In this document: positions 1 to 49,544 of the stretch, piece by piece
Layout of the letters: the number at the start of each line of letters is the position of its first letter
Numbering within the stretch: the stretch's first letter is position 1
Origin: Phycisphaerales bacterium
GTDB lineage: Bacteria > Planctomycetota > Phycisphaerae > UBA1845
Direction: 5' to 3'
DNA: 49,544 nucleotides
Assembly (NCBI GenBank): GCA_013140575.1
Contig: JABFSN010000022.1
Location: forward strand, 1-49,544
Position numbers and translations under genes: made by a program
The notes under the pieces: generated by a model
Told to the model about the DNA's origin: nothing
What the model saw: the letters and a program-made list of their open reading frames with translations, nothing else
Database searches by the model: none

Positions 1-1
1 G

Positions 2-394
2 GTCGAGGGATACCCGGTGTATGCGGTGCATCAGGACGCGATGGCGCCGATGGCGTTGTTCGCGGCGATGGATGCGTGCGGGGGGGATTACAGCGATGCG
101 ATCGTCCGGGGGGTGCAGTGGATGCTGTCGGCGCCGGAATTGATCGGCGGGTCGCTGATCGATCGGGAGGCGGACATCATCTGGCGGAAGGTGGCACGTC
201 ATGAGCCGGGGAAACTGTCGCGCGGGGCGCAGGCGCTGGCCAGCCGGGTGCATCGGTCGTTGCGCGTGCCGGGATTGGGGAAGATGTTTCGCGCCGGACG
301 CATCGATTATGAATCGCGGCCGTATCACATGGGGTGGATTCTGCACGCGTTTTCGCCGTCGCGGATGGAACAATGGCCGGTGACGCGGGCATGA
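2..394 (+). CDS. C-terminal part of an exopolysaccharide-locus protein, 5' truncated
   Basis: The reading frame is open from the first bases of the window, so the N-terminus lies outside it; about 130 residues are visible. They include GYPVYAVHQDAMAPMAL near the start and RIDYESRPYHMGWILHAF near the end. I recall similar C-termini in large proteins of exopolysaccharide loci, sometimes described as prenyltransferase or terpenoid-cyclase-like alpha/alpha toroids, but I cannot prove that family from this fragment. The stop codon overlaps the start of the WecG-type gene as ATGA, so the two are very likely translationally coupled. The locus context (WecG/TagA transferase, UDP-glucose dehydrogenase) supports a role in surface polysaccharide synthesis. 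Function is inferred only. Confidence 0.6.
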   Translation, partial: VEGYPVYAVHQDAMAPMALFAAMDACGGDYSDAIVRGVQWMLSAPELIGGSLIDREADIIWRKVARHEPGKLSRGAQALASRVHRSLRVPGLGKMFRAGRIDYESRPYHMGWILHAFSPSRMEQWPVTRA

Positions 395-1224
395 ACCCGA
401 CGATCACATGGGAGCGGAAGCCCTTGTTCGGCGTGCCGATCGATGGGTTGACGCTGGCGCAGGTTCTGGACCTGATCGACGAGACGATCCGCGCGCGCGG
501 GCGACTGCTGATCGGGGTGGTGAACGTGGCCAAGCTGGTAAACATGCGGCGGGACGCGTTGCTGCGTGATTCGGTTCTGTCGAGCGATGTGGTGTTGGCC
601 GACGGGGTGCCGGTGGTGTGGGCGATGCGGTTGTTACGGCGGCGAGTGCCGGAGCGGATCGCGGGCGTGGACTTGATGACGGCGATGCTGGAGCGGGGGA
701 ACACCAAGGGCCATCGGGTGTATTGCCTGGGGGCCACGGACGAAATCTCGCGGATCACGGTGGAGCGGTTTGGTGAACAATATCCCGGGGTGCGTATCGT
801 CGGCCGGCGGGACGGGTATTTCAAGAAGGAAGACGAGCCACAGGTGGCGGCGGAGATTAAGGCGGCGGGGGCGGACATATTGTTCGTGGCGATGAGCCCG
901 CCGAAGAAGGAGCAGTTTCTGGCGCGGTGGTTCGAGGAGATGGGCGTGCCGGTGTGTCACGGTGTGGGGGGGGCGTTCGACGTGATGGCCGGCAAGGTGA
1001 AACGGGCGCCGGAGTTGTGGCAGCGGGTGGGAATGGAATGGTTTTACCGGGTGTTGCAGGAGCCGCGGCGGATGTGGAAGCGGTACCTGGTGACGAATAC
1101 GCTGTTTTGCTGGATGATGATGGGGGAGCTGTTGCGGAGGGACAGAGGGACGAAGGGACATGGGGACGGAGGGGCGACGCGAAACGCTGAAAGCCTGAAA
1201 AGGGGAGAATCGATCCACAGATGA
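391..1224 (+). CDS. WecG/TagA/CpsF family glycosyltransferase (GT26)
   Basis: 277 residues. The family transfers a sugar, typically N-acetylmannosamine(uronic acid), onto an undecaprenyl-diphosphate-linked sugar in enterobacterial common antigen, teichoic acid or exopolysaccharide synthesis at the inner face of the membrane. Visible family blocks are NVAKLVN, LADGVPVVWA (containing the conserved Asp), AMSPPKKEQF, GVGGAFDVMAGKVKRAP and EWFYRVLQEPRR. I chose the ATG that overlaps the preceding stop codon (ATGA); an upstream in-frame ATG at 334 would lie inside the preceding gene. The natural fold seems to end near MMMGELLRR. The last 25-30 residues are encoded by an intergenic-type purine-rich repeat, so the original stop appears to have been lost or replaced. 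Acceptor and donor sugars cannot be told. Confidence 0.9.
   Translation: MNPTITWERKPLFGVPIDGLTLAQVLDLIDETIRARGRLLIGVVNVAKLVNMRRDALLRDSVLSSDVVLADGVPVVWAMRLLRRRVPERIAGVDLMTAMLERGNTKGHRVYCLGATDEISRITVERFGEQYPGVRIVGRRDGYFKKEDEPQVAAEIKAAGADILFVAMSPPKKEQFLARWFEEMGVPVCHGVGGAFDVMAGKVKRAPELWQRVGMEWFYRVLQEPRRMWKRYLVTNTLFCWMMMGELLRRDRGTKGHGDGGATRNAESLKRGESIHR
1139..1205. repeat. purine-rich GGGACGAAGGGAC / GAAAGCCTGAAAAGG repeat, read into the WecG C-terminus
   Basis: A run of short near-repeats (GAGGGACAGAGGGACGAAGG, then CGCGAAACGCTGAAAGCC). It resembles the material after the stop codons at 2667 and 8421 (GGAAGGGACGGAGGGACGAAG, GAAAGGCGAAAGGCGAAACG). Here it is translated as the tail of the glycosyltransferase. 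Confidence 0.55.
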
Positions 1225-1340
1225 CACAGAGGGGCACAGATTGAGATGGGGATAGTCAGCGAATCCATCTGTGCTATGCTGTGAAATCTGTGGATTGAAT
1301 TCCGGGTTTCGGCGAGATCCGTGGATCGAACTGCGGGTAT
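1212..1340. repeat. ATCTGTG-type interspersed repeat arranged as an inverted pair
   Basis: The left half reads GATCCACAGATGACACAG...GCACAGATT and the right half ATCTGTGCTATGCTGTGAAATC then TGTGGATTGAATTC, so the halves can pair into a long imperfect hairpin. Related copies lie at about 8474-8580 and 14993-15027. It fills the gap between the glycosyltransferase and the UDP-glucose dehydrogenase. Confidence 0.7.
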
Positions 1341-1356
1341 GGAAGGATAGAAGATC

Positions 1357-2667
1357 ATGCGGGTCACGGTTGCCGGGTCGGGGTATGTGGGGTTGGTGCT
1401 GGGGGCGTGTCTGGCGGACACGGGGAACGATGTCATCGGGTACGACATCGACGCGGAGAAGGTCCGCACGCTGAACGAGGGGAAGAACCCCATTTTCGAG
1501 CCGGGGCTGACCGAGTTGTTGGTCAACGGCCTTCAACACAAGCGGCTGCACTTCACGACGAACATCAAGGACGCGATCGACCACGCGCAGGTGGTGTTCA
1601 TCGCCATCGGGACGGCGCCGCGGCCGGACGGGTCGGCCGACCTGTCGGGGATCGAGGCATTCGCGTGGGACATGGCTACGGTAACGAGCCGGCCCATGAC
1701 GGTGGCGATCAAGAGCACGGTGCCGGTGGGGACGTGCGAGCGGGTGGAAAAACTGATCAACGAGAAGTGCGCCCACGCGGTACACGTGGTGAGCAACCCC
1801 GAATTCCTGAAGGAGGGATCGGCCGTTTTTGATTTTCAGCGGCCGGACCGGGTGGTGATCGGATTTGAACATGCTTATTCGGGCGAATTGATCCGCGAAT
1901 TGTACGGGCCGTACGTGCGGAATCAGCGGCCGATCCTGATGATGCCACGACGGGCGGCGGAGATGGCCAAGTACGCGTGCAACGGGATCCTGGCGTCGCG
2001 GATCAGCTTCATCAACGAGATCGCGGCGTTGTGCGAGGCGTGCGAAGTGGATGTGGACGACGTGCGGCGGGTGATGGGGACGGACCAGCGGATCGGGTTT
2101 CAGTTTCTGTATCCGGGGGCGGGTTACGGCGGTAGTTGCTTCCCGAAGGATGTGCGGGCGCTGGTGCATACGGCCAAGACGGTGGACGTGGCCAGCCGAA
2201 TGCTGTCGTCGACGCACGAGACGAATGAATCGCAGAAGCGGGTGCTGTTCGCCAAGATTCAAAAGCGGATGGGGGATTTGAAGGGCAAGACATTCGCGCT
2301 ATGGGGAATCGCGTTCAAGCCCAATACGGACGACATCCGCGAGGCGCCGGCGCTGACGCTGATCCGGCAGTTGAAAGAGGCCGGCGCCGCGGTGCGGGCG
2401 CACGATCCGGAGGCGTTAGTCCACTTGAAGAAGGAATTCAAGGACGGGGTGGTCTATTGCGACGACAATTATGACGCGTTGAAGGGGGCGGACGCATTGG
2501 TGATTTGCACGGAATGGAACGAGTTCCGCAGTCCGGATTTCGACCGCATCCGTTCGACGTTGAAACAACCGCTGGTCTTCGACGGGCGGAATTTGTACGA
2601 GCCGAGTTCGATGCGCCGGTCGGGGCTGGAGTACCATGCGATCGGCAAGCCGGTGGTGAAGGGGTAG
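1357..2667 (+). CDS. ugd: UDP-glucose 6-dehydrogenase
   Basis: 436 residues, normal for the family. It oxidises UDP-glucose to UDP-glucuronate with two NAD+ in the cytoplasm, supplying the acidic sugar for surface polysaccharides. Visible features: N-terminal Rossmann motif AGSGYVG (residues 6-12), the STVPVGT segment (120-126), NPEFLKEGSA (148-156), the conserved Lys region AEMAKYACN, and the catalytic Cys in GYGGSCFPKD (Cys261), followed by the C-terminal UDP-binding Rossmann half with WGIAFKPNTDDIREAPAL. The ATG at 1357 is preceded by GGAAGGATAG as ribosome-binding site. It follows the WecG-type transferase on the same strand, which fits a polysaccharide locus. GDP-mannose dehydrogenase is a close relative, but the motifs fit UDP-glucose dehydrogenase better. 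Confidence 0.96.
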   Translation: MRVTVAGSGYVGLVLGACLADTGNDVIGYDIDAEKVRTLNEGKNPIFEPGLTELLVNGLQHKRLHFTTNIKDAIDHAQVVFIAIGTAPRPDGSADLSGIEAFAWDMATVTSRPMTVAIKSTVPVGTCERVEKLINEKCAHAVHVVSNPEFLKEGSAVFDFQRPDRVVIGFEHAYSGELIRELYGPYVRNQRPILMMPRRAAEMAKYACNGILASRISFINEIAALCEACEVDVDDVRRVMGTDQRIGFQFLYPGAGYGGSCFPKDVRALVHTAKTVDVASRMLSSTHETNESQKRVLFAKIQKRMGDLKGKTFALWGIAFKPNTDDIREAPALTLIRQLKEAGAAVRAHDPEALVHLKKEFKDGVVYCDDNYDALKGADALVICTEWNEFRSPDFDRIRSTLKQPLVFDGRNLYEPSSMRRSGLEYHAIGKPVVKG

Positions 2668-2735
2668 AAAGGCGAAAGGCGAAACGTCGAAAGGCGAAAT
2701 AGGAAGGGACGGAGGGACGAAGAAAGGCGCGGCGG
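2665..2735. repeat. GAAAGGCGAAAGGCG repeat starting at the ugd stop codon
   Basis: Immediately after the TAG the sequence reads GAAAGGCGAAAGGCGAAACG, TCGAAAGGCGAAATAGG and GGGACGGAGGGACGAAGAAAGG. The same unit starts at the stop codon of the lipoprotein at 8421 and recurs at 8600-8620. Confidence 0.6.
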
Positions 2736-2741
2736 GTCGTA

Positions 2742-2972
2742 ATGATGAACTGGCAGGATTACATTGAAGTGAAGCCCGAGGTGGCGCTGGGGAAGCCGGT
2801 GTTCAAGGACACGCGGCTGACGGTGGAATTCGTTCTGGAGAGAATGGGGGACGGGGCGACGGCGGAGGACCTGATCGACAATTACGTGGGTTTGACGCCG
2901 GAACACATCCGGGCCGCGACGGCGTACGCGGCCGCCGTGCTGCGCCGCGATGAACTGGTCTACTCGACGTGA
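2742..2972 (+). CDS. DUF433 antitoxin-like protein
   Basis: 76 residues with the DUF433 signature: YIEVKPEVALGKPVFKDTRLTVEFVLERMGDG, then AEDLIDNYVGLTPEHIRAATAYAA. DUF433 proteins carry a winged-helix-like fold and are usually the antitoxin partner of a PIN-like DUF5615 toxin encoded directly downstream. Here the downstream frame starts with a GTG that overlaps this gene's TGA, exactly the usual arrangement, but that toxin is broken. The start is ATG 2742 or 2745; neither has a strong ribosome-binding site. The gene itself looks intact, so it may be an orphan antitoxin. Confidence 0.85.
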   Translation: MMNWQDYIEVKPEVALGKPVFKDTRLTVEFVLERMGDGATAEDLIDNYVGLTPEHIRAATAYAAAVLRRDELVYST

Positions 2973-3388
2973 AACTTCTCGCCAACGCACACGTCAGCCG
3001 TGCGATTCTCGAATTCCTGAAGTCGCAAGCACTACAACGCCATGAGCGGGTCTCCGGTCATGGCTTCTTTCGCCCCGCTGGGGCTGGTTTTGCGTCGGGG
3101 ACAATTCCGGGGGTGTCGTCCGCTGTCGCGGACGACACCCCCGGCTATTGACTGCCGCCCCTTCGGGGCTACTGACTATCGCCCCTTTGGGCAACGCCGT
3201 GAACTGAGCGCCCGAAACGCGTTTGAACGCAGGTAGCGCCCGCAGGTTTCGACGCCGAAACGGGTTCGACCGCTCGCCCCGCGATTCTGAAAGAGCATTG
3301 GTCGGCGGTCGAACGGAGCGCGGTCGGGCACTTCGTGGTGGTGACTAACCGCCGCGTGCGGCGGTCGCCGCTTCCGCCCACGACCTAA
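2969..3388 (+). pseudogene. Disrupted DUF5615-like (PIN-like) toxin
   Basis: The 5' part encodes MKLLANAHVSRAILEFLKSQ, a typical DUF5615 N-terminus. After about 20 codons the sequence turns into a palindromic intergenic repeat (about 3071-3192) that carries in-frame stops. Towards the end the same frame resumes as DAETGSTARPAILKEHWSAV followed by GHFVVVTNRRVRRSPLP and TAA at 3386-3388, which matches the usual end of this toxin family. The two remnants therefore flank an inserted or substituted repeat and most of the middle of the protein is missing. Start GTG overlaps the antitoxin stop. Inferred to be non-functional. Confidence 0.7.
3071..3192. repeat. Three-palindrome repeat (CGCCCCGCTGGGGCTG family), copy 1
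   Basis: Contains CCCCGCTGGGG, then GGGGGTGTCGTCC/GGACGACACCCCC as a 13-base stem, then GCCCCTTCGGGGC and CGCCCCTTTGGGC. The order and flanking words (CCCCCGGCTATTGACTG, CGCCCC) recur at 43848-43950. This copy lies inside the broken toxin gene. Confidence 0.7.
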
Positions 3389-3410
3389 TGCGTGCCGTCA
3401 TCCTGCGTGC

Positions 3411-3506
3411 CTACCGGCTTCCACTCAGCCGATGGACGGGAAATCCAACGCGGCGTAACGCGGCGACGACCTTTCGATAGGACAGTTGACGGGGCAGCTT
3501 GCTCAA
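3411..3506 (-). pseudogene. Truncated hicA toxin remnant
   Basis: The minus-strand frame reads SKLPRQLSYRKVVAALRRVG then FPVHRLSGSR and stops after 31 codons. This is the N-terminal third of a HicA mRNA interferase (KLPRLSG..V..AL...GF......GSH). The catalytic His expected right after GS is replaced by Arg and the rest of the protein is absent. The TTG start overlaps the TGA that would end hicB if its internal stop were read through, the normal hicBA spacing. Inferred to be inactive. Confidence 0.65.
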
Positions 3507-3724
3507 CGCCCGACCACGCTCAGCTCGACGACCTCGCGCACTGTCTCGGTGGGGACGGGTCGGTGGTGCTCGATTAGCGTTTCGATTTACAGCGCGATCG
3601 CTTCCCTGATGTTGCGCATGACTTCGCGCTTGGTTCGCCCCTGGGACGTACACCCGCGAAGGGCAGGGACGTGCGCGACGATCATCCCAGTCGGATCACG
3701 TTCGAGTATGACGGTGTAGTGCAT
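3503..3724 (-). pseudogene. hicB antitoxin with an in-frame nonsense codon
   Basis: From ATG 3724 the frame gives MHYTVILERDPTGMIVAHVP, ALRGCTSQGRTKREVM and NIREAIAL, a HicB N-domain, then TAA at 3587-3589. Beyond that stop the same frame continues IETLIEHHRPVPTETVREVV to TGA at 3503, just as an intact HicB would end. A single base change of a tyrosine codon to TAA explains it. Together with the shortened hicA this is a decayed hicBA module; an intact one lies at 19315-19739. Confidence 0.7.
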
Positions 3725-3835
3725 GGATTGCCGTTCTCCACGTTTTTGAACATAACCAAATCTGTGCCGTCCATCCAGTCCATCAATCGTCCGCTCTTGC
3801 GCCGCTACGCTTCGGTGTGAACCGCACGCTGAAGA

Positions 3836-3945
3836 CACGGGCAAGCGAGTACGCTTGCCCGTGCCACCCAAAAGAGCGTGCCACCCAAGAAAGCGTGCCA
3901 TCCCAAACCGGGTGCAAGCCATAAAAGCGTGCCACCCGGATCACA
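3836..3945. repeat. GCCCGTGCCACC repeat cluster with a 12-base hairpin
   Basis: CACGGGCAAGCG and CGCTTGCCCGTG (3836-3863) form a perfect 12-base stem with an AGTA loop, followed by three imperfect GCGTGCCACCC units. Related words occur at 16793-16923 and 23921-23959. It lies between decayed hicB and the pyrophosphatase; there is no T-run, so I do not call it a terminator. Confidence 0.6.
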
Positions 3946-3961
3946 GGGCGCGGCGGAGCGG

Positions 3962-6469
<2,508 letters not shown>

Positions 6470-6990
6470 CGTCAAGGAATCTCCGTGGTTAAAGGGGTTC
6501 GACATTCGATCGTGGTCCATGCCTGTCACGAGCCCGCTCCTGTTTCGTTCGGGGTATCCACCGCCGCGGCGATGCGCGCACACCCATCACCGCCGAGTCC
6601 AACATGCTCGTCACCGTCTACGAACGAGATCGGTGGAAGCGATCGCCGGTCCCTTCGCGCCATGGGCCGGCCCACGCATCGGCAACCGTGGTTGACGGTC
6701 GATTGCCCGACCGCCAACGCCGATGGTGCCGGGAAGTTAGCGACCGGGCGTCCAAGATGCAATATCGGCAGGTTGCCGCGGCCGGTTGGGTTTATCGGAC
6801 GGGGCGGGCGGAGCAGCGGCACGGTCGCGGTCGTCGGGCGGTCGTCGGTCGGAGGGAGGCGAATTGCGAGAAGTCCAGTAAAATAGCACTTGGGATCGGA
6901 GGGTGCATCGGTTACACTGCAGGGTCGGAGGTTTCGCGGGGACGGGGTGCGCGCCGATTGGGCCGCGCGAGCATAGATCGGACGAGGATC
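6470..6990. other. Divergent intergenic region between hppA and the lipoprotein gene
   Basis: About 520 bases between divergent genes. Apart from one promoter-like sequence on the plus strand I see nothing convincing; frames crossing it have no recognisable protein similarity. Confidence 0.4.
6890..6918 (+). promoter_or_regulatory. Candidate sigma70-type promoter of the lipoprotein gene
   Basis: TTGGGA (6890-6895) and TACACT (6913-6918) with a 17-base spacer, about 72 bases upstream of the ATG at 6991. Pattern match only. Confidence 0.3.
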
Positions 6991-8421
6991 ATGGGGCGGA
7001 GGACGGCCTTGATTCAACGAGGGATCGTATCGGGTGGGTGTGGGCGATGGATCGCCATGGTTTTGGCCGTCGGCGTATTTCCGGCGTTGCACGGCTGCCC
7101 GGCGGCATCGCCCGGGGCGGGCGCGGACGATGGCGCCGGTCAGCCGGTTCCGGGGGATGGCGATTCATCCAACGGGATCGACGTGGGCGAGCCGGATCCG
7201 AACGGCGACGGGAACGACGATTCCACGGTTGATGGCGCGATCGCGGACGGCACGTATGGCGGGATGGCGAAGCGGACGGTGACGCTGATGACGCCGGAGA
7301 ACACGATCGAGGCCGCCGAGGCAACGGATATACGGGTCATCGTTGAGGTCACGGAGGGACGGCTGGCGACGGTGCGGTTCGGGTCGGGAACGCTGGGGGT
7401 GTTCGACAAGTGGACGCTGGAGGCCGGCGAGAGCGTGGCGGTGATTCAGGCGGTGGGGCGGTTTTCGGTGGATGTGAACCGGATTCTGGTGGTGGCGGGG
7501 GAGCGTTCGGTCGCGTTCACGTCGCTGGGATCGCTGGCGGAAGAGGCGGACCAGCCGGCGTCGATTGCGAACGGGAACGGGATGATCACCATCGCGGGGG
7601 TGGATGGCGGCGTGTCGTTCATGTTGCAGGATGAATTGTCGTACATGTCGGGGCCGTTGTCGGGTCGCCGGCAGATCGAATCGATCGAGGGCACGCTGGA
7701 GGAGATGGAGCCGATTGCGGTCGCGGAAGACGACGCGACCGACGAGAGCACCGGTGACGACGTCGACGAGGATCCGAACGGCGAAGGCGACGTGCTTCCA
7801 ATCGTGGCGCAGGCGGCGGACGTGGCCGTGGATGGGACGCAGACGCTGCCGGGGGGCGTGGTGGTGCCCTTCGTGGGCATGAGAACGACGGAGGAGCTGA
7901 CCGAGACGATCACGAATCCCGAAGGGGAACCGCTGAACATCGTGGAGGAGCAATTCGTCCGGGAGATCGAACTGGCCGACGGAACGGTGGTGACGGAGAC
8001 GAGCGTTGAGCGGACGTATCTGTCGTACGATGAAAACGGCGGCGGGGTGGTCCGGGGCTATCAGGAGGATGGAGTTGACCGGTTCATCGTCAGCCCCGCG
8101 GAGGGTGTGCCCGGGACCATTGACTCACGGATCGGGGCGACGCGCTCGTACACCGCGACGTACAACGACGGGACGGTGGAGACGCTGGACCAGACGGTGA
8201 CGGGGACGGCCGAACTGGTGATGAGCGACGGAGTGGTGACGGCGTTCGTGTCGACGGTGCACGTGGAGCGTAATCACCCGAACGGGCGGCGGCAGATCGT
8301 GGACATGACGGTGTGGTTCCGGCGGGTGCTGGGCGTGGTGCAGCGGCACGTCAACGGGTCGGTGTTCGAGCCGGACGGCTCGGTGCGGACGCTGGTGTTT
8401 GACGAGGTGTTGGCACCGTAG
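6991..8421 (+). CDS. Hypothetical secreted lipoprotein
   Basis: 476 residues from ATG 6991 (GAGG upstream). The N-terminus has basic residues, a hydrophobic run WIAMVLAVGVFPAL and lipobox LHGC, so it is predicted to be lipid-anchored. An acidic, low-complexity linker follows (GDGDSSNGIDVGEPDPNGDG). The rest looks beta-rich with regularly spaced Val/Thr/Gly segments and a second acidic stretch (EDDATDESTGDDVDEDPNGE) in the middle. I recognise no catalytic motif. The gene ends directly at a GAAAGGCGAAAGGCG repeat. Confidence 0.8.
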   Translation: MGRRTALIQRGIVSGGCGRWIAMVLAVGVFPALHGCPAASPGAGADDGAGQPVPGDGDSSNGIDVGEPDPNGDGNDDSTVDGAIADGTYGGMAKRTVTLMTPENTIEAAEATDIRVIVEVTEGRLATVRFGSGTLGVFDKWTLEAGESVAVIQAVGRFSVDVNRILVVAGERSVAFTSLGSLAEEADQPASIANGNGMITIAGVDGGVSFMLQDELSYMSGPLSGRRQIESIEGTLEEMEPIAVAEDDATDESTGDDVDEDPNGEGDVLPIVAQAADVAVDGTQTLPGGVVVPFVGMRTTEELTETITNPEGEPLNIVEEQFVREIELADGTVVTETSVERTYLSYDENGGGVVRGYQEDGVDRFIVSPAEGVPGTIDSRIGATRSYTATYNDGTVETLDQTVTGTAELVMSDGVVTAFVSTVHVERNHPNGRRQIVDMTVWFRRVLGVVQRHVNGSVFEPDGSVRTLVFDEVLAP

Positions 8422-8625
8422 CGAGGAAAGGCGAAAGGCGAAACGTCGAAACATCGAAACGGCAAAGGAAGAACGAAGAACAGCCACAGAGGACACAGAG
8501 AAACACAGAGAGAAGTAAGCAAGGCGAGCGGTGCGTACCATGTAATCTGTGTCAATCTGTGAAATCTGTGGATTGATTTTTCTTGAGGGGCCGCGGAGGG
8601 AAACGGCGAAAGGCGAAACCAGGAG
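8422..8625. repeat. Composite repeat: GAAAGGCG units plus inverted ATCTGTG units
   Basis: 8424-8470 holds GGAAAGGCGAAAGGCGAAAC and related units. 8474-8515 (CCACAGAGGACACAGAGAAA) faces 8540-8576 (AATCTGTGTCAATCTGTG then AAATCTGTGGATTGA), so the two can pair. A last GGCGAAAGGCGAAACC sits at 8606-8621. It fills the gap between the convergent lipoprotein and pyrE genes. Confidence 0.7.
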
Positions 8626-8667
8626 AGTCGTTTTGGCGGGATCGCGGCAGGCGCGGGGCTGATCATT

Positions 8668-9195
8668 TCAAGAGGGGCCGATTCCCAGGTCGGCCGTCGT
8701 AAACAGCGATTCAAATCGGAAGCCGGCGGATTCGATGTTCTGACGGGCGCCTTCGCGGCGGTCGATGACGGCCACGATGCGCTCGACGGAAGCGCCGGCG
8801 TCGGTGATGGCTGTGGCGGCTTCGAGGACCTGTCCGCCGGTGGTGGCGATGTCCTCGACGAGCAGCACGCGGTCGCCCTTCTTGAGAACCCCCTCGAACA
8901 GGTTGGACGTGCCGTAGTCCTTCTTCGCGTTACGGACGATGATGAACGGCTTGCCGGTGGCCAGCGACGTGGCCGCCGCGAGGGCGACGCCGCCGAGTTC
9001 CGCGCCGGCGATCAGCGTAGTGGTCGAACCGGCGTGTTCGGCGAAGAGGCGGCCCAACGCGGCGAGTATTACGGGTTGGGTCTCGAACCGGTATTTGTCG
9101 AGATAGTAGGTGCTCTTCCGACCGGAACGGAGGGTGAAATCACCCTCGAGGTAAGCGGCCGACTTGATCATGCGGGCGAGTTCAGCGCGGTCCAT
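8668..9195 (-). CDS. pyrE: Orotate phosphoribosyltransferase
   Basis: 175 residues. It joins orotate and PRPP to make OMP in de novo pyrimidine synthesis, in the cytoplasm. The PRPP-binding motif VLLVEDIATTGGQ (residues 110-122) is complete. Also visible are GDFTLRSGRKSTYYLDKY near the N-terminus, typical of PyrE, GAELGGVALA, and the RNAKKDYGT loop. The C-terminal end is short (SLFTTADLGIGPS), as in many PyrE. ATG 9195 is used; GGAGAATTCCCAAA lies upstream as a possible ribosome-binding site. It stands alone, with no other pyr gene in the window. Confidence 0.95.
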   Translation of the reverse strand: MDRAELARMIKSAAYLEGDFTLRSGRKSTYYLDKYRFETQPVILAALGRLFAEHAGSTTTLIAGAELGGVALAAATSLATGKPFIIVRNAKKDYGTSNLFEGVLKKGDRVLLVEDIATTGGQVLEAATAITDAGASVERIVAVIDRREGARQNIESAGFRFESLFTTADLGIGPS

Positions 9196-9402
9196 TTTGG
9201 GAATTCTCCAACGACGCCGTGGAGTATATACGTGAAGCGATCGCGGAAATAAAGGGACCCGGGCGAGATAGTCACACGCGATGGATTACGCGGAGAATGT
9301 TGGAATCGGGGGAAGGGCCTCTCGCGCCAGGAGACACGATCGTGCTGAACGCCATCGGCGAGGAAAAAAGGCGCGGGATCGGACGCGGTGACCAGCGGGT
9401 TC

Positions 9403-9521
9403 CGTCCGCCCTCCGGGCGGCGGTAATGGAGGGGTTGTTCTCCAGGGACTGAAGTCCCTGGCTAAAATCGTGCGCCCTCCGGGCGAAGATTCGCGCGTCG
9501 TGATGGAATCGGTTTCCCTAT
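9403..9521 (+). repeat. REP-like three-palindrome element, copy A
   Basis: Order: CCGCCCTCCGGGCGG, then after about 25 bases CCAGGGACTGAAGTCCCTGG, then GCTAAAATCGT and CGCCCTCCGGGCG. The 3' tail TGATGGAATCGGTTTCCC is shared with copy D at 22827-22946. It ends close to the stop codon of the minus-strand gene at 9535. The 200 bases before it (9196-9402) show no gene I can support. Confidence 0.8.
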
Positions 9522-9534
9522 TGCGCGCTTCTGA

Positions 9535-10005
9535 TTAGTGTTTATTTGTGGCGGGTCTGGACGTGGCGGGCGATGACGCGGCGGGCACCGGCGGGCCGAA
9601 CAGTTCGGCGCGGAGGGCGCTTAGCGTTTTGGTGTGCTTCTCGGCGTCGGCGCCGTAACGCACGTGGCGCAGGTTCCAGCGGTGGGCGTGGTCATCGAAG
9701 ATCACGGGGCTGAGCAGGATAACGGTGGGGTGTTCCAGATCGAGGTCAGTCGAGATTCGGCGCAGCAGATCGCGCTGCACGACGGACAGATCCAACTGCC
9801 GGATGATTTCGAGAAACAGTTTGCTGGGCAGATGAAACCGGGTCGGCTCGGCGCGACGGGCCTGGAAGCGGTAGATTGCCGCCAGCGCCGTCGAGACGGC
9901 GATGAGTCCGAGCACGAGGTAGAAGAGGATTTCGACCGACCCGCCGGACCGCATCGTGTCGCGGAACGCCTCCCACGGGGCCTGGGCGAACGGCAGGCGA
10001 ATCAT
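9535..10005 (-). CDS. Hypothetical membrane protein
   Basis: 156 residues with one membrane segment near residues 25-45 (EILFYLVLGLIAVSTALAAI). After it comes a soluble domain containing KLFLEIIRQLDLSVVQRDLL and HPTVILLSPVIFDD, and an Ala/Ser/Pro-rich C-terminal tail. The start overlaps the stop of the HEAT-repeat gene (positions 10002-10005), so the two are very likely co-translated. I do not recognise the family; the domain may assist the HEAT protein at the membrane, which is a guess from coupling only. Confidence 0.75.
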   Translation of the reverse strand: MIRLPFAQAPWEAFRDTMRSGGSVEILFYLVLGLIAVSTALAAIYRFQARRAEPTRFHLPSKLFLEIIRQLDLSVVQRDLLRRISTDLDLEHPTVILLSPVIFDDHAHRWNLRHVRYGADAEKHTKTLSALRAELFGPPVPAASSPATSRPATNKH

Positions 10006-11894
10006 GCCGGCACCTCGACTTCCGCGGCGGGCCTCGTGGCTGAGGTCGTCCAGCCATCGTCGAGCAGTCGCCGGGCGCGCTCACGAACACGGGGATCGGG
10101 GTCGGACGCGGCCATCTCGCGGACCCGGGGCAGCGCCGTGGCCAGGGACAGGTGCTCGACGACCCACAAGGCGCTGACGCGCTGGTGCGGAGACGAACTG
10201 GCCAACATGTTCAGGAGTGCGACGGCGGCTTGGCGCACCCGTTTGGGGAGAAGGGCCTTGATGGCGGTGGCCCGCACACGGTTGTGTTCGGCGTGCAGTT
10301 TCCGAGCGAGCGGGTCATCGGCGTCGGCGGCCTCGATGGCGGAGAGCACTTCGATGGCATTGGCCTGGACGCGCGGGTCGGGGTCGTCCAACGTGCGTCG
10401 CAGAATGCGCAGGGCGATGGCGCCCTCCAACTGGGCGAGCAGCGAGACACAAAAGCTGCGGACCTTCTCATCGGGGTCGTGACTCAACCGGTAAATGACT
10501 TCATCGTAATCCGACGAGACGCCGAGCGTGCGGACGATCAGCATGGCGTGCAGCCGATCTTCGACGGCGCCGCCGTTCAGTTTGGCACGCAGTTTGGAAT
10601 CGAAACCCGGGGACAGCGAATACAGCCTGCGGCCCAGCCGGAGGCGATCCTCCGCGGACATGCCTTCAAACCGGTCCCAATAGGATTGGAAGTCGGATGC
10701 GGCCTCCTGTTCGTCGGCGGACGGCGTCACCACGGGTGATTCCGGAATCTTCTCCCGCCAGTGCAGCGGATCGCGGCGGAACAACTCAAGCGTCGCGATC
10801 CGCGACCAGGCGCTGCATTCCCGCCGGGCGACGCGCTGCAGGAGATCGCGGGCGTTGGCCGTGTCGAGTTGGGTTATCTCCCACAGGGCGGCTTCGGCCA
10901 CGTCGGGCGATCCGTTGTTCATCAGGTAGCGGAAGACGTTCAGCTTTTCATCCGCGGCGCCGATGCCGCTGAGGGCGATCAATCGCACCGCGTCGCGCGC
11001 CCGGCGCCCGGTCAAATCGCGAACGGCCGGACATCCGTCGCGCAGAAATCCCAGTTGGCGAATCCAGTGGCAGGCATGGGCGACGGCCGGATCGAGGGTC
11101 AGCCACATTTCGTCGAAGACCCGTTCGGCGAAGGCGGGATCGGCGATTTCCGCGAAGTCGTGGATGGCCGCGGAGCGCAGGCTGGAATGTTGCAACGCGC
11201 GCAGCGCGAAGGGGGCCATCACCGCTCCGGCGTGTTGCCGCAGGGCTTCGCGGAGGCCGTGGGCCATGTTGGTTCGCGTGCCGGACGCGGTGTCGAACAG
11301 GGTGCGTTCGGTCAGGTCGCACAACCACATGGACGCGACCAGCACTTCACCGCGGAAATGAGCCGGCCAACTGTTGAGGGCCCATTCGAGGGCGTCGGCG
11401 ACGCGCCGCGCATCCTGCCCGGCGGCCCGCCGCTGGGCGACTCCGACGGCCTGCGCGCGGCGATTCAGGACCGTTCGAGTCAGGCACAGGATGGCGGTGG
11501 CGGCCGCGGGGGTGGTCCTCGGGCAGCGCAGCGTCAGGGCGTTGGTCAAAAGATAGGCCAGCCCGGTTTCGCAGGATGTCTGAATGAGGTCGACGGCGCT
11601 GAGCCGGACCTCGACGTCTTCGGAGGTCATGCACGCCTTGGCGCCTTCGTAGAGATCGCCGATGCGTTCGAGGATTTGAGCCCGGACGCGGGCGTCGGCT
11701 TTGCCGAACGAGGCCACGAGGGCGGCCAGGCCCGCCGGCTCGGCGCGCTTTCCGATTTTGTCGAGGGCCAGCGCCTGCAACGCGGGGGTCAACCTGGGCA
11801 TGGCGGCGATGAACGCGGAATCGGCGGCCAGGTTGTCGGAGGCGGCGACCAGGTCGTAGATGCGTTTCAGCTTGTCCGAGGGCGGTGTGTCCAT
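10002..11894 (-). CDS. HEAT-repeat protein
   Basis: 630 residues, predicted soluble and almost all alpha-helical. Repeated two-helix units with the HEAT pattern are clear in the C-terminal half: SHDPDEKVRSFCVSLLAQLE, LDDPDPRVQANAIEVLSAIE, EHNRVRATAIKALLPKR, SPHQRVSALWVVEHL, ASDPDPRVRERARRLLDDGW. Earlier units (VASFGKADARVRAQILERIG, SEDVEVRLSAVDLI) suggest the array covers most of the protein. Such proteins are protein-binding scaffolds. It overlaps the small membrane protein gene by four bases, so the two likely act together. The ATG at 11894 follows GGCGTATGGACAC with no strong ribosome-binding site. Confidence 0.85.
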   Translation of the reverse strand: MDTPPSDKLKRIYDLVAASDNLAADSAFIAAMPRLTPALQALALDKIGKRAEPAGLAALVASFGKADARVRAQILERIGDLYEGAKACMTSEDVEVRLSAVDLIQTSCETGLAYLLTNALTLRCPRTTPAAATAILCLTRTVLNRRAQAVGVAQRRAAGQDARRVADALEWALNSWPAHFRGEVLVASMWLCDLTERTLFDTASGTRTNMAHGLREALRQHAGAVMAPFALRALQHSSLRSAAIHDFAEIADPAFAERVFDEMWLTLDPAVAHACHWIRQLGFLRDGCPAVRDLTGRRARDAVRLIALSGIGAADEKLNVFRYLMNNGSPDVAEAALWEITQLDTANARDLLQRVARRECSAWSRIATLELFRRDPLHWREKIPESPVVTPSADEQEAASDFQSYWDRFEGMSAEDRLRLGRRLYSLSPGFDSKLRAKLNGGAVEDRLHAMLIVRTLGVSSDYDEVIYRLSHDPDEKVRSFCVSLLAQLEGAIALRILRRTLDDPDPRVQANAIEVLSAIEAADADDPLARKLHAEHNRVRATAIKALLPKRVRQAAVALLNMLASSSPHQRVSALWVVEHLSLATALPRVREMAASDPDPRVRERARRLLDDGWTTSATRPAAEVEVPA

Positions 11895-12010
11895 ACGCCC
11901 CGTGGATATCGTCCGAATACGGGGGTCAGACCAGTTCGTAACGGGCCGTAGGAGCGGGAAAACGGCGGCGGGGGGGCGAAAAGAGCCTTACGGACGGAGC
12001 TGAGTTTCGA

Positions 12011-12250
12011 CTACCGTCGTGGCCGTTTGCCGTTCCTGGTCGTATCGAAATCGAGGGAAGTGACCATCAACGCATCTACGATTTTGTAAATATCAGGCGT
12101 CAAACTCACCACGAAGGTGCGCTTCGCTTGAGGCGTCAGCAACATGAATTCGGGATGCTTCACCGGGATTTGTCGACCGTCGACCAGACACAGGGTAAAT
12201 GGTTTGAACGGTCTCGCCTCGTAGGCCTCGCGAAGTGTTTCAAGTGTCAC
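12011..12250 (-). CDS. Small conserved hypothetical protein
   Basis: 79 residues from GTG 12250, chosen because GGGGAA lies seven bases upstream and because it gives the family-like start TLETLREAYEARPFKPFTLC. An ATG at 12289 would add 13 residues. The protein contains LVDGRQIPVKHPEFMLLTPQ, then RTFVVSL, and a basic tail. I have seen many short proteins with this ARPF.PF....DGR..PV.HPEF layout in planctomycetes, but their role is unknown. No membrane segment. Confidence 0.65.
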   Translation of the reverse strand: MTLETLREAYEARPFKPFTLCLVDGRQIPVKHPEFMLLTPQAKRTFVVSLTPDIYKIVDALMVTSLDFDTTRNGKRPRR

Positions 12251-12349
12251 GGTCGATTCCCCTACCGGCCTGAATTGATGATAGGTCATTCCGTGTCCGG
12301 TGGCAAGCGCTCCAGTGGACCAGCCCCGCCGCCCGCGGCGGTCTTCGAG

Positions 12350-12802
12350 CTACACCTCGGCCAGGTGCTTTTCGAAGATGACCAGGTTGTGGGCGGCGCG
12401 GGCGTCCCAGCGGATGCCGACGATGTCGAATCCGTCGCGAATGGCCACGTGCAGCATGGGACGGGCGAAATTGGGGCATTCGAAACGCATCATCTCGAAA
12501 CCGTGTTCGCGGGCCCAGGCCGACTGCGCTTCCATCAACTGCGACGCGACGCCCATGCGCCGCGCGTCGGTCAACACGCCGCACAACCAGGCGTAGAAGG
12601 TGGACGGACGCAGATCGTATCCGCAGACGAAACCGACGGGCTTGTCATCGAGATGGGCGACCAGGGCCAAGGCGTGGGCCCGGTGTTCGAACCGCCGTTG
12701 AAAGAACGTGGCGTCCACCGTCGGACGCAGCACTTCGTTGTAGAGCCGGGCCAGCAAGTCGTATTCGCCCGGGCCCACGCGATGGATGTCAACAGTGGCC
12801 AT
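12350..12802 (-). CDS. GNAT family N-acetyltransferase
   Basis: 150 residues from ATG 12802. The acetyl-CoA-binding core is visible as the strand-turn AWLCGVLTDARRMGVASQLM, the R-x-x-G-x-A variant of motif A, followed by the helix EAQSAWAREHGFEMMRFECP and the motif B region FARPMLHVAIRDGFDIVGIR. The substrate cannot be told. The chosen start lies 20 bases after the peptidase stop, with GGAA upstream; an in-frame ATG at 12841 would overlap the peptidase gene. Probably co-transcribed with the M28 peptidase upstream. Confidence 0.88.
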   Translation of the reverse strand: MATVDIHRVGPGEYDLLARLYNEVLRPTVDATFFQRRFEHRAHALALVAHLDDKPVGFVCGYDLRPSTFYAWLCGVLTDARRMGVASQLMEAQSAWAREHGFEMMRFECPNFARPMLHVAIRDGFDIVGIRWDARAAHNLVIFEKHLAEV

Positions 12803-12822
12803 GATCTGATTCCGGCGGCCGA

Positions 12823-14190
12823 TTAGTTCTTCGACGGCCACGGGTAGGCCGCTTCGCTGCGGTGCCCCTGTTCATCGACCGCGCGGACGCCGAAAATGAA
12901 ATTGTCCTTGGAGAGCGTCATTTTGCAACGCGTGACGTTTCCCGCCGAAACGGCGTGTTGCCACTGCGCGGCCGTCGTCTCCCGCCAGACGATTTCGTAA
13001 CCCGCAAGGTCCGGCTCAGCGTTCGCGTTCCATTGCAACGCGGTGTGATGGTCCAGCCGGTCGGTCATCACCAACGCATGCCGCGGGCGCGCGGGGGCGC
13101 GGGCCAGCGACGCCAGTGCCGCCAAGTTTACCCGCGTCACGTTCGCGATGTATGGATAATCGAGCCGGTCGGGTACGTCGCCGAAGAACACCCCCTCTTC
13201 TGTTCGCACGTTTTGATGTTGATGGCGATAGTCCTCGTTCATTTCGGTGAAGCGCACGCCGGGATAGCCCATCAGGCTGTACGGTTTGTGATCGCCGCCG
13301 CGCAAAAACCGGTCGCCGCGGGCGATCATCACCACGTCGAAATCCGGCACGTACGCGTCGCAGGCGGTGTCGATGTGCCGGGCGATCTGCCGCGCGGGCG
13401 AGTCGTTCTCCCCGCCGATCTTCTGGCGCAGTTCCCAGTCGTCGGGCGACTCGCTCAACGGCACGCCCTCGGAAAACACGCGGACGCGGCGACGGTCGCG
13501 GACGCCGTCGGCGCTCAGCGAATTTCCGATGATGTCGTTGGTCAGCATGGCCGCGACGTGCACGCCCGCGTCCTTGGATTTCTGGGCGGCGTATTTCGAA
13601 CCCAGCAGCCCCTGCTCCTCGCCCGCGACGGCCATGAATACCACCGTGGCGTCGAACTCGTACCGCGACATCACCCGGGCCAGTTCCAATACGCACGCCA
13701 CCCCGCTGGCGTCGTCGTCGGCTCCGGGCGCGTCCGACGTGTAATCCTTAGGATCGGACGCCATCGAATCGTAATGGGCCGACACGATGTAGACGCGGTC
13801 GGCGCTCTCCGGCTGCCGGCCGGGCAGCGTGGCCACTACGTTGACGATTTCGGTGGTCTTGACGATGCGATTGCCGTCGGGCTCCTGGGTGTAGCCGTCG
13901 AGCTCGACGATTAGCCGCCCGCAGGACTCGTGGGCGATATGTTGAAACTGGTCGTGAATCCATCGCCGCGCCGCGCCGATGCCGCGAGTGTCGCTTGCCG
14001 TGTCGCTCATCGTGTTGCGGGTCCCGAAACCGGTCAGCGTGCGCACGTCGGCCTCGATGCGGGCGACATTCACCTCCCGCACCATGCTCTTGATTTCCAA
14101 GTCCACGGGCCAGCGCGGCGTGGACGCGCAGCCGGTGAGGGGTACCACGACCAGCACGAAGGGCGTGACGCATGGCGAACGCTTCATCAT
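12823..14190 (-). CDS. M28 family zinc aminopeptidase-like lipoprotein with C-terminal FnIII-like domain
   Basis: 455 residues from ATG 14190 (GGGGAG six bases upstream; an ATG follows directly at 14187). The N-terminus MMKRSPCVTPFVLVVVPLTG ends in lipobox LTGC, so it should be anchored outside the cytoplasm. Expected M28 zinc ligands and catalytic residues are all present: SAHYDS (His), PGADDDASG (bridging Asp), AGEEQG (Glu pair), TNDIIG (Asp) and GGDHKPY (His). After residue about 370 comes a fibronectin type III-like segment (LQWNANAEPDLAGYEIVWRE to FGVRAVDEQGHRS). Role: release of N-terminal residues from peptides outside the cell; substrate unknown. Confidence 0.9.
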   Translation of the reverse strand: MMKRSPCVTPFVLVVVPLTGCASTPRWPVDLEIKSMVREVNVARIEADVRTLTGFGTRNTMSDTASDTRGIGAARRWIHDQFQHIAHESCGRLIVELDGYTQEPDGNRIVKTTEIVNVVATLPGRQPESADRVYIVSAHYDSMASDPKDYTSDAPGADDDASGVACVLELARVMSRYEFDATVVFMAVAGEEQGLLGSKYAAQKSKDAGVHVAAMLTNDIIGNSLSADGVRDRRRVRVFSEGVPLSESPDDWELRQKIGGENDSPARQIARHIDTACDAYVPDFDVVMIARGDRFLRGGDHKPYSLMGYPGVRFTEMNEDYRHQHQNVRTEEGVFFGDVPDRLDYPYIANVTRVNLAALASLARAPARPRHALVMTDRLDHHTALQWNANAEPDLAGYEIVWRETTAAQWQHAVSAGNVTRCKMTLSKDNFIFGVRAVDEQGHRSEAAYPWPSKN

Positions 14191-14270
14191 CCGATTCTCC
14201 CCGCACTTCACGACGGATGGTCCGGCACTGTCCGAATTGGTCCGGCACGGTCCCGCGACTGGTTGTTCCC

Positions 14271-14359
14271 CGCCCGGAGGGCGGACGATCTTAGCCAGGG
14301 ACTTCAGTCCCTGGACGTCCGTCCCCATGTCTCCCCCGCCCGGAGGGCGGACGGACGCT
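14271..14359 (-). repeat. REP-like three-palindrome element, copy B (3' side of the transposase)
   Basis: On the minus strand: CGTCCGTCCGCCCTCCGGGC, spacer, CCAGGGACTGAAGTCCCTGG, CTAAGATCGT, CCGCCCTCCGGGCGG. It starts at the stop codon of the transposase, whose final TAG falls within the word TAGCGTCCG that is also found at the end of copy C. Confidence 0.85.
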
Positions 14360-14810
14360 ATTGAAATACCTTGGCTTCGTCAAATCCGATGCCGTGCCTT
14401 CGAAGCAACTCAAGAAACTCCGACCGGAAATCCTGCCGCTGGTGATGTGCCTTCTGACGAGCGATGTACTGCTGGACATCATCGACGGCCGACCGGCTCA
14501 CCGTAAACCCGCCGTAGCCTTCCTGCCAGCCGAATCGACCGAATCGAGAAAACGTCTCGTTGATCCACTTGGACGATCGTCCCTTGATCTGTTGAAGCAA
14601 ATCCGAATGTGAAATATCCGGCCGATAGCAGATGAGCAAATGCACATGATCGGGCATTCCGTTGATCGCGAGCAACGTGCAGCGCAGATCACGTACGATT
14701 CCCCCCATGAACGGATAGAGGCGTTCTTCGATTTCGGGGGTGATGAGACCGGCACGCTGTTTGGTACTGAAGACGGCATGGTAATAGTTTTGCGTGTGGG
14801 CGCTGGGCAT
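14358..14810 (-). CDS. REP-associated tyrosine transposase (Y1_Tnp / TnpA-REP family)
   Basis: 150 residues, normal for a small HUH transposase. The HUH motif is His55-Val-His57 in MPDHVHLLICY, and the nucleophile is Tyr115 in VQQYIARQKAHH. These enzymes cut single-stranded DNA at hairpins and, in the REP-associated branch, are held to spread REP elements. Also visible: NYYHAVFSTKQRAGLI at the N-terminus and GWQEGYGGFTVS before the Tyr. ATG 14810 is used (a GTG lies one codon before). The gene is enclosed by two elements of the same palindromic family in opposite orientation, and copies of the element exist far away, which supports a REP/RAYT pair rather than a plain IS200 copy. Confidence 0.88.
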   Translation of the reverse strand: MPSAHTQNYYHAVFSTKQRAGLITPEIEERLYPFMGGIVRDLRCTLLAINGMPDHVHLLICYRPDISHSDLLQQIKGRSSKWINETFSRFGRFGWQEGYGGFTVSRSAVDDVQQYIARQKAHHQRQDFRSEFLELLRRHGIGFDEAKVFQ

Positions 14811-14820
14811 CACCCGAACT

Positions 14821-14903
14821 CGTCCGCCCTCCGGGCGGATATGGATAAGGGACCGACATCCAGGGACTGAAGTCCCTGGCTAATAGCGTCCGCCCTCCGG
14901 GCG
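14821..14903 (+). repeat. REP-like three-palindrome element, copy C (5' side of the transposase)
   Basis: CGTCCGCCCTCCGGGCGG, spacer of about 22 bases, CCAGGGACTGAAGTCCCTGG, CTAATAGCGT, CCGCCCTCCGGGCG. It lies directly upstream of the transposase start and is inverted relative to copy B. Confidence 0.85.
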
Positions 14904-14992
14904 AAAATCAACCTACGCCGCGCGACAAAGAACGAAGATCTCCAGAAAGTTCATGCACAATCCGTCCGTAACTTACGAACAACGCCCTTCCC

Positions 14993-15027
14993 AATCTGCG
15001 ACAATCTGCGCAATCTGCGGATCAATT
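14993..15027. repeat. ATCTGCG variant of the ATCTGTG repeat
   Basis: AATCTGCGACAATCTGCG then CAATCTGCGGATCAATTC. It has the same three-unit layout as the ATCTGTG repeats at 1212-1340 and 8540-8576, with C in place of T. It ends against the recJ stop codon. Confidence 0.65.
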
Positions 15028-16791
15028 CTACGACGGAAACTGGAAATCAATCACCTGCATCTCGACCGTCCGCCGGCCATTGAACTCGTTTACGATGGGC
15101 TCGAACGCGACCCGGCAGCGACGATGATGTTTCAACGGTTCCAGCGCCGACGCCTGACCAAACGCGATGGACTTCATCGCCGACTTGCCGTCGGAAAAGA
15201 CGGCCTGCACGTGCCCGCCGCTTGCGCCGACGGTGCGCGGCTCGTCGGCGAGGGTCACCCAGTCGGTACACAACACCGGTCGCGGGTTGCCCTGACCGAA
15301 GGGGCCCAGCTTGGAGAGGGCGTCGGCCGTGGGCAGGTCCAGCCAGTGTAACGCCACCTCCGCGTCGATCCACAGCTTGCGTTTCAGGTCGGCGCCGGTC
15401 AGGTGGTTGTTCGCCCGATGGGTGAACGCTTCGGTGAAGGCGGTCACCCGGTCGGGCTTGATCTTCAAACCGGCGGCCATCGCGTGCCCGCCGAATTCGA
15501 TCAGATGCTCGCCGCAGGCGGCGAGCGCCTCGACCAGGTTGAAATTCGGAACGCTGCGGGCCGAGCCCTGCCCGATTTCGTCGCCCAGCGAAATCAACAC
15601 CGTCGGACGATGGAACTTGTCCACCAGCCGCGACGCGACGATGCCGATGACCCCCGCGTGCCACCCCTTCTGAGCCAACACCACCGCCCGGCACGCATCT
15701 CCGTTCTGCCGTTTGGCCTCGACCAGCTCCGTCGCCTGCCGCGCGATGCGCCGTTCGGTCGTCTGCCGGGCGCGATTCTGTTCCTCCAAATACAGCGCGA
15801 TCTCGCGGGAGCGGGCCTCGTCGGCACGGGTCAGCAATTCAACGGCCAATCGTGCGTGCCCCATCCGCCCGGCCGCGTTCAGCCGCGGCGCCAACTTGAA
15901 CCCCACGTCGTAGCTGTGCACCTTGCCGTTGGCCAGACCGGCCGATTCCATCAGCACGCGCAACCCGACGAACGGCGTCGACGTCAACCGCGCCAGTCCA
16001 TGCCGTACAATGACCCGGTTCTCGCCGATCAACGGAACGACGTCGGCCACCGTCCCCAGTGCGGCCAGCGCCAACGCGTCCGACAGCAACGACCGGTACG
16101 GCTCGTTCACCCGTTGCGAACCGCATATCGCCTGCGCGATCGCCCACCCCAGCTTGAACGCCACCCCGGCCCCGCACAGATGTTCATTCGGATATTGCCC
16201 GCCGACCGTGGGATGTACGATGGTCACGCCCTCGGGAAGCGTGTCGCCCGACTGGTGGTGATCGGTGATGATGATTTCCGCGCCGGCCGACCGCACGGCG
16301 GCGGCGGCCTCGACGGCCGTCACGCCGCAATCGACGGTGACGATCAGTTGGGCGCCGTCCGCGACCAGTCCCCGGACGGCTTCCACGTTCACGCCGTAAC
16401 CCTCATCGAGCCGATGGGGCACGTAGAACGAGACGTCGGCGCCGGCGGCGCGCAGCACATGCCACAAAATGGCCAGCCCGGTCATGCCGTCGACGTCGTA
16501 GTCGCCGTAGATGACGATCTTGCGGCGATCACGAACCGCGGCCGCGATGGCCGCCGCCGCGACCGTCGCCCCGGGCAACAATTCCGGTGGATACAATTCG
16601 CCCAATTGGGGATCGAGAAACGTGCTGGGCCGGGCCGACCCGTGCACGCCGCGATTGAACAGCAGCTGCGCGATCAGCGGATGCACGCGCCACCGCTCCG
16701 CGGCCGCGTCGCGCTCCACCCACGCCGGCCGTATGATCCATTCACGAATCAAGATGCTCGATACCCTCGGTGAATGCCGACCGCGTAGCAT
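15028..16791 (-). CDS. recJ: Single-stranded-DNA-specific exonuclease RecJ
   Basis: 587 residues from ATG 16791. RecJ is a 5'-3' exonuclease on single-stranded DNA in recombination and mismatch/base repair. DHH-family motifs are complete: IYGDYDVDGMTG (metal-binding Asp residues), TVDCGV, and IITDHHQSGD. The DHHA1 motif FGGHAMAAGLKI follows in the C-terminal half, then an OB-like end. The frame stays open for 43 more codons upstream, but those are made by a GGGCATCC-type repeat and are not credible as protein. TTG 16752 (with GAGGG upstream, giving IREWIIRPAW) is an alternative start and may be the true one. It is followed upstream by metK on the same strand, separated by repeats. Confidence 0.95.
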   Translation of the reverse strand: MLRGRHSPRVSSILIREWIIRPAWVERDAAAERWRVHPLIAQLLFNRGVHGSARPSTFLDPQLGELYPPELLPGATVAAAAIAAAVRDRRKIVIYGDYDVDGMTGLAILWHVLRAAGADVSFYVPHRLDEGYGVNVEAVRGLVADGAQLIVTVDCGVTAVEAAAAVRSAGAEIIITDHHQSGDTLPEGVTIVHPTVGGQYPNEHLCGAGVAFKLGWAIAQAICGSQRVNEPYRSLLSDALALAALGTVADVVPLIGENRVIVRHGLARLTSTPFVGLRVLMESAGLANGKVHSYDVGFKLAPRLNAAGRMGHARLAVELLTRADEARSREIALYLEEQNRARQTTERRIARQATELVEAKRQNGDACRAVVLAQKGWHAGVIGIVASRLVDKFHRPTVLISLGDEIGQGSARSVPNFNLVEALAACGEHLIEFGGHAMAAGLKIKPDRVTAFTEAFTHRANNHLTGADLKRKLWIDAEVALHWLDLPTADALSKLGPFGQGNPRPVLCTDWVTLADEPRTVGASGGHVQAVFSDGKSAMKSIAFGQASALEPLKHHRRCRVAFEPIVNEFNGRRTVEMQVIDFQFPS

Positions 16792-16792
16792 G

Positions 16793-16923
16793 GCAGTCCC
16801 GGCCATGTGGCATGGGCGTCTCGCCCATGAATCCACGGGCAGGATGCCCGTGCCACCTCCCGCGCCACCGTTCGTGGCACGGGCGTGTTGCCCGTGATGA
16901 ATCATGGGCAGGATGCCCATGCC
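16793..16923. repeat. Array of four CATGGGC/CACGGGC hairpins
   Basis: Arms at 16811-16817/16823-16829, 16834-16840/16846-16852, 16878-16884/16890-16896 and 16903-16909/16915-16921, each seven bases with a five-base loop (for example CATGGGCGTCTCGCCCATG). GTGCCACC words link them, as in the cluster at 3836-3945. It fills the gap between recJ and metK. Confidence 0.8.
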
Positions 16924-16933
16924 ACCGCCCGAT

Positions 16934-18160
16934 CTAAACCGCCACCGCCGATTTCAGCGCCCCGCGCAGCGCCGCGGCCTTGTCCGTTGCTTCCCATGTG
17001 AAGTCCGCGCCGCTTCGCCCGAAATGGCCGTGTCGCGCCGTCTGCAGGTAGATGGGGCGACGTAGATTCAGGTGGTCAATGATCGCCCGCGGCGTCAGCG
17101 GGAAATGTTCCCGCACGCATGCGCTGATGGTCTCGTCGGACACCTTCCCGGTGCCCTCCGTGCTGACGAACACGCTGGTCGGCTCGGCCACGCCGATGGC
17201 GTACGACAATTGCACCTCGCAGACGTCAGCCAGCCGGGCGGCGACGATGTTCTTGGCGATGTACCGGGCCATGTACGCGGCCGATCGGTCCACCTTGGTC
17301 GGATCCTTGCCCGAAAACGCACCGCCGCCGTGCCGCCCGCGCCCGCCGTAGGTGTCCACGATGATCTTGCGTCCGGTCAGTCCGGTGTCGCCGTGGGGTC
17401 CGCCGATCTCGAACCGGCCCGTCGGATTGACGTGCAGTTTGATGTCGTCGTGCCACCATTTGTCACCCAACACCGGCTTGAAGATGTGCTCGATGACCTC
17501 GCGCTTCAGGTCCTTCTGCCGGTCGTTCCACGACTTGTCGTGCTGGGTGGACAACACCAGCGTATCCACGCGGACCGGCTTCAGGCCGTCGTATTCCACC
17601 GTCACCTGCGACTTCGCGTCGGGGCGGATGCCCTTGATGATGCCCTTGCGGCGCACGTCGGCCTGCCGCTCGACCAGACGATGGGCCAGGTGAATGGGCA
17701 GCGGCATCAACTCCGGCGTCTCGTTGCACGCGAATCCGAACATCATCCCCTGATCGCCCGCCCCTTCGCGGTCCACGCCCATGGCGATGTCCGGCGACTG
17801 CTTCTTGATCGAGGTCAGCACCGAGCACGACTCGAAATCGAATGCCATGTCCGCCGACGTGTAGCCGATCTCCTTGATGGTCTCGCGGACAACATCCGGG
17901 ATCTCCACGTAGGCCTTGGTGGTCACCTCGCCGGCTACCACCACCATGCCCGTCGACACCATGGTTTCGCACGCCACCCGCGACATCGGGTCCTGCGCCA
18001 ACATGGCATCCAGCACGGCGTCGGAAATCTGGTCGGCCACCTTGTCGGGATGGCCCATGGACACCGACTCCGAAGTGAACAAATGCCGTTCGTGATTCGT
18101 CGAGCTTTGCACGCGATCGTCCTTCCCAGCCCATTTTTTGGGCATCGCTGGCGGCCCCAT
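16934..18160 (-). CDS. metK: S-adenosylmethionine synthetase
   Basis: 408 residues. It makes S-adenosylmethionine from methionine and ATP in the cytoplasm. Signature blocks: [20 protein letters not shown] (ATP and Mg2+ contacts), [56 protein letters not shown] (P-loop-like) and [20 protein letters not shown]. Length is close to the usual 380-400. ATG 18160 with AGGA upstream is chosen; an ATG five codons further in is possible. It is divergent from the Fur-family gene. I looked for a SAM riboswitch in the leader and found no recognisable fold or terminator. Confidence 0.97.
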
Positions 18161-18240
18161 AACATCCTAAATGGTCATCGCATCGGACACAACGGTTACA
18201 TCGACCGCGGCCGACCGACGCCTGACCATTCGGTTGTGGG

Positions 18241-18269
18241 CTTTCCCAAGCCGTGGAACCACCTAGAAT
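18241..18269 (+). promoter_or_regulatory. Candidate promoter of the Fur-family gene
   Basis: CTTTCC (18241-18246) and TAGAAT (18264-18269) with a 17-base spacer, 39 bases before the start codon, in the metK-fur divergent gap. Pattern match; the -35 is poor. Confidence 0.3.
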
Positions 18270-18307
18270 CGACGATCACGAATTGATTCACGGCGCACGA
18301 AAACGGA

Positions 18308-18790
18308 ATGACCCCGGTGACCAAGGCCCGGCGACATACGATTGACGTTCAACAGGCGCGCGACGCCTTCCGCCGGCACCTGGCCGAACGCCGCATCCGA
18401 TGGACGGCACCGCGGCAACGAATTCTGGACGTGGTGCTGGGGTTCGACGCCTATTTCGACGCCGAGCAGGTTTCGTTTGCCCTGCGTCGCGAAGATCATC
18501 GCGTCGCCAAGGCCACCGTTTACCGGACGCTGCCCCTGCTGGTCGATTGCGGCATACTGAAGCAGGTTCGTTTCGATGTGAAACAGGCCCATTACGGACT
18601 ATGCTTCGGCGAGATTCCCCACGACCACATGGTTTGCCGCCAGTGCGGACGGATCGTTGAATTCGCCAGCGACACGGTGATCCGATTACGCGATCGCCTC
18701 GCCCGGCTGCACCGTTTTCAGGCGGTCGGGCATCGGTTTCAGGTTTCAGGTTATTGCGCGGATTGTTTCGGCGCCCCAACACCGGCATGA
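18308..18790 (+). CDS. fur: Fur family transcriptional regulator
   Basis: 160 residues. Metal-responsive repressors of this family bind DNA through an N-terminal winged helix and dimerise through a C-terminal metal-binding domain. The recognition helix region RVAKATVYRTLPLLVDCGIL is clear, preceded by IRWTAPRQRILDVVL. The C-terminal part has HDHMVCRQCGRIVEF, with the His-rich regulatory site and first Cys pair, and a second Cys pair in GYCADC, so the structural zinc site is complete. It could be Fur, Zur or PerR; the sequence alone does not decide. It is monocistronic and divergent from metK. Confidence 0.9.
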   Translation: MTPVTKARRHTIDVQQARDAFRRHLAERRIRWTAPRQRILDVVLGFDAYFDAEQVSFALRREDHRVAKATVYRTLPLLVDCGILKQVRFDVKQAHYGLCFGEIPHDHMVCRQCGRIVEFASDTVIRLRDRLARLHRFQAVGHRFQVSGYCADCFGAPTPA

Positions 18791-18888
18791 GCGCAAGAAA
18801 AAGGTGACCGACACCGCCCCCGTAACCCCTGCGATGCCGGTCACGCCCCAAATCGAAATGCCGCGACTCGCGTCGTTCGACGGATGCG

Positions 18889-18975
18889 TCAGCAAAGCGC
18901 CGCGTAGGTCACCAGCGCCAGCAATGCAATCCGCACTTTGCGCCTGAAAAACCAGTACGTGCGATTCCAGAACAT
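18889..18975 (-). CDS. Possible 28-residue membrane micro-protein
   Basis: ATG 18975 starts MFWNRTYWFFRRKVRIALLA and the frame stops at TGA 18889-18891 after 28 residues. The layout is aromatic, then Arg/Lys-rich, then a short hydrophobic stretch (IALLALVTYAALC), which would suit a single-pass membrane peptide. GGAGGGGAAAG lies about 10-14 bases before the ATG. No known family; could be chance. Remaining bases of the 18791-19314 gap hold the two dyads listed separately and one short hairpin TTGTTGC/GCAACA at about 19144-19162. Confidence 0.3.
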   Translation of the reverse strand: MFWNRTYWFFRRKVRIALLALVTYAALC

Positions 18976-19076
18976 GTGCTTCTTTCCCCTCCGGTTGACG
19001 TCCGGCCGCGAGTGCCCCCAACGGGCGGTCTCATTACACGCCCCGCGCCGCGCCGCGTCCTGTTTGCTCGTGTTCC

Positions 19077-19103
19077 TAACTCGTTGATTTATAAGCAGTT
19101 ATG
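19077..19103. repeat. 27-base dyad motif, copy 1
   Basis: Begins TAACTCGTTGATTT and ends ATAAGCAGTTATG. It shares length, ends (TAAC...GTTATG) and a central TTTAYAA-like core with 19195-19221 and 43771-43797. It resembles a tyrosine-recombinase core site (inverted arms around a short spacer), but no integrase gene is in the window. Confidence 0.5.
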
Positions 19104-19194
19104 CTGATGGCCGGGATCAGTGCGTCGTAGTGGATGTGCAGGCTTGTTGCTAAAACGCAACAGGCAATCGGCCAGGCGCGACGCTGAAAGTTCA

Positions 19195-19221
19195 TAACTC
19201 GTTTGTCTACAAACGGTTATG
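19195..19221. repeat. 27-base dyad motif, copy 2, nearly perfect inverted repeat
   Basis: Arms GTTCATAACTCGTTTGT (from 19190) and ACAAACGGTTATGAAC (to 19224) pair with one unmatched base. It is 118 bases after copy 1 and 94 bases before the end of the intact hicA gene. Confidence 0.6.
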
Positions 19222-19314
19222 AACAGATGTGGGGCTAGCGACTCGATTCAACACCCGCGAACCGGGACTCAGCAAAACACCTTTCCCCATCAATGGGCAC
19301 GGCGGTTTATGGCG

Positions 19315-19539
19315 TTACGTGGTCCGTTCGTTTTCCGGAATCTCGGCACCTTTGAAAATGCTCCGAAGCGTTCCGATGGGGAGCGTTCGACCGCGGTGAT
19401 CGGGCACAATGACCTGCAGCCCGCGCGATTCATGCCGCCATTTTCGGTGTGACCCTTTCTGCGAAACCAACACGAAACCGTGACGGCGAAGCAATTCCTC
19501 CGTTTCGCGTGCCGTCATCCGACGGAGACGACCCCCCAT
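19315..19539 (-). CDS. hicA: HicA toxin (mRNA interferase)
   Basis: 74 residues with a double-stranded-RNA-binding-like fold. Family features: TARETEELLRRHGFVLVSQK, the catalytic His in GSHRKWRH, and the C-terminal block LQVIVPDHRGRTLPIGTLRS with SIFKGAEI. HicA cleaves mRNA when not held by HicB. Its ATG overlaps the HicB stop by one base (TGATG), so the pair is translationally coupled. Complete, unlike the decayed hicA at 3411-3506. Confidence 0.9.
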   Translation of the reverse strand: MGGRLRRMTARETEELLRRHGFVLVSQKGSHRKWRHESRGLQVIVPDHRGRTLPIGTLRSIFKGAEIPENERTT

Positions 19540-19739
19540 CAGACCACGATCTCCCGCGTGACGGCGCCCGGGTCAAGGTTGATCGCATCCGGTTGAAGGT
19601 AAAGCTCAATCGCCTCGCGGATGTTGGTCAGGGCTTCCGCCTCGGTCACGCCTGCGGACGTGCATCCCGGCAATTCAGGGCACCAAGCCGCCCAATCACC
19701 GGTTTCCACATCCTGTTCGAGTATGACCCGCCACTTCAT
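19539..19739 (-). CDS. hicB: HicB antitoxin
   Basis: 66 residues from ATG 19739; a TTG nine codons upstream is possible. The HicB partial RNase-H-like domain is seen as WRVILEQDVETGDWAAWCPE, LPGCTSAGVTEAEALTNIRE and AIELYL. It has no separate DNA-binding domain, so autoregulation would need another factor or the complex itself. It is first in the pair, the usual hicBA order for this short type. Confidence 0.9.
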   Translation of the reverse strand: MKWRVILEQDVETGDWAAWCPELPGCTSAGVTEAEALTNIREAIELYLQPDAINLDPGAVTREIVV

Positions 19740-19984
19740 GACTGACTCGCGTGTGATCGAACCCAAAAACCGCGCGAGGCCACTCCCAATGGACTCATTG
19801 GCACTCCTTTCGCGTAGATCGGCATCCTTACCTTAATCGTACGTCGTTGCCGAACGGCGTTCAAGGGACATCCGGTCCACGGGGCGTTGTCGAGCCTGCC
19901 TCGTCACCGCCATGGTCGGGGACGGCGACGTTCACCGTGTCGGGGTGGATAACACCGGTCCGGAGCGGTTAAGATTCGCACGCG

Positions 19985-20875
19985 ATGGACGAGCCTACCG
20001 ACTCCCGATCACGTTCCCGACGGCTCCGCGAGTTGATTTCGCGGGGCACGGTCGCGCTTCCCGGCGCGATCAACGCGCTTTCCGCGCGGTTGATTGAGCG
20101 CGAGGGATTCGACGCCCTGTATCTGTCCGGCGCCGTGCTGGCCAACAGCGTCGGCGGCGTGCCCGACGTCGGTCTAATGACGTTGACCGAGGCGCGGCAG
20201 CACGCGGCCGCGGTCGCGAACGTCACGACGATTCCGATCATCATGGACGCCGACACCGGCTACGGCGGTCCGGACAACGCGGCACGTACTGTCCGCGAAC
20301 TCGAATCGGCCGGTGTCAGCGGCATTCATCTGGAAGATCAGGAATTCCCCAAACGCTGCGGCCACTTGGAAGGCAAGCGGCTGGTTCCGATGGACGAAAT
20401 GTGCGAGAAGATCGCGGCAGCCGTGGCCGCGAAGTCGTGTCGCGAATTCCTGGTGATCGCGCGGACCGACGCCCGCGGCGTGACCGGCTACGATGACGCG
20501 GTCGCCCGGGCCCACCACTACCTGCAGGCCGGCGCAGATGCGCTATTTCCGGAGGCCCTCTCGACGGCAGAAGAATTCGCCCGTTTCGCCCGCGACGTCA
20601 AAACGGTTCTACTGGCCAACATGACTGAATTCGGCAAGACGCCTTATCTGTCCGTGGATCAATTCGCCGCGATGGGCTACAAACTGGTCATCTTTCCGGT
20701 TACGCTGCAGCGCGCGGCGATGAAGGCCGTGCAGGACGTGTTGCGGACCATCCGGCGGGACGGGACGCAGCGCGGCTGCCTGGCGCGTATGCAGACACGC
20801 GACGAACTGTACGATCTATTGGAATATGATGTGACGACGCCGACGGATCAGCAGTCCGACCGCGGAGGCGCGTAA
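19985..20875 (+). CDS. prpB: Methylisocitrate lyase / PEP mutase family enzyme
   Basis: 296 residues. Methylisocitrate lyase splits 2-methylisocitrate into pyruvate and succinate, the last step of the methylcitrate cycle for propionate. Mg2+-binding MDADTGYGG (Asp88, Asp90) and the active-site loop PKRCGHLEGKRLVP (Cys125) match PrpB. Other blocks: ALPGAINALSARLIEREGFD, GIHLEDQEFP, LVIARTDARGVTGYDDAV, and LFPEALS. Isocitrate lyase-like or phosphonate-acting members share this fold, but KRCGH plus the citrate synthase neighbour favour PrpB. The next gene starts on the last base of its TAA, so the two form an operon. Start ATG 19985. Confidence 0.9.
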   Translation: MDEPTDSRSRSRRLRELISRGTVALPGAINALSARLIEREGFDALYLSGAVLANSVGGVPDVGLMTLTEARQHAAAVANVTTIPIIMDADTGYGGPDNAARTVRELESAGVSGIHLEDQEFPKRCGHLEGKRLVPMDEMCEKIAAAVAAKSCREFLVIARTDARGVTGYDDAVARAHHYLQAGADALFPEALSTAEEFARFARDVKTVLLANMTEFGKTPYLSVDQFAAMGYKLVIFPVTLQRAAMKAVQDVLRTIRRDGTQRGCLARMQTRDELYDLLEYDVTTPTDQQSDRGGA

Positions 20876-21993
20876 TGACCGACGCAATCTACAAACCCGG
20901 GCTGGAAGGAGTGATCGCCGGTGAAACCGCGGTGGCCGAGGTCGATCAGACCACACTTCGCTATCGGGGCTACGCGATCGGCGAGCTGGCCGAGAAGACG
21001 TCGTTCGAGGAGGTCGCGCATTTGTTGTTGTACGGCGACCTGCCCAAATCGGCGCAACTGAATCAGTTCAAGACGGCGTTGACCCAGTTGCGGCCATTGC
21101 CGACTCAACTCGTGCAGACCCTGCGTCTCATCCCCGCCGACGTGCCCATGATGGACGTGCTGCGGACGGCGGTTTCGCTGGCCGGCCATTTCGATCCGGT
21201 CACCGGGGATTCGCCGGACGATCTGCGGCGGCGGGCGGTGTGGCTGACGGCGCTGGTGGCGGGGGTGGTGGCGGTCCGGTTCCGACTGTTGAACCGCAAG
21301 GAGCCGCTCGAACCGAAACCCGGTCTGTCGCACGCCGCGCAACTGCTGTACCAAAGTCTCGGCGAGGATCCCGACCCCACGGCCGCACGCCTGCTCGATC
21401 TGACGCTGACGCTGTACGCCGAGCACGAATACAACGCCAGCACGTTCGCCACGCGGATCGTGGCGTCCACGCTGTCCGATATGGTGTCAGGCGTTGTCAC
21501 CGGCATCGGAACGCTGAAGGGTCCGCTGCACGGCGGAGCCAACGAAGCCTCCATGGCCATGCTCAAGCAGTTCGATTCGCCCGAACAGGCCCGCAAGTGG
21601 GTGTACGAAAGTTTTGAGAAGAAACGCAAGATCATGGGCTTCGGTCACCGCGTCTACAAGAACGGCGACCACCGGGCGCACCTTTTGGAGGCCGAGCTGC
21701 GCAAACTGGCCGCCCAGAAGGGCCAGCAGAAGTGGATGGACATCTACGACGCGGTCAAGGAGCCGATGGTCAAGGAAAAGGGCATTCATCCCAACGTGGA
21801 CTACCCCTGCGGGTTGACCTATTTCCTGCTCGGGCTGCCCATCGACATGTACACGCCGCTGTTCGTGTGCAGCCGTGTGACGGGTTGGTGCGCGCATTTC
21901 ATCGAGCAGTTCACCAACAACCGCCTGATCCGGCCGTTGAGCCGCTACACCGGTCCCGCGCCGCGAGCGGTCAAACCCATCAGCCAGCGCTGA
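20875..21993 (+). CDS. prpC: 2-methylcitrate synthase / citrate synthase
   Basis: 372 residues, the length of type II-like short citrate synthases and PrpC. It condenses propionyl-CoA (or acetyl-CoA) with oxaloacetate. Catalytic residues are in LKGPLHGGANE (His), MGFGHRVYKNGDHRA (His) and HPNVDYPCG (Asp). N-terminal family text GLEGVIAGETAVAEVDQTTL and YRGYAIGELA is present. Substrate preference cannot be read off directly; the overlapping prpB gene argues for methylcitrate synthase. There is no prpD or acnD in the window, so the dehydratase step must be elsewhere or be done by aconitase. No terminator is evident after it. Confidence 0.93.
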   Translation: MTDAIYKPGLEGVIAGETAVAEVDQTTLRYRGYAIGELAEKTSFEEVAHLLLYGDLPKSAQLNQFKTALTQLRPLPTQLVQTLRLIPADVPMMDVLRTAVSLAGHFDPVTGDSPDDLRRRAVWLTALVAGVVAVRFRLLNRKEPLEPKPGLSHAAQLLYQSLGEDPDPTAARLLDLTLTLYAEHEYNASTFATRIVASTLSDMVSGVVTGIGTLKGPLHGGANEASMAMLKQFDSPEQARKWVYESFEKKRKIMGFGHRVYKNGDHRAHLLEAELRKLAAQKGQQKWMDIYDAVKEPMVKEKGIHPNVDYPCGLTYFLLGLPIDMYTPLFVCSRVTGWCAHFIEQFTNNRLIRPLSRYTGPAPRAVKPISQR

Positions 21994-22010
21994 CGGACAC
22001 AGCCGCATCG

Positions 22011-22043
22011 GTTCACCGCGGAGGCGCAAAGGACGCGGAGAAA
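22011..22043. repeat. TTCACCGCGGAGG...AGGACGCGGAG repeat, copy 1
   Basis: GTTCACCGCGGAGGCGCAAA then GGACGCGGAG. A second copy lies at 42048-42080 upstream of the acyl-CoA synthetase-like gene. It starts 18 bases after the prpC stop. Confidence 0.6.
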
Positions 22044-22045
22044 TG

Positions 22046-22510
22046 CCGGCAGTCAAACGCATCAACTCGCCCACCGGGCACGCGGTGGGCCAACCCGCCG
22101 CCACGCCGAACTGGCGTGCGCGTTCAGCGTCCCTTGGGGACGCTGTGAATGTAGCCCAGCACTTCGTATGTGATTAGCGACGAAAACCGCGATCAGAGCC
22201 GTGGGCGCAAGCCCACGGTTGCATGATTCGCCCGGCAACCCCGCCGATCGCGTCACCGGGCTGGCGTCCCGTGCTCCGAAAACAGGGGCAGACGCTAATC
22301 ACGTACAGCACTTCAGTGCTGGGATGACGGCGCCGCCGGGGAGGCGTAGTCCCGAAGGGACGGCTGAAGCGCCGCGCGGGAATTCAGCCGTCCCTTCGGG
22401 ACTCGGCGCCCTCGGGTCACCGGCGTACCCCGCGTTGAAACGCGGGGCTACATTCAGGCCTGCCTCCGGCAGGCAACCCACGGAGACGCCAAACACGTAC
22501 ACAGAGGCGG
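22046..22510. repeat. Cluster of at least six palindromes after prpC
   Basis: This 465-base gap holds no gene. Hairpins: CAGCGTCC/GGACGCTG (22125-22145), CCGTGGGC/GCCCACGG (22200-22218), AGCACT/AGTGCT (22307-22320), a perfect 20-base stem (22349-22368 with 22383-22402, left arm GTCCCGAAGGGACGGCTGAA), CCCCGCG/CGCGGGG (about 22428-22447) and GCCTGCC/GGCAGGC (22458-22474). The words between them (for example GCTACATTCAGG) are of the interspersed-repeat kind. No T-runs, so not simple terminators. Confidence 0.75.
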
Positions 22511-22530
22511 TGGTCCAATCGGGCTAAACG

Positions 22531-22737
22531 CTAACGAAGAGAAACTTTGAATGGGGTTCGGCTGCGAAGCGAACTGACGTGAAGAATGGAAAACCCCAGG
22601 ATGCGACCCTCTTCATCCACCTTTTCCATTACGCGGGCGTCGGAGGTTTCGCGGAAATAGCCGGGGGCGTCGCGGAAGGTCACCTCCACGAAATCGCCCT
22701 CGGCATCAACCCATATTTTCACGGATTCCGGGGGCAT
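22531..22737 (-). CDS. DUF2283 family small protein
   Basis: 68 residues from ATG 22737, preceded by GGAG at eight bases. DUF2283 layout: VKIWVDAEGDFVEVTFRD, then DARVMEKVDEEGRILGFSIL and a basic tail. Proteins of this family are short, beta-rich and of unknown function; some sit in toxin-antitoxin-like pairs, but no partner gene is present here. It is isolated between two repeat clusters. Confidence 0.75.
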   Translation of the reverse strand: MPPESVKIWVDAEGDFVEVTFRDAPGYFRETSDARVMEKVDEEGRILGFSILHVSSLRSRTPFKVSLR

Positions 22738-22826
22738 AGAACATCTCCGGACTTGAGCGTGCATCCATACGCTCGTTGTTCGCGCGACGCGACTAAATGA
22801 GAACTCACAAAAGGGAAACTGGGTTT

Positions 22827-22946
22827 CGTGCGCCCTCCGGGCGGGAGTTGGACAGGGGCTGTCGTCCAGGGACTGAAGTCCCTGGCTAAAATCGTGCGCC
22901 CTCCGGGCGAAGAAAAACGCGCCATGATGGAATCGGTTTCCCCATT
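22827..22946 (+). repeat. REP-like three-palindrome element, copy D
   Basis: CGCCCTCCGGGCGG, spacer, CCAGGGACTGAAGTCCCTGG, CTAAAATCGT, GCGCCCTCCGGGCGAAG, then the tail TGATGGAATCGGTTTCCCCA that copy A also carries. It ends 12 bases before the stop codon of the GH130 gene. Confidence 0.85.
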
Positions 22947-22958
22947 CTGTGGTTCTAT

Positions 22959-23900
22959 TTAGGCCGTCAGGTAGGCAACGATGTCCGCCAGCCGTGCCGT
23001 GGCGACGGCGACGCAGGTGTCGGCCGCGCCGTAGTAAATTCGCAGCTCGCCGGTGGTCTCGTCGCAGGTGGCGCCGCACGGAAAAACGACGTATCCCACG
23101 TCGCCGAACCGTTCGTATTCCGCCTCCGGTCCGAACAGCCATTCATCGCCGCGACGGATGATCTTCGTCGGGTCGTCCAAATCCAACAACGCCGCACCCA
23201 TGCGATACAGGCATCCCGCGCAGGTCATGCGCACCCCGTGATACAGCACCAGCCACCCGTGGTCGGTGCGGATCGGCGGCGGCGACAGACCGATCTTGCA
23301 GGAATCCCACCACGCGCCGCTCCGCGCCGCCAGCAGCGGCGCGTGGTCGCCCCAGTGCACCATGTCGTCGGAATAGCAGATCCACATGTCCCCTCGACCC
23401 GCTGCGTGCGGCCGATGGATCATCGCCCACCGCCCGCCGATGCGCCGCGGAAAAATGGCCGCGTCCTTGTTTTCGGGCGGCAGCACGATTCCCCGCCGCT
23501 CGAAACGAACAAAATCGCGGGTCATGGCCATGGCCACGCACGGACCGACTTGCGAAGACGCGGTATAGGTAATCACGTATCGATCGATTTCTTTGACGCG
23601 GACGATGCGCGGATCCTCGACGCCCCATGTCTCGTGCGGATGGCGTTGGGGATCTGGGGCCAGCGTGGGGGCCGGGTCGATCTGCCATTGCGTGAAACCG
23701 TCCATGCTTCGGGCGGCCGTCAGATGGGAAATGCCGCGTCGATCCTCGACCCGCACGAGCAGCAACGTCTGGCCGTCGGGCAGAAGGGTGGCCCCGGGGT
23801 TGAACACGGTGTGCGCGGGGTAGGGCCAATCCGCGGAGGACAAGATTGGGTTTCCCGGATAGCGGGTGAACAATTCCTGCGGACCCAGTTCGGGCGGCAT
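22959..23900 (-). CDS. GH130 family glycoside phosphorylase/hydrolase
   Basis: 313 residues from ATG 23900 (GGAGGA upstream). GH130 enzymes act on beta-mannosides, mostly by phosphorolysis to mannose 1-phosphate, with a five-bladed beta-propeller. Visible blocks: RYPGNPILSS, VFNPGATLLPDGQTLLLVRV, THETWGVEDPRIV-like segment (HETWGVEDPRI), DAAIFPRRIGGRWAMIHRP, and the later VLYHGVRM. The general acid Asp in GVEDPRI is present. Substrate (mannobiose type or mannosyl-glucose/GlcNAc) cannot be settled. It follows the fused glycosyltransferase gene by 81 bases on the same strand, so the two probably build and recycle one mannose-containing glycan. Confidence 0.88.
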   Translation of the reverse strand: MPPELGPQELFTRYPGNPILSSADWPYPAHTVFNPGATLLPDGQTLLLVRVEDRRGISHLTAARSMDGFTQWQIDPAPTLAPDPQRHPHETWGVEDPRIVRVKEIDRYVITYTASSQVGPCVAMAMTRDFVRFERRGIVLPPENKDAAIFPRRIGGRWAMIHRPHAAGRGDMWICYSDDMVHWGDHAPLLAARSGAWWDSCKIGLSPPPIRTDHGWLVLYHGVRMTCAGCLYRMGAALLDLDDPTKIIRRGDEWLFGPEAEYERFGDVGYVVFPCGATCDETTGELRIYYGAADTCVAVATARLADIVAYLTA

Positions 23901-23917
23901 CGGGCATTCCTCCGTTC

Positions 23918-23962
23918 GGCGGGCGGTACGCCCGTGCAGACATGGGCTGGAAGCCCATGCCA
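23918..23962. repeat. Two hairpins of the GCCCATGCCAC family
   Basis: GGGCGGTACGCCC (23921-23933) and CATGGGCTGGAAGCCCATG (23941-23959, eight-base arms). It lies between the GH130 and glycosyltransferase genes. Confidence 0.65.
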
Positions 23963-23981
23963 CAACGCATATCGGCGCCTG

Positions 23982-26258
23982 TTACGCCGGCACTTCGGGT
24001 TCGCCGGTTTGCAATTCGTGCATGGTCAGCAGCGAAAGCAACCAGGAAATCAACGACTCCGCGCCCTGGTTCAGATTGACGCCGCCGTTAGTCAGGGCGT
24101 CGTAACAGCCGCGGGATTTGAAATCAATCATCGGCAAACCCAGGTCGTTTTGCCCCAGGTACCAGTCAAAACACCGTCGCATCTCCCGCAGATAGCGCGG
24201 GTCGTTCGACGCGTGATACGCGGCCTTGCACGCCCCGATCAGTGCCGCAACTTCGACCGGCTGCTGGTCCCAGTTGGCCTTGGGTTTGCCCCGCGGCATC
24301 CAACCCTTGCATCCGATCAACGACAACTGACCGTCGTCGCCGGTCTGGACCCTCAACAACCAATCCAACACCCGCAACCCCCGTTGAACCAATGCCGCGT
24401 CGTGGAAGTGTTCGCCGGCCATCAGCAGCGCCTGCGGAACGCGGGCGTTTTCGTAGGTCACCACGTCGGCGAACCACGGCCAATCGTTCGATTCCTGGCC
24501 GTCGAACGCGACCACGACCTGCCGGGCCATTTCGCGCTTGCGCGATTCAACCTGCGATTCGTCGGGGAAGGCCAGCAGGAAATAATGGCAGCCCAGCATC
24601 GCGAACGACAGCGAGCGCACCACCCGACACCGATCGAATCCGGGCAGCGAATCGAGAAACAGATCGCGGCAATGCTGCCGCGAAAGCGGGTCCGGCGGAT
24701 AGGCGGCCAGGTAACCCAGCGCCCACAAAACGCGGCCTTGGGCATCGTCCCCGCCGTCCACGTCGCTCCAGCGGCGGTCGTAGGACATGAAATTGTGAAA
24801 CCGACTGTTGCTGCGCCGCGCGTGATGAACGAACGACAGATAGGTGTGCAGGCACTTCAACACCGCGTCGTCATGAAACAACGCGTAACGCATCGCGGTC
24901 ACGATCAACGCCCGGGACACGTCGTCGATGGAATAGCCGTGGTGCCGGTTGGGCGTCGAGAATGAGGCGTGCTGCGTAATCCCGGTGTCGTCCGTCATGC
25001 GATACAGATGATCGAGCCGCACTTCCGGCAGCGACAGCCGCATCGGCTGGGCGGCCTTGCCCGGCGCCGGCGTCGCGACGGCCGCCCATCGTTCGCAGGC
25101 CTTGTCCAGAATCGCGGCATATTCCAACGCGACGTTGGGCCAGGTCATCATCCGGCCGAATGCGTACGCGCGCCGGCGCATGGTCATGCGTTCGGTCTCG
25201 TCACGCAACAACTCGTCAAGGTGGCGGGCCATGGCCTGGTCGTCGCCGAAATCGACGATTCGCCCGCGGCCTTCAGCCAGGATCTCCTGCGCGTACCAAT
25301 AGGGCGTCGAAACGACCGCGGTCCCGCAGGCCAGCGCGTACGCCAGCGTGCCGGACACGATCTGATTTTCGGAGCGATAGGGGGTGACGTAAATGTCCGT
25401 CGCGCGCAGGTATTCGCACAGGTCTTCCAGCGAGACATACCGGTTATGGAACTGCACGTTGCGCTGAATCCCCAGCGTCAGCGCGTGTTTTTCCAACCCC
25501 AGCCGGTACGATTCGCCGCTCTCGCGTTTGACGGCTGGGTGCGTCGCCCCCAGCACGATGTAGGCCACGTCAGGATGGTCGGGCACCACGCGGGCCAGCG
25601 CGTTGAGCATCATCTCGATGCCCTTGTTGGGATTGATCAACCCGAACGTCAGGATGGTCGGCCGGCCGGCGACCTCGAACCGCTTCTTGAACGGCTCGGT
25701 CGGGCCGAACGGCACGTCGGGTACGCCGTGATGAATCATGCTGACGTGGTCGCCGGAAATGCCGAACACGTCGGCGAGCATGCGTTTGGCCCGCTCGGCC
25801 ATCACCACGATCGCCCCCGCGCGATCGCACAACGCCATCAGCACCCGCCGCTGCCCGGGGTTGGGATCGGCCAGCACCGTGTGCAGCACGGCGATCACCG
25901 GTTTGTGCAGCCGTTGCAGGAGCGCCAGCAGGTAGTCGCCGTCGCTGCCGCCGAAAATGCCGTACTCGTGCTGGACGCAGACGACCTCGAACTTGCTTTG
26001 ATTCAGATAGTCGGCGGCCGCGCGGTAGTCCTCCTTGCTGTGATGGCGGATTTCGAAAACGACCTGCTCGCCGTACTTGTAGCCCTCCTCGACGTCGTTG
26101 ATGGCCACGATGCCCATTTGGCGGCACTTTTCGATGGGCTGCCGGAACAGTTTTTCGGCCATGCCGCTGGAGAGGTCGTGGGTGAACGTGGCGATGCCGC
26201 AGCGCCGCGGCACGTACGACGCGATCATGGCCACCGATCGGGCGTTCGTTCGAGGCAT
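23982..26258 (-). CDS. GT4 glycosyltransferase fused to an alpha/alpha-barrel-like domain
   Basis: 758 residues from ATG 26258 (AAGGTG six bases upstream). Residues about 1-385 are a GT-B fold GT4 enzyme: PRRCGIATFTHDLSSGM at the N-terminus, VVCVQHEYGIFGGSDGDYLL, FGLINPNKGIEMMLNAL, YIVLGATHP, ATDIYVTPYRSENQIVSGTL and the donor-site ALACGTAVVSTPYWYAQEIL. After a linker, residues about 410-755 are all-helical with repeated Trp/Tyr-rich helices: STPNRHHGYSIDDVSRALIV, FMSYDRRWSDVDGGDDAQGR, PWFADVVTYENARVPQALLM, SLIGCKGWMPRGKPKANWDQ, which looks like an (alpha/alpha)6 glycan-active domain. Adjacent to GH130. Substrate unknown; mannose chemistry is inferred from the neighbour. Confidence 0.85.
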   Translation of the reverse strand: MPRTNARSVAMIASYVPRRCGIATFTHDLSSGMAEKLFRQPIEKCRQMGIVAINDVEEGYKYGEQVVFEIRHHSKEDYRAAADYLNQSKFEVVCVQHEYGIFGGSDGDYLLALLQRLHKPVIAVLHTVLADPNPGQRRVLMALCDRAGAIVVMAERAKRMLADVFGISGDHVSMIHHGVPDVPFGPTEPFKKRFEVAGRPTILTFGLINPNKGIEMMLNALARVVPDHPDVAYIVLGATHPAVKRESGESYRLGLEKHALTLGIQRNVQFHNRYVSLEDLCEYLRATDIYVTPYRSENQIVSGTLAYALACGTAVVSTPYWYAQEILAEGRGRIVDFGDDQAMARHLDELLRDETERMTMRRRAYAFGRMMTWPNVALEYAAILDKACERWAAVATPAPGKAAQPMRLSLPEVRLDHLYRMTDDTGITQHASFSTPNRHHGYSIDDVSRALIVTAMRYALFHDDAVLKCLHTYLSFVHHARRSNSRFHNFMSYDRRWSDVDGGDDAQGRVLWALGYLAAYPPDPLSRQHCRDLFLDSLPGFDRCRVVRSLSFAMLGCHYFLLAFPDESQVESRKREMARQVVVAFDGQESNDWPWFADVVTYENARVPQALLMAGEHFHDAALVQRGLRVLDWLLRVQTGDDGQLSLIGCKGWMPRGKPKANWDQQPVEVAALIGACKAAYHASNDPRYLREMRRCFDWYLGQNDLGLPMIDFKSRGCYDALTNGGVNLNQGAESLISWLLSLLTMHELQTGEPEVPA

Positions 26259-26328
26259 GGACGGCACCTTGCGAATCTATCTCAAATCCGCGGCGTTCCT
26301 CATGTCGTTAATGAACACCGGATCGCGC

Positions 26329-26637
26329 CTATCCGGCATAGATCACCTGGCGCGCGGTCAGGATTTCGTGCCGGCGGAATGGGTTCTTGAGGGCACGCTT
26401 CGAGACCAGGTCGACCGGGCGTCCGAACATCGTCGCCAACTCGTCTTGCATGTCCATGTGATCCCACAGGCTCCAGGGTGCGTCGGGGTTGAACCCCACC
26501 AGCACGTCCACGTCGCTGTCGGGGCGGAAGTCGTCGCGCAACACCGACCCGAACAACGCGAACTCGACGATCCGCCATTTGCGGCAGAACTGCGCGACGC
26601 AATTGGCGTCGATCGGTATCCGCGGTTGTGGTTTCAC
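26329..26637 (-). CDS. MNT-type minimal nucleotidyltransferase
   Basis: 102 residues from GTG 26637. The nucleotidyltransferase signature GSVLRDDFRPDSDVDVLVGF has the Gly-Ser and the Asp-x-Asp metal ligands, and PVDLVSKRAL carries the third carboxylate. MNT proteins usually act as antitoxins that AMPylate a HEPN toxin encoded beside them. No HEPN gene is found on either side here, so this one is solitary. Small polymerase-beta-like antitoxins without partner are common, and it could act on a distant HEPN protein. Confidence 0.85.
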   Translation of the reverse strand: MKPQPRIPIDANCVAQFCRKWRIVEFALFGSVLRDDFRPDSDVDVLVGFNPDAPWSLWDHMDMQDELATMFGRPVDLVSKRALKNPFRRHEILTARQVIYAG

Positions 26638-26796
26638 GCGCTTCGGGTCTCCGTCATTGACGACGACAACCCGATCAGTCCGAAAGTCAAGAGCGACGGC
26701 TGCGTCGTCGGAATTCGCTGCATGACGTCATTATCCGGATGCGTCCGGCAGTGTAAAGGAGTGTCGCCGAATCTCGGTTGGGCGGATCGCATCGGC

Positions 26797-26824
26797 TTGC
26801 CGCCGCATGCCATCGGCGTAGAAT
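26797..26824 (+). promoter_or_regulatory. Candidate gyrA promoter
   Basis: TTGCCG (26797-26802) and TAGAAT (26819-26824), spacer 16, 76 bases upstream of the gyrA ATG. It is the best sigma70-like match in the 263-base gap. Confidence 0.4.
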
Positions 26825-26900
26825 CAAGCCCGCGGTGGGAAACGCGGGCAGTTGTCGTTGACCGGCCCAATGCGAAATCGGGTCGTGGGAGCTTGCGGAG

Positions 26901-29546
26901 ATGACCGAAGAAGGCGGACGGACGGAACGGATCGAAATCCTGCCCATCGTGGAGGAGATGCAGGATTCCTACCTGACCTACGCCATGAGCGTCATCATGG
27001 CCCGGGCCTTGCCCGACGGGCGCGACGGGTTGAAGCCGTCGCAGCGCCGCATTTTGGTGGCCATGAACGATCTGAACTTGGGTCCGCGGGCCCAGCATCG
27101 CAAGTGCGCCAAGGTCGCGGGCGATACCTCCGGCAACTACCACCCCCACGGCGAACAGGTCATTTATCCCACGCTGGTGCGGATGGCCCAGTCTTGGAAC
27201 ATGCGTTACCCGCTGATCGACGGGCAGGGGAATTTCGGCTCCCTCGACGGCGATCCGCCGGCGGCCATGCGTTATACCGAGTGCCGATTCGCGTCGCCGG
27301 CCACCGAACTGCTGGGCGACATGGAATTCGAAACGGTCGATTTCGTGCCCAACTACGACGGCACGCGGACCGAACCGGTCGTCCTGCCGAGCAAGCTGCC
27401 CAACCTGCTGGTCAATGGTTCCACGGGCATCGCCGTGGGCATGGCCACCAGCATGCCGCCGCACAACCTGACCGAAATCTGCAACGCGATCGCCCATTTG
27501 ATCGACAAGCCGCAATGCACGCTGGCGGAGCTGATGGAAATCGTGCCGGGTCCGGATTTCCCGACCGCGGGGGTCATCTGCGGCCGCGACGGCATCTTCG
27601 AGGCGTACAAGACCGGTCGCGGGTCGGTCACCATGCGCGGCCGGGTCAACGTCGAGGAGGACAAGAAGGGCCGGCAGACCATTGTCATTACCGAGATTCC
27701 GTATCAGGTGCTGCGCTCGACCATTACGGAGCGTATCGCGGCCGCGGTGAAGGCCGGTCATCTGAAGGAAGTGGCCGCGGTGAACGACGCATCGGACCGC
27801 AAGCACCCGGTGCGGATCGAAATCGATCTGAAGCGCGACGCCAACGTCGACGTGGTTATCAACCAGTTGTACCGCTACACGCCGCTGCAATCGAATTTCT
27901 CGATCATCAACACGGCGCTGGTCGATGGCCAGCCGCGGACGCTGCCGTTGAAGGCCATGCTGGTGTTGTACGTGCAGCATCGCGCGGAGGTGATTCGCCG
28001 CCGGACGGCGTTTCTTCTGCGGCGCGCGAAACAGCGGGCCCACATTCTGGAGGCGTTGATTCTGGCCATCGGCGCGATCGACCACATCATCGCCTTGATC
28101 CGCGGGTCGTCGTCGCCGGACGAGGCCAAACAACGGCTGATGAACGAGCCGTTGACGCTGACCGAAGCCGCGTCGTTAAGAAACATGCTGCCGGGGGCGT
28201 TCGTGAAGCGTTGCGCGGCGCCGCAGAAGCTGACGGTCGTTCAGGCCGGGGCCATTCTGTCGATGCAGTTGCAACGGCTGACCGGTCTGGAGATCGAAAA
28301 GCTGGCGGGCGACTATCGCAAGCTGGTCGAGGAAATCGCGGAATACGAGTCCATACTGGCCGACGAGGGCAGGATTCGGGCGTTGATTCGGCAGGACGTC
28401 ATCGAGCTGCGCGACAAGTACGGCGACGACCGCCGCACGGAAATCACCGGGGAGATCAGCGAATTCCGCATGGAAGAGCTGGTGCCCGACGAGCAGGTCG
28501 TGGTCACGCTGACCCACGAGGGCTACATCAAGCGCACCGACATCGACGCCTACCGCAAACAGGGGCGCGGCGGCCGCGGCGTGCGCGGCGGTGAAATCAA
28601 GGAGGGCGATTTCATAGAGAAGCTGTTCGTGGCCAGCACGCACGATTACCTGCTGGTGTTCACCGACCGCGGCCGGGTTTACTGGCAACGCGTGTTCGAC
28701 CTGCCGGCCATGGCCCGCACGGCCCGGGGGCGGTCCATCGCCAACCTGGTGAAGATGCTGCCCAACGAATCGCACCGGGCCATTCTGGCCGTCAAGCAGT
28801 TCGAGGAGAATTTCGTGTTCTTCGCCACGGCCAAGGGCACGGTCAAAAAGACTCCGCTGGGCGCCTACAGCCGTCCGCGGGCGTCGGGCATCATTGCCAT
28901 CGGGCTCGATCCGGACGACGCGCTCATCAACGTGGAAATGACCGACGGCGAACACGAGATCGTGCTGTGTTCGCGCGAGGGGATGGCCGTGCGATTCAAC
29001 GAGGCCAACGTGCGGGCCATGGGTAGGTCCGCCCACGGCGTCAAGGGCATGACCATGGACCGCGAAGACCGCGTCGTGGACATGGTGGCCATCAAACCCG
29101 GGGCCAGCCTGTTGACGGTTTGTGAATTCGGTTTCGGCAAGCGCACCGCCATCGAGGAATACCGCCTGACCCGCCGCGGCGGAAAGGGCGTCATTAACAT
29201 CAAGACCACCGACCGCAACGGACGCGTGGTCGGCGTGCGGGCGGTTCAGGACGACGACGAATTGATGCTGATCACGTCCAAGGGGATCATGCTACGCACG
29301 GATTTGAGCGCCGTCCGCGAAATCGGCCGGGCGACGCAGGGCGTGCGATTGATCCGCGTGGACGAGGGCGACACGGTGGTCGCCGTGGCCAAGATCGCCC
29401 GGGATGAAGACGACGCGGAAGCGGGAGATGAAGGCGCCGATGCCGGAACGCCAATGGAACCGTCCAACGGCGCGGAAAACTCGATAACACCGCCCCACGT
29501 GTCCGATGATGAAAGGGAAAAGGACGGCGCCGGACGGGCGTCGTAG
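26901..29546 (+). CDS. gyrA: DNA gyrase subunit A
   Basis: 881 residues. GyrA cuts and rejoins DNA in the gyrase A2B2 complex. The catalytic Tyr125 is in [12 protein letters not shown]. The breakage domain runs [20 protein letters not shown] to about residue 500, followed by the six-bladed C-terminal beta-pinwheel with GyrA-box-like [11 protein letters not shown], which marks gyrase rather than topoisomerase IV. In the quinolone-binding segment [15 protein letters not shown] the residues matching E. coli Ser83 and Asp87 are Gln86 and Pro90. The C-terminus ends in an acidic tail ([20 protein letters not shown]). ATG 26901 follows GGGAGCTTGCGGAG. Adjacent gyrB is not in the window. Confidence 0.97.
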
Positions 29547-29670
29547 CCTCATTCGCCCGCGAGGCTTGCCGTCGTCTTTGCAGATGGACGCGACGCGCGT
29601 CGATCGGTCGTGTACAATGCCGGGGACCGAGGGGGCCAAGGCTACCGGCCCGAAGTCAGGAGGTTGAGGT

Positions 29671-30669
29671 ATGGCGGCGCCACGAGCGATGCGAACCGGA
29701 CTGGCCGCAACGATCATCGCGTGCGTAGTCTTGGCTGCGAGTTGGCCGGGGCGGGCGCAGGTCATCGACGGCGGCAACAGTCCGCACGAGAACCTGCAGA
29801 ATCGGGGTTCGCGGTCGCCCGGCCTGCTGGTGCGGGCGGGCATCGATCGTCATCGCTCCGGGCCGGAAATCACGCAGAGTGATCCCGATCCGCATTACCG
29901 GTTGGTTCTCATCAACGAACTGCTGCAGAACGTGTTTGCGCAGTTGGCCGGCCTGGTCCAGATCATCCTCCGCGGCGACACCGATCCCATCGACGGGGGC
30001 GGCGGCGGGGTGAACGACGTGGTGATCACCGAGCTTTCGAGCAACGGCGACGTTGCATTCGTGGAGTTGTTCAACCGCGGGGCATTAAGAATCGGGCTGG
30101 ACGGGTGGGTGTTCGCCGACGCCGACGATCACGTGAGCGATCCGTTGGACTTCGTTCGGCTGGAGCGAGGCGAGACGGTCGTGATCCAGTTCGGTGGCGA
30201 CAGCCGGGACGACGCCGCGCAGGTGTTGTCTCCGTTCCGATTGCGGTCCCTGTCGGCCGGCGAGTTGGCGTTGTATGACTTTTCCGGGTTGCCGGATGGT
30301 TCGGACCCCGTCGAGAACCTCGACAACGCCGACCTGATGATCGACTACCTTCAATGGAACGACGAGGATCAGGAACGCGACCCCCCGTTGGAAGCGTTCG
30401 CCGCGAGCGCCAGCTTGTGGAACCGCATCGACGAAATCTTGTCGCCGCTGGCCGACGCCACATTTCGCCTGAAGGCGAGTGCCGAGGGGCGAGACAGCAC
30501 GGGATCGGATGATTTCCTCACCGGCCCGTTCAACGCCGACACGCTGGGCATGCCCGAAAGCCAGACCGGAGAAGTTCAGACGCCGCCGACGGACACGGGC
30601 GACGACGAAATCACCGATACGACCGGTGACGGACCGAAGCGAAGGTCCATCCTGGACGATCGGCGTTAG
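29671..30669 (+). CDS. Secreted protein with lamin-tail-like domain
   Basis: 332 residues, start ATG 29671 with a strong AGGAGG. Signal peptide: RTGLAATIIACVVLAASWPG, cleavage near RAQ. A low-complexity region follows, then from about residue 112 a segment typical of lamin-tail domains: VVITELSSNGDVAFVELFNR, ALRIGLDGWVFADADDHV and a WNRIDEIL segment. Lamin-tail domains in bacteria occur in surface and extracellular proteins. The C-terminus is polar (TDTGDDEITDTTGDGPKRRS) with no anchor. It lies 124 bases after gyrA. Confidence 0.7.
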   Translation: MAAPRAMRTGLAATIIACVVLAASWPGRAQVIDGGNSPHENLQNRGSRSPGLLVRAGIDRHRSGPEITQSDPDPHYRLVLINELLQNVFAQLAGLVQIILRGDTDPIDGGGGGVNDVVITELSSNGDVAFVELFNRGALRIGLDGWVFADADDHVSDPLDFVRLERGETVVIQFGGDSRDDAAQVLSPFRLRSLSAGELALYDFSGLPDGSDPVENLDNADLMIDYLQWNDEDQERDPPLEAFAASASLWNRIDEILSPLADATFRLKASAEGRDSTGSDDFLTGPFNADTLGMPESQTGEVQTPPTDTGDDEITDTTGDGPKRRSILDDRR

Positions 30670-30932
30670 GGTCCCGCGCGCCGACGATGCCCGTTTTTCC
30701 GTCGGCGGAAGCCGGCGCAAGCCGCCCCACGATCGGTATTCGCGGACCGCCGTTCAGAATTCCGCCCGCTCAGGACGCCGCATGCCTTGATTTGCCGATA
30801 GCGCTTTCGATAGACTTGTCGGTTGAGTTTATGCGGACGGTGCCCCTTTCCGGGGGGAGAGTGCCGGCGGGCGGTTTGAGGGAAACCGCCGCCGCGGCGC
30901 CCGGCCGACCGCCGAATCAGGAGTAACATCGG

Positions 30933-31730
30933 ATGGGAAAACCTTGGTTGACCGTGGGTGTCGTTTTGGCATTGGTCGCGTCGTCGGCCCATGCGTCCCC
31001 GTGTCCGACGCAAACGGCGACGCTAACGCCGAGCAAGGACAACACGCTTTTTCAAGATGTCACGGGCAGCACCAGCAACGGCGCCGGCGAATACCTCTTC
31101 GCCGGGCTGACCGCGACCAACAGCATCCGCCGGGCGCTGGTCGCGTTCGACGTGGCCGGTTCGGTTCCGGCCGGGTCCACGATCGTCGGCGCCACCCTGA
31201 CCATGAACATGTCCAAGACCATCGTCGGGCCCAAGTCGATCGAATTGCGGCGAGTGTCGGCCGACTGGGGCGAAGGCGCTTCCGACGCGATCGGCGATGA
31301 AGGCATGGGCGACGACGCCGAACCGGGCGACGCCACGTGGATTCATCGTTACCGCCCGTCGAGCCTGTGGGCAACGCCCGGTGGCGATTTCTCCGGTACG
31401 CTGAGCGCCACAACGTCCGTGGGCGTGGAAGCACCGTACTCGTGGACGTCGCCCCAACTGATTGCCGACGTGCAGAGCATGCTCGACAGCCCGGGCGGCA
31501 ATTTCGGATGGATCGTGATCGGCGCCGAGACGGGCGCTCCGACCGCCAAGCGTTTCGACAGTCGCGAGAACCTCCCGTCCGTTCGGCCGGTGCTCGAGAT
31601 TCAGTACGATCGCCCGGGTTGCCCGACAACGTCGACGTGGGGTCTGCTTTCCGGCGGCTTCGTGGTTCTGACCGCGGCAACGCTGGCCATCCGCGGCCGA
31701 AAGCTCCGCGGACCTGCGCTGATCTCGTAG
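30933..31730 (+). CDS. DNRLRE-like secreted protein with PEP/IPTL-CTERM-type sorting tail
   Basis: 265 residues. Signal peptide WLTVGVVLALVASSAHA. The body has the DNRLRE-type jelly-roll pattern: TATLTPSKDNTLFQD, RRALVAFDVAGSVPAGSTIV, GATLTMNMSKT, ELRRVSADWGEG, GWIVIGAET and a terminal RPVLEIQYD. The tail TSTWGLLSGGFVVLTAATLA, then IRGRK is a short motif with Trp-Gly, one membrane segment and Arg cluster, as in exosortase-type sorting signals. That predicts surface or matrix export. Start ATG 30933 is preceded by CAGGAGTAACATCGG (AGGAG). Confidence 0.8.
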   Translation: MGKPWLTVGVVLALVASSAHASPCPTQTATLTPSKDNTLFQDVTGSTSNGAGEYLFAGLTATNSIRRALVAFDVAGSVPAGSTIVGATLTMNMSKTIVGPKSIELRRVSADWGEGASDAIGDEGMGDDAEPGDATWIHRYRPSSLWATPGGDFSGTLSATTSVGVEAPYSWTSPQLIADVQSMLDSPGGNFGWIVIGAETGAPTAKRFDSRENLPSVRPVLEIQYDRPGCPTTSTWGLLSGGFVVLTAATLAIRGRKLRGPALIS

Positions 31731-32176
31731 ATCGACGGTCGCGCCACCGGCCGATTCTGGCCCGAGCAATCGACCATCGCGGCCCGGATGATTCCGGCGG
31801 CGGTCATTGGTTTGATTCAGTTCCGACATCCCGACGGCGATATCGTGTTTTTCCGGTGGGGTCCGGCGATGCCGCTCCGACCCCAACGACCGGGAATGTC
31901 CCGTTCGGTCGCGCTGTGACCGGCGATCGTGACGCCCGCGGCGGCATGACGGATCGCGCTGGCCCCGGGGCGACCACCCCTGATCATCCGGCCGGGAATG
32001 CCGCTTCGGGACGATTGACCTCGCAAAATCCCATCTTGCAACGCGGACCGGGTTTGGGGTAGGATGGGCTTCCACTTGTCGGGGGCGGTGCGCGCGACGG
32101 CGGTGAGGGTTTGGCGCGCGCGTCTCGATGCCGGGGGTCGGGCAAGCGACTGGACATTTCCGGAAAGAGGCGAACG
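31731..32176. other. Intergenic region between the two sorted proteins
   Basis: 446 bases without a gene I can support. Apart from one promoter-like pair on the plus strand (32036-32065) I see no hairpin or repeat. Confidence 0.4.
32036..32065 (+). promoter_or_regulatory. Candidate promoter of the DCNGN surface protein
   Basis: TTGCAA (32036-32041) and TAGGAT (32060-32065), spacer 18, 111 bases before the ATG at 32177. Confidence 0.35.
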
Positions 32177-33544
32177 ATGAAAACCACGAGCGCGATCGTA
32201 TCGTTGCAGACAGGAGTGCTGGCCCTGATGTCGATGGTCGCGACGCCCTGGCGGGCGGACGCGGGCTTCACCGATTGCCAGCCCAACGGACTCGACGACG
32301 ATTGCGATTTCAGCTGCGCGGCCCAGGCCGGGGCTTGCAACGTCCCCGGCTGCGGACTGAGCATCGACTGCAACGGCAACTTGATCCCCGACGAATGCGA
32401 CGTGCCGTTCGTATGGGACGGCGGCGGCGACGGCGTGAACTGGCACAGCGCCAACAACTGGAACCCCAACGTGGTTCCCAACAGCATCTTCGCCTTCGTC
32501 GTTATCGACGGCCTGGCGTCCAACGTGGTGCTGAACAACTCCGCCATAGTCGCCTCGGTCGAGCTGACCAACGGGGCGTCGCTGTTGATCTCCGGCGGCA
32601 ATTTGACGGTGGGCTCCTGCGGAATGCTGATCGAGGGCGCCCTGCGCACCAAGAACAACCGAACCACGTCGGTCCTCGGCGACGTCACCATCGGCCCCGA
32701 TGGTTCGTACGAGGCCCACGCCACCGCCACGGCCGTCGATACATCCACGCTCGAGGCCGAGAACATCACCGTGCTCGAAGGGCCCGGCGGTCAGGAACCG
32801 GGAAAACTGGTCATTGACCGACAGATGACGGTCAACGCCCAGGGTGACGCGCTGTTCGATGGGACGAATGCTGAGCCCTGTAACCTGCTGGCCTTCGGCG
32901 GCTGCCGTCCGCCGTTGCTCCAGATTGAAGGCAGCGCCGTCCTGGATACCAACGGCAGCCTTAGTTTCTCGTTCTCGGTCAACGTGAAGATCGGGACGTT
33001 GCTGCCGCTCAACGACGACCTCGCCCGATCCGGTCCGGTTCATCACCACATCGAGCTGGGCGGCGACTTCATCAACACTACCAACGTCGCGGCGTGCTTC
33101 GACGCCGACGGCGGGGCCATCATGCTGGACGGGGCTGCGCCGCAGGACTACGAGGCCGCGAGCTTCGCGCCCCAGAACGTCCCCACCGAGTTCTATTTCA
33201 CCAACAACTTCGCCTTCGGCGAGGTGGAGGTGGCGCCCGGTCGAACGGTGAACGTGCGTAACGATTTTGCGAATCAACCGTTCGGCGGCGCCGAGACGCT
33301 GGTGGTCAACGGTTTGACCATCGGCAATGCCGCCAACCTCAACGCCATGAGTGCGAGCATCGCCTTCAGTCAGATTTCCGACTTGGGCGGCAATCTCTCC
33401 GGCAACATCAACTCCATCGCCCAGTTGCAGTTGCCGGCCGCTTCCGCCTGGGGCGTCGCGGCCATCAGCGCGGCCGTCGCGGCCGCGGCGACGCTGGGCA
33501 TTCGCCGGCGCATCGGCGGATCGCGCCTGGTCGCCGGCAGGTAA
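32177..33544 (+). CDS. Secreted surface protein with DCNGN motif and C-terminal sorting tail
   Basis: 455 residues from ATG 32177 (AAAGAGG upstream). Signal peptide LQTGVLALMSMVATPWRADA. Residues about 30-75 hold a Cys/Asp-rich segment, DDDCDFSCAAQAGACNVPG then CNGNLIPDECD, the Ca-binding-like motif that is repeated in many Phycisphaerae secreted proteins; here it occurs once. A beta-helix-like region follows, with WDGGGDGVNWHSANNWNPN and many short Val/Leu/Asn strands. The C-terminus LPAASAWGVAAISAAVAAAA then TLGIRRRIGG is a sorting-tail-like anchor. The protein is probably exported and processed. Function unknown, perhaps surface matrix. Confidence 0.8.
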   Translation: MKTTSAIVSLQTGVLALMSMVATPWRADAGFTDCQPNGLDDDCDFSCAAQAGACNVPGCGLSIDCNGNLIPDECDVPFVWDGGGDGVNWHSANNWNPNVVPNSIFAFVVIDGLASNVVLNNSAIVASVELTNGASLLISGGNLTVGSCGMLIEGALRTKNNRTTSVLGDVTIGPDGSYEAHATATAVDTSTLEAENITVLEGPGGQEPGKLVIDRQMTVNAQGDALFDGTNAEPCNLLAFGGCRPPLLQIEGSAVLDTNGSLSFSFSVNVKIGTLLPLNDDLARSGPVHHHIELGGDFINTTNVAACFDADGGAIMLDGAAPQDYEAASFAPQNVPTEFYFTNNFAFGEVEVAPGRTVNVRNDFANQPFGGAETLVVNGLTIGNAANLNAMSASIAFSQISDLGGNLSGNINSIAQLQLPAASAWGVAAISAAVAAAATLGIRRRIGGSRLVAGR

Positions 33545-33712
33545 TCCGGGACTGTCCAGTGCTTGAATCGTGCGGCTCGATCAAAACCCGCCACGCGAGC
33601 GTCGGGCCGGTCGCGTGGGTGGCCGCGTCTGAATCACCGGGATCGAACAATTCTCTTCGCGATTATTTGCGGATTCTCCGGCGATTCGATGCGGCGTCGA
33701 TCGTCCGGTCGT

Positions 33713-34291
33713 CTATCGACCCGGTTCCGCTGGGTACTCGGCGAATATCTGGGCAACGGGGAGTTTGAATTCCGCCAGCGACGGGGAAAGCAAAACGTCG
33801 TTGCTCTTGAAATAGCCGTTCGGTTCATACCGACCGGCACGAAGCGTGAACACCTCGACGGCTCTTGCGTCGGCATCGACGATCCAGTATTCGCGGACGC
33901 CGTTCCGCGCGTACAGGTCGCGCTTGACGATGCGGTCGCGTTCTACGCCTTCCGGCGACAGCACCTCCACCATCAAATCCGGCGATCCCCGCACCCAGTC
34001 CTGGACGATCGCCTGATTGGCCGTGGACACGAACAGAATATCCGGTTCGACGATATCGCCCGACGGCAGATGAACGTCCAGCGGTGCGACGAACACCCGC
34101 CCGACCACTCGTCCGCGGACGTACTCCCGAAGGTGCGAGGCCAGATTGAGAACGGCGTCCTGGTGCTTCGTCCGTGGCGACGGGCTCATCAGCAATTCTC
34201 CGTCGATCAGCTCCGCCCGGGTGCCGTCGGGGAGACTCATGAAGTCGGCAACCGTCTTGCGCGGACGTCCTCTCTGTGCGACGATCATCAT
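33713..34291 (-). CDS. Uma2 family (DUF820) endonuclease-like protein
   Basis: 192 residues from ATG 34291 with AGGA upstream; neighbouring ATGs at 34297 and 34288 are possible. The family has a restriction-endonuclease fold of unknown biological role and is expanded in cyanobacteria and planctomycetes. Family text: SLPDGTRAELIDGELLMSP, HLPSGDIVEPDILFV (Pro-Asp of the nuclease core), PDLMVEVLSPEG (Glu) and DRIVKRDLYARNGVREYWIVD (conserved Lys and Tyr). All core residues seem present. Lone gene; 168 bases separate its end from the convergent surface-protein gene. Confidence 0.88.
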   Translation of the reverse strand: MMIVAQRGRPRKTVADFMSLPDGTRAELIDGELLMSPSPRTKHQDAVLNLASHLREYVRGRVVGRVFVAPLDVHLPSGDIVEPDILFVSTANQAIVQDWVRGSPDLMVEVLSPEGVERDRIVKRDLYARNGVREYWIVDADARAVEVFTLRAGRYEPNGYFKSNDVLLSPSLAEFKLPVAQIFAEYPAEPGR

Positions 34292-34338
34292 TTGCATCCT
34301 ACGCCCGCAGGCACCGCGAAGCAAGCCGCAATGGCCCG

Positions 34339-34953
34339 TTAGTCCGGAGACCAGATCTTGGAACCGACGCGCCCGGCGACGAAACCCACCCACACCACTT
34401 CCGCGTTGTACCGGCCATTGGGCCCGTCCAGCACCGCGATGAGCATGTCGGGAGTTTGCTTCATTATTCTCGGCCAACCGTTCGCCGCGCGACTCGGAAA
34501 GTACCGGTCCAACTGCGCGATGACCTCCGTCTGCGTCATGTCGTTGCGAAGGCTCTGATAGAAGCGAACGAACAGTTTTCGGTTTGTTGGTGCATAATGA
34601 AGAACAGCAAGCATCAGCGCAAGTAAGAGCAACGCAATGAACGGCGTCCGACGCTGTCTGACGCGCCAGTGCATCCAGGCAGCCAACGCCCCGACCAGCA
34701 GCACACCGACTGGGACTTGCCAGAACCCCGTTAGCGGAAACGCAATATCAACGACGATTGTGAGGATAACCAGGACAACCGGCACAAGCGTCCAGAAGAA
34801 CTCGATCACCCATACCCGTCCCGAAAACGGCTTCCGCGAAACGTCGATCAACTCGCCGCACTCCGGGCAGCGTCCGTCCGTTGTCAGCCCCCGCAGGTTG
34901 TATTCACATCGCCAGCAGGAATGATTGCTCTCAATGACCCGATCGCTTCCCAT
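34339..34953 (-). CDS. Membrane protein with N-terminal zinc ribbon
   Basis: 204 residues from ATG 34953. Residues about 11-33 are a zinc ribbon, CWRCEYNLRGLTTDGRCPECG, with four Cys (a form very common in planctomycetes). Three hydrophobic segments follow (VWVIEFFWTLVPVVLVILTI, FWQVPVGVLLVGALAAWM, PFIALLLLALMLAVL), then a soluble C-terminal part with NDMTQTEVIAQLDRYFPSR. The start is eight bases after the kinase stop with GAGG upstream, so the gene belongs to the sigma-kinase transcription unit. Function unknown; a role at the membrane in the same signalling unit is inferred from coupling. Confidence 0.75.
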   Translation of the reverse strand: MGSDRVIESNHSCWRCEYNLRGLTTDGRCPECGELIDVSRKPFSGRVWVIEFFWTLVPVVLVILTIVVDIAFPLTGFWQVPVGVLLVGALAAWMHWRVRQRRTPFIALLLLALMLAVLHYAPTNRKLFVRFYQSLRNDMTQTEVIAQLDRYFPSRAANGWPRIMKQTPDMLIAVLDGPNGRYNAEVVWVGFVAGRVGSKIWSPD

Positions 34954-34961
34954 CGAACGCC

Positions 34962-37376
34962 TCAATCGCCCGGTGCCATCGCCTCTTCCGCCTCTTCGCG
35001 CAGCGCGTTCAGGTCCGACGCGCGGTCGAACCACAGGATCTCGCGGTCGGCGTTCACGTGGTAATCGTCGGGATTCGCCAGTTCCGCGGGCCACGCGGCG
35101 ATCGCGGCGTCGTACGATCGTTTCGCGTCGTCGAATCGCCCCAGCCTCGCGTAGGCGATGGAGTTGATCAGATGGCCAAACGACGGAAAGCGGTCCATCT
35201 CATTCGCCTTCCCGGCGTGTTCGATAGCGCCGTCCGCTCCGTCGGGGTCTTCGAATTTGCCGGCGCGGAGATTGGCCAGCGCCCGGACGCGATGGGCTCG
35301 GCCATCTCCGACCGGCATGTGCTGGATGGCGTTCCGCGAATGAAAAACAGCATCTTCGAGGCTTCTTGAGCCGTTTTCGGAGAGATGGAAACTCGCCAGT
35401 AACAACGACGCGCCCTTATTCGCGGAGTCTCGCGCCAACGCATTTTCCAACGACTGCTCGCACGCCCGATCGTTGAGGTACCACTGGATCGTGCCCAGCG
35501 TCCGCCACGCACCCGCGGAGCCCTGCAATCCCTCGCGCGACCGGTCGAAACGGTCCACGGCCATGGCGCATTCAAGAGCCTCCGTCCATCGCTTCTGTAA
35601 TGCCAGCACCCGGGCCAGATTACTGGACGCAAAGAAAAAGTCGTCGTAGTCGTCGCCTTGGCGCAATCGATGTTGCTCGTCCAATGCAACGGCCTGGCGC
35701 AAGACCGCTTCCGCCTCTTTCAGTCTGCCCGTTAGATAGAGGGCCACCCCTTTGTTGTTCAAGACATTCAGGTTTTGCGGATCGATGGCCAACGCGCGAT
35801 CCACGTACCGCAGCGATTCGTTCAGTATCGACGGGTCGGAGGTTGTCCGCGGACTCTGATTGTATTTGTCGATCTTGACGCTGGCTAGGTTGCCGAACGC
35901 CTTCTCATTGTCCGGATCGAGACTGAGACACTCGGCGTAGTGCCGCTCCGCGGCGTCCCAGTCCTTCTTGATCTGCGACAGTCGACCTGATTCCAGAAAC
36001 TGCTCCACGCGGGCGGCCACGCGCATCCGTTCCACCACCACGATTCCGACTCCGGTTGCCACCACCAGGGCGATCGCGGCGATCGCGGTGACCAGTGCCT
36101 TGTGCCGCCGCGCATACTTCATGGCTCGGCGAATGGGGCCGGGGCGCTTGGCCGCGATGGGCAGGTCGCTGATGAATCGCCGCAGATCCTCGCACATGGC
36201 CCGGGCCGTGTCGTAGCGCGCGTCCGGCGCCTTCTCCAGCGCCTTCAGACAGATGGTCTCCAGTTCCGGCGGCACGGTGTGCACCATCTTGTGCGGGGGC
36301 GACGGCTCCCGGCTGATGATGGCGCTCAGAATCTGCCTGTCGTCGTCGCCGGGGAAGGCCGGCTGGTAGGTGAGCAGCTCGTACATCGTCGCGCCCAGCG
36401 AATAAATGTCCGTGCGATGATCCACCGGCACCCGGCGGGCCATGGCCTGTTCCGGGCTCAAGTAGCGCACCGTTCCCAGCAGCGCCCCGGTCAGCGTGAT
36501 GGAATCCTCGTCCATGCTCTTGGCCAGACCGAAGTCGCCCAGCATCACCCGCCCGTCGGCCGACAATATGATGTTCGCGGGCTTGATGTCCCGGTGAATG
36601 ATCCCCTCGCCGTGGGCATAGTGCAGCGCGTCGGCCGCGTCCGCCATCCACCGCGCCACCTGGCGGTAATACAAACGGGCCCGCGCCGGCGTGGACACGT
36701 CGGCCGCGTGCACCGCCGCCGCTGACGGTTCCTGAATCTCCTGCGCCGACGGTGTCCCCAATGTGGTCTCGCGGAGCAGCGCCGCCAATCGCGACGGCGA
36801 CGCCGACGCCGCGTTGTGGGCCGCGAACTGCCGCACCAGCACGTTCAGCGGCTTGCCCGTGATCAATTCCATCGCGTAGTAGTAGCCGCCGTGCGATTCG
36901 CCGAAGTCGTAAATGGGAATGATGTGCGTGTGGTGCAGCCGGGCGGCCGCGTGCGCCTCGCGGCGGAACCGCGAGACGGCCGACGGACTGGCGGCGCCGA
37001 TCACCGCGGGCAGCACTTTCAACGCGACCGTGCGTTTCAACTTGTTCTGCACGGCGCGATAGACCACCCCCATCCCCCCCTGACCGAGGGCCGAGACGAT
37101 CTCGTAGCCATCGATCCGCGGAAGATGGTCGCGCGAAATCGGGCGATCGCCCTTCTCCATGATGTCCGCCGCGTCCGGCGATTCCACCGCTTCGGCGCGC
37201 GAACGCAGCAGCGGCCTGGCCCGGTCCAGGAAGTCCTGATCCTTGCGGAAGTGTTCAAACGCCGTACGGCATTTGGGGCACGTTTCCAGATGACGCGCGA
37301 CGCCCGTAGCCGCCACGTCGGCCAGCCGGCCCATGCGAAAGTGTTCAAAATCGGTAAGCGTCAGACAGGATGACAA
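34962..37376 (-). CDS. PknB-type Ser/Thr protein kinase with TPR domain
   Basis: 804 residues from TTG 37376 (GGTGGAGG upstream). The N-terminus has an anti-sigma-like zinc-binding bit HLETCPKC. The kinase domain spans about 88-370: glycine loop LGQGGMGVVYRAV, Lys in TVALKVLP, catalytic IIHRDIKPANIIL, GDFGLAKSM and YLSPEQAMARRVPVDHRTDI. A membrane segment lies near 410-435 (HKALVTAIAAIALVVATGVG). From about 445 there are TPR units (KKDWDAAERHYAECLSLDPD, LAIDPQNLNVLNNKGVALYL). It follows the sigma-factor gene by 128 bases, a pairing known for planctomycete ECF sigma factors. It probably senses through the TPR half and controls the sigma factor, which is inference. Confidence 0.93.
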   Translation of the reverse strand: MSSCLTLTDFEHFRMGRLADVAATGVARHLETCPKCRTAFEHFRKDQDFLDRARPLLRSRAEAVESPDAADIMEKGDRPISRDHLPRIDGYEIVSALGQGGMGVVYRAVQNKLKRTVALKVLPAVIGAASPSAVSRFRREAHAAARLHHTHIIPIYDFGESHGGYYYAMELITGKPLNVLVRQFAAHNAASASPSRLAALLRETTLGTPSAQEIQEPSAAAVHAADVSTPARARLYYRQVARWMADAADALHYAHGEGIIHRDIKPANIILSADGRVMLGDFGLAKSMDEDSITLTGALLGTVRYLSPEQAMARRVPVDHRTDIYSLGATMYELLTYQPAFPGDDDRQILSAIISREPSPPHKMVHTVPPELETICLKALEKAPDARYDTARAMCEDLRRFISDLPIAAKRPGPIRRAMKYARRHKALVTAIAAIALVVATGVGIVVVERMRVAARVEQFLESGRLSQIKKDWDAAERHYAECLSLDPDNEKAFGNLASVKIDKYNQSPRTTSDPSILNESLRYVDRALAIDPQNLNVLNNKGVALYLTGRLKEAEAVLRQAVALDEQHRLRQGDDYDDFFFASSNLARVLALQKRWTEALECAMAVDRFDRSREGLQGSAGAWRTLGTIQWYLNDRACEQSLENALARDSANKGASLLLASFHLSENGSRSLEDAVFHSRNAIQHMPVGDGRAHRVRALANLRAGKFEDPDGADGAIEHAGKANEMDRFPSFGHLINSIAYARLGRFDDAKRSYDAAIAAWPAELANPDDYHVNADREILWFDRASDLNALREEAEEAMAPGD

Positions 37377-37504
37377 GGGGCGCCGGCCTCCACCGCCCCG
37401 CGCGACGTCGGAACCACCATCGGAACCGAGTAGCCCGTCCGCGCCGGCCGTCGCGTCCTCGTTCCCGGAAAGGCGTCCGTTCAGGGGCGATGGTCGAGTG
37501 TCGT

Positions 37505-38080
37505 CTAGAATTCATCCCCAATCAATTCCGACAGCTCGCCGCGCAGCCGCTTGGTGACCCGCGATTTCGCCAGGTACACCTGATTGGCCGTCATCCCCAG
37601 CGTCTCGCAAATCTCCTCCACCGGCCACTCCTTCAGCACGTAGAGCTTGAACGCGGCCACCGTGGTCGGCGAAAAATCCGATTCGAGTCGTTTGAGACAA
37701 TACGCCAGATGTTCCTGCAACCAATGCCGGTCCCACTCCGCGGTCGCGTCCTCGGTCGGCGCCGCGAGATCCCGCCACTCGCCGCTGTCCGCCTGCCGGG
37801 CACGCTTCTTCCGCAGACGGTCCGCGATTTGGTGCGAAACATGGGTGAAAAGATAATTCTTAAAGGAACCCTTGTCGCTGGAATAGTCAAATGTGGCCAT
37901 GGTCCGCGAGAGCGTGTTCATGCACTCCTGGGCGACATCGTCGGCCTCATCGGCACCCAAGCCGCGGGAGCGAGCAAATCGGCCGAGAAGTGGAGAATAC
38001 AGCTTAAAGAATTCTTGCCATGCCTTCTGATCGTCGGCGTGCCGGACGCGTAACAAAAGCGACGGTCGGGTGGTATCCAT
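37505..38080 (-). CDS. ECF-like sigma-70 family factor
   Basis: 191 residues from ATG 38080; a longer start at 38158 is less likely. Region 2: WQEFFKLYSPLLGRFARSRG, ADDVAQECMNTLSRTM, DYSSDKGSFKNYLFTHVSHQ. Region 4: PTTVAAFKLYVLKEWPVEEI, ETLGMTANQVYLAKSRVTKR. The -35-reading helix is clear. Length and layout suit an ECF factor. The kinase downstream is the likely controller, as in planctomycete sigma/STK pairs, and no classical anti-sigma gene is present. The upstream region (38081 on) contains unusual RNA-like structures. Confidence 0.9.
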   Translation of the reverse strand: MDTTRPSLLLRVRHADDQKAWQEFFKLYSPLLGRFARSRGLGADEADDVAQECMNTLSRTMATFDYSSDKGSFKNYLFTHVSHQIADRLRKKRARQADSGEWRDLAAPTEDATAEWDRHWLQEHLAYCLKRLESDFSPTTVAAFKLYVLKEWPVEEICETLGMTANQVYLAKSRVTKRLRGELSELIGDEF

Positions 38081-38354
38081 GACGTGAACCGGATCATAGC
38101 ACCGCTTGACGCTGTGGAACAGGGGTCTTCCGCCCGTCAAATTGCGTTCTTGGATCAAGACGCAGAAGTTTGGGGCGAATCCAAAAAAAAACTTTTCGGA
38201 TGAGACAGAATGTCGCCCGCTGACGCGTATCCCCGGTGAACCCCATCGATTGGTCGAGCGGCCGGTCGGATGGGGCGGTGAAGGGTCGACAGGATCGCCA
38301 ATCGTCGGCCGACCGGGTGACAGGTGATGAACCGGTTTTCGACGAAAGTGAATA

Positions 38355-38434
38355 GCCTCGAGGGCGCGGGGCTGTGCTTCTTACCGACTGCCTGCCGGTA
38401 CGAAGGGCGTCATCGAGCTCCGCGCCCTGATCAA
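38355..38434. ncRNA. Candidate structured element 1: long stem with inner hairpin
   Basis: AGGGCGCGGGGCT (38361-38373) pairs with AGCTCCGCGCCCT (38416-38428), 13 pairs with one G-U. Inside, TACCG (38382-38386) pairs with CGGTA (38396-38400), and CTTC (38377-38380) with GAAG (38402-38405). No reading frame here resembles a protein. Strand and expression are unknown; it could also be a DNA-level dyad. Confidence 0.35.
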
Positions 38435-38465
38435 ATGCTGAACGAATGCCTGCCTTCCTCATTGA

Positions 38466-38573
38466 GAGAAAGTGTCCGATGCGTTCGCGCGAGCGAGGGT
38501 GCGTACCCGTCCCCCCTCCGACGGGTTCGGCACTCCTTTCGGGAGCCGTTCGCGCGAACGCTCGCACTTTCCA
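38466..38573. ncRNA. Candidate structured element 2: branched stem with two inner hairpins
   Basis: GAAAGTG (38468-38474) pairs with CACTTTC (38565-38571), and GCGTTCGCGCGA (38481-38492) pairs with TCGCGCGAACGC (38550-38561), 12 pairs without mismatch. Inside the loop, ACCCGTC (38505-38511) pairs with GACGGGT (38520-38526) and CTCC (38533-38536) with GGAG (38542-38545). This multi-branched layout is what a structured RNA shows. It lies only about 30 bases from element 1. The rest of the 38081-38902 gap shows a run of nine A at about 38187 and nothing else I can support. Confidence 0.4.
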
Positions 38574-38902
38574 ACCGCGAGTTGCATTCGTAGTACCATA
38601 AGGATTGAACGACGGTTTCCGGCGCGGCGTCGGCCGCATGAATGAAGAAGTCCCAGCCCGGCCGGCTTTCCCACGGCGCGCGAATGGGCTGTACGAATCA
38701 AGCTCTTCCACTCTTCGCTATTGACGGAAATGCCAAACAGCCGGCCGGCCGCTTAAGGGGGGCAAGCGGACGGTCCGGCATTTTTTACGGACGCGATCCG
38801 TTCGCGAGGCTGAGCCGTTGCGCGCCATTGCGACCGTCGTTCGGCGCGGGGGGAAGCGGCTCCCGGACCGTGCTCACGGACAGCTGTCGGATACACGCGA
38901 GT

Positions 38903-40687
38903 TCAGAAACGCGACGGTTGGTCGATGGAGCGCAGCAGCGAACGGCCTTCGTCGGTTTCGTGGGCGACGATGCAGACGGTTTCCCATGCGACGGCGGCGC
39001 GGTCGAGCAGGCCTACGTTTTCGAGGGCCAGGGCGAGGTTGGCGTGGAGGTCGATGTTTTTGTCGTTTTGGGCGATGGCGGCTTCGTACTCTTCGATGGC
39101 CAGGGCAAATTTTCGGCGATCGGCGAAGATCAAGCCCAGTTGATAGTGCAGTTCCACGTCGCCGGGGTTGTCGCGGAGGGCGCTTTGGAAGACGTGGACC
39201 GCGTCGGCGGCGTCACCGCGTTCGAGCAACGCCAGACCGAGCTTGACGTTGGCCTTTATGTAGTTGCGGTTGATGGCCACCGCGTTCTGGAATGCGGCGA
39301 TGGCGTCGTCGAGGTCGCCGCGCTGGCGCAACAGAAGGCCCACGCGGTAGTGGAGGTCGGCGTGATTAGGGTGGCGGGTGAGCGCCAGGCGGTGGCGGGC
39401 GATTTGCCGGTCGATGACATCGTCGCCGGGCGGGGTGTGTGCGCGGCCGGCGGTCGAGGCATCGTCGTCGTTGAGTTCGGGGTCCGCGGTTGTCGCGGCG
39501 CGCGGATCGACGTCGTCGACGGACGACCGGTTCCCATCGGTTGACGATTGGGGCATCAAGGGGGCGAGCCATTCGTCGGCCTGTTTGCCGGCGGCGATGG
39601 CGAGTTGCAGTTTGGCGACTTCGCTGAACAGCAGGGACGTATTGGGCTCGATGCGCGCGGACAGTTCGATCGTGGACTCGGCGTCGGCGATGCGGCCGGC
39701 CTCGAGCTGGGCGACCGCCAGTCCGACGTACGTGGACAGGTAGCGGTCGTTGATTTCGGCGCCCTTGTTGAACCAGCGGGCGGCGTCTTCGTGAGCGCGA
39801 TAACGGAGGTGAACGGTGCCGATTTTAACGGTGGCTTCCAGGCATTGGGGGTGAATTTCGACGGCGCGTTGGTATTGTTCGAGGGCGCTTTCGTCGTCGC
39901 CGGCGTCGTTGAAGAGATCGCCGAGGCGGAGGTGGTGGTCGGCGAACGCGGGCTCGCGGTCGATCATGGCCTTCATTTCGCGGATGGCATCGTCGAGGCG
40001 ACCGGCTGCACGATGGGTGTCGACGAGGTCGTCACGGGCGCCCCAGTTGTCGGGGTCGATGGCCAGGGCGCGCTGGTAGCGATGGATGGCGTCGTCGAGA
40101 CGGGCGGTGCGATAGTACAGGTTGGCGAGGGCGAGATGGACGGTGATGTCGCCCGGTTCGAGGTCGCTGAGTTTTTCGTAATGGCGGATGGCGCCGTCGA
40201 GGGCGCCCTGCCGGACGTAAATGGCGGCCAGTCGTTCGTGGGCGTTGCGCAGTCCGGGGCAGGCTTGCAACGCGGTGACGTAGAATTCGATGGCGTCGTC
40301 GAGCCGGGCGGCGCGTTCGCTGCAATAGGCGACGGCGAAGAGCAGGGCCGGGTTTTCGGGGTCGTCGTGCAACGCGGTGTGCAGGTGGTCGACGGCGGCG
40401 TCGGTCCGGCCCAGTTCATCCAGCGAGCAGGCGAGTCCGATACGCGAGGATATGTGATTCGGATCAATCATGACGGCGGATTGGAACGCATCGCCGGCGG
40501 CGTGGTCGCGGGTGCGCATCAACCGAACGCCGAGCCGGAAATGGTCGTCGGCGGATGCGTGGGGCGCGGCGGCGGCCGATTCCAATTCGGTGATGGGCGT
40601 CGTTTCGTCGTCGGCGAGGACGCCACGGAACGCGGCGGCGAGCTCGGTCAAAAGGCCCTGGCCCAGGATTTCCAACAGGAAGGACAT
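38903..40687 (-). CDS. TPR-repeat protein (large)
   Basis: 594 residues from ATG 40687. It is built from tetratricopeptide units, with the typical A/G/Y/A pattern: HFRLGVRLMRTRDHAAGDAF, LACSLDELGRTDAAVDHLHT, LANLYYRTARLDDAIHRYQR, LDDAIAAFQNAVAINRNYIK, LGLIFADRRKFALAIEEYEA. About twelve or more units can be counted by eye. A Ser/Thr/Asp-rich linker near residues 385-430 splits the array in two. No signal peptide, membrane segment or catalytic domain was seen. It lies 23 bases downstream of another TPR gene on the same strand. Likely a cytoplasmic scaffold; partners unknown. Confidence 0.9.
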   Translation of the reverse strand: MSFLLEILGQGLLTELAAAFRGVLADDETTPITELESAAAAPHASADDHFRLGVRLMRTRDHAAGDAFQSAVMIDPNHISSRIGLACSLDELGRTDAAVDHLHTALHDDPENPALLFAVAYCSERAARLDDAIEFYVTALQACPGLRNAHERLAAIYVRQGALDGAIRHYEKLSDLEPGDITVHLALANLYYRTARLDDAIHRYQRALAIDPDNWGARDDLVDTHRAAGRLDDAIREMKAMIDREPAFADHHLRLGDLFNDAGDDESALEQYQRAVEIHPQCLEATVKIGTVHLRYRAHEDAARWFNKGAEINDRYLSTYVGLAVAQLEAGRIADAESTIELSARIEPNTSLLFSEVAKLQLAIAAGKQADEWLAPLMPQSSTDGNRSSVDDVDPRAATTADPELNDDDASTAGRAHTPPGDDVIDRQIARHRLALTRHPNHADLHYRVGLLLRQRGDLDDAIAAFQNAVAINRNYIKANVKLGLALLERGDAADAVHVFQSALRDNPGDVELHYQLGLIFADRRKFALAIEEYEAAIAQNDKNIDLHANLALALENVGLLDRAAVAWETVCIVAHETDEGRSLLRSIDQPSRF

Positions 40688-40710
40688 TCCGGTTCCCCGA
40701 TTGGTGCGGG

Positions 40711-41904
40711 CTACACGGCCAGCGATTCGAGCGCGGTTCGGGCCGCGTGGTAGCCATCGTTGATGCGCAGCGCCTGTTGGTACGCGTGTCGCGCCTGGCC
40801 GGTACGCCCGGTTTCGCGGTAGATCGAGCCGAGCAACATGTAGACGTCGGCGTAGCGGGCGCCCAGGGCGATGGTGCGTTCGAGGCTGTCGACCGCGTCG
40901 TTGGATCGTCCGGCGAAGTGGTACAGCCGGCCGAGGTGAATCCACGCGCGAACGTGCCCGGGGTCGATTTCGACGCAGCGTTCGGCGGCGGCGACGGCGT
41001 CGGCGTTTCGTCCCATGCGGTGTGACACCCAGGCGAGGTGGTAATTCAACTCGCCGGATGCGGGTCGGCGGATGATGGCGCGGCGCAGCGTGGCGGCGAG
41101 CACGTGGTAAAGCTGATCGTCGACGTCGGCGTCGGTCAGGCCACCGAACGCTTCCACGAATTCGGGGTCGTTTTCGAAGATTTCGGCGAGCCGTCCGACG
41201 GCGGATTCATCGTTCGTATCGTCGTCGGCGGGCATTTCCAGCGGGGTGTTGGAACAGGCACGTCCATCCTGAGTCGCCTGGCAGGCCATTCCGAGAAGGA
41301 AGCCGATGCGGGCGTCGCGGGGGCGGACGGACTGGGCCCGCTGCAACAGTCGCAGGGCGCGGGCCGAATCCTGCTTCGCGGCGAGGCACATGGCCAGGTT
41401 GACCATGGCATCAGCGTGACGTCCGTCGAGATCGACGGCGGCGGTGTAACGAAGTTCGGCCTCGTCGAGATCCTGGATGTCGGCCAGCAGATTACCGAGC
41501 TGGAAGTGCAGTTCGGCGCAGTTGGGGCACTCGGCAACGGATGTCCGCAGGGAGGCAACGGCGGATTCTGCGTCGCCGTTTTTCCAGAGAAGCAGGGCGT
41601 GGCGAATTCGGGCGGCGACGTCGTCGCCATCGCCATCGATTCGGTCACGTTCGACGTCGGCCGCGTCTTTCCATTTGCGTTGAGCGATGTAGGCGCGGAC
41701 CAGGTAGTCCGGCAGACTGTTCGAGTCGGGGTTTTCGTTCATGGCCGCGGAGAATTCGAGGGCGGCCTGGTTGAAGACGCCGGCGTTGAGCAGGCAGATG
41801 CCGCGGCGTTGGTGGTCGCGGGCCTTGAAGTAGCGGCGAACGCCGTCGATCAAAGTGGTGGACGCCGTGAATGGGGGTGGTGCCGTTTTCTCATCGACGG
41901 GCAT
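40711..41904 (-). CDS. TPR-repeat protein (small)
   Basis: 397 residues from ATG 41904, preceded by GGAGATGGAAC. TPR units are visible at QRRGICLLNAGVFNQAALEF, LHFQLGNLLADIQDLDEAEL, VNLAMCLAAKQDSARALRLL, LNYHLAWVSHRMGRNADAVA, WIHLGRLYHFAGRSNDAVDS and VYMLLGSIYRETGRTGQARH. A loop with several Cys (SVAECPNCAELHFQ, MACQATQDGRACSNTP) lies in the middle. First gene of a two-gene TPR operon. It is divergent from the acyl-CoA synthetase-like gene, with which it shares a 344-base upstream gap. Confidence 0.88.
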   Translation of the reverse strand: MPVDEKTAPPPFTASTTLIDGVRRYFKARDHQRRGICLLNAGVFNQAALEFSAAMNENPDSNSLPDYLVRAYIAQRKWKDAADVERDRIDGDGDDVAARIRHALLLWKNGDAESAVASLRTSVAECPNCAELHFQLGNLLADIQDLDEAELRYTAAVDLDGRHADAMVNLAMCLAAKQDSARALRLLQRAQSVRPRDARIGFLLGMACQATQDGRACSNTPLEMPADDDTNDESAVGRLAEIFENDPEFVEAFGGLTDADVDDQLYHVLAATLRRAIIRRPASGELNYHLAWVSHRMGRNADAVAAAERCVEIDPGHVRAWIHLGRLYHFAGRSNDAVDSLERTIALGARYADVYMLLGSIYRETGRTGQARHAYQQALRINDGYHAARTALESLAV

Positions 41905-42047
41905 GTTCCATCTCCGTGGTGATACGGTGCCGAGCACGGCGGGCGATGTCGCCGTGCGGCGGGCCGTCCCACGAACTGATATCGGCAGTACGGGTGGGGT
42001 CGGTGATGGGCGATCGAAACGGTCGATTTCGATTATCGGACGGGGGG

Positions 42048-42080
42048 ATTCACCGCGGAGGGGCGGAGGACGCGGAGGGG
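42048..42080. repeat. TTCACCGCGGAGG...AGGACGCGGAG repeat, copy 2
   Basis: ATTCACCGCGGAGGGGCGGA then GGACGCGGAG, matching copy 1 at 22011-22043. The rest of the 41905-42248 divergent gap shows no clear promoter or gene. Confidence 0.55.
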
Positions 42081-42248
42081 CGGAGATCGGACAGTGGAGG
42101 ACAGTTGCGTCGGAGTTTGAGTTGCAGATTGGCGGAAGGGTTTTTGCGGAACGCGCGGCGGGGGATTGATGGCGGCCCGCTATCGCGTGGACAAACTCGG
42201 CGAGCGGTATTAGCGTGAATTCGACGACTCGATCGGGGAGTTTATTTG

Positions 42249-43727
42249 ATGCTCGTCGATGCGTTATTGGCAACCCAGCGCCGGCAGACGTCCGCGGAGG
42301 CGGTCCGCGATCCGAGCGGATCGATGACGTTCGGCGAATTGACGGCGCTGGCGGCGGCACTTCGCGGTCTGATTCTCGAAAACACACAACGGGACACGGT
42401 GGGGCTGCTGCTGCCCGGAAGCGGTGCGTTTAACGCGGCGTTGTTCGGAACGATGTGGGCGGGCAAGACGGCCGTCCCGTTGAATTTCCTGCTGAGCGCC
42501 GACGAGCTGGCGGCCATCGCGCGGGACGCGGGGTTCGATGCGGTGTTCAGCATACGTGCGTTCGAGAAGCTGACGGCGTCGTTGCCGGCGCGCACCTTTT
42601 TCGTGGAGGAATTGGACCTGGAGGGCGAGGTCGCCGCGTTTGCGCGGAAGCCATTTCCGCCCGCGCCGGAGACGTCGGCCGACAGCGTTGCCGTACTGCC
42701 GTACACGTCGGGGACGACGGGGGCGTGCAAGGGGGTGGAGCTGACGGCGCGGGGGTTGAAGGCCAACGCGAACGTGTTGATTCAGCAAGCGGAGTTGGGG
42801 GACGGCGATCGGTTTTTGAGCGTGATTCCGCCGTTTCACGTGCTGGGCTTGACGGGCAACGTGATCGTTCCGACGGTGCGGGGGTTGGCGACGTTGATGG
42901 TGCCGCGATTCAGTCCGGCGGCGGTGCTGGCGGCGATCGAATCGTTTCGGCCGACGATGATTATCGCGATTCCGAGCATGTTCGCGGCCATTTTGCGGCA
43001 GAAGTCGGCGGCGCGCGATGCGTTCGCCGGCGTGCGGATGCTGATCAGCGGAGGGGAGCCGTTGCCGGAGACCGTGGCGACGGCGTTCCGCGCGCGGTTC
43101 GGACGGGAGTTGCATGAGGGCTACGGGCTGACGGAAACATCGCCGGTGGTTTCGTTGAACACACCGTCGGCGTTTCGGGCGGGGTCGGTCGGGAGAGTGG
43201 TCCCCGGCGTGGAAGTGCGGATCGCCGGACCGAACAATGAAAGCGTGCCGGTCGGCGGCGACGGGGAGATCATGGTGCGCGGATTGAGCGTGATGCGCGG
43301 CTACCACAATCGGCCGCAAGAGACGGCCGCGGTGTTGAGCGCGGACGGCTGGTTCCGCACGGGCGACATCGGGGCGTTCGACGGCGAGGGGTTTCTGCGG
43401 ATCACCGGCCGCAAGAAGGAGATGATGATCGTCGGGGGCGAGAATGTGTTTCCGCGCGAAATTGAAACGGTGTTGGAGCGGCATGAACAGGTGGCCGAGG
43501 CGGCAGTCATCGGGGTGGCGGACGGCAGCCGCGGCGAGGTGGCGGTCGCGTTTGTGATTCTGAACGCCCCGGGGTCGGCGACGGAAAACGATCTGCGATC
43601 GTTCGCGCGGGAACGGTTGGCGGGGTACAAAGTGCCCCGGCAGGTCAAGATTCTGGAGGATTTTCCGCGAGGTCCGACGGGAAAGGTGCAGAAGCGGGAG
43701 TTGCGGGGGTTGTTGTCCGACGGTTGA
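42249..43727 (+). CDS. AMP-dependent acyl-CoA synthetase/ligase
   Basis: 492 residues from ATG 42249 (GGGGAG eight bases upstream). ANL-superfamily motifs are complete: LPYTSGTTGACKGVELT (phosphate loop), HEGYGLTETSPVVSLN, GWFRTGDIGAFDGEGFL, GRKKEMMIVGGENVFPREIE (hinge) and PRGPTGKVQKREL with the catalytic Lys. It activates a carboxylic acid to an acyl-adenylate and then to acyl-CoA (or loads a carrier protein). The text is closest to long-chain fatty-acyl-CoA ligases; the acid is not determinable. Single gene. Confidence 0.9.
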   Translation: MLVDALLATQRRQTSAEAVRDPSGSMTFGELTALAAALRGLILENTQRDTVGLLLPGSGAFNAALFGTMWAGKTAVPLNFLLSADELAAIARDAGFDAVFSIRAFEKLTASLPARTFFVEELDLEGEVAAFARKPFPPAPETSADSVAVLPYTSGTTGACKGVELTARGLKANANVLIQQAELGDGDRFLSVIPPFHVLGLTGNVIVPTVRGLATLMVPRFSPAAVLAAIESFRPTMIIAIPSMFAAILRQKSAARDAFAGVRMLISGGEPLPETVATAFRARFGRELHEGYGLTETSPVVSLNTPSAFRAGSVGRVVPGVEVRIAGPNNESVPVGGDGEIMVRGLSVMRGYHNRPQETAAVLSADGWFRTGDIGAFDGEGFLRITGRKKEMMIVGGENVFPREIETVLERHEQVAEAAVIGVADGSRGEVAVAFVILNAPGSATENDLRSFARERLAGYKVPRQVKILEDFPRGPTGKVQKRELRGLLSDG

Positions 43728-43770
43728 CATCCGGCGGGAGAAGCAAACCGCGAATGTTCGGTGTTTATCG

Positions 43771-43797
43771 TAACATTATTATTTACAATATGTTATG
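43771..43797. repeat. 27-base dyad motif, copy 3
   Basis: Begins TAACATTATTATTT and ends ACAATATGTTATG; arms TAACAT (43771-43776) and ATGTTA (43790-43795). Same length and ends as 19077-19103 and 19195-19221. It is a conspicuous A/T island after the acyl-CoA synthetase-like gene. Confidence 0.5.
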
Positions 43798-43847
43798 TGC
43801 TTTATTAACGACGTTTGTCGGCGGTTTGGTGGTCGTTGAGGAACTAC

Positions 43848-43950
43848 CGCCCCGCTGGGGCTGGGCCGATCGTGATCGCCTCCCGGGGGCTCGCGCCCCC
43901 GGCTGTTGACTGTCGCCCCTGCGGGGCTTGGCGTACCCGCCCGTTGGGCT
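43848..43950. repeat. Three-palindrome repeat (CGCCCCGCTGGGGCTG family), copy 2
   Basis: CGCCCCGCTGGGGCTG, then CCCGGGGGCTCGCGCCCCCGG, then CTGTTGACTGTCGCCCCTGC and GGGGCTTGG. Order and words match copy 1 at 3071-3192. The remainder of the 43728-44114 gap holds only the A/T-rich dyad. Confidence 0.7.
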
Positions 43951-44114
43951 TCTGAATGCGAGTGGGGGGTTGATGCCGACAGGCGGTGGGTGGCGCAGCA
44001 CTGACGGTTGACGAAGCGCGGTGGAACCGGCACTTGCAGGGGTCGGGTGCCGGGGGTAGCATGCGCGGCATCAGTGTGCCGGTGGACCACGGATGGCCGA
44101 GTAGGTGAGGGATC

Positions 44115-44333
44115 GTGACGCAGATCGCCAAGGAGTTGCTGGAAATCCTGGTGTGTCCGAAGAGCAAGGCGTCGCTGATTCAGATCGGCGAATGGTTGTA
44201 CTCGACGGATGCGCGGACGCGGCTTCGTTATCCGATACGCGATGGCATTCCGATCATGTTGATCGAAGAGGCCGAGACGGTGGACCGGGGCGAGTTTGAT
44301 CGCGTGGTGGGATCCGCCGCGGAGGAGTTGTAG
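44115..44333 (+). CDS. Trm112-like (UPF0434) protein
   Basis: 72 residues from GTG 44115. Family text: LLEILVCPKSKASLIQ and TRLRYPIRDGIPIMLIEEAE. In the zinc-binding members the first knuckle is CPxCK; here it is CPKSK, and the later Cys pair is also absent, so zinc is probably not bound, as in other known zinc-less versions. Trm112-type proteins activate methyltransferases; the bacterial ones are poorly understood. It ends seven bases before the rpsR ATG, so the two are co-transcribed. Confidence 0.82.
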   Translation: MTQIAKELLEILVCPKSKASLIQIGEWLYSTDARTRLRYPIRDGIPIMLIEEAETVDRGEFDRVVGSAAEEL

Positions 44334-44340
44334 TCGAACC

Positions 44341-44616
44341 ATGCCAAGACCGGTGAAACCAAAATTCGCGACCGATCGTAAGAAGAAACCCGCACGGGTG
44401 TTTCATACCTCGCGACGATTTCCCAATCGCGGGGGGGATGCGTGGGAAGGACCGCTGATCGACTACAAGGAAGTCGAATTGCTGCGGAAATTCCTGACAA
44501 CGAGCAACAAGCTGATGTCGCGCAAGCGGGCGGGCACGAGCGCCGGCGAGCAGCGGGCGCTGAAGCTGGCGATCAAACGGGCGCGATTCATCGGATTGGT
44601 TCCGTACACGGCGTAG
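44341..44616 (+). CDS. rpsR: 30S ribosomal protein bS18
   Basis: 91 residues from ATG 44341. bS18 binds the platform of the 30S subunit next to bS6. The family core is clear: IDYKEVELLRKFLTTSNKLM, SRKRAGTSAGEQRALKLAIK and RARFIGLVPYTA. The basic N-terminal extension (PRPVKPKFATDRKKKPARVF) is longer than usual. GGAGGAG lies 14 bases upstream, inside the end of the Trm112-like gene. bS6 and ssb, the usual neighbours, are absent, so the standard rpsF-ssb-rpsR operon is not kept here. Confidence 0.95.
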   Translation: MPRPVKPKFATDRKKKPARVFHTSRRFPNRGGDAWEGPLIDYKEVELLRKFLTTSNKLMSRKRAGTSAGEQRALKLAIKRARFIGLVPYTA

Positions 44617-44799
44617 TTCCCCTTTCTGTTCGCGAGAGATGCACGTTGCGTCCGGCGTCTTGAGCTGCGCGCGGTCGGCGCGAATCTGCCATCCCTGTCG
44701 CAACAAAATGTTTATTCGTCAGGCCGACCGGCTAGGAACAGGTCGTCGGCGCGTGGTGGATGTCGCGGCGCGGATGGCCGCGCGCATCGAGGGTCGGGC

Positions 44800-46653
44800 G
44801 TGAAATCGTACGACGTCGTCATAGTCGGGGGCGGGCATGCGGGCGCGGAGGCGGCGTGGGCGGCGGCGCGGATGGGGGCGTCGACGGCGCTGGTGACGAT
44901 GCGCGCGGATGCGATCGGGCGGATGTCGTGCAACCCGGCCATCGGGGGGCTGGGGAAGGGGCACATGGTCCGCGAGATCGACGCGTTGGGCGGGCTGATG
45001 GGGCTGGCGACGGATGCCACCGGGATTCAATTCCGGATGCTGAATCGGCGGAAGGGGCCGGCGGTGTGGGCGCCGCGGGCGCAGGCCGACCGGAACGCCT
45101 ATCCGGCCGAGGTGCAGCGTCTGCTGGGGTCGGCGGCGAATCTGGAGATCATCGAGGGGATGGTGGAGGGCTTGGCGACGGAGGCCGTCGTGGACGAACT
45201 CGGCGAGCGACGACGGATTCGCGGAGTCGGGCTGGACGGCGGTCGGGAGTTGAAGGCCGGGGCGGTGGTGATCACGACGGGCACGTTCATGCGGGCGCTG
45301 ATGCACTGCGGGCGGTCACAGACGAGCGGCGGCAGGGTGGGGGAGGCGACGTCGACGGGGATCAGCGCGGCGTTGGAATCGCTGGGGATTCAACTGGGGC
45401 GTCTGAAGACGGGGACGCCGCCACGCATTCACCGCGATTCGATTGATTACGGCGTGATGGAAGAGCAACCGGGAGACGAGTCGCCGACACCGTTTTCGTT
45501 TCTGAACGAGACAATCGGGCGGCGGCAGGTGGTGTGCTGGATTACGTACACCAACGAGCGTACGCACGCCGTCATCCGCGATCATCTGCACGAGGCGCCG
45601 ATGTACAACGGGCAGATCCGTACGCGCGGTCCGCGGTATTGCCCGAGCATCGAGGACAAGGTGGTGCGCTTCGCGGACAAGCCGCGTCACCAGGTTTTTC
45701 TCGAGCCCGAGGGGTACGACAACGAGCGGATTTATTGCAACGGAATCAGCACGTCGTTGCCGGCCGAGGTGCAGGGAGAACTGGTGCGGACGATTCCGGG
45801 GCTGGAGCGGGCGGAGATCGTCCAACCCGGATACGCGGTGGAATACGATTTCGTTCCCACGCACCAGACGACGACGACGCTGGAGTGCAAACAGGTCGCA
45901 GGACTGTTTCTGGCCGGTCAGATCAACGGGACGAGCGGGTACGAAGAGGCGGCCGGTCAGGGGTTGGCGGCGGGGATCAACGCGGTGCAATACGTGCGCG
46001 GGGGCGAGGCGTTCGTTCTGGGTCGGGAGCAGGCGTATATCGGGGTGATGATCGACGACCTGATCACGCGACCGCCGGACGAGCCGTACCGCATGTTCAC
46101 CTCGCGGGCGGAGTACCGGCTGCATTTGCGGTCGGACAACGCGGATCAACGGCTGACGGCGATCGGGCGGCGGTTGGGCGTGGTGGACGACGCCCGCTGG
46201 GACCGGTTTCAGGAGAAGATGTCGGTCGTCGAGGAGATTCGGCGGACCGCCGGCAGGGAGCGTCATGGCGATCGTTCGGTTGCGGAGTGGATTCGGCGAA
46301 GCGACGTGTCCGTGGAAGATTATCAGAGTTGGATGATCGGGCAGGGCATCGAGGCATCGCGTGCGGCGTCCGACCAGGTGTTCATCGATTGCAAGTACGC
46401 GGGGTATCTGGAACGGCAGTCGCGGCACATCGAGAAGCTGCGGCGGATGGAATCGGCGAAGATTCCGGCGGGCGTGGATTATGAACGGGTTCCGGGGTTG
46501 CGAAATGAAGCGCGCCAACGATTTGGGATGATTTTACCGCGAACGCTGGGGCAGGCGTCGCGAATCAGCGGGATCAGTCCGTCGGATGTCACCGTTCTGT
46601 GGGTCTACTTGTCGAAGTATCACAAGCTGCGGCAAGGAATTACGTCAACGTAA
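44800..46653 (+). CDS. mnmG: tRNA uridine 5-carboxymethylaminomethyl modification enzyme MnmG (GidA)
   Basis: 617 residues from GTG 44800. With MnmE it uses FAD, NADH and methylene-tetrahydrofolate (or glycine) to make the cmnm5U modification at the tRNA wobble base. The FAD-binding motif VIVGGGHAGAEAAWAAARMG is at the N-terminus; GidA signatures follow: MSCNPAIGGLGKGHMVREID, ALGGLMG, RKGPAVWAPRAQADR, TGTFMRALMHCGRSQTSGGR, QINGTSGYEEAAGQGLAAGI and the C-terminal tRNA-binding part with YAGYLERQSRHIEKL, then GISPSDVTVLWVYLSKYHK. Length matches the long (GidA) form. 183 bases after rpsR. Confidence 0.96.
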   Translation: MKSYDVVIVGGGHAGAEAAWAAARMGASTALVTMRADAIGRMSCNPAIGGLGKGHMVREIDALGGLMGLATDATGIQFRMLNRRKGPAVWAPRAQADRNAYPAEVQRLLGSAANLEIIEGMVEGLATEAVVDELGERRRIRGVGLDGGRELKAGAVVITTGTFMRALMHCGRSQTSGGRVGEATSTGISAALESLGIQLGRLKTGTPPRIHRDSIDYGVMEEQPGDESPTPFSFLNETIGRRQVVCWITYTNERTHAVIRDHLHEAPMYNGQIRTRGPRYCPSIEDKVVRFADKPRHQVFLEPEGYDNERIYCNGISTSLPAEVQGELVRTIPGLERAEIVQPGYAVEYDFVPTHQTTTTLECKQVAGLFLAGQINGTSGYEEAAGQGLAAGINAVQYVRGGEAFVLGREQAYIGVMIDDLITRPPDEPYRMFTSRAEYRLHLRSDNADQRLTAIGRRLGVVDDARWDRFQEKMSVVEEIRRTAGRERHGDRSVAEWIRRSDVSVEDYQSWMIGQGIEASRAASDQVFIDCKYAGYLERQSRHIEKLRRMESAKIPAGVDYERVPGLRNEARQRFGMILPRTLGQASRISGISPSDVTVLWVYLSKYHKLRQGITST

Positions 46654-46680
46654 ATCGTTTACCGCGCTGCCATCGTCCGC

Positions 46681-46706
46681 GCTGTGATTTTCTGAAAATC
46701 AACAGC
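46681..46706. other. Hairpin after mnmG
   Basis: GCTGTGATTTTC and GAAAATCAACAGC pair (12 pairs with one extra A and a single T at the tip). It has no T-run, so it is a weak terminator; it may instead be an operator-like dyad upstream of the regulator gene. Confidence 0.4.
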
Positions 46707-46757
46707 TGCGCGACGAGTGATTCATGGCGCGCGCGCTGAAGACTGCGAATGTTTTGC

Positions 46758-46787
46758 TTGACGCGAGCGGAATTCTGTATGTAGGGT
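46758..46787 (+). promoter_or_regulatory. Candidate promoter of the HTH-REC regulator
   Basis: TTGACG (46758-46763) with TAGGGT (46782-46787), spacer 18, 65 bases upstream of the start. The -35 is good, the -10 poor. Confidence 0.3.
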
Positions 46788-46852
46788 GTGGCCAATCTAG
46801 GAAGGATACGTCGCCTGTATTCGACTGGGCGAAATGAGGGGACGCTCGTAGG

Positions 46853-47443
46853 ATGGCGAAGATGCACGACGGATCGGAATTCAAGTCGGTCTATACGACG
46901 GGAGAAGTGGCGCGGATTTGCAACATCAGTCAGCAGACGGTGATCCGCTGTTTCGACAATGGGCGCTTGCGCGGATTTCGCGTTCCGGGGTCGCGGTTTC
47001 GACGAATTCCGCGCGAGAGCCTGATGGCGTTCATGCGACACCATGAGATTCCGCTGGACCGTATCGACGCCGGTCCGAAACGAGTTTTGATCGTCGACGA
47101 CGATCGCGCGGTAGTTGAGATGCTGAAGGATTTACTTCAGCGGGCGGGGCGGTACGAAGTGCGGGTGGGATTAACGGGATTCGAGGCGGGAATGTTGGCG
47201 CAGGAATTCAATCCGCACGTGATCCTGCTGGATTTCAAGTTGCCGGACGTGAACGGGACGGCGGTTTGCCGGACGCTGCGTGATTCTCCCAAAATGGCCA
47301 AGACGAAGATCATCATGATCAGCGGCGTGGCGGACCCGGACGAGGTGGCCGAATTGATGAGGGCGGGGGCGGACGCGTTCATCAAGAAGCCGTTCGACGT
47401 GGAAGAAGTCATCGAGAAGATCACCGCGTTGACGACCGAATAG
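46853..47443 (+). CDS. Response regulator with N-terminal excisionase/MerR-like HTH and C-terminal receiver domain
   Basis: 196 residues, start ATG 46853. Residues about 13-62 are an excisionase-type winged HTH: YTTGEVARICNISQQTVIRC, FDNGRLRGFRVPGSRFRRIP. Residues about 76-195 are a receiver domain: VLIVDDDRAVVEMLKDLLQR with the acidic pair (Asp82-Asp83), phosphoacceptor Asp127 in VILLDFKLPDVNG, IIMISGVADPDE, and Lys178/179 in DAFIKKPFDVEE. The domain order is reversed compared with most response regulators (REC then DNA-binding). The next gene, 43 bases on, encodes a histidine kinase and is the likely phosphodonor. The output sites are unknown. Confidence 0.9.
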   Translation: MAKMHDGSEFKSVYTTGEVARICNISQQTVIRCFDNGRLRGFRVPGSRFRRIPRESLMAFMRHHEIPLDRIDAGPKRVLIVDDDRAVVEMLKDLLQRAGRYEVRVGLTGFEAGMLAQEFNPHVILLDFKLPDVNGTAVCRTLRDSPKMAKTKIIMISGVADPDEVAELMRAGADAFIKKPFDVEEVIEKITALTTE

Positions 47444-47486
47444 CGGGCGGCGGTCACGGTCAGACCGATGAGGGAGGGGCGCGGGG

Positions 47487-49544
47487 ATGATCGCGGCGGA
47501 GCGACGCGATTGCGTGGACGCGCGTTCGGCGTCGAACCGGTTGGCGGCCGCGATCATTGAGAGTGAATTGGCCGCTGTCGGCGCACTGCCCGCATCGATC
47601 CGAGCGTTGTTGACCCCAGCCGGGGCGGGCGCGTCGGGCGACGACCGGCGGTGGGGGGGCGACGTCGAGCTGGAATTGATTTCGAATCGGCTGGGAACGG
47701 CGGCGGCGGGCGCGGCGGCATTGGCGCGTTTCGTCGACGCGGTGTTTTTCGGCGGTGATCCGAAACGGCATGGTCCGATCTCGCGCGTGATGTTCTGGCG
47801 TCAGGCGATCGACGTTGCGGTCGCGGCGGAATTGATCGCCGCGGAGCGCGCGCCGGCGCCGGATAAATCCGACGTGCTGGTGGCCGGGCTGCTGCACGAA
47901 ATCGGGAAGGCCGCGCTGCAACATTTCGTACCGAAATCATTTGCGCGCCTAGTCGGCGAAGCCGACCGCAGCGGCGAAGAGATCCAGCGAGTCGAGCGCC
48001 GACGGCTGGGGGTGGACCATGCATGGGTGGGCGAGCGTTTGGCGCGCGGTTGGCGGTTGCCCGAAGGGGTGTGCCTCGCCATCGCGGGTCACCACGACGC
48101 GGCGATGAGGGGGTTCGACGACGATCCAGTCGACGAATTGACGACCGTCGTGCAACTGGCCGACGCGCTGGTTCACATGGTACGTGATCGGCGGCCGTCG
48201 CCAGGCGTCCGGGAGCGGACGATGACGTTGGGGCGCCGGTTGGGGTTGACCCCGGATTTAATGGAAGGCGTCCGATCGCGGATCAGCGGACGCGCGGAGA
48301 AGTTTCTGGCGGCGATGGGGCCGTTGCTGGGGATTGGGGGAAGTGAAGGCGCGGAGGTCTGGGGTGCGACCGCGGTCGGGGCGCCCCACCGTTCGGGCGC
48401 GCGACGTGGTGATCGTGCGCGACCGTGGCTACGTGCGTGGGCGGGACTGGTGGAGGAGTGGCCGTGGGTGGACGGCGTCGTTTCAGCCATCCGATCGATC
48501 GCGCAGTGTGCAAGCGGGTTGTTCGAGACGGAGCATTTGGCGGTGTTCGCGGTGGACGCGGCGAACGACACGTGTCACGCGTGGATGATTCGTGGCGGCA
48601 GCGGCGTGGCGACGTCGTTTTTGATGGAGTCCGAAATCGAGGCGTCGGGCGAGGCACCGTTGGGGCCATCGCCGATCGGCGGTGGATGGGAAGCGCCAAC
48701 GGGAGCGGCGGCGGAAGTTCGGAATCGATTTCGGCGGGCGTTTCACCGTGATCTGCGGCGCTGGATGCGGCTGATTCATGGGGGGCGATGCGTTGGTGGA
48801 GTGCTGGTTGATTCGATGGGGGACGCCGGCGGGGCGTGGGCGGAGGACGGCGAAATCATCGCGGCGGTGCAGGTGAGTTTTGGTCAGATCGTGGGTCAGG
48901 CGTTGGCGGAGGAGGAACGTCGGCGTGAACGGGACCGGTGGAGGAGTGGGAGCGAGGATCAGGCGGACGAATTCGAACGGGCAGTTCGTTTGGCGGCGAC
49001 GGGGATGGTGGCCCGGTTGGGCGGCGGGGCGGCGCACGAACTGAACACGCCGTTGTCGGTGATTTCGGGGCGCGCGCAAATGTTGCGCGTGCGGACGGCC
49101 GATGCCGAAATTCAAAACGGGTTGGAAGCGATTCAGGATCAGGCGCAGAAATGCAGCCGGATCGTCGGCGACTTGATCGCGTACGCAAAGCCGGGGGAAT
49201 CGAAACCGACGCTGATGGTGCTGAAACCGTGGTTGGAGGCGCTGGCCCGCCAGTGGGTGGAGCGCGGGGCGTCGTCGCACGCGGCGGTCAGCGTTCAATG
49301 GCCGGCGCCGACGTTGACTGCGTGGGCGGACGGGGAACAGATGACGCGTGTGTTTGACGCGATTCTGGCCAATGCGGTCGAGGCGAGCGATCCGCGAAAC
49401 GTGCGGGTGGTGATTAACTCGTGTTCCATCGCGACCGATGAAATGGTGGTCGTGACGGTGGAGGATCATGGATGCGGCATGGCGGCGGAGGTGTTGGGTC
49501 ATGCCTGCGATCCGTTCTATTCGCATCGAACGGCGGGCCGGGGG
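47487..49544 (+). CDS. HDOD-type/GAF-like sensor histidine kinase, 3' truncated
   Basis: 686 residues visible from ATG 47487 (GGAGGGG upstream), and the frame is still open at the window edge. Residues about 20-240 look like an HDOD domain with HD-type motifs LLHEIGKA (135-142) and AGHHDA (200-205). A middle region (about 305-470) looks GAF-like and its linker is low in similarity. Then a HisKA domain with phospho-His517 in GAAHELNTPLSVISG, and a HATPase_c domain with N box ILANAVEAS (Asn629), G1 VEDHGCGM (660-665) and the F/G2 start DPFYSHRTAGRG. No membrane segment, so it is a cytoplasmic kinase. It lies 43 bases behind the HTH-REC gene. HDOD domains in signalling proteins are usually regulatory. 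Confidence 0.9.
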   Translation, partial: MIAAERRDCVDARSASNRLAAAIIESELAAVGALPASIRALLTPAGAGASGDDRRWGGDVELELISNRLGTAAAGAAALARFVDAVFFGGDPKRHGPISRVMFWRQAIDVAVAAELIAAERAPAPDKSDVLVAGLLHEIGKAALQHFVPKSFARLVGEADRSGEEIQRVERRRLGVDHAWVGERLARGWRLPEGVCLAIAGHHDAAMRGFDDDPVDELTTVVQLADALVHMVRDRRPSPGVRERTMTLGRRLGLTPDLMEGVRSRISGRAEKFLAAMGPLLGIGGSEGAEVWGATAVGAPHRSGARRGDRARPWLRAWAGLVEEWPWVDGVVSAIRSIAQCASGLFETEHLAVFAVDAANDTCHAWMIRGGSGVATSFLMESEIEASGEAPLGPSPIGGGWEAPTGAAAEVRNRFRRAFHRDLRRWMRLIHGGRCVGGVLVDSMGDAGGAWAEDGEIIAAVQVSFGQIVGQALAEEERRRERDRWRSGSEDQADEFERAVRLAATGMVARLGGGAAHELNTPLSVISGRAQMLRVRTADAEIQNGLEAIQDQAQKCSRIVGDLIAYAKPGESKPTLMVLKPWLEALARQWVERGASSHAAVSVQWPAPTLTAWADGEQMTRVFDAILANAVEASDPRNVRVVINSCSIATDEMVVVTVEDHGCGMAAEVLGHACDPFYSHRTAGRG

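Follow-up and report, generated by a model that had tools for sequence, protein, structure and literature searches.

The intergenic region upstream of an ECF-type sigma factor gene in a Phycisphaerales bacterium contains a candidate structured RNA with its own putative ECF-type promoter, and this layout appears to be conserved in four genomes of three genera. The window, that is, the whole 49,544-nucleotide stretch of DNA that was analysed, comes from a genome of 5.05 Mb in 268 contigs. Two neighbouring stem-loops in this region had been proposed to represent an unannotated structured RNA, a long leader of the sigma-kinase operon or a replication/packaging-type dyad. The analyses described here support the first of these as a candidate, located on the plus strand and divergent from the sigma gene, and we think it probable that a non-coding RNA is made from a promoter-like footprint under the neighbouring sigma factor. 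The locus has the following features.

34962-37376, minus strand: Ser/Thr kinase-TPR gene P0002, downstream of the sigma gene (Pfam Pkinase, TPR)
37508-38080, minus strand: ECF-type sigma factor gene P0001, ATG at 38080 (Pfam Sigma70_r2; NCBIfam TIGR02937 sigma70-ECF)
38093-38120, minus strand: likely sigma-gene promoter, GTTCCA-N16-TATGAT, with a -10-like box that recurs in three orthologs
38183-38191, plus strand: A-tract upstream of the divergent promoter, 6-9 A lying 11-13 nt before GACAG at 4/4 loci
38204-38208, plus strand: -35-like box GACAG, half of the dyad common to four loci
38226-38229, plus strand: -10-like box CGTA, spacer 17 (compare SigW)
38236-38786, plus strand: predicted divergent RNA, from about 38236 (judged from the -10 box) to the T-run
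38241-38275, plus strand: first hairpin E0, 15-pair stem
38357-38432, plus strand: element 1 stem-loop, arms 38361-38373 and 38416-38428
38468-38571, plus strand: element 2 stem-loop, arms 38481-38495 and 38547-38561, plus an outer 7-pair stem (38468-38474 with 38565-38571)
38740-38786, plus strand: terminator-like hairpin followed by ATTTTTT, fold -24.7 to -27.7 kcal/mol

The sigma gene is linked to a Ser/Thr kinase gene, as in the kinase-regulated ECF groups, and on its upstream side lies a TPR gene (P0003, minus strand, ending at 38903). The 820 bp between P0001 and P0003 contain both stem-loops. By Pfam, the neighbours of the sigma gene are the kinase and the TPR gene, and no anti-sigma gene was recognised beside it. 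The sigma factor keeps the acidic residues DEADD at the expected position of region 2.2, unlike ECF43. The DXXR motif of region 2.4 reads DRLR.

Sigma homologs were searched in 60 relatives, across the order (114 genomes, of which 11 matched at E up to 1e-55) and among the species of GTDB 220 (16 loci). For the motif scan, a tblastn query made of the N-terminal 80 residues of the sigma factor set the orientation of the loci. The three closest orthologs found, at 60-62% identity, are those of G020 (L017/L072), G033 (L018/L073) and G003 (L019/L074), all in metagenome-assembled genomes of Phycisphaerae or Planctomycetota. G003 and G033 belong to one genus, and the three orthologs together with our own genome represent three genera. 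A relative of the kinase adjoins the sigma gene in all three. The DXXR motif is DRMR in both G033 and G003, and G020 has SRKR, without the motif. Between our genome, G020 and the G033/G003 pair, the 700-bp regions upstream of sigma could not be aligned: the top local alignment scores were 20 to 26, values that also occur among 40 shuffles for each comparison. With the TPR gene as an anchor, the gene was found on a contig other than that of the sigma ortholog in all five genomes for which loci of both are listed (G003, G007, G013, G014 and G020), so these draft genomes give no sign of a conserved junction.

Both stem-loops are present at the positions originally predicted and are more stable than shuffled sequences. 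The arms of element 1 are 92% complementary over 13 positions, the odd pair being G-U on the plus strand, and those of element 2 are 93% complementary over 15 positions. Compared with 200 dinucleotide shuffles, element 1 has a z of -3.6 on the plus and -2.9 on the minus strand, and element 2 has -5.9 and -4.1, respectively; the surrounding stretch 38340-38600, folded on both strands in the same way, has -4.4 and -3.5. Element 2 had been described as enclosing two separate inner hairpins. On the plus strand this topology (-51.5 kcal/mol) is not the minimum free energy form but lies 9.8 kcal/mol above a nested one (-61.3 kcal/mol). The stretch around hairpin E0 (38210-38345) is no more stable than shuffles (z 0.3). 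A fold scan of the plus strand of the entire window (1978 windows of 110 nt) gave 23 windows with z < -4 and 13 with z < -5, including strong folds at about 22301, 3076, 16801, 1201, 3801 and, within coding sequence, 41701. Hairpins of equal strength are thus not rare in the window, and fold strength by itself is no proof of function.

The 261-bp region 38340-38600 is single copy in its own genome by blastn and has no match in phage records. The 811-bp intergenic region has none in plasmid records and, when queried against 51 family genomes including our own, was found in the own genome only. No Rfam family was found at the locus, gathering and permissive thresholds giving only weak matches far below the gathering scores, and viral contigs contain no relative of the sigma factor. 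Being single copy and without an Rfam, phage or plasmid match, the elements do not belong to the repeat families of the window, in agreement with the original prediction, and they do not behave as a multi-copy REP-like element. The suggestion of a replication or packaging dyad finds no support in the phage and plasmid records, queried with the 261-bp and 811-bp regions, respectively. When the 261-bp region was compared with the 60 relatives, 56 gave a match at E up to 1; these were mostly 16-40 bp long, with a longest of 56, and were read as noise. A single-sequence covariance model of element 1 matched a stem upstream of the G033 sigma gene (21 bits, E 0.047 in 218 kb), which was not counted as homology because a long hairpin of such size can reach that score. 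The corresponding model of element 2 gave an own-genome match of 24.9 bits that sits in a coding gene, and besides the elements themselves the models matched nothing above this score in the own genome.

The four loci share a promoter-like footprint. An A-tract, GACAG, a spacer of 16 or 17 nt and CGTA are present in our genome, G020, G033 and G003, directed divergently from the sigma gene with GACAG 99-125 nt from it. Since the footprint was noticed by eye before testing, it was tested as a dyad. GACAG/CGTA is the only 5-mer-N16/17-4-mer dyad common to the four loci. In controls in which the own and G020 sequences were shuffled and the related pair G033/G003 was kept, a dyad of any kind was common to the loci in 31 of 2000 shuffles when it could lie anywhere, and in none of the 2000 within 40 nt. 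When the spacing was varied from 8 to 28, the only further dyads were combinations of the A-tract with GACAG at this one site.

Scanned over seven whole genomes, the strict motif occurs at the sigma locus in four (own, G003, G020 and G033); its only other occurrence is intragenic, in our own genome. Its reversed-pattern control was found twice in G020 against one occurrence of the motif, three times in G033 against one and twice in G014 against none, and was absent from the own genome and G003. A looser form of the motif lies at the sigma locus in 4/4 genomes, with one extra site each in G003 and G020; its reversed controls numbered 0 in our genome, 0 in G003, 4 in G020 and 4 in G033. Given these controls, the motif count is not above chance everywhere, and the argument rests on position, at the sigma ortholog in each genome; it is this coincidence that appears unlikely to arise by chance. 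When 41 rows of sigma loci, three of them with less than 300 bp upstream, were scanned, the seven positive rows corresponded to these four loci, three of which are represented by two rows each. The motif is absent from the sigma loci of G013, G014, G007, G017, G053, G079 and G080, whose sigma factors are 47-56% identical, and the order-wide (114 genomes) and GTDB 220 (16 loci) searches added no motif locus; seven of the 16 GTDB 220 loci (L081-L087) gave no tblastn match and fell outside the motif scan.

For ECF promoters, a -35 box with AAC and a -10 box with CGT have been described (PMC8103513), the SigW promoter is TGAAAC-N16,17-CGTA (PMC2375139), and for one ECF sigma factor the D of the region 2.4 DXXR motif recognises the G of CGTC (PMC3397946). 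The footprint resembles the SigW promoter in its CGTA box and its spacer of 16-17 nt, both of which fit the ECF type, but differs in having GACAG rather than TGAAAC; GACAG is not a standard -35 box and lacks the AAC typical of ECF promoters (PMC8103513). From the adjacency and the promoter type, the neighbouring sigma factor is most likely the one that recognises the footprint. The flanking gene on the sigma-distal side is co-oriented with the sigma gene at 4/4 loci (own, G020, G033 and G003), which leaves the divergent promoter without an evident gene to serve.

The A-tract-GACAG-N17-CGTA sequence might instead be a binding site at which a regulator controls the sigma operon, with the stem-loops unrelated to it. 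Its place 99-125 nt upstream of the sigma gene is a usual one for regulator sites, and its direction is a prediction from sequence. Still, the 16-17 spacing and the CGTA box are those described for ECF promoters (PMC2375139; PMC8103513), the A-tract precedes both boxes when read in the divergent direction and a strong fold lies on the downstream side in 4/4 loci, so that we regard a regulator site as quite unlikely. A second site of the same promoter form was seen in G020 (L103, G020:C22:42690-42733), with a hairpin-like stretch and seven T downstream of it, within about 150 nt; it may belong to a second short RNA or to the leader of the next gene.

Strong folds accompany the footprint at all four loci and are stronger on the divergent strand. 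The best z on this strand is -6.1 in our genome, -7.7 in G020, -6.9 in G033 and -8.4 in G003, compared with -5.0, -6.1, -5.1 and -6.4, respectively, on the sigma strand. In four orthologs without the motif, the best z ranges from -2.9 to -3.9, and three of the four also favour the divergent strand, which makes strand preference by itself weak. In a coarser scan of the divergent strand in 32 rows, the motif loci have best z values of -4.5 to -7.6, and four of the 28 others reach -4.5 or lower (Fisher p about 0.002, a flattering value because the weakest motif locus defined the cut; L076 and L102, whose values are identical, probably represent a single record, and the 28 rows may therefore be 27 loci). 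The reversed-pattern controls and the strand preference of the motif-less loci thus weaken two of the supporting arguments. Strong folds were also seen upstream of the sigma genes at L026, L038, L029 and L030; at L026 and L038 these are strong hairpins on the divergent side of sigma paralogs, without the motif.

G033 and G003 contain two strong stems each, as does our genome. In element A, 33 pairs are predicted on the divergent strand, of which 24 are the same in both species, 5 have one-sided and 4 two-sided changes, and none is broken; in element B, 23 of 29 pairs are the same, 6 have one-sided changes and none is broken. The consensus energies, from structures computed on these same two sequences, are -50.5 on the divergent against -31.2 on the sigma strand for element A, and -42.8 against -19.6 for element B. 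Since the RNA cannot be aligned between genera, covariation rests on two species of one genus. Compensatory changes had been suggested as a check, and in these two relatives the pairs of the divergent strand are indeed kept; the sigma-strand structures (25 and 17 pairs) likewise have no broken pair, and that of element A also has four two-sided changes. In a strand-neutral fold, the divergent strand has 24 G-T to 4 A-C pairs, a wobble fraction of 0.86 compared with 0.70 in shuffles, and 2 of 80 shuffles reach 0.86; by this control the strand evidence is partly a matter of composition and was kept as weak.

These data bear on the view that the hairpins have no regulatory role and are intergenic palindromes at the DNA level, or terminators, placed beside the sigma promoter region by chance. 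Equally strong hairpins do exist elsewhere in the window, some of them in repeat families, and 4/28 other sigma upstream rows have z of -4.5 or lower. The elements are nevertheless single copy, strong folds occur at all four footprint loci, and the stems are kept between G033 and G003 with a better consensus energy on one strand; we consider a chance placement of such palindromes unlikely, if the most serious of the alternatives.

The original prediction also offered the elements as a long 5' leader of the sigma-kinase operon. They do lie upstream of the sigma gene, and the sigma strand, too, is more stably folded than shuffled sequence (z -2.9 and -4.1). The likely sigma promoter, however, abuts the start codon: 12 nt separate its -10-like TATGAT (38093-38098) from the ATG (38080), and a -10-like box lies 10 nt before the sigma start codon in G020 (TATGAT), G033 (TAGAAT) and G003 (TAAAAT). 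A promoter scan at the default threshold found nothing in the stretch around 38093-38120, so the assignment of this promoter rests on the recurrence in orthologs. By the predicted promoter, both elements are upstream of the operon start rather than between it and the start codon, where a cis-acting leader or riboswitch would be, and the divergent strand has the better fold at four loci. A leader is therefore probably the wrong reading, and we give it hardly any weight.

The predicted extent of the divergent RNA follows from the promoter and the terminator-like hairpin. A simple terminator scan reported none at 38740-38786, probably because of the loop limit of the scan. Element 2 itself is without a T-run, the terminator-like hairpin lying about 170 nt further on, and on the divergent strand of G033, seven T follow element A. 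The T-run after the hairpin is clear in our genome and G033 and weak in G020 and G003.

Downstream of the divergent promoter, no divergent gene was found, and the four loci have no ORF of at least 30 aa in common. The divergent transcript could in principle be the mRNA of a small protein, since an 89-aa ORF (38324-38593) lies downstream of the promoter in our genome and G033 and G003 have an open frame in common, with products matching at 57.5% over 40 aa. The 89-aa ORF, though, has no Pfam, NCBIfam or plasmid match and matches no ORF of G020, G033 or G003. Within element B, 1 synonymous and 11 nonsynonymous codon changes separate G033 from G003 in this common frame; the corresponding numbers are 1 and 9 in one of the other two frames and 7 and 6, with a stop, in the other. 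By these comparisons a conserved protein-coding frame is absent, as would be expected of an ECF-sigma-dependent small RNA, and a small-protein mRNA seems very unlikely.

According to the favoured model, both stem-loops would be part of a non-coding RNA of ~550 nt. It would be transcribed on the plus strand, divergent from the sigma-kinase operon, from about 38236 to the terminator-like hairpin. A promoter of the ECF type (A-tract, GACAG, 17 nt, CGTA) would drive it and would most likely be read by the adjacent ECF sigma factor; the linked Ser/Thr kinase probably controls the activity of this sigma factor. Activation of the sigma factor by the kinase would lead to synthesis of the RNA, which would serve as a post-transcriptional arm of the response. 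The RNA may act on other RNAs, as the RpoE-dependent MicA and RybB do (PMC8103513), or back on the sigma factor. Element 2 of our genome has a CCCCCCTCC loop, and G033 and G003 have a CCCCTCC stretch before element A; these could pair with ribosome-binding sites. No comparable stretch was seen in G020, so such pairing is only a lead.

MicA, RybB and MicL are small RNAs dependent on RpoE (PMC8103513). The present candidate, predicted from sequence, would resemble them in that an ECF promoter drives a non-coding RNA as a post-transcriptional arm. It would differ in being divergent from and adjoining the sigma gene, in its predicted length of about 200-550 nt and in being the sole non-coding match to the promoter form found in its own genome. 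ECF groups regulated by Ser/Thr kinases (ECF43, 59, 61, 62, 217 and 283) include Planctomycete members (PMC8999054), EcfK-PknS is an ECF sigma factor with a Ser/Thr kinase (PMC13147305), and it has been proposed that kinases of this kind control the ECF groups to which they are linked (PMC8999054; PMC13147305). The sigma gene studied here likewise adjoins a Hanks-type kinase gene. No RNA partner is mentioned in the available parts of those two sources, whereas here there is a candidate one.

The candidate would be a new RNA within a circuit of known type, unusual in its arrangement. To our knowledge, few targets of Planctomycete kinase-paired ECF sigma groups have been described, and no report of a sigma-dependent RNA in Phycisphaerae was found in the literature searched, outside which most subscription papers lie. 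If true, the conserved divergent promoter and its RNA would give a kinase-paired ECF sigma factor a concrete target and a testable promoter sequence. 6S RNA is a long rod-like RNA tied to a sigma factor; the candidate would also be long, rod-like and tied to a sigma factor but differs in having no Rfam match. A bolder idea, which we hold to be a long shot, is that the kinase-linked sigma factor has a dedicated, perhaps sole, target in the adjacent structured RNA, which would feed back on the sigma factor or its RNA polymerase and so take an anti-sigma role.

Several other features were seen in the window. Folds as strong as or stronger than elements 1 and 2 occur at 22301-22435, 3051-3210, 16751-16935 and 1201-1310, two of these four stretches (those at 1201 and 16751) overlapping repeat families of the window. 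The Acido-Lenti-1 RNA (RF01687) matches at 22428-22473 and 43883-43928, both on the plus strand, with 37.7 and 46.7 bits, in a genome of Planctomycete type; a published table gives Acidobacteria and Lentisphaerae for this motif (PMC2864571). A palindromic repeat of ~92 bp (CGCCCTCCGGGCG ... CCAGGGACTGAAGTCCCTGG) is present in four copies, at 9402-9494, 14820-14912 and 22826-22918 and, inverted, at 14262-14353, with 76-83% identity across that length. At 3861-3937, a direct repeat of period 17 (GTGCCACCC-N8) adjoins a long hairpin.
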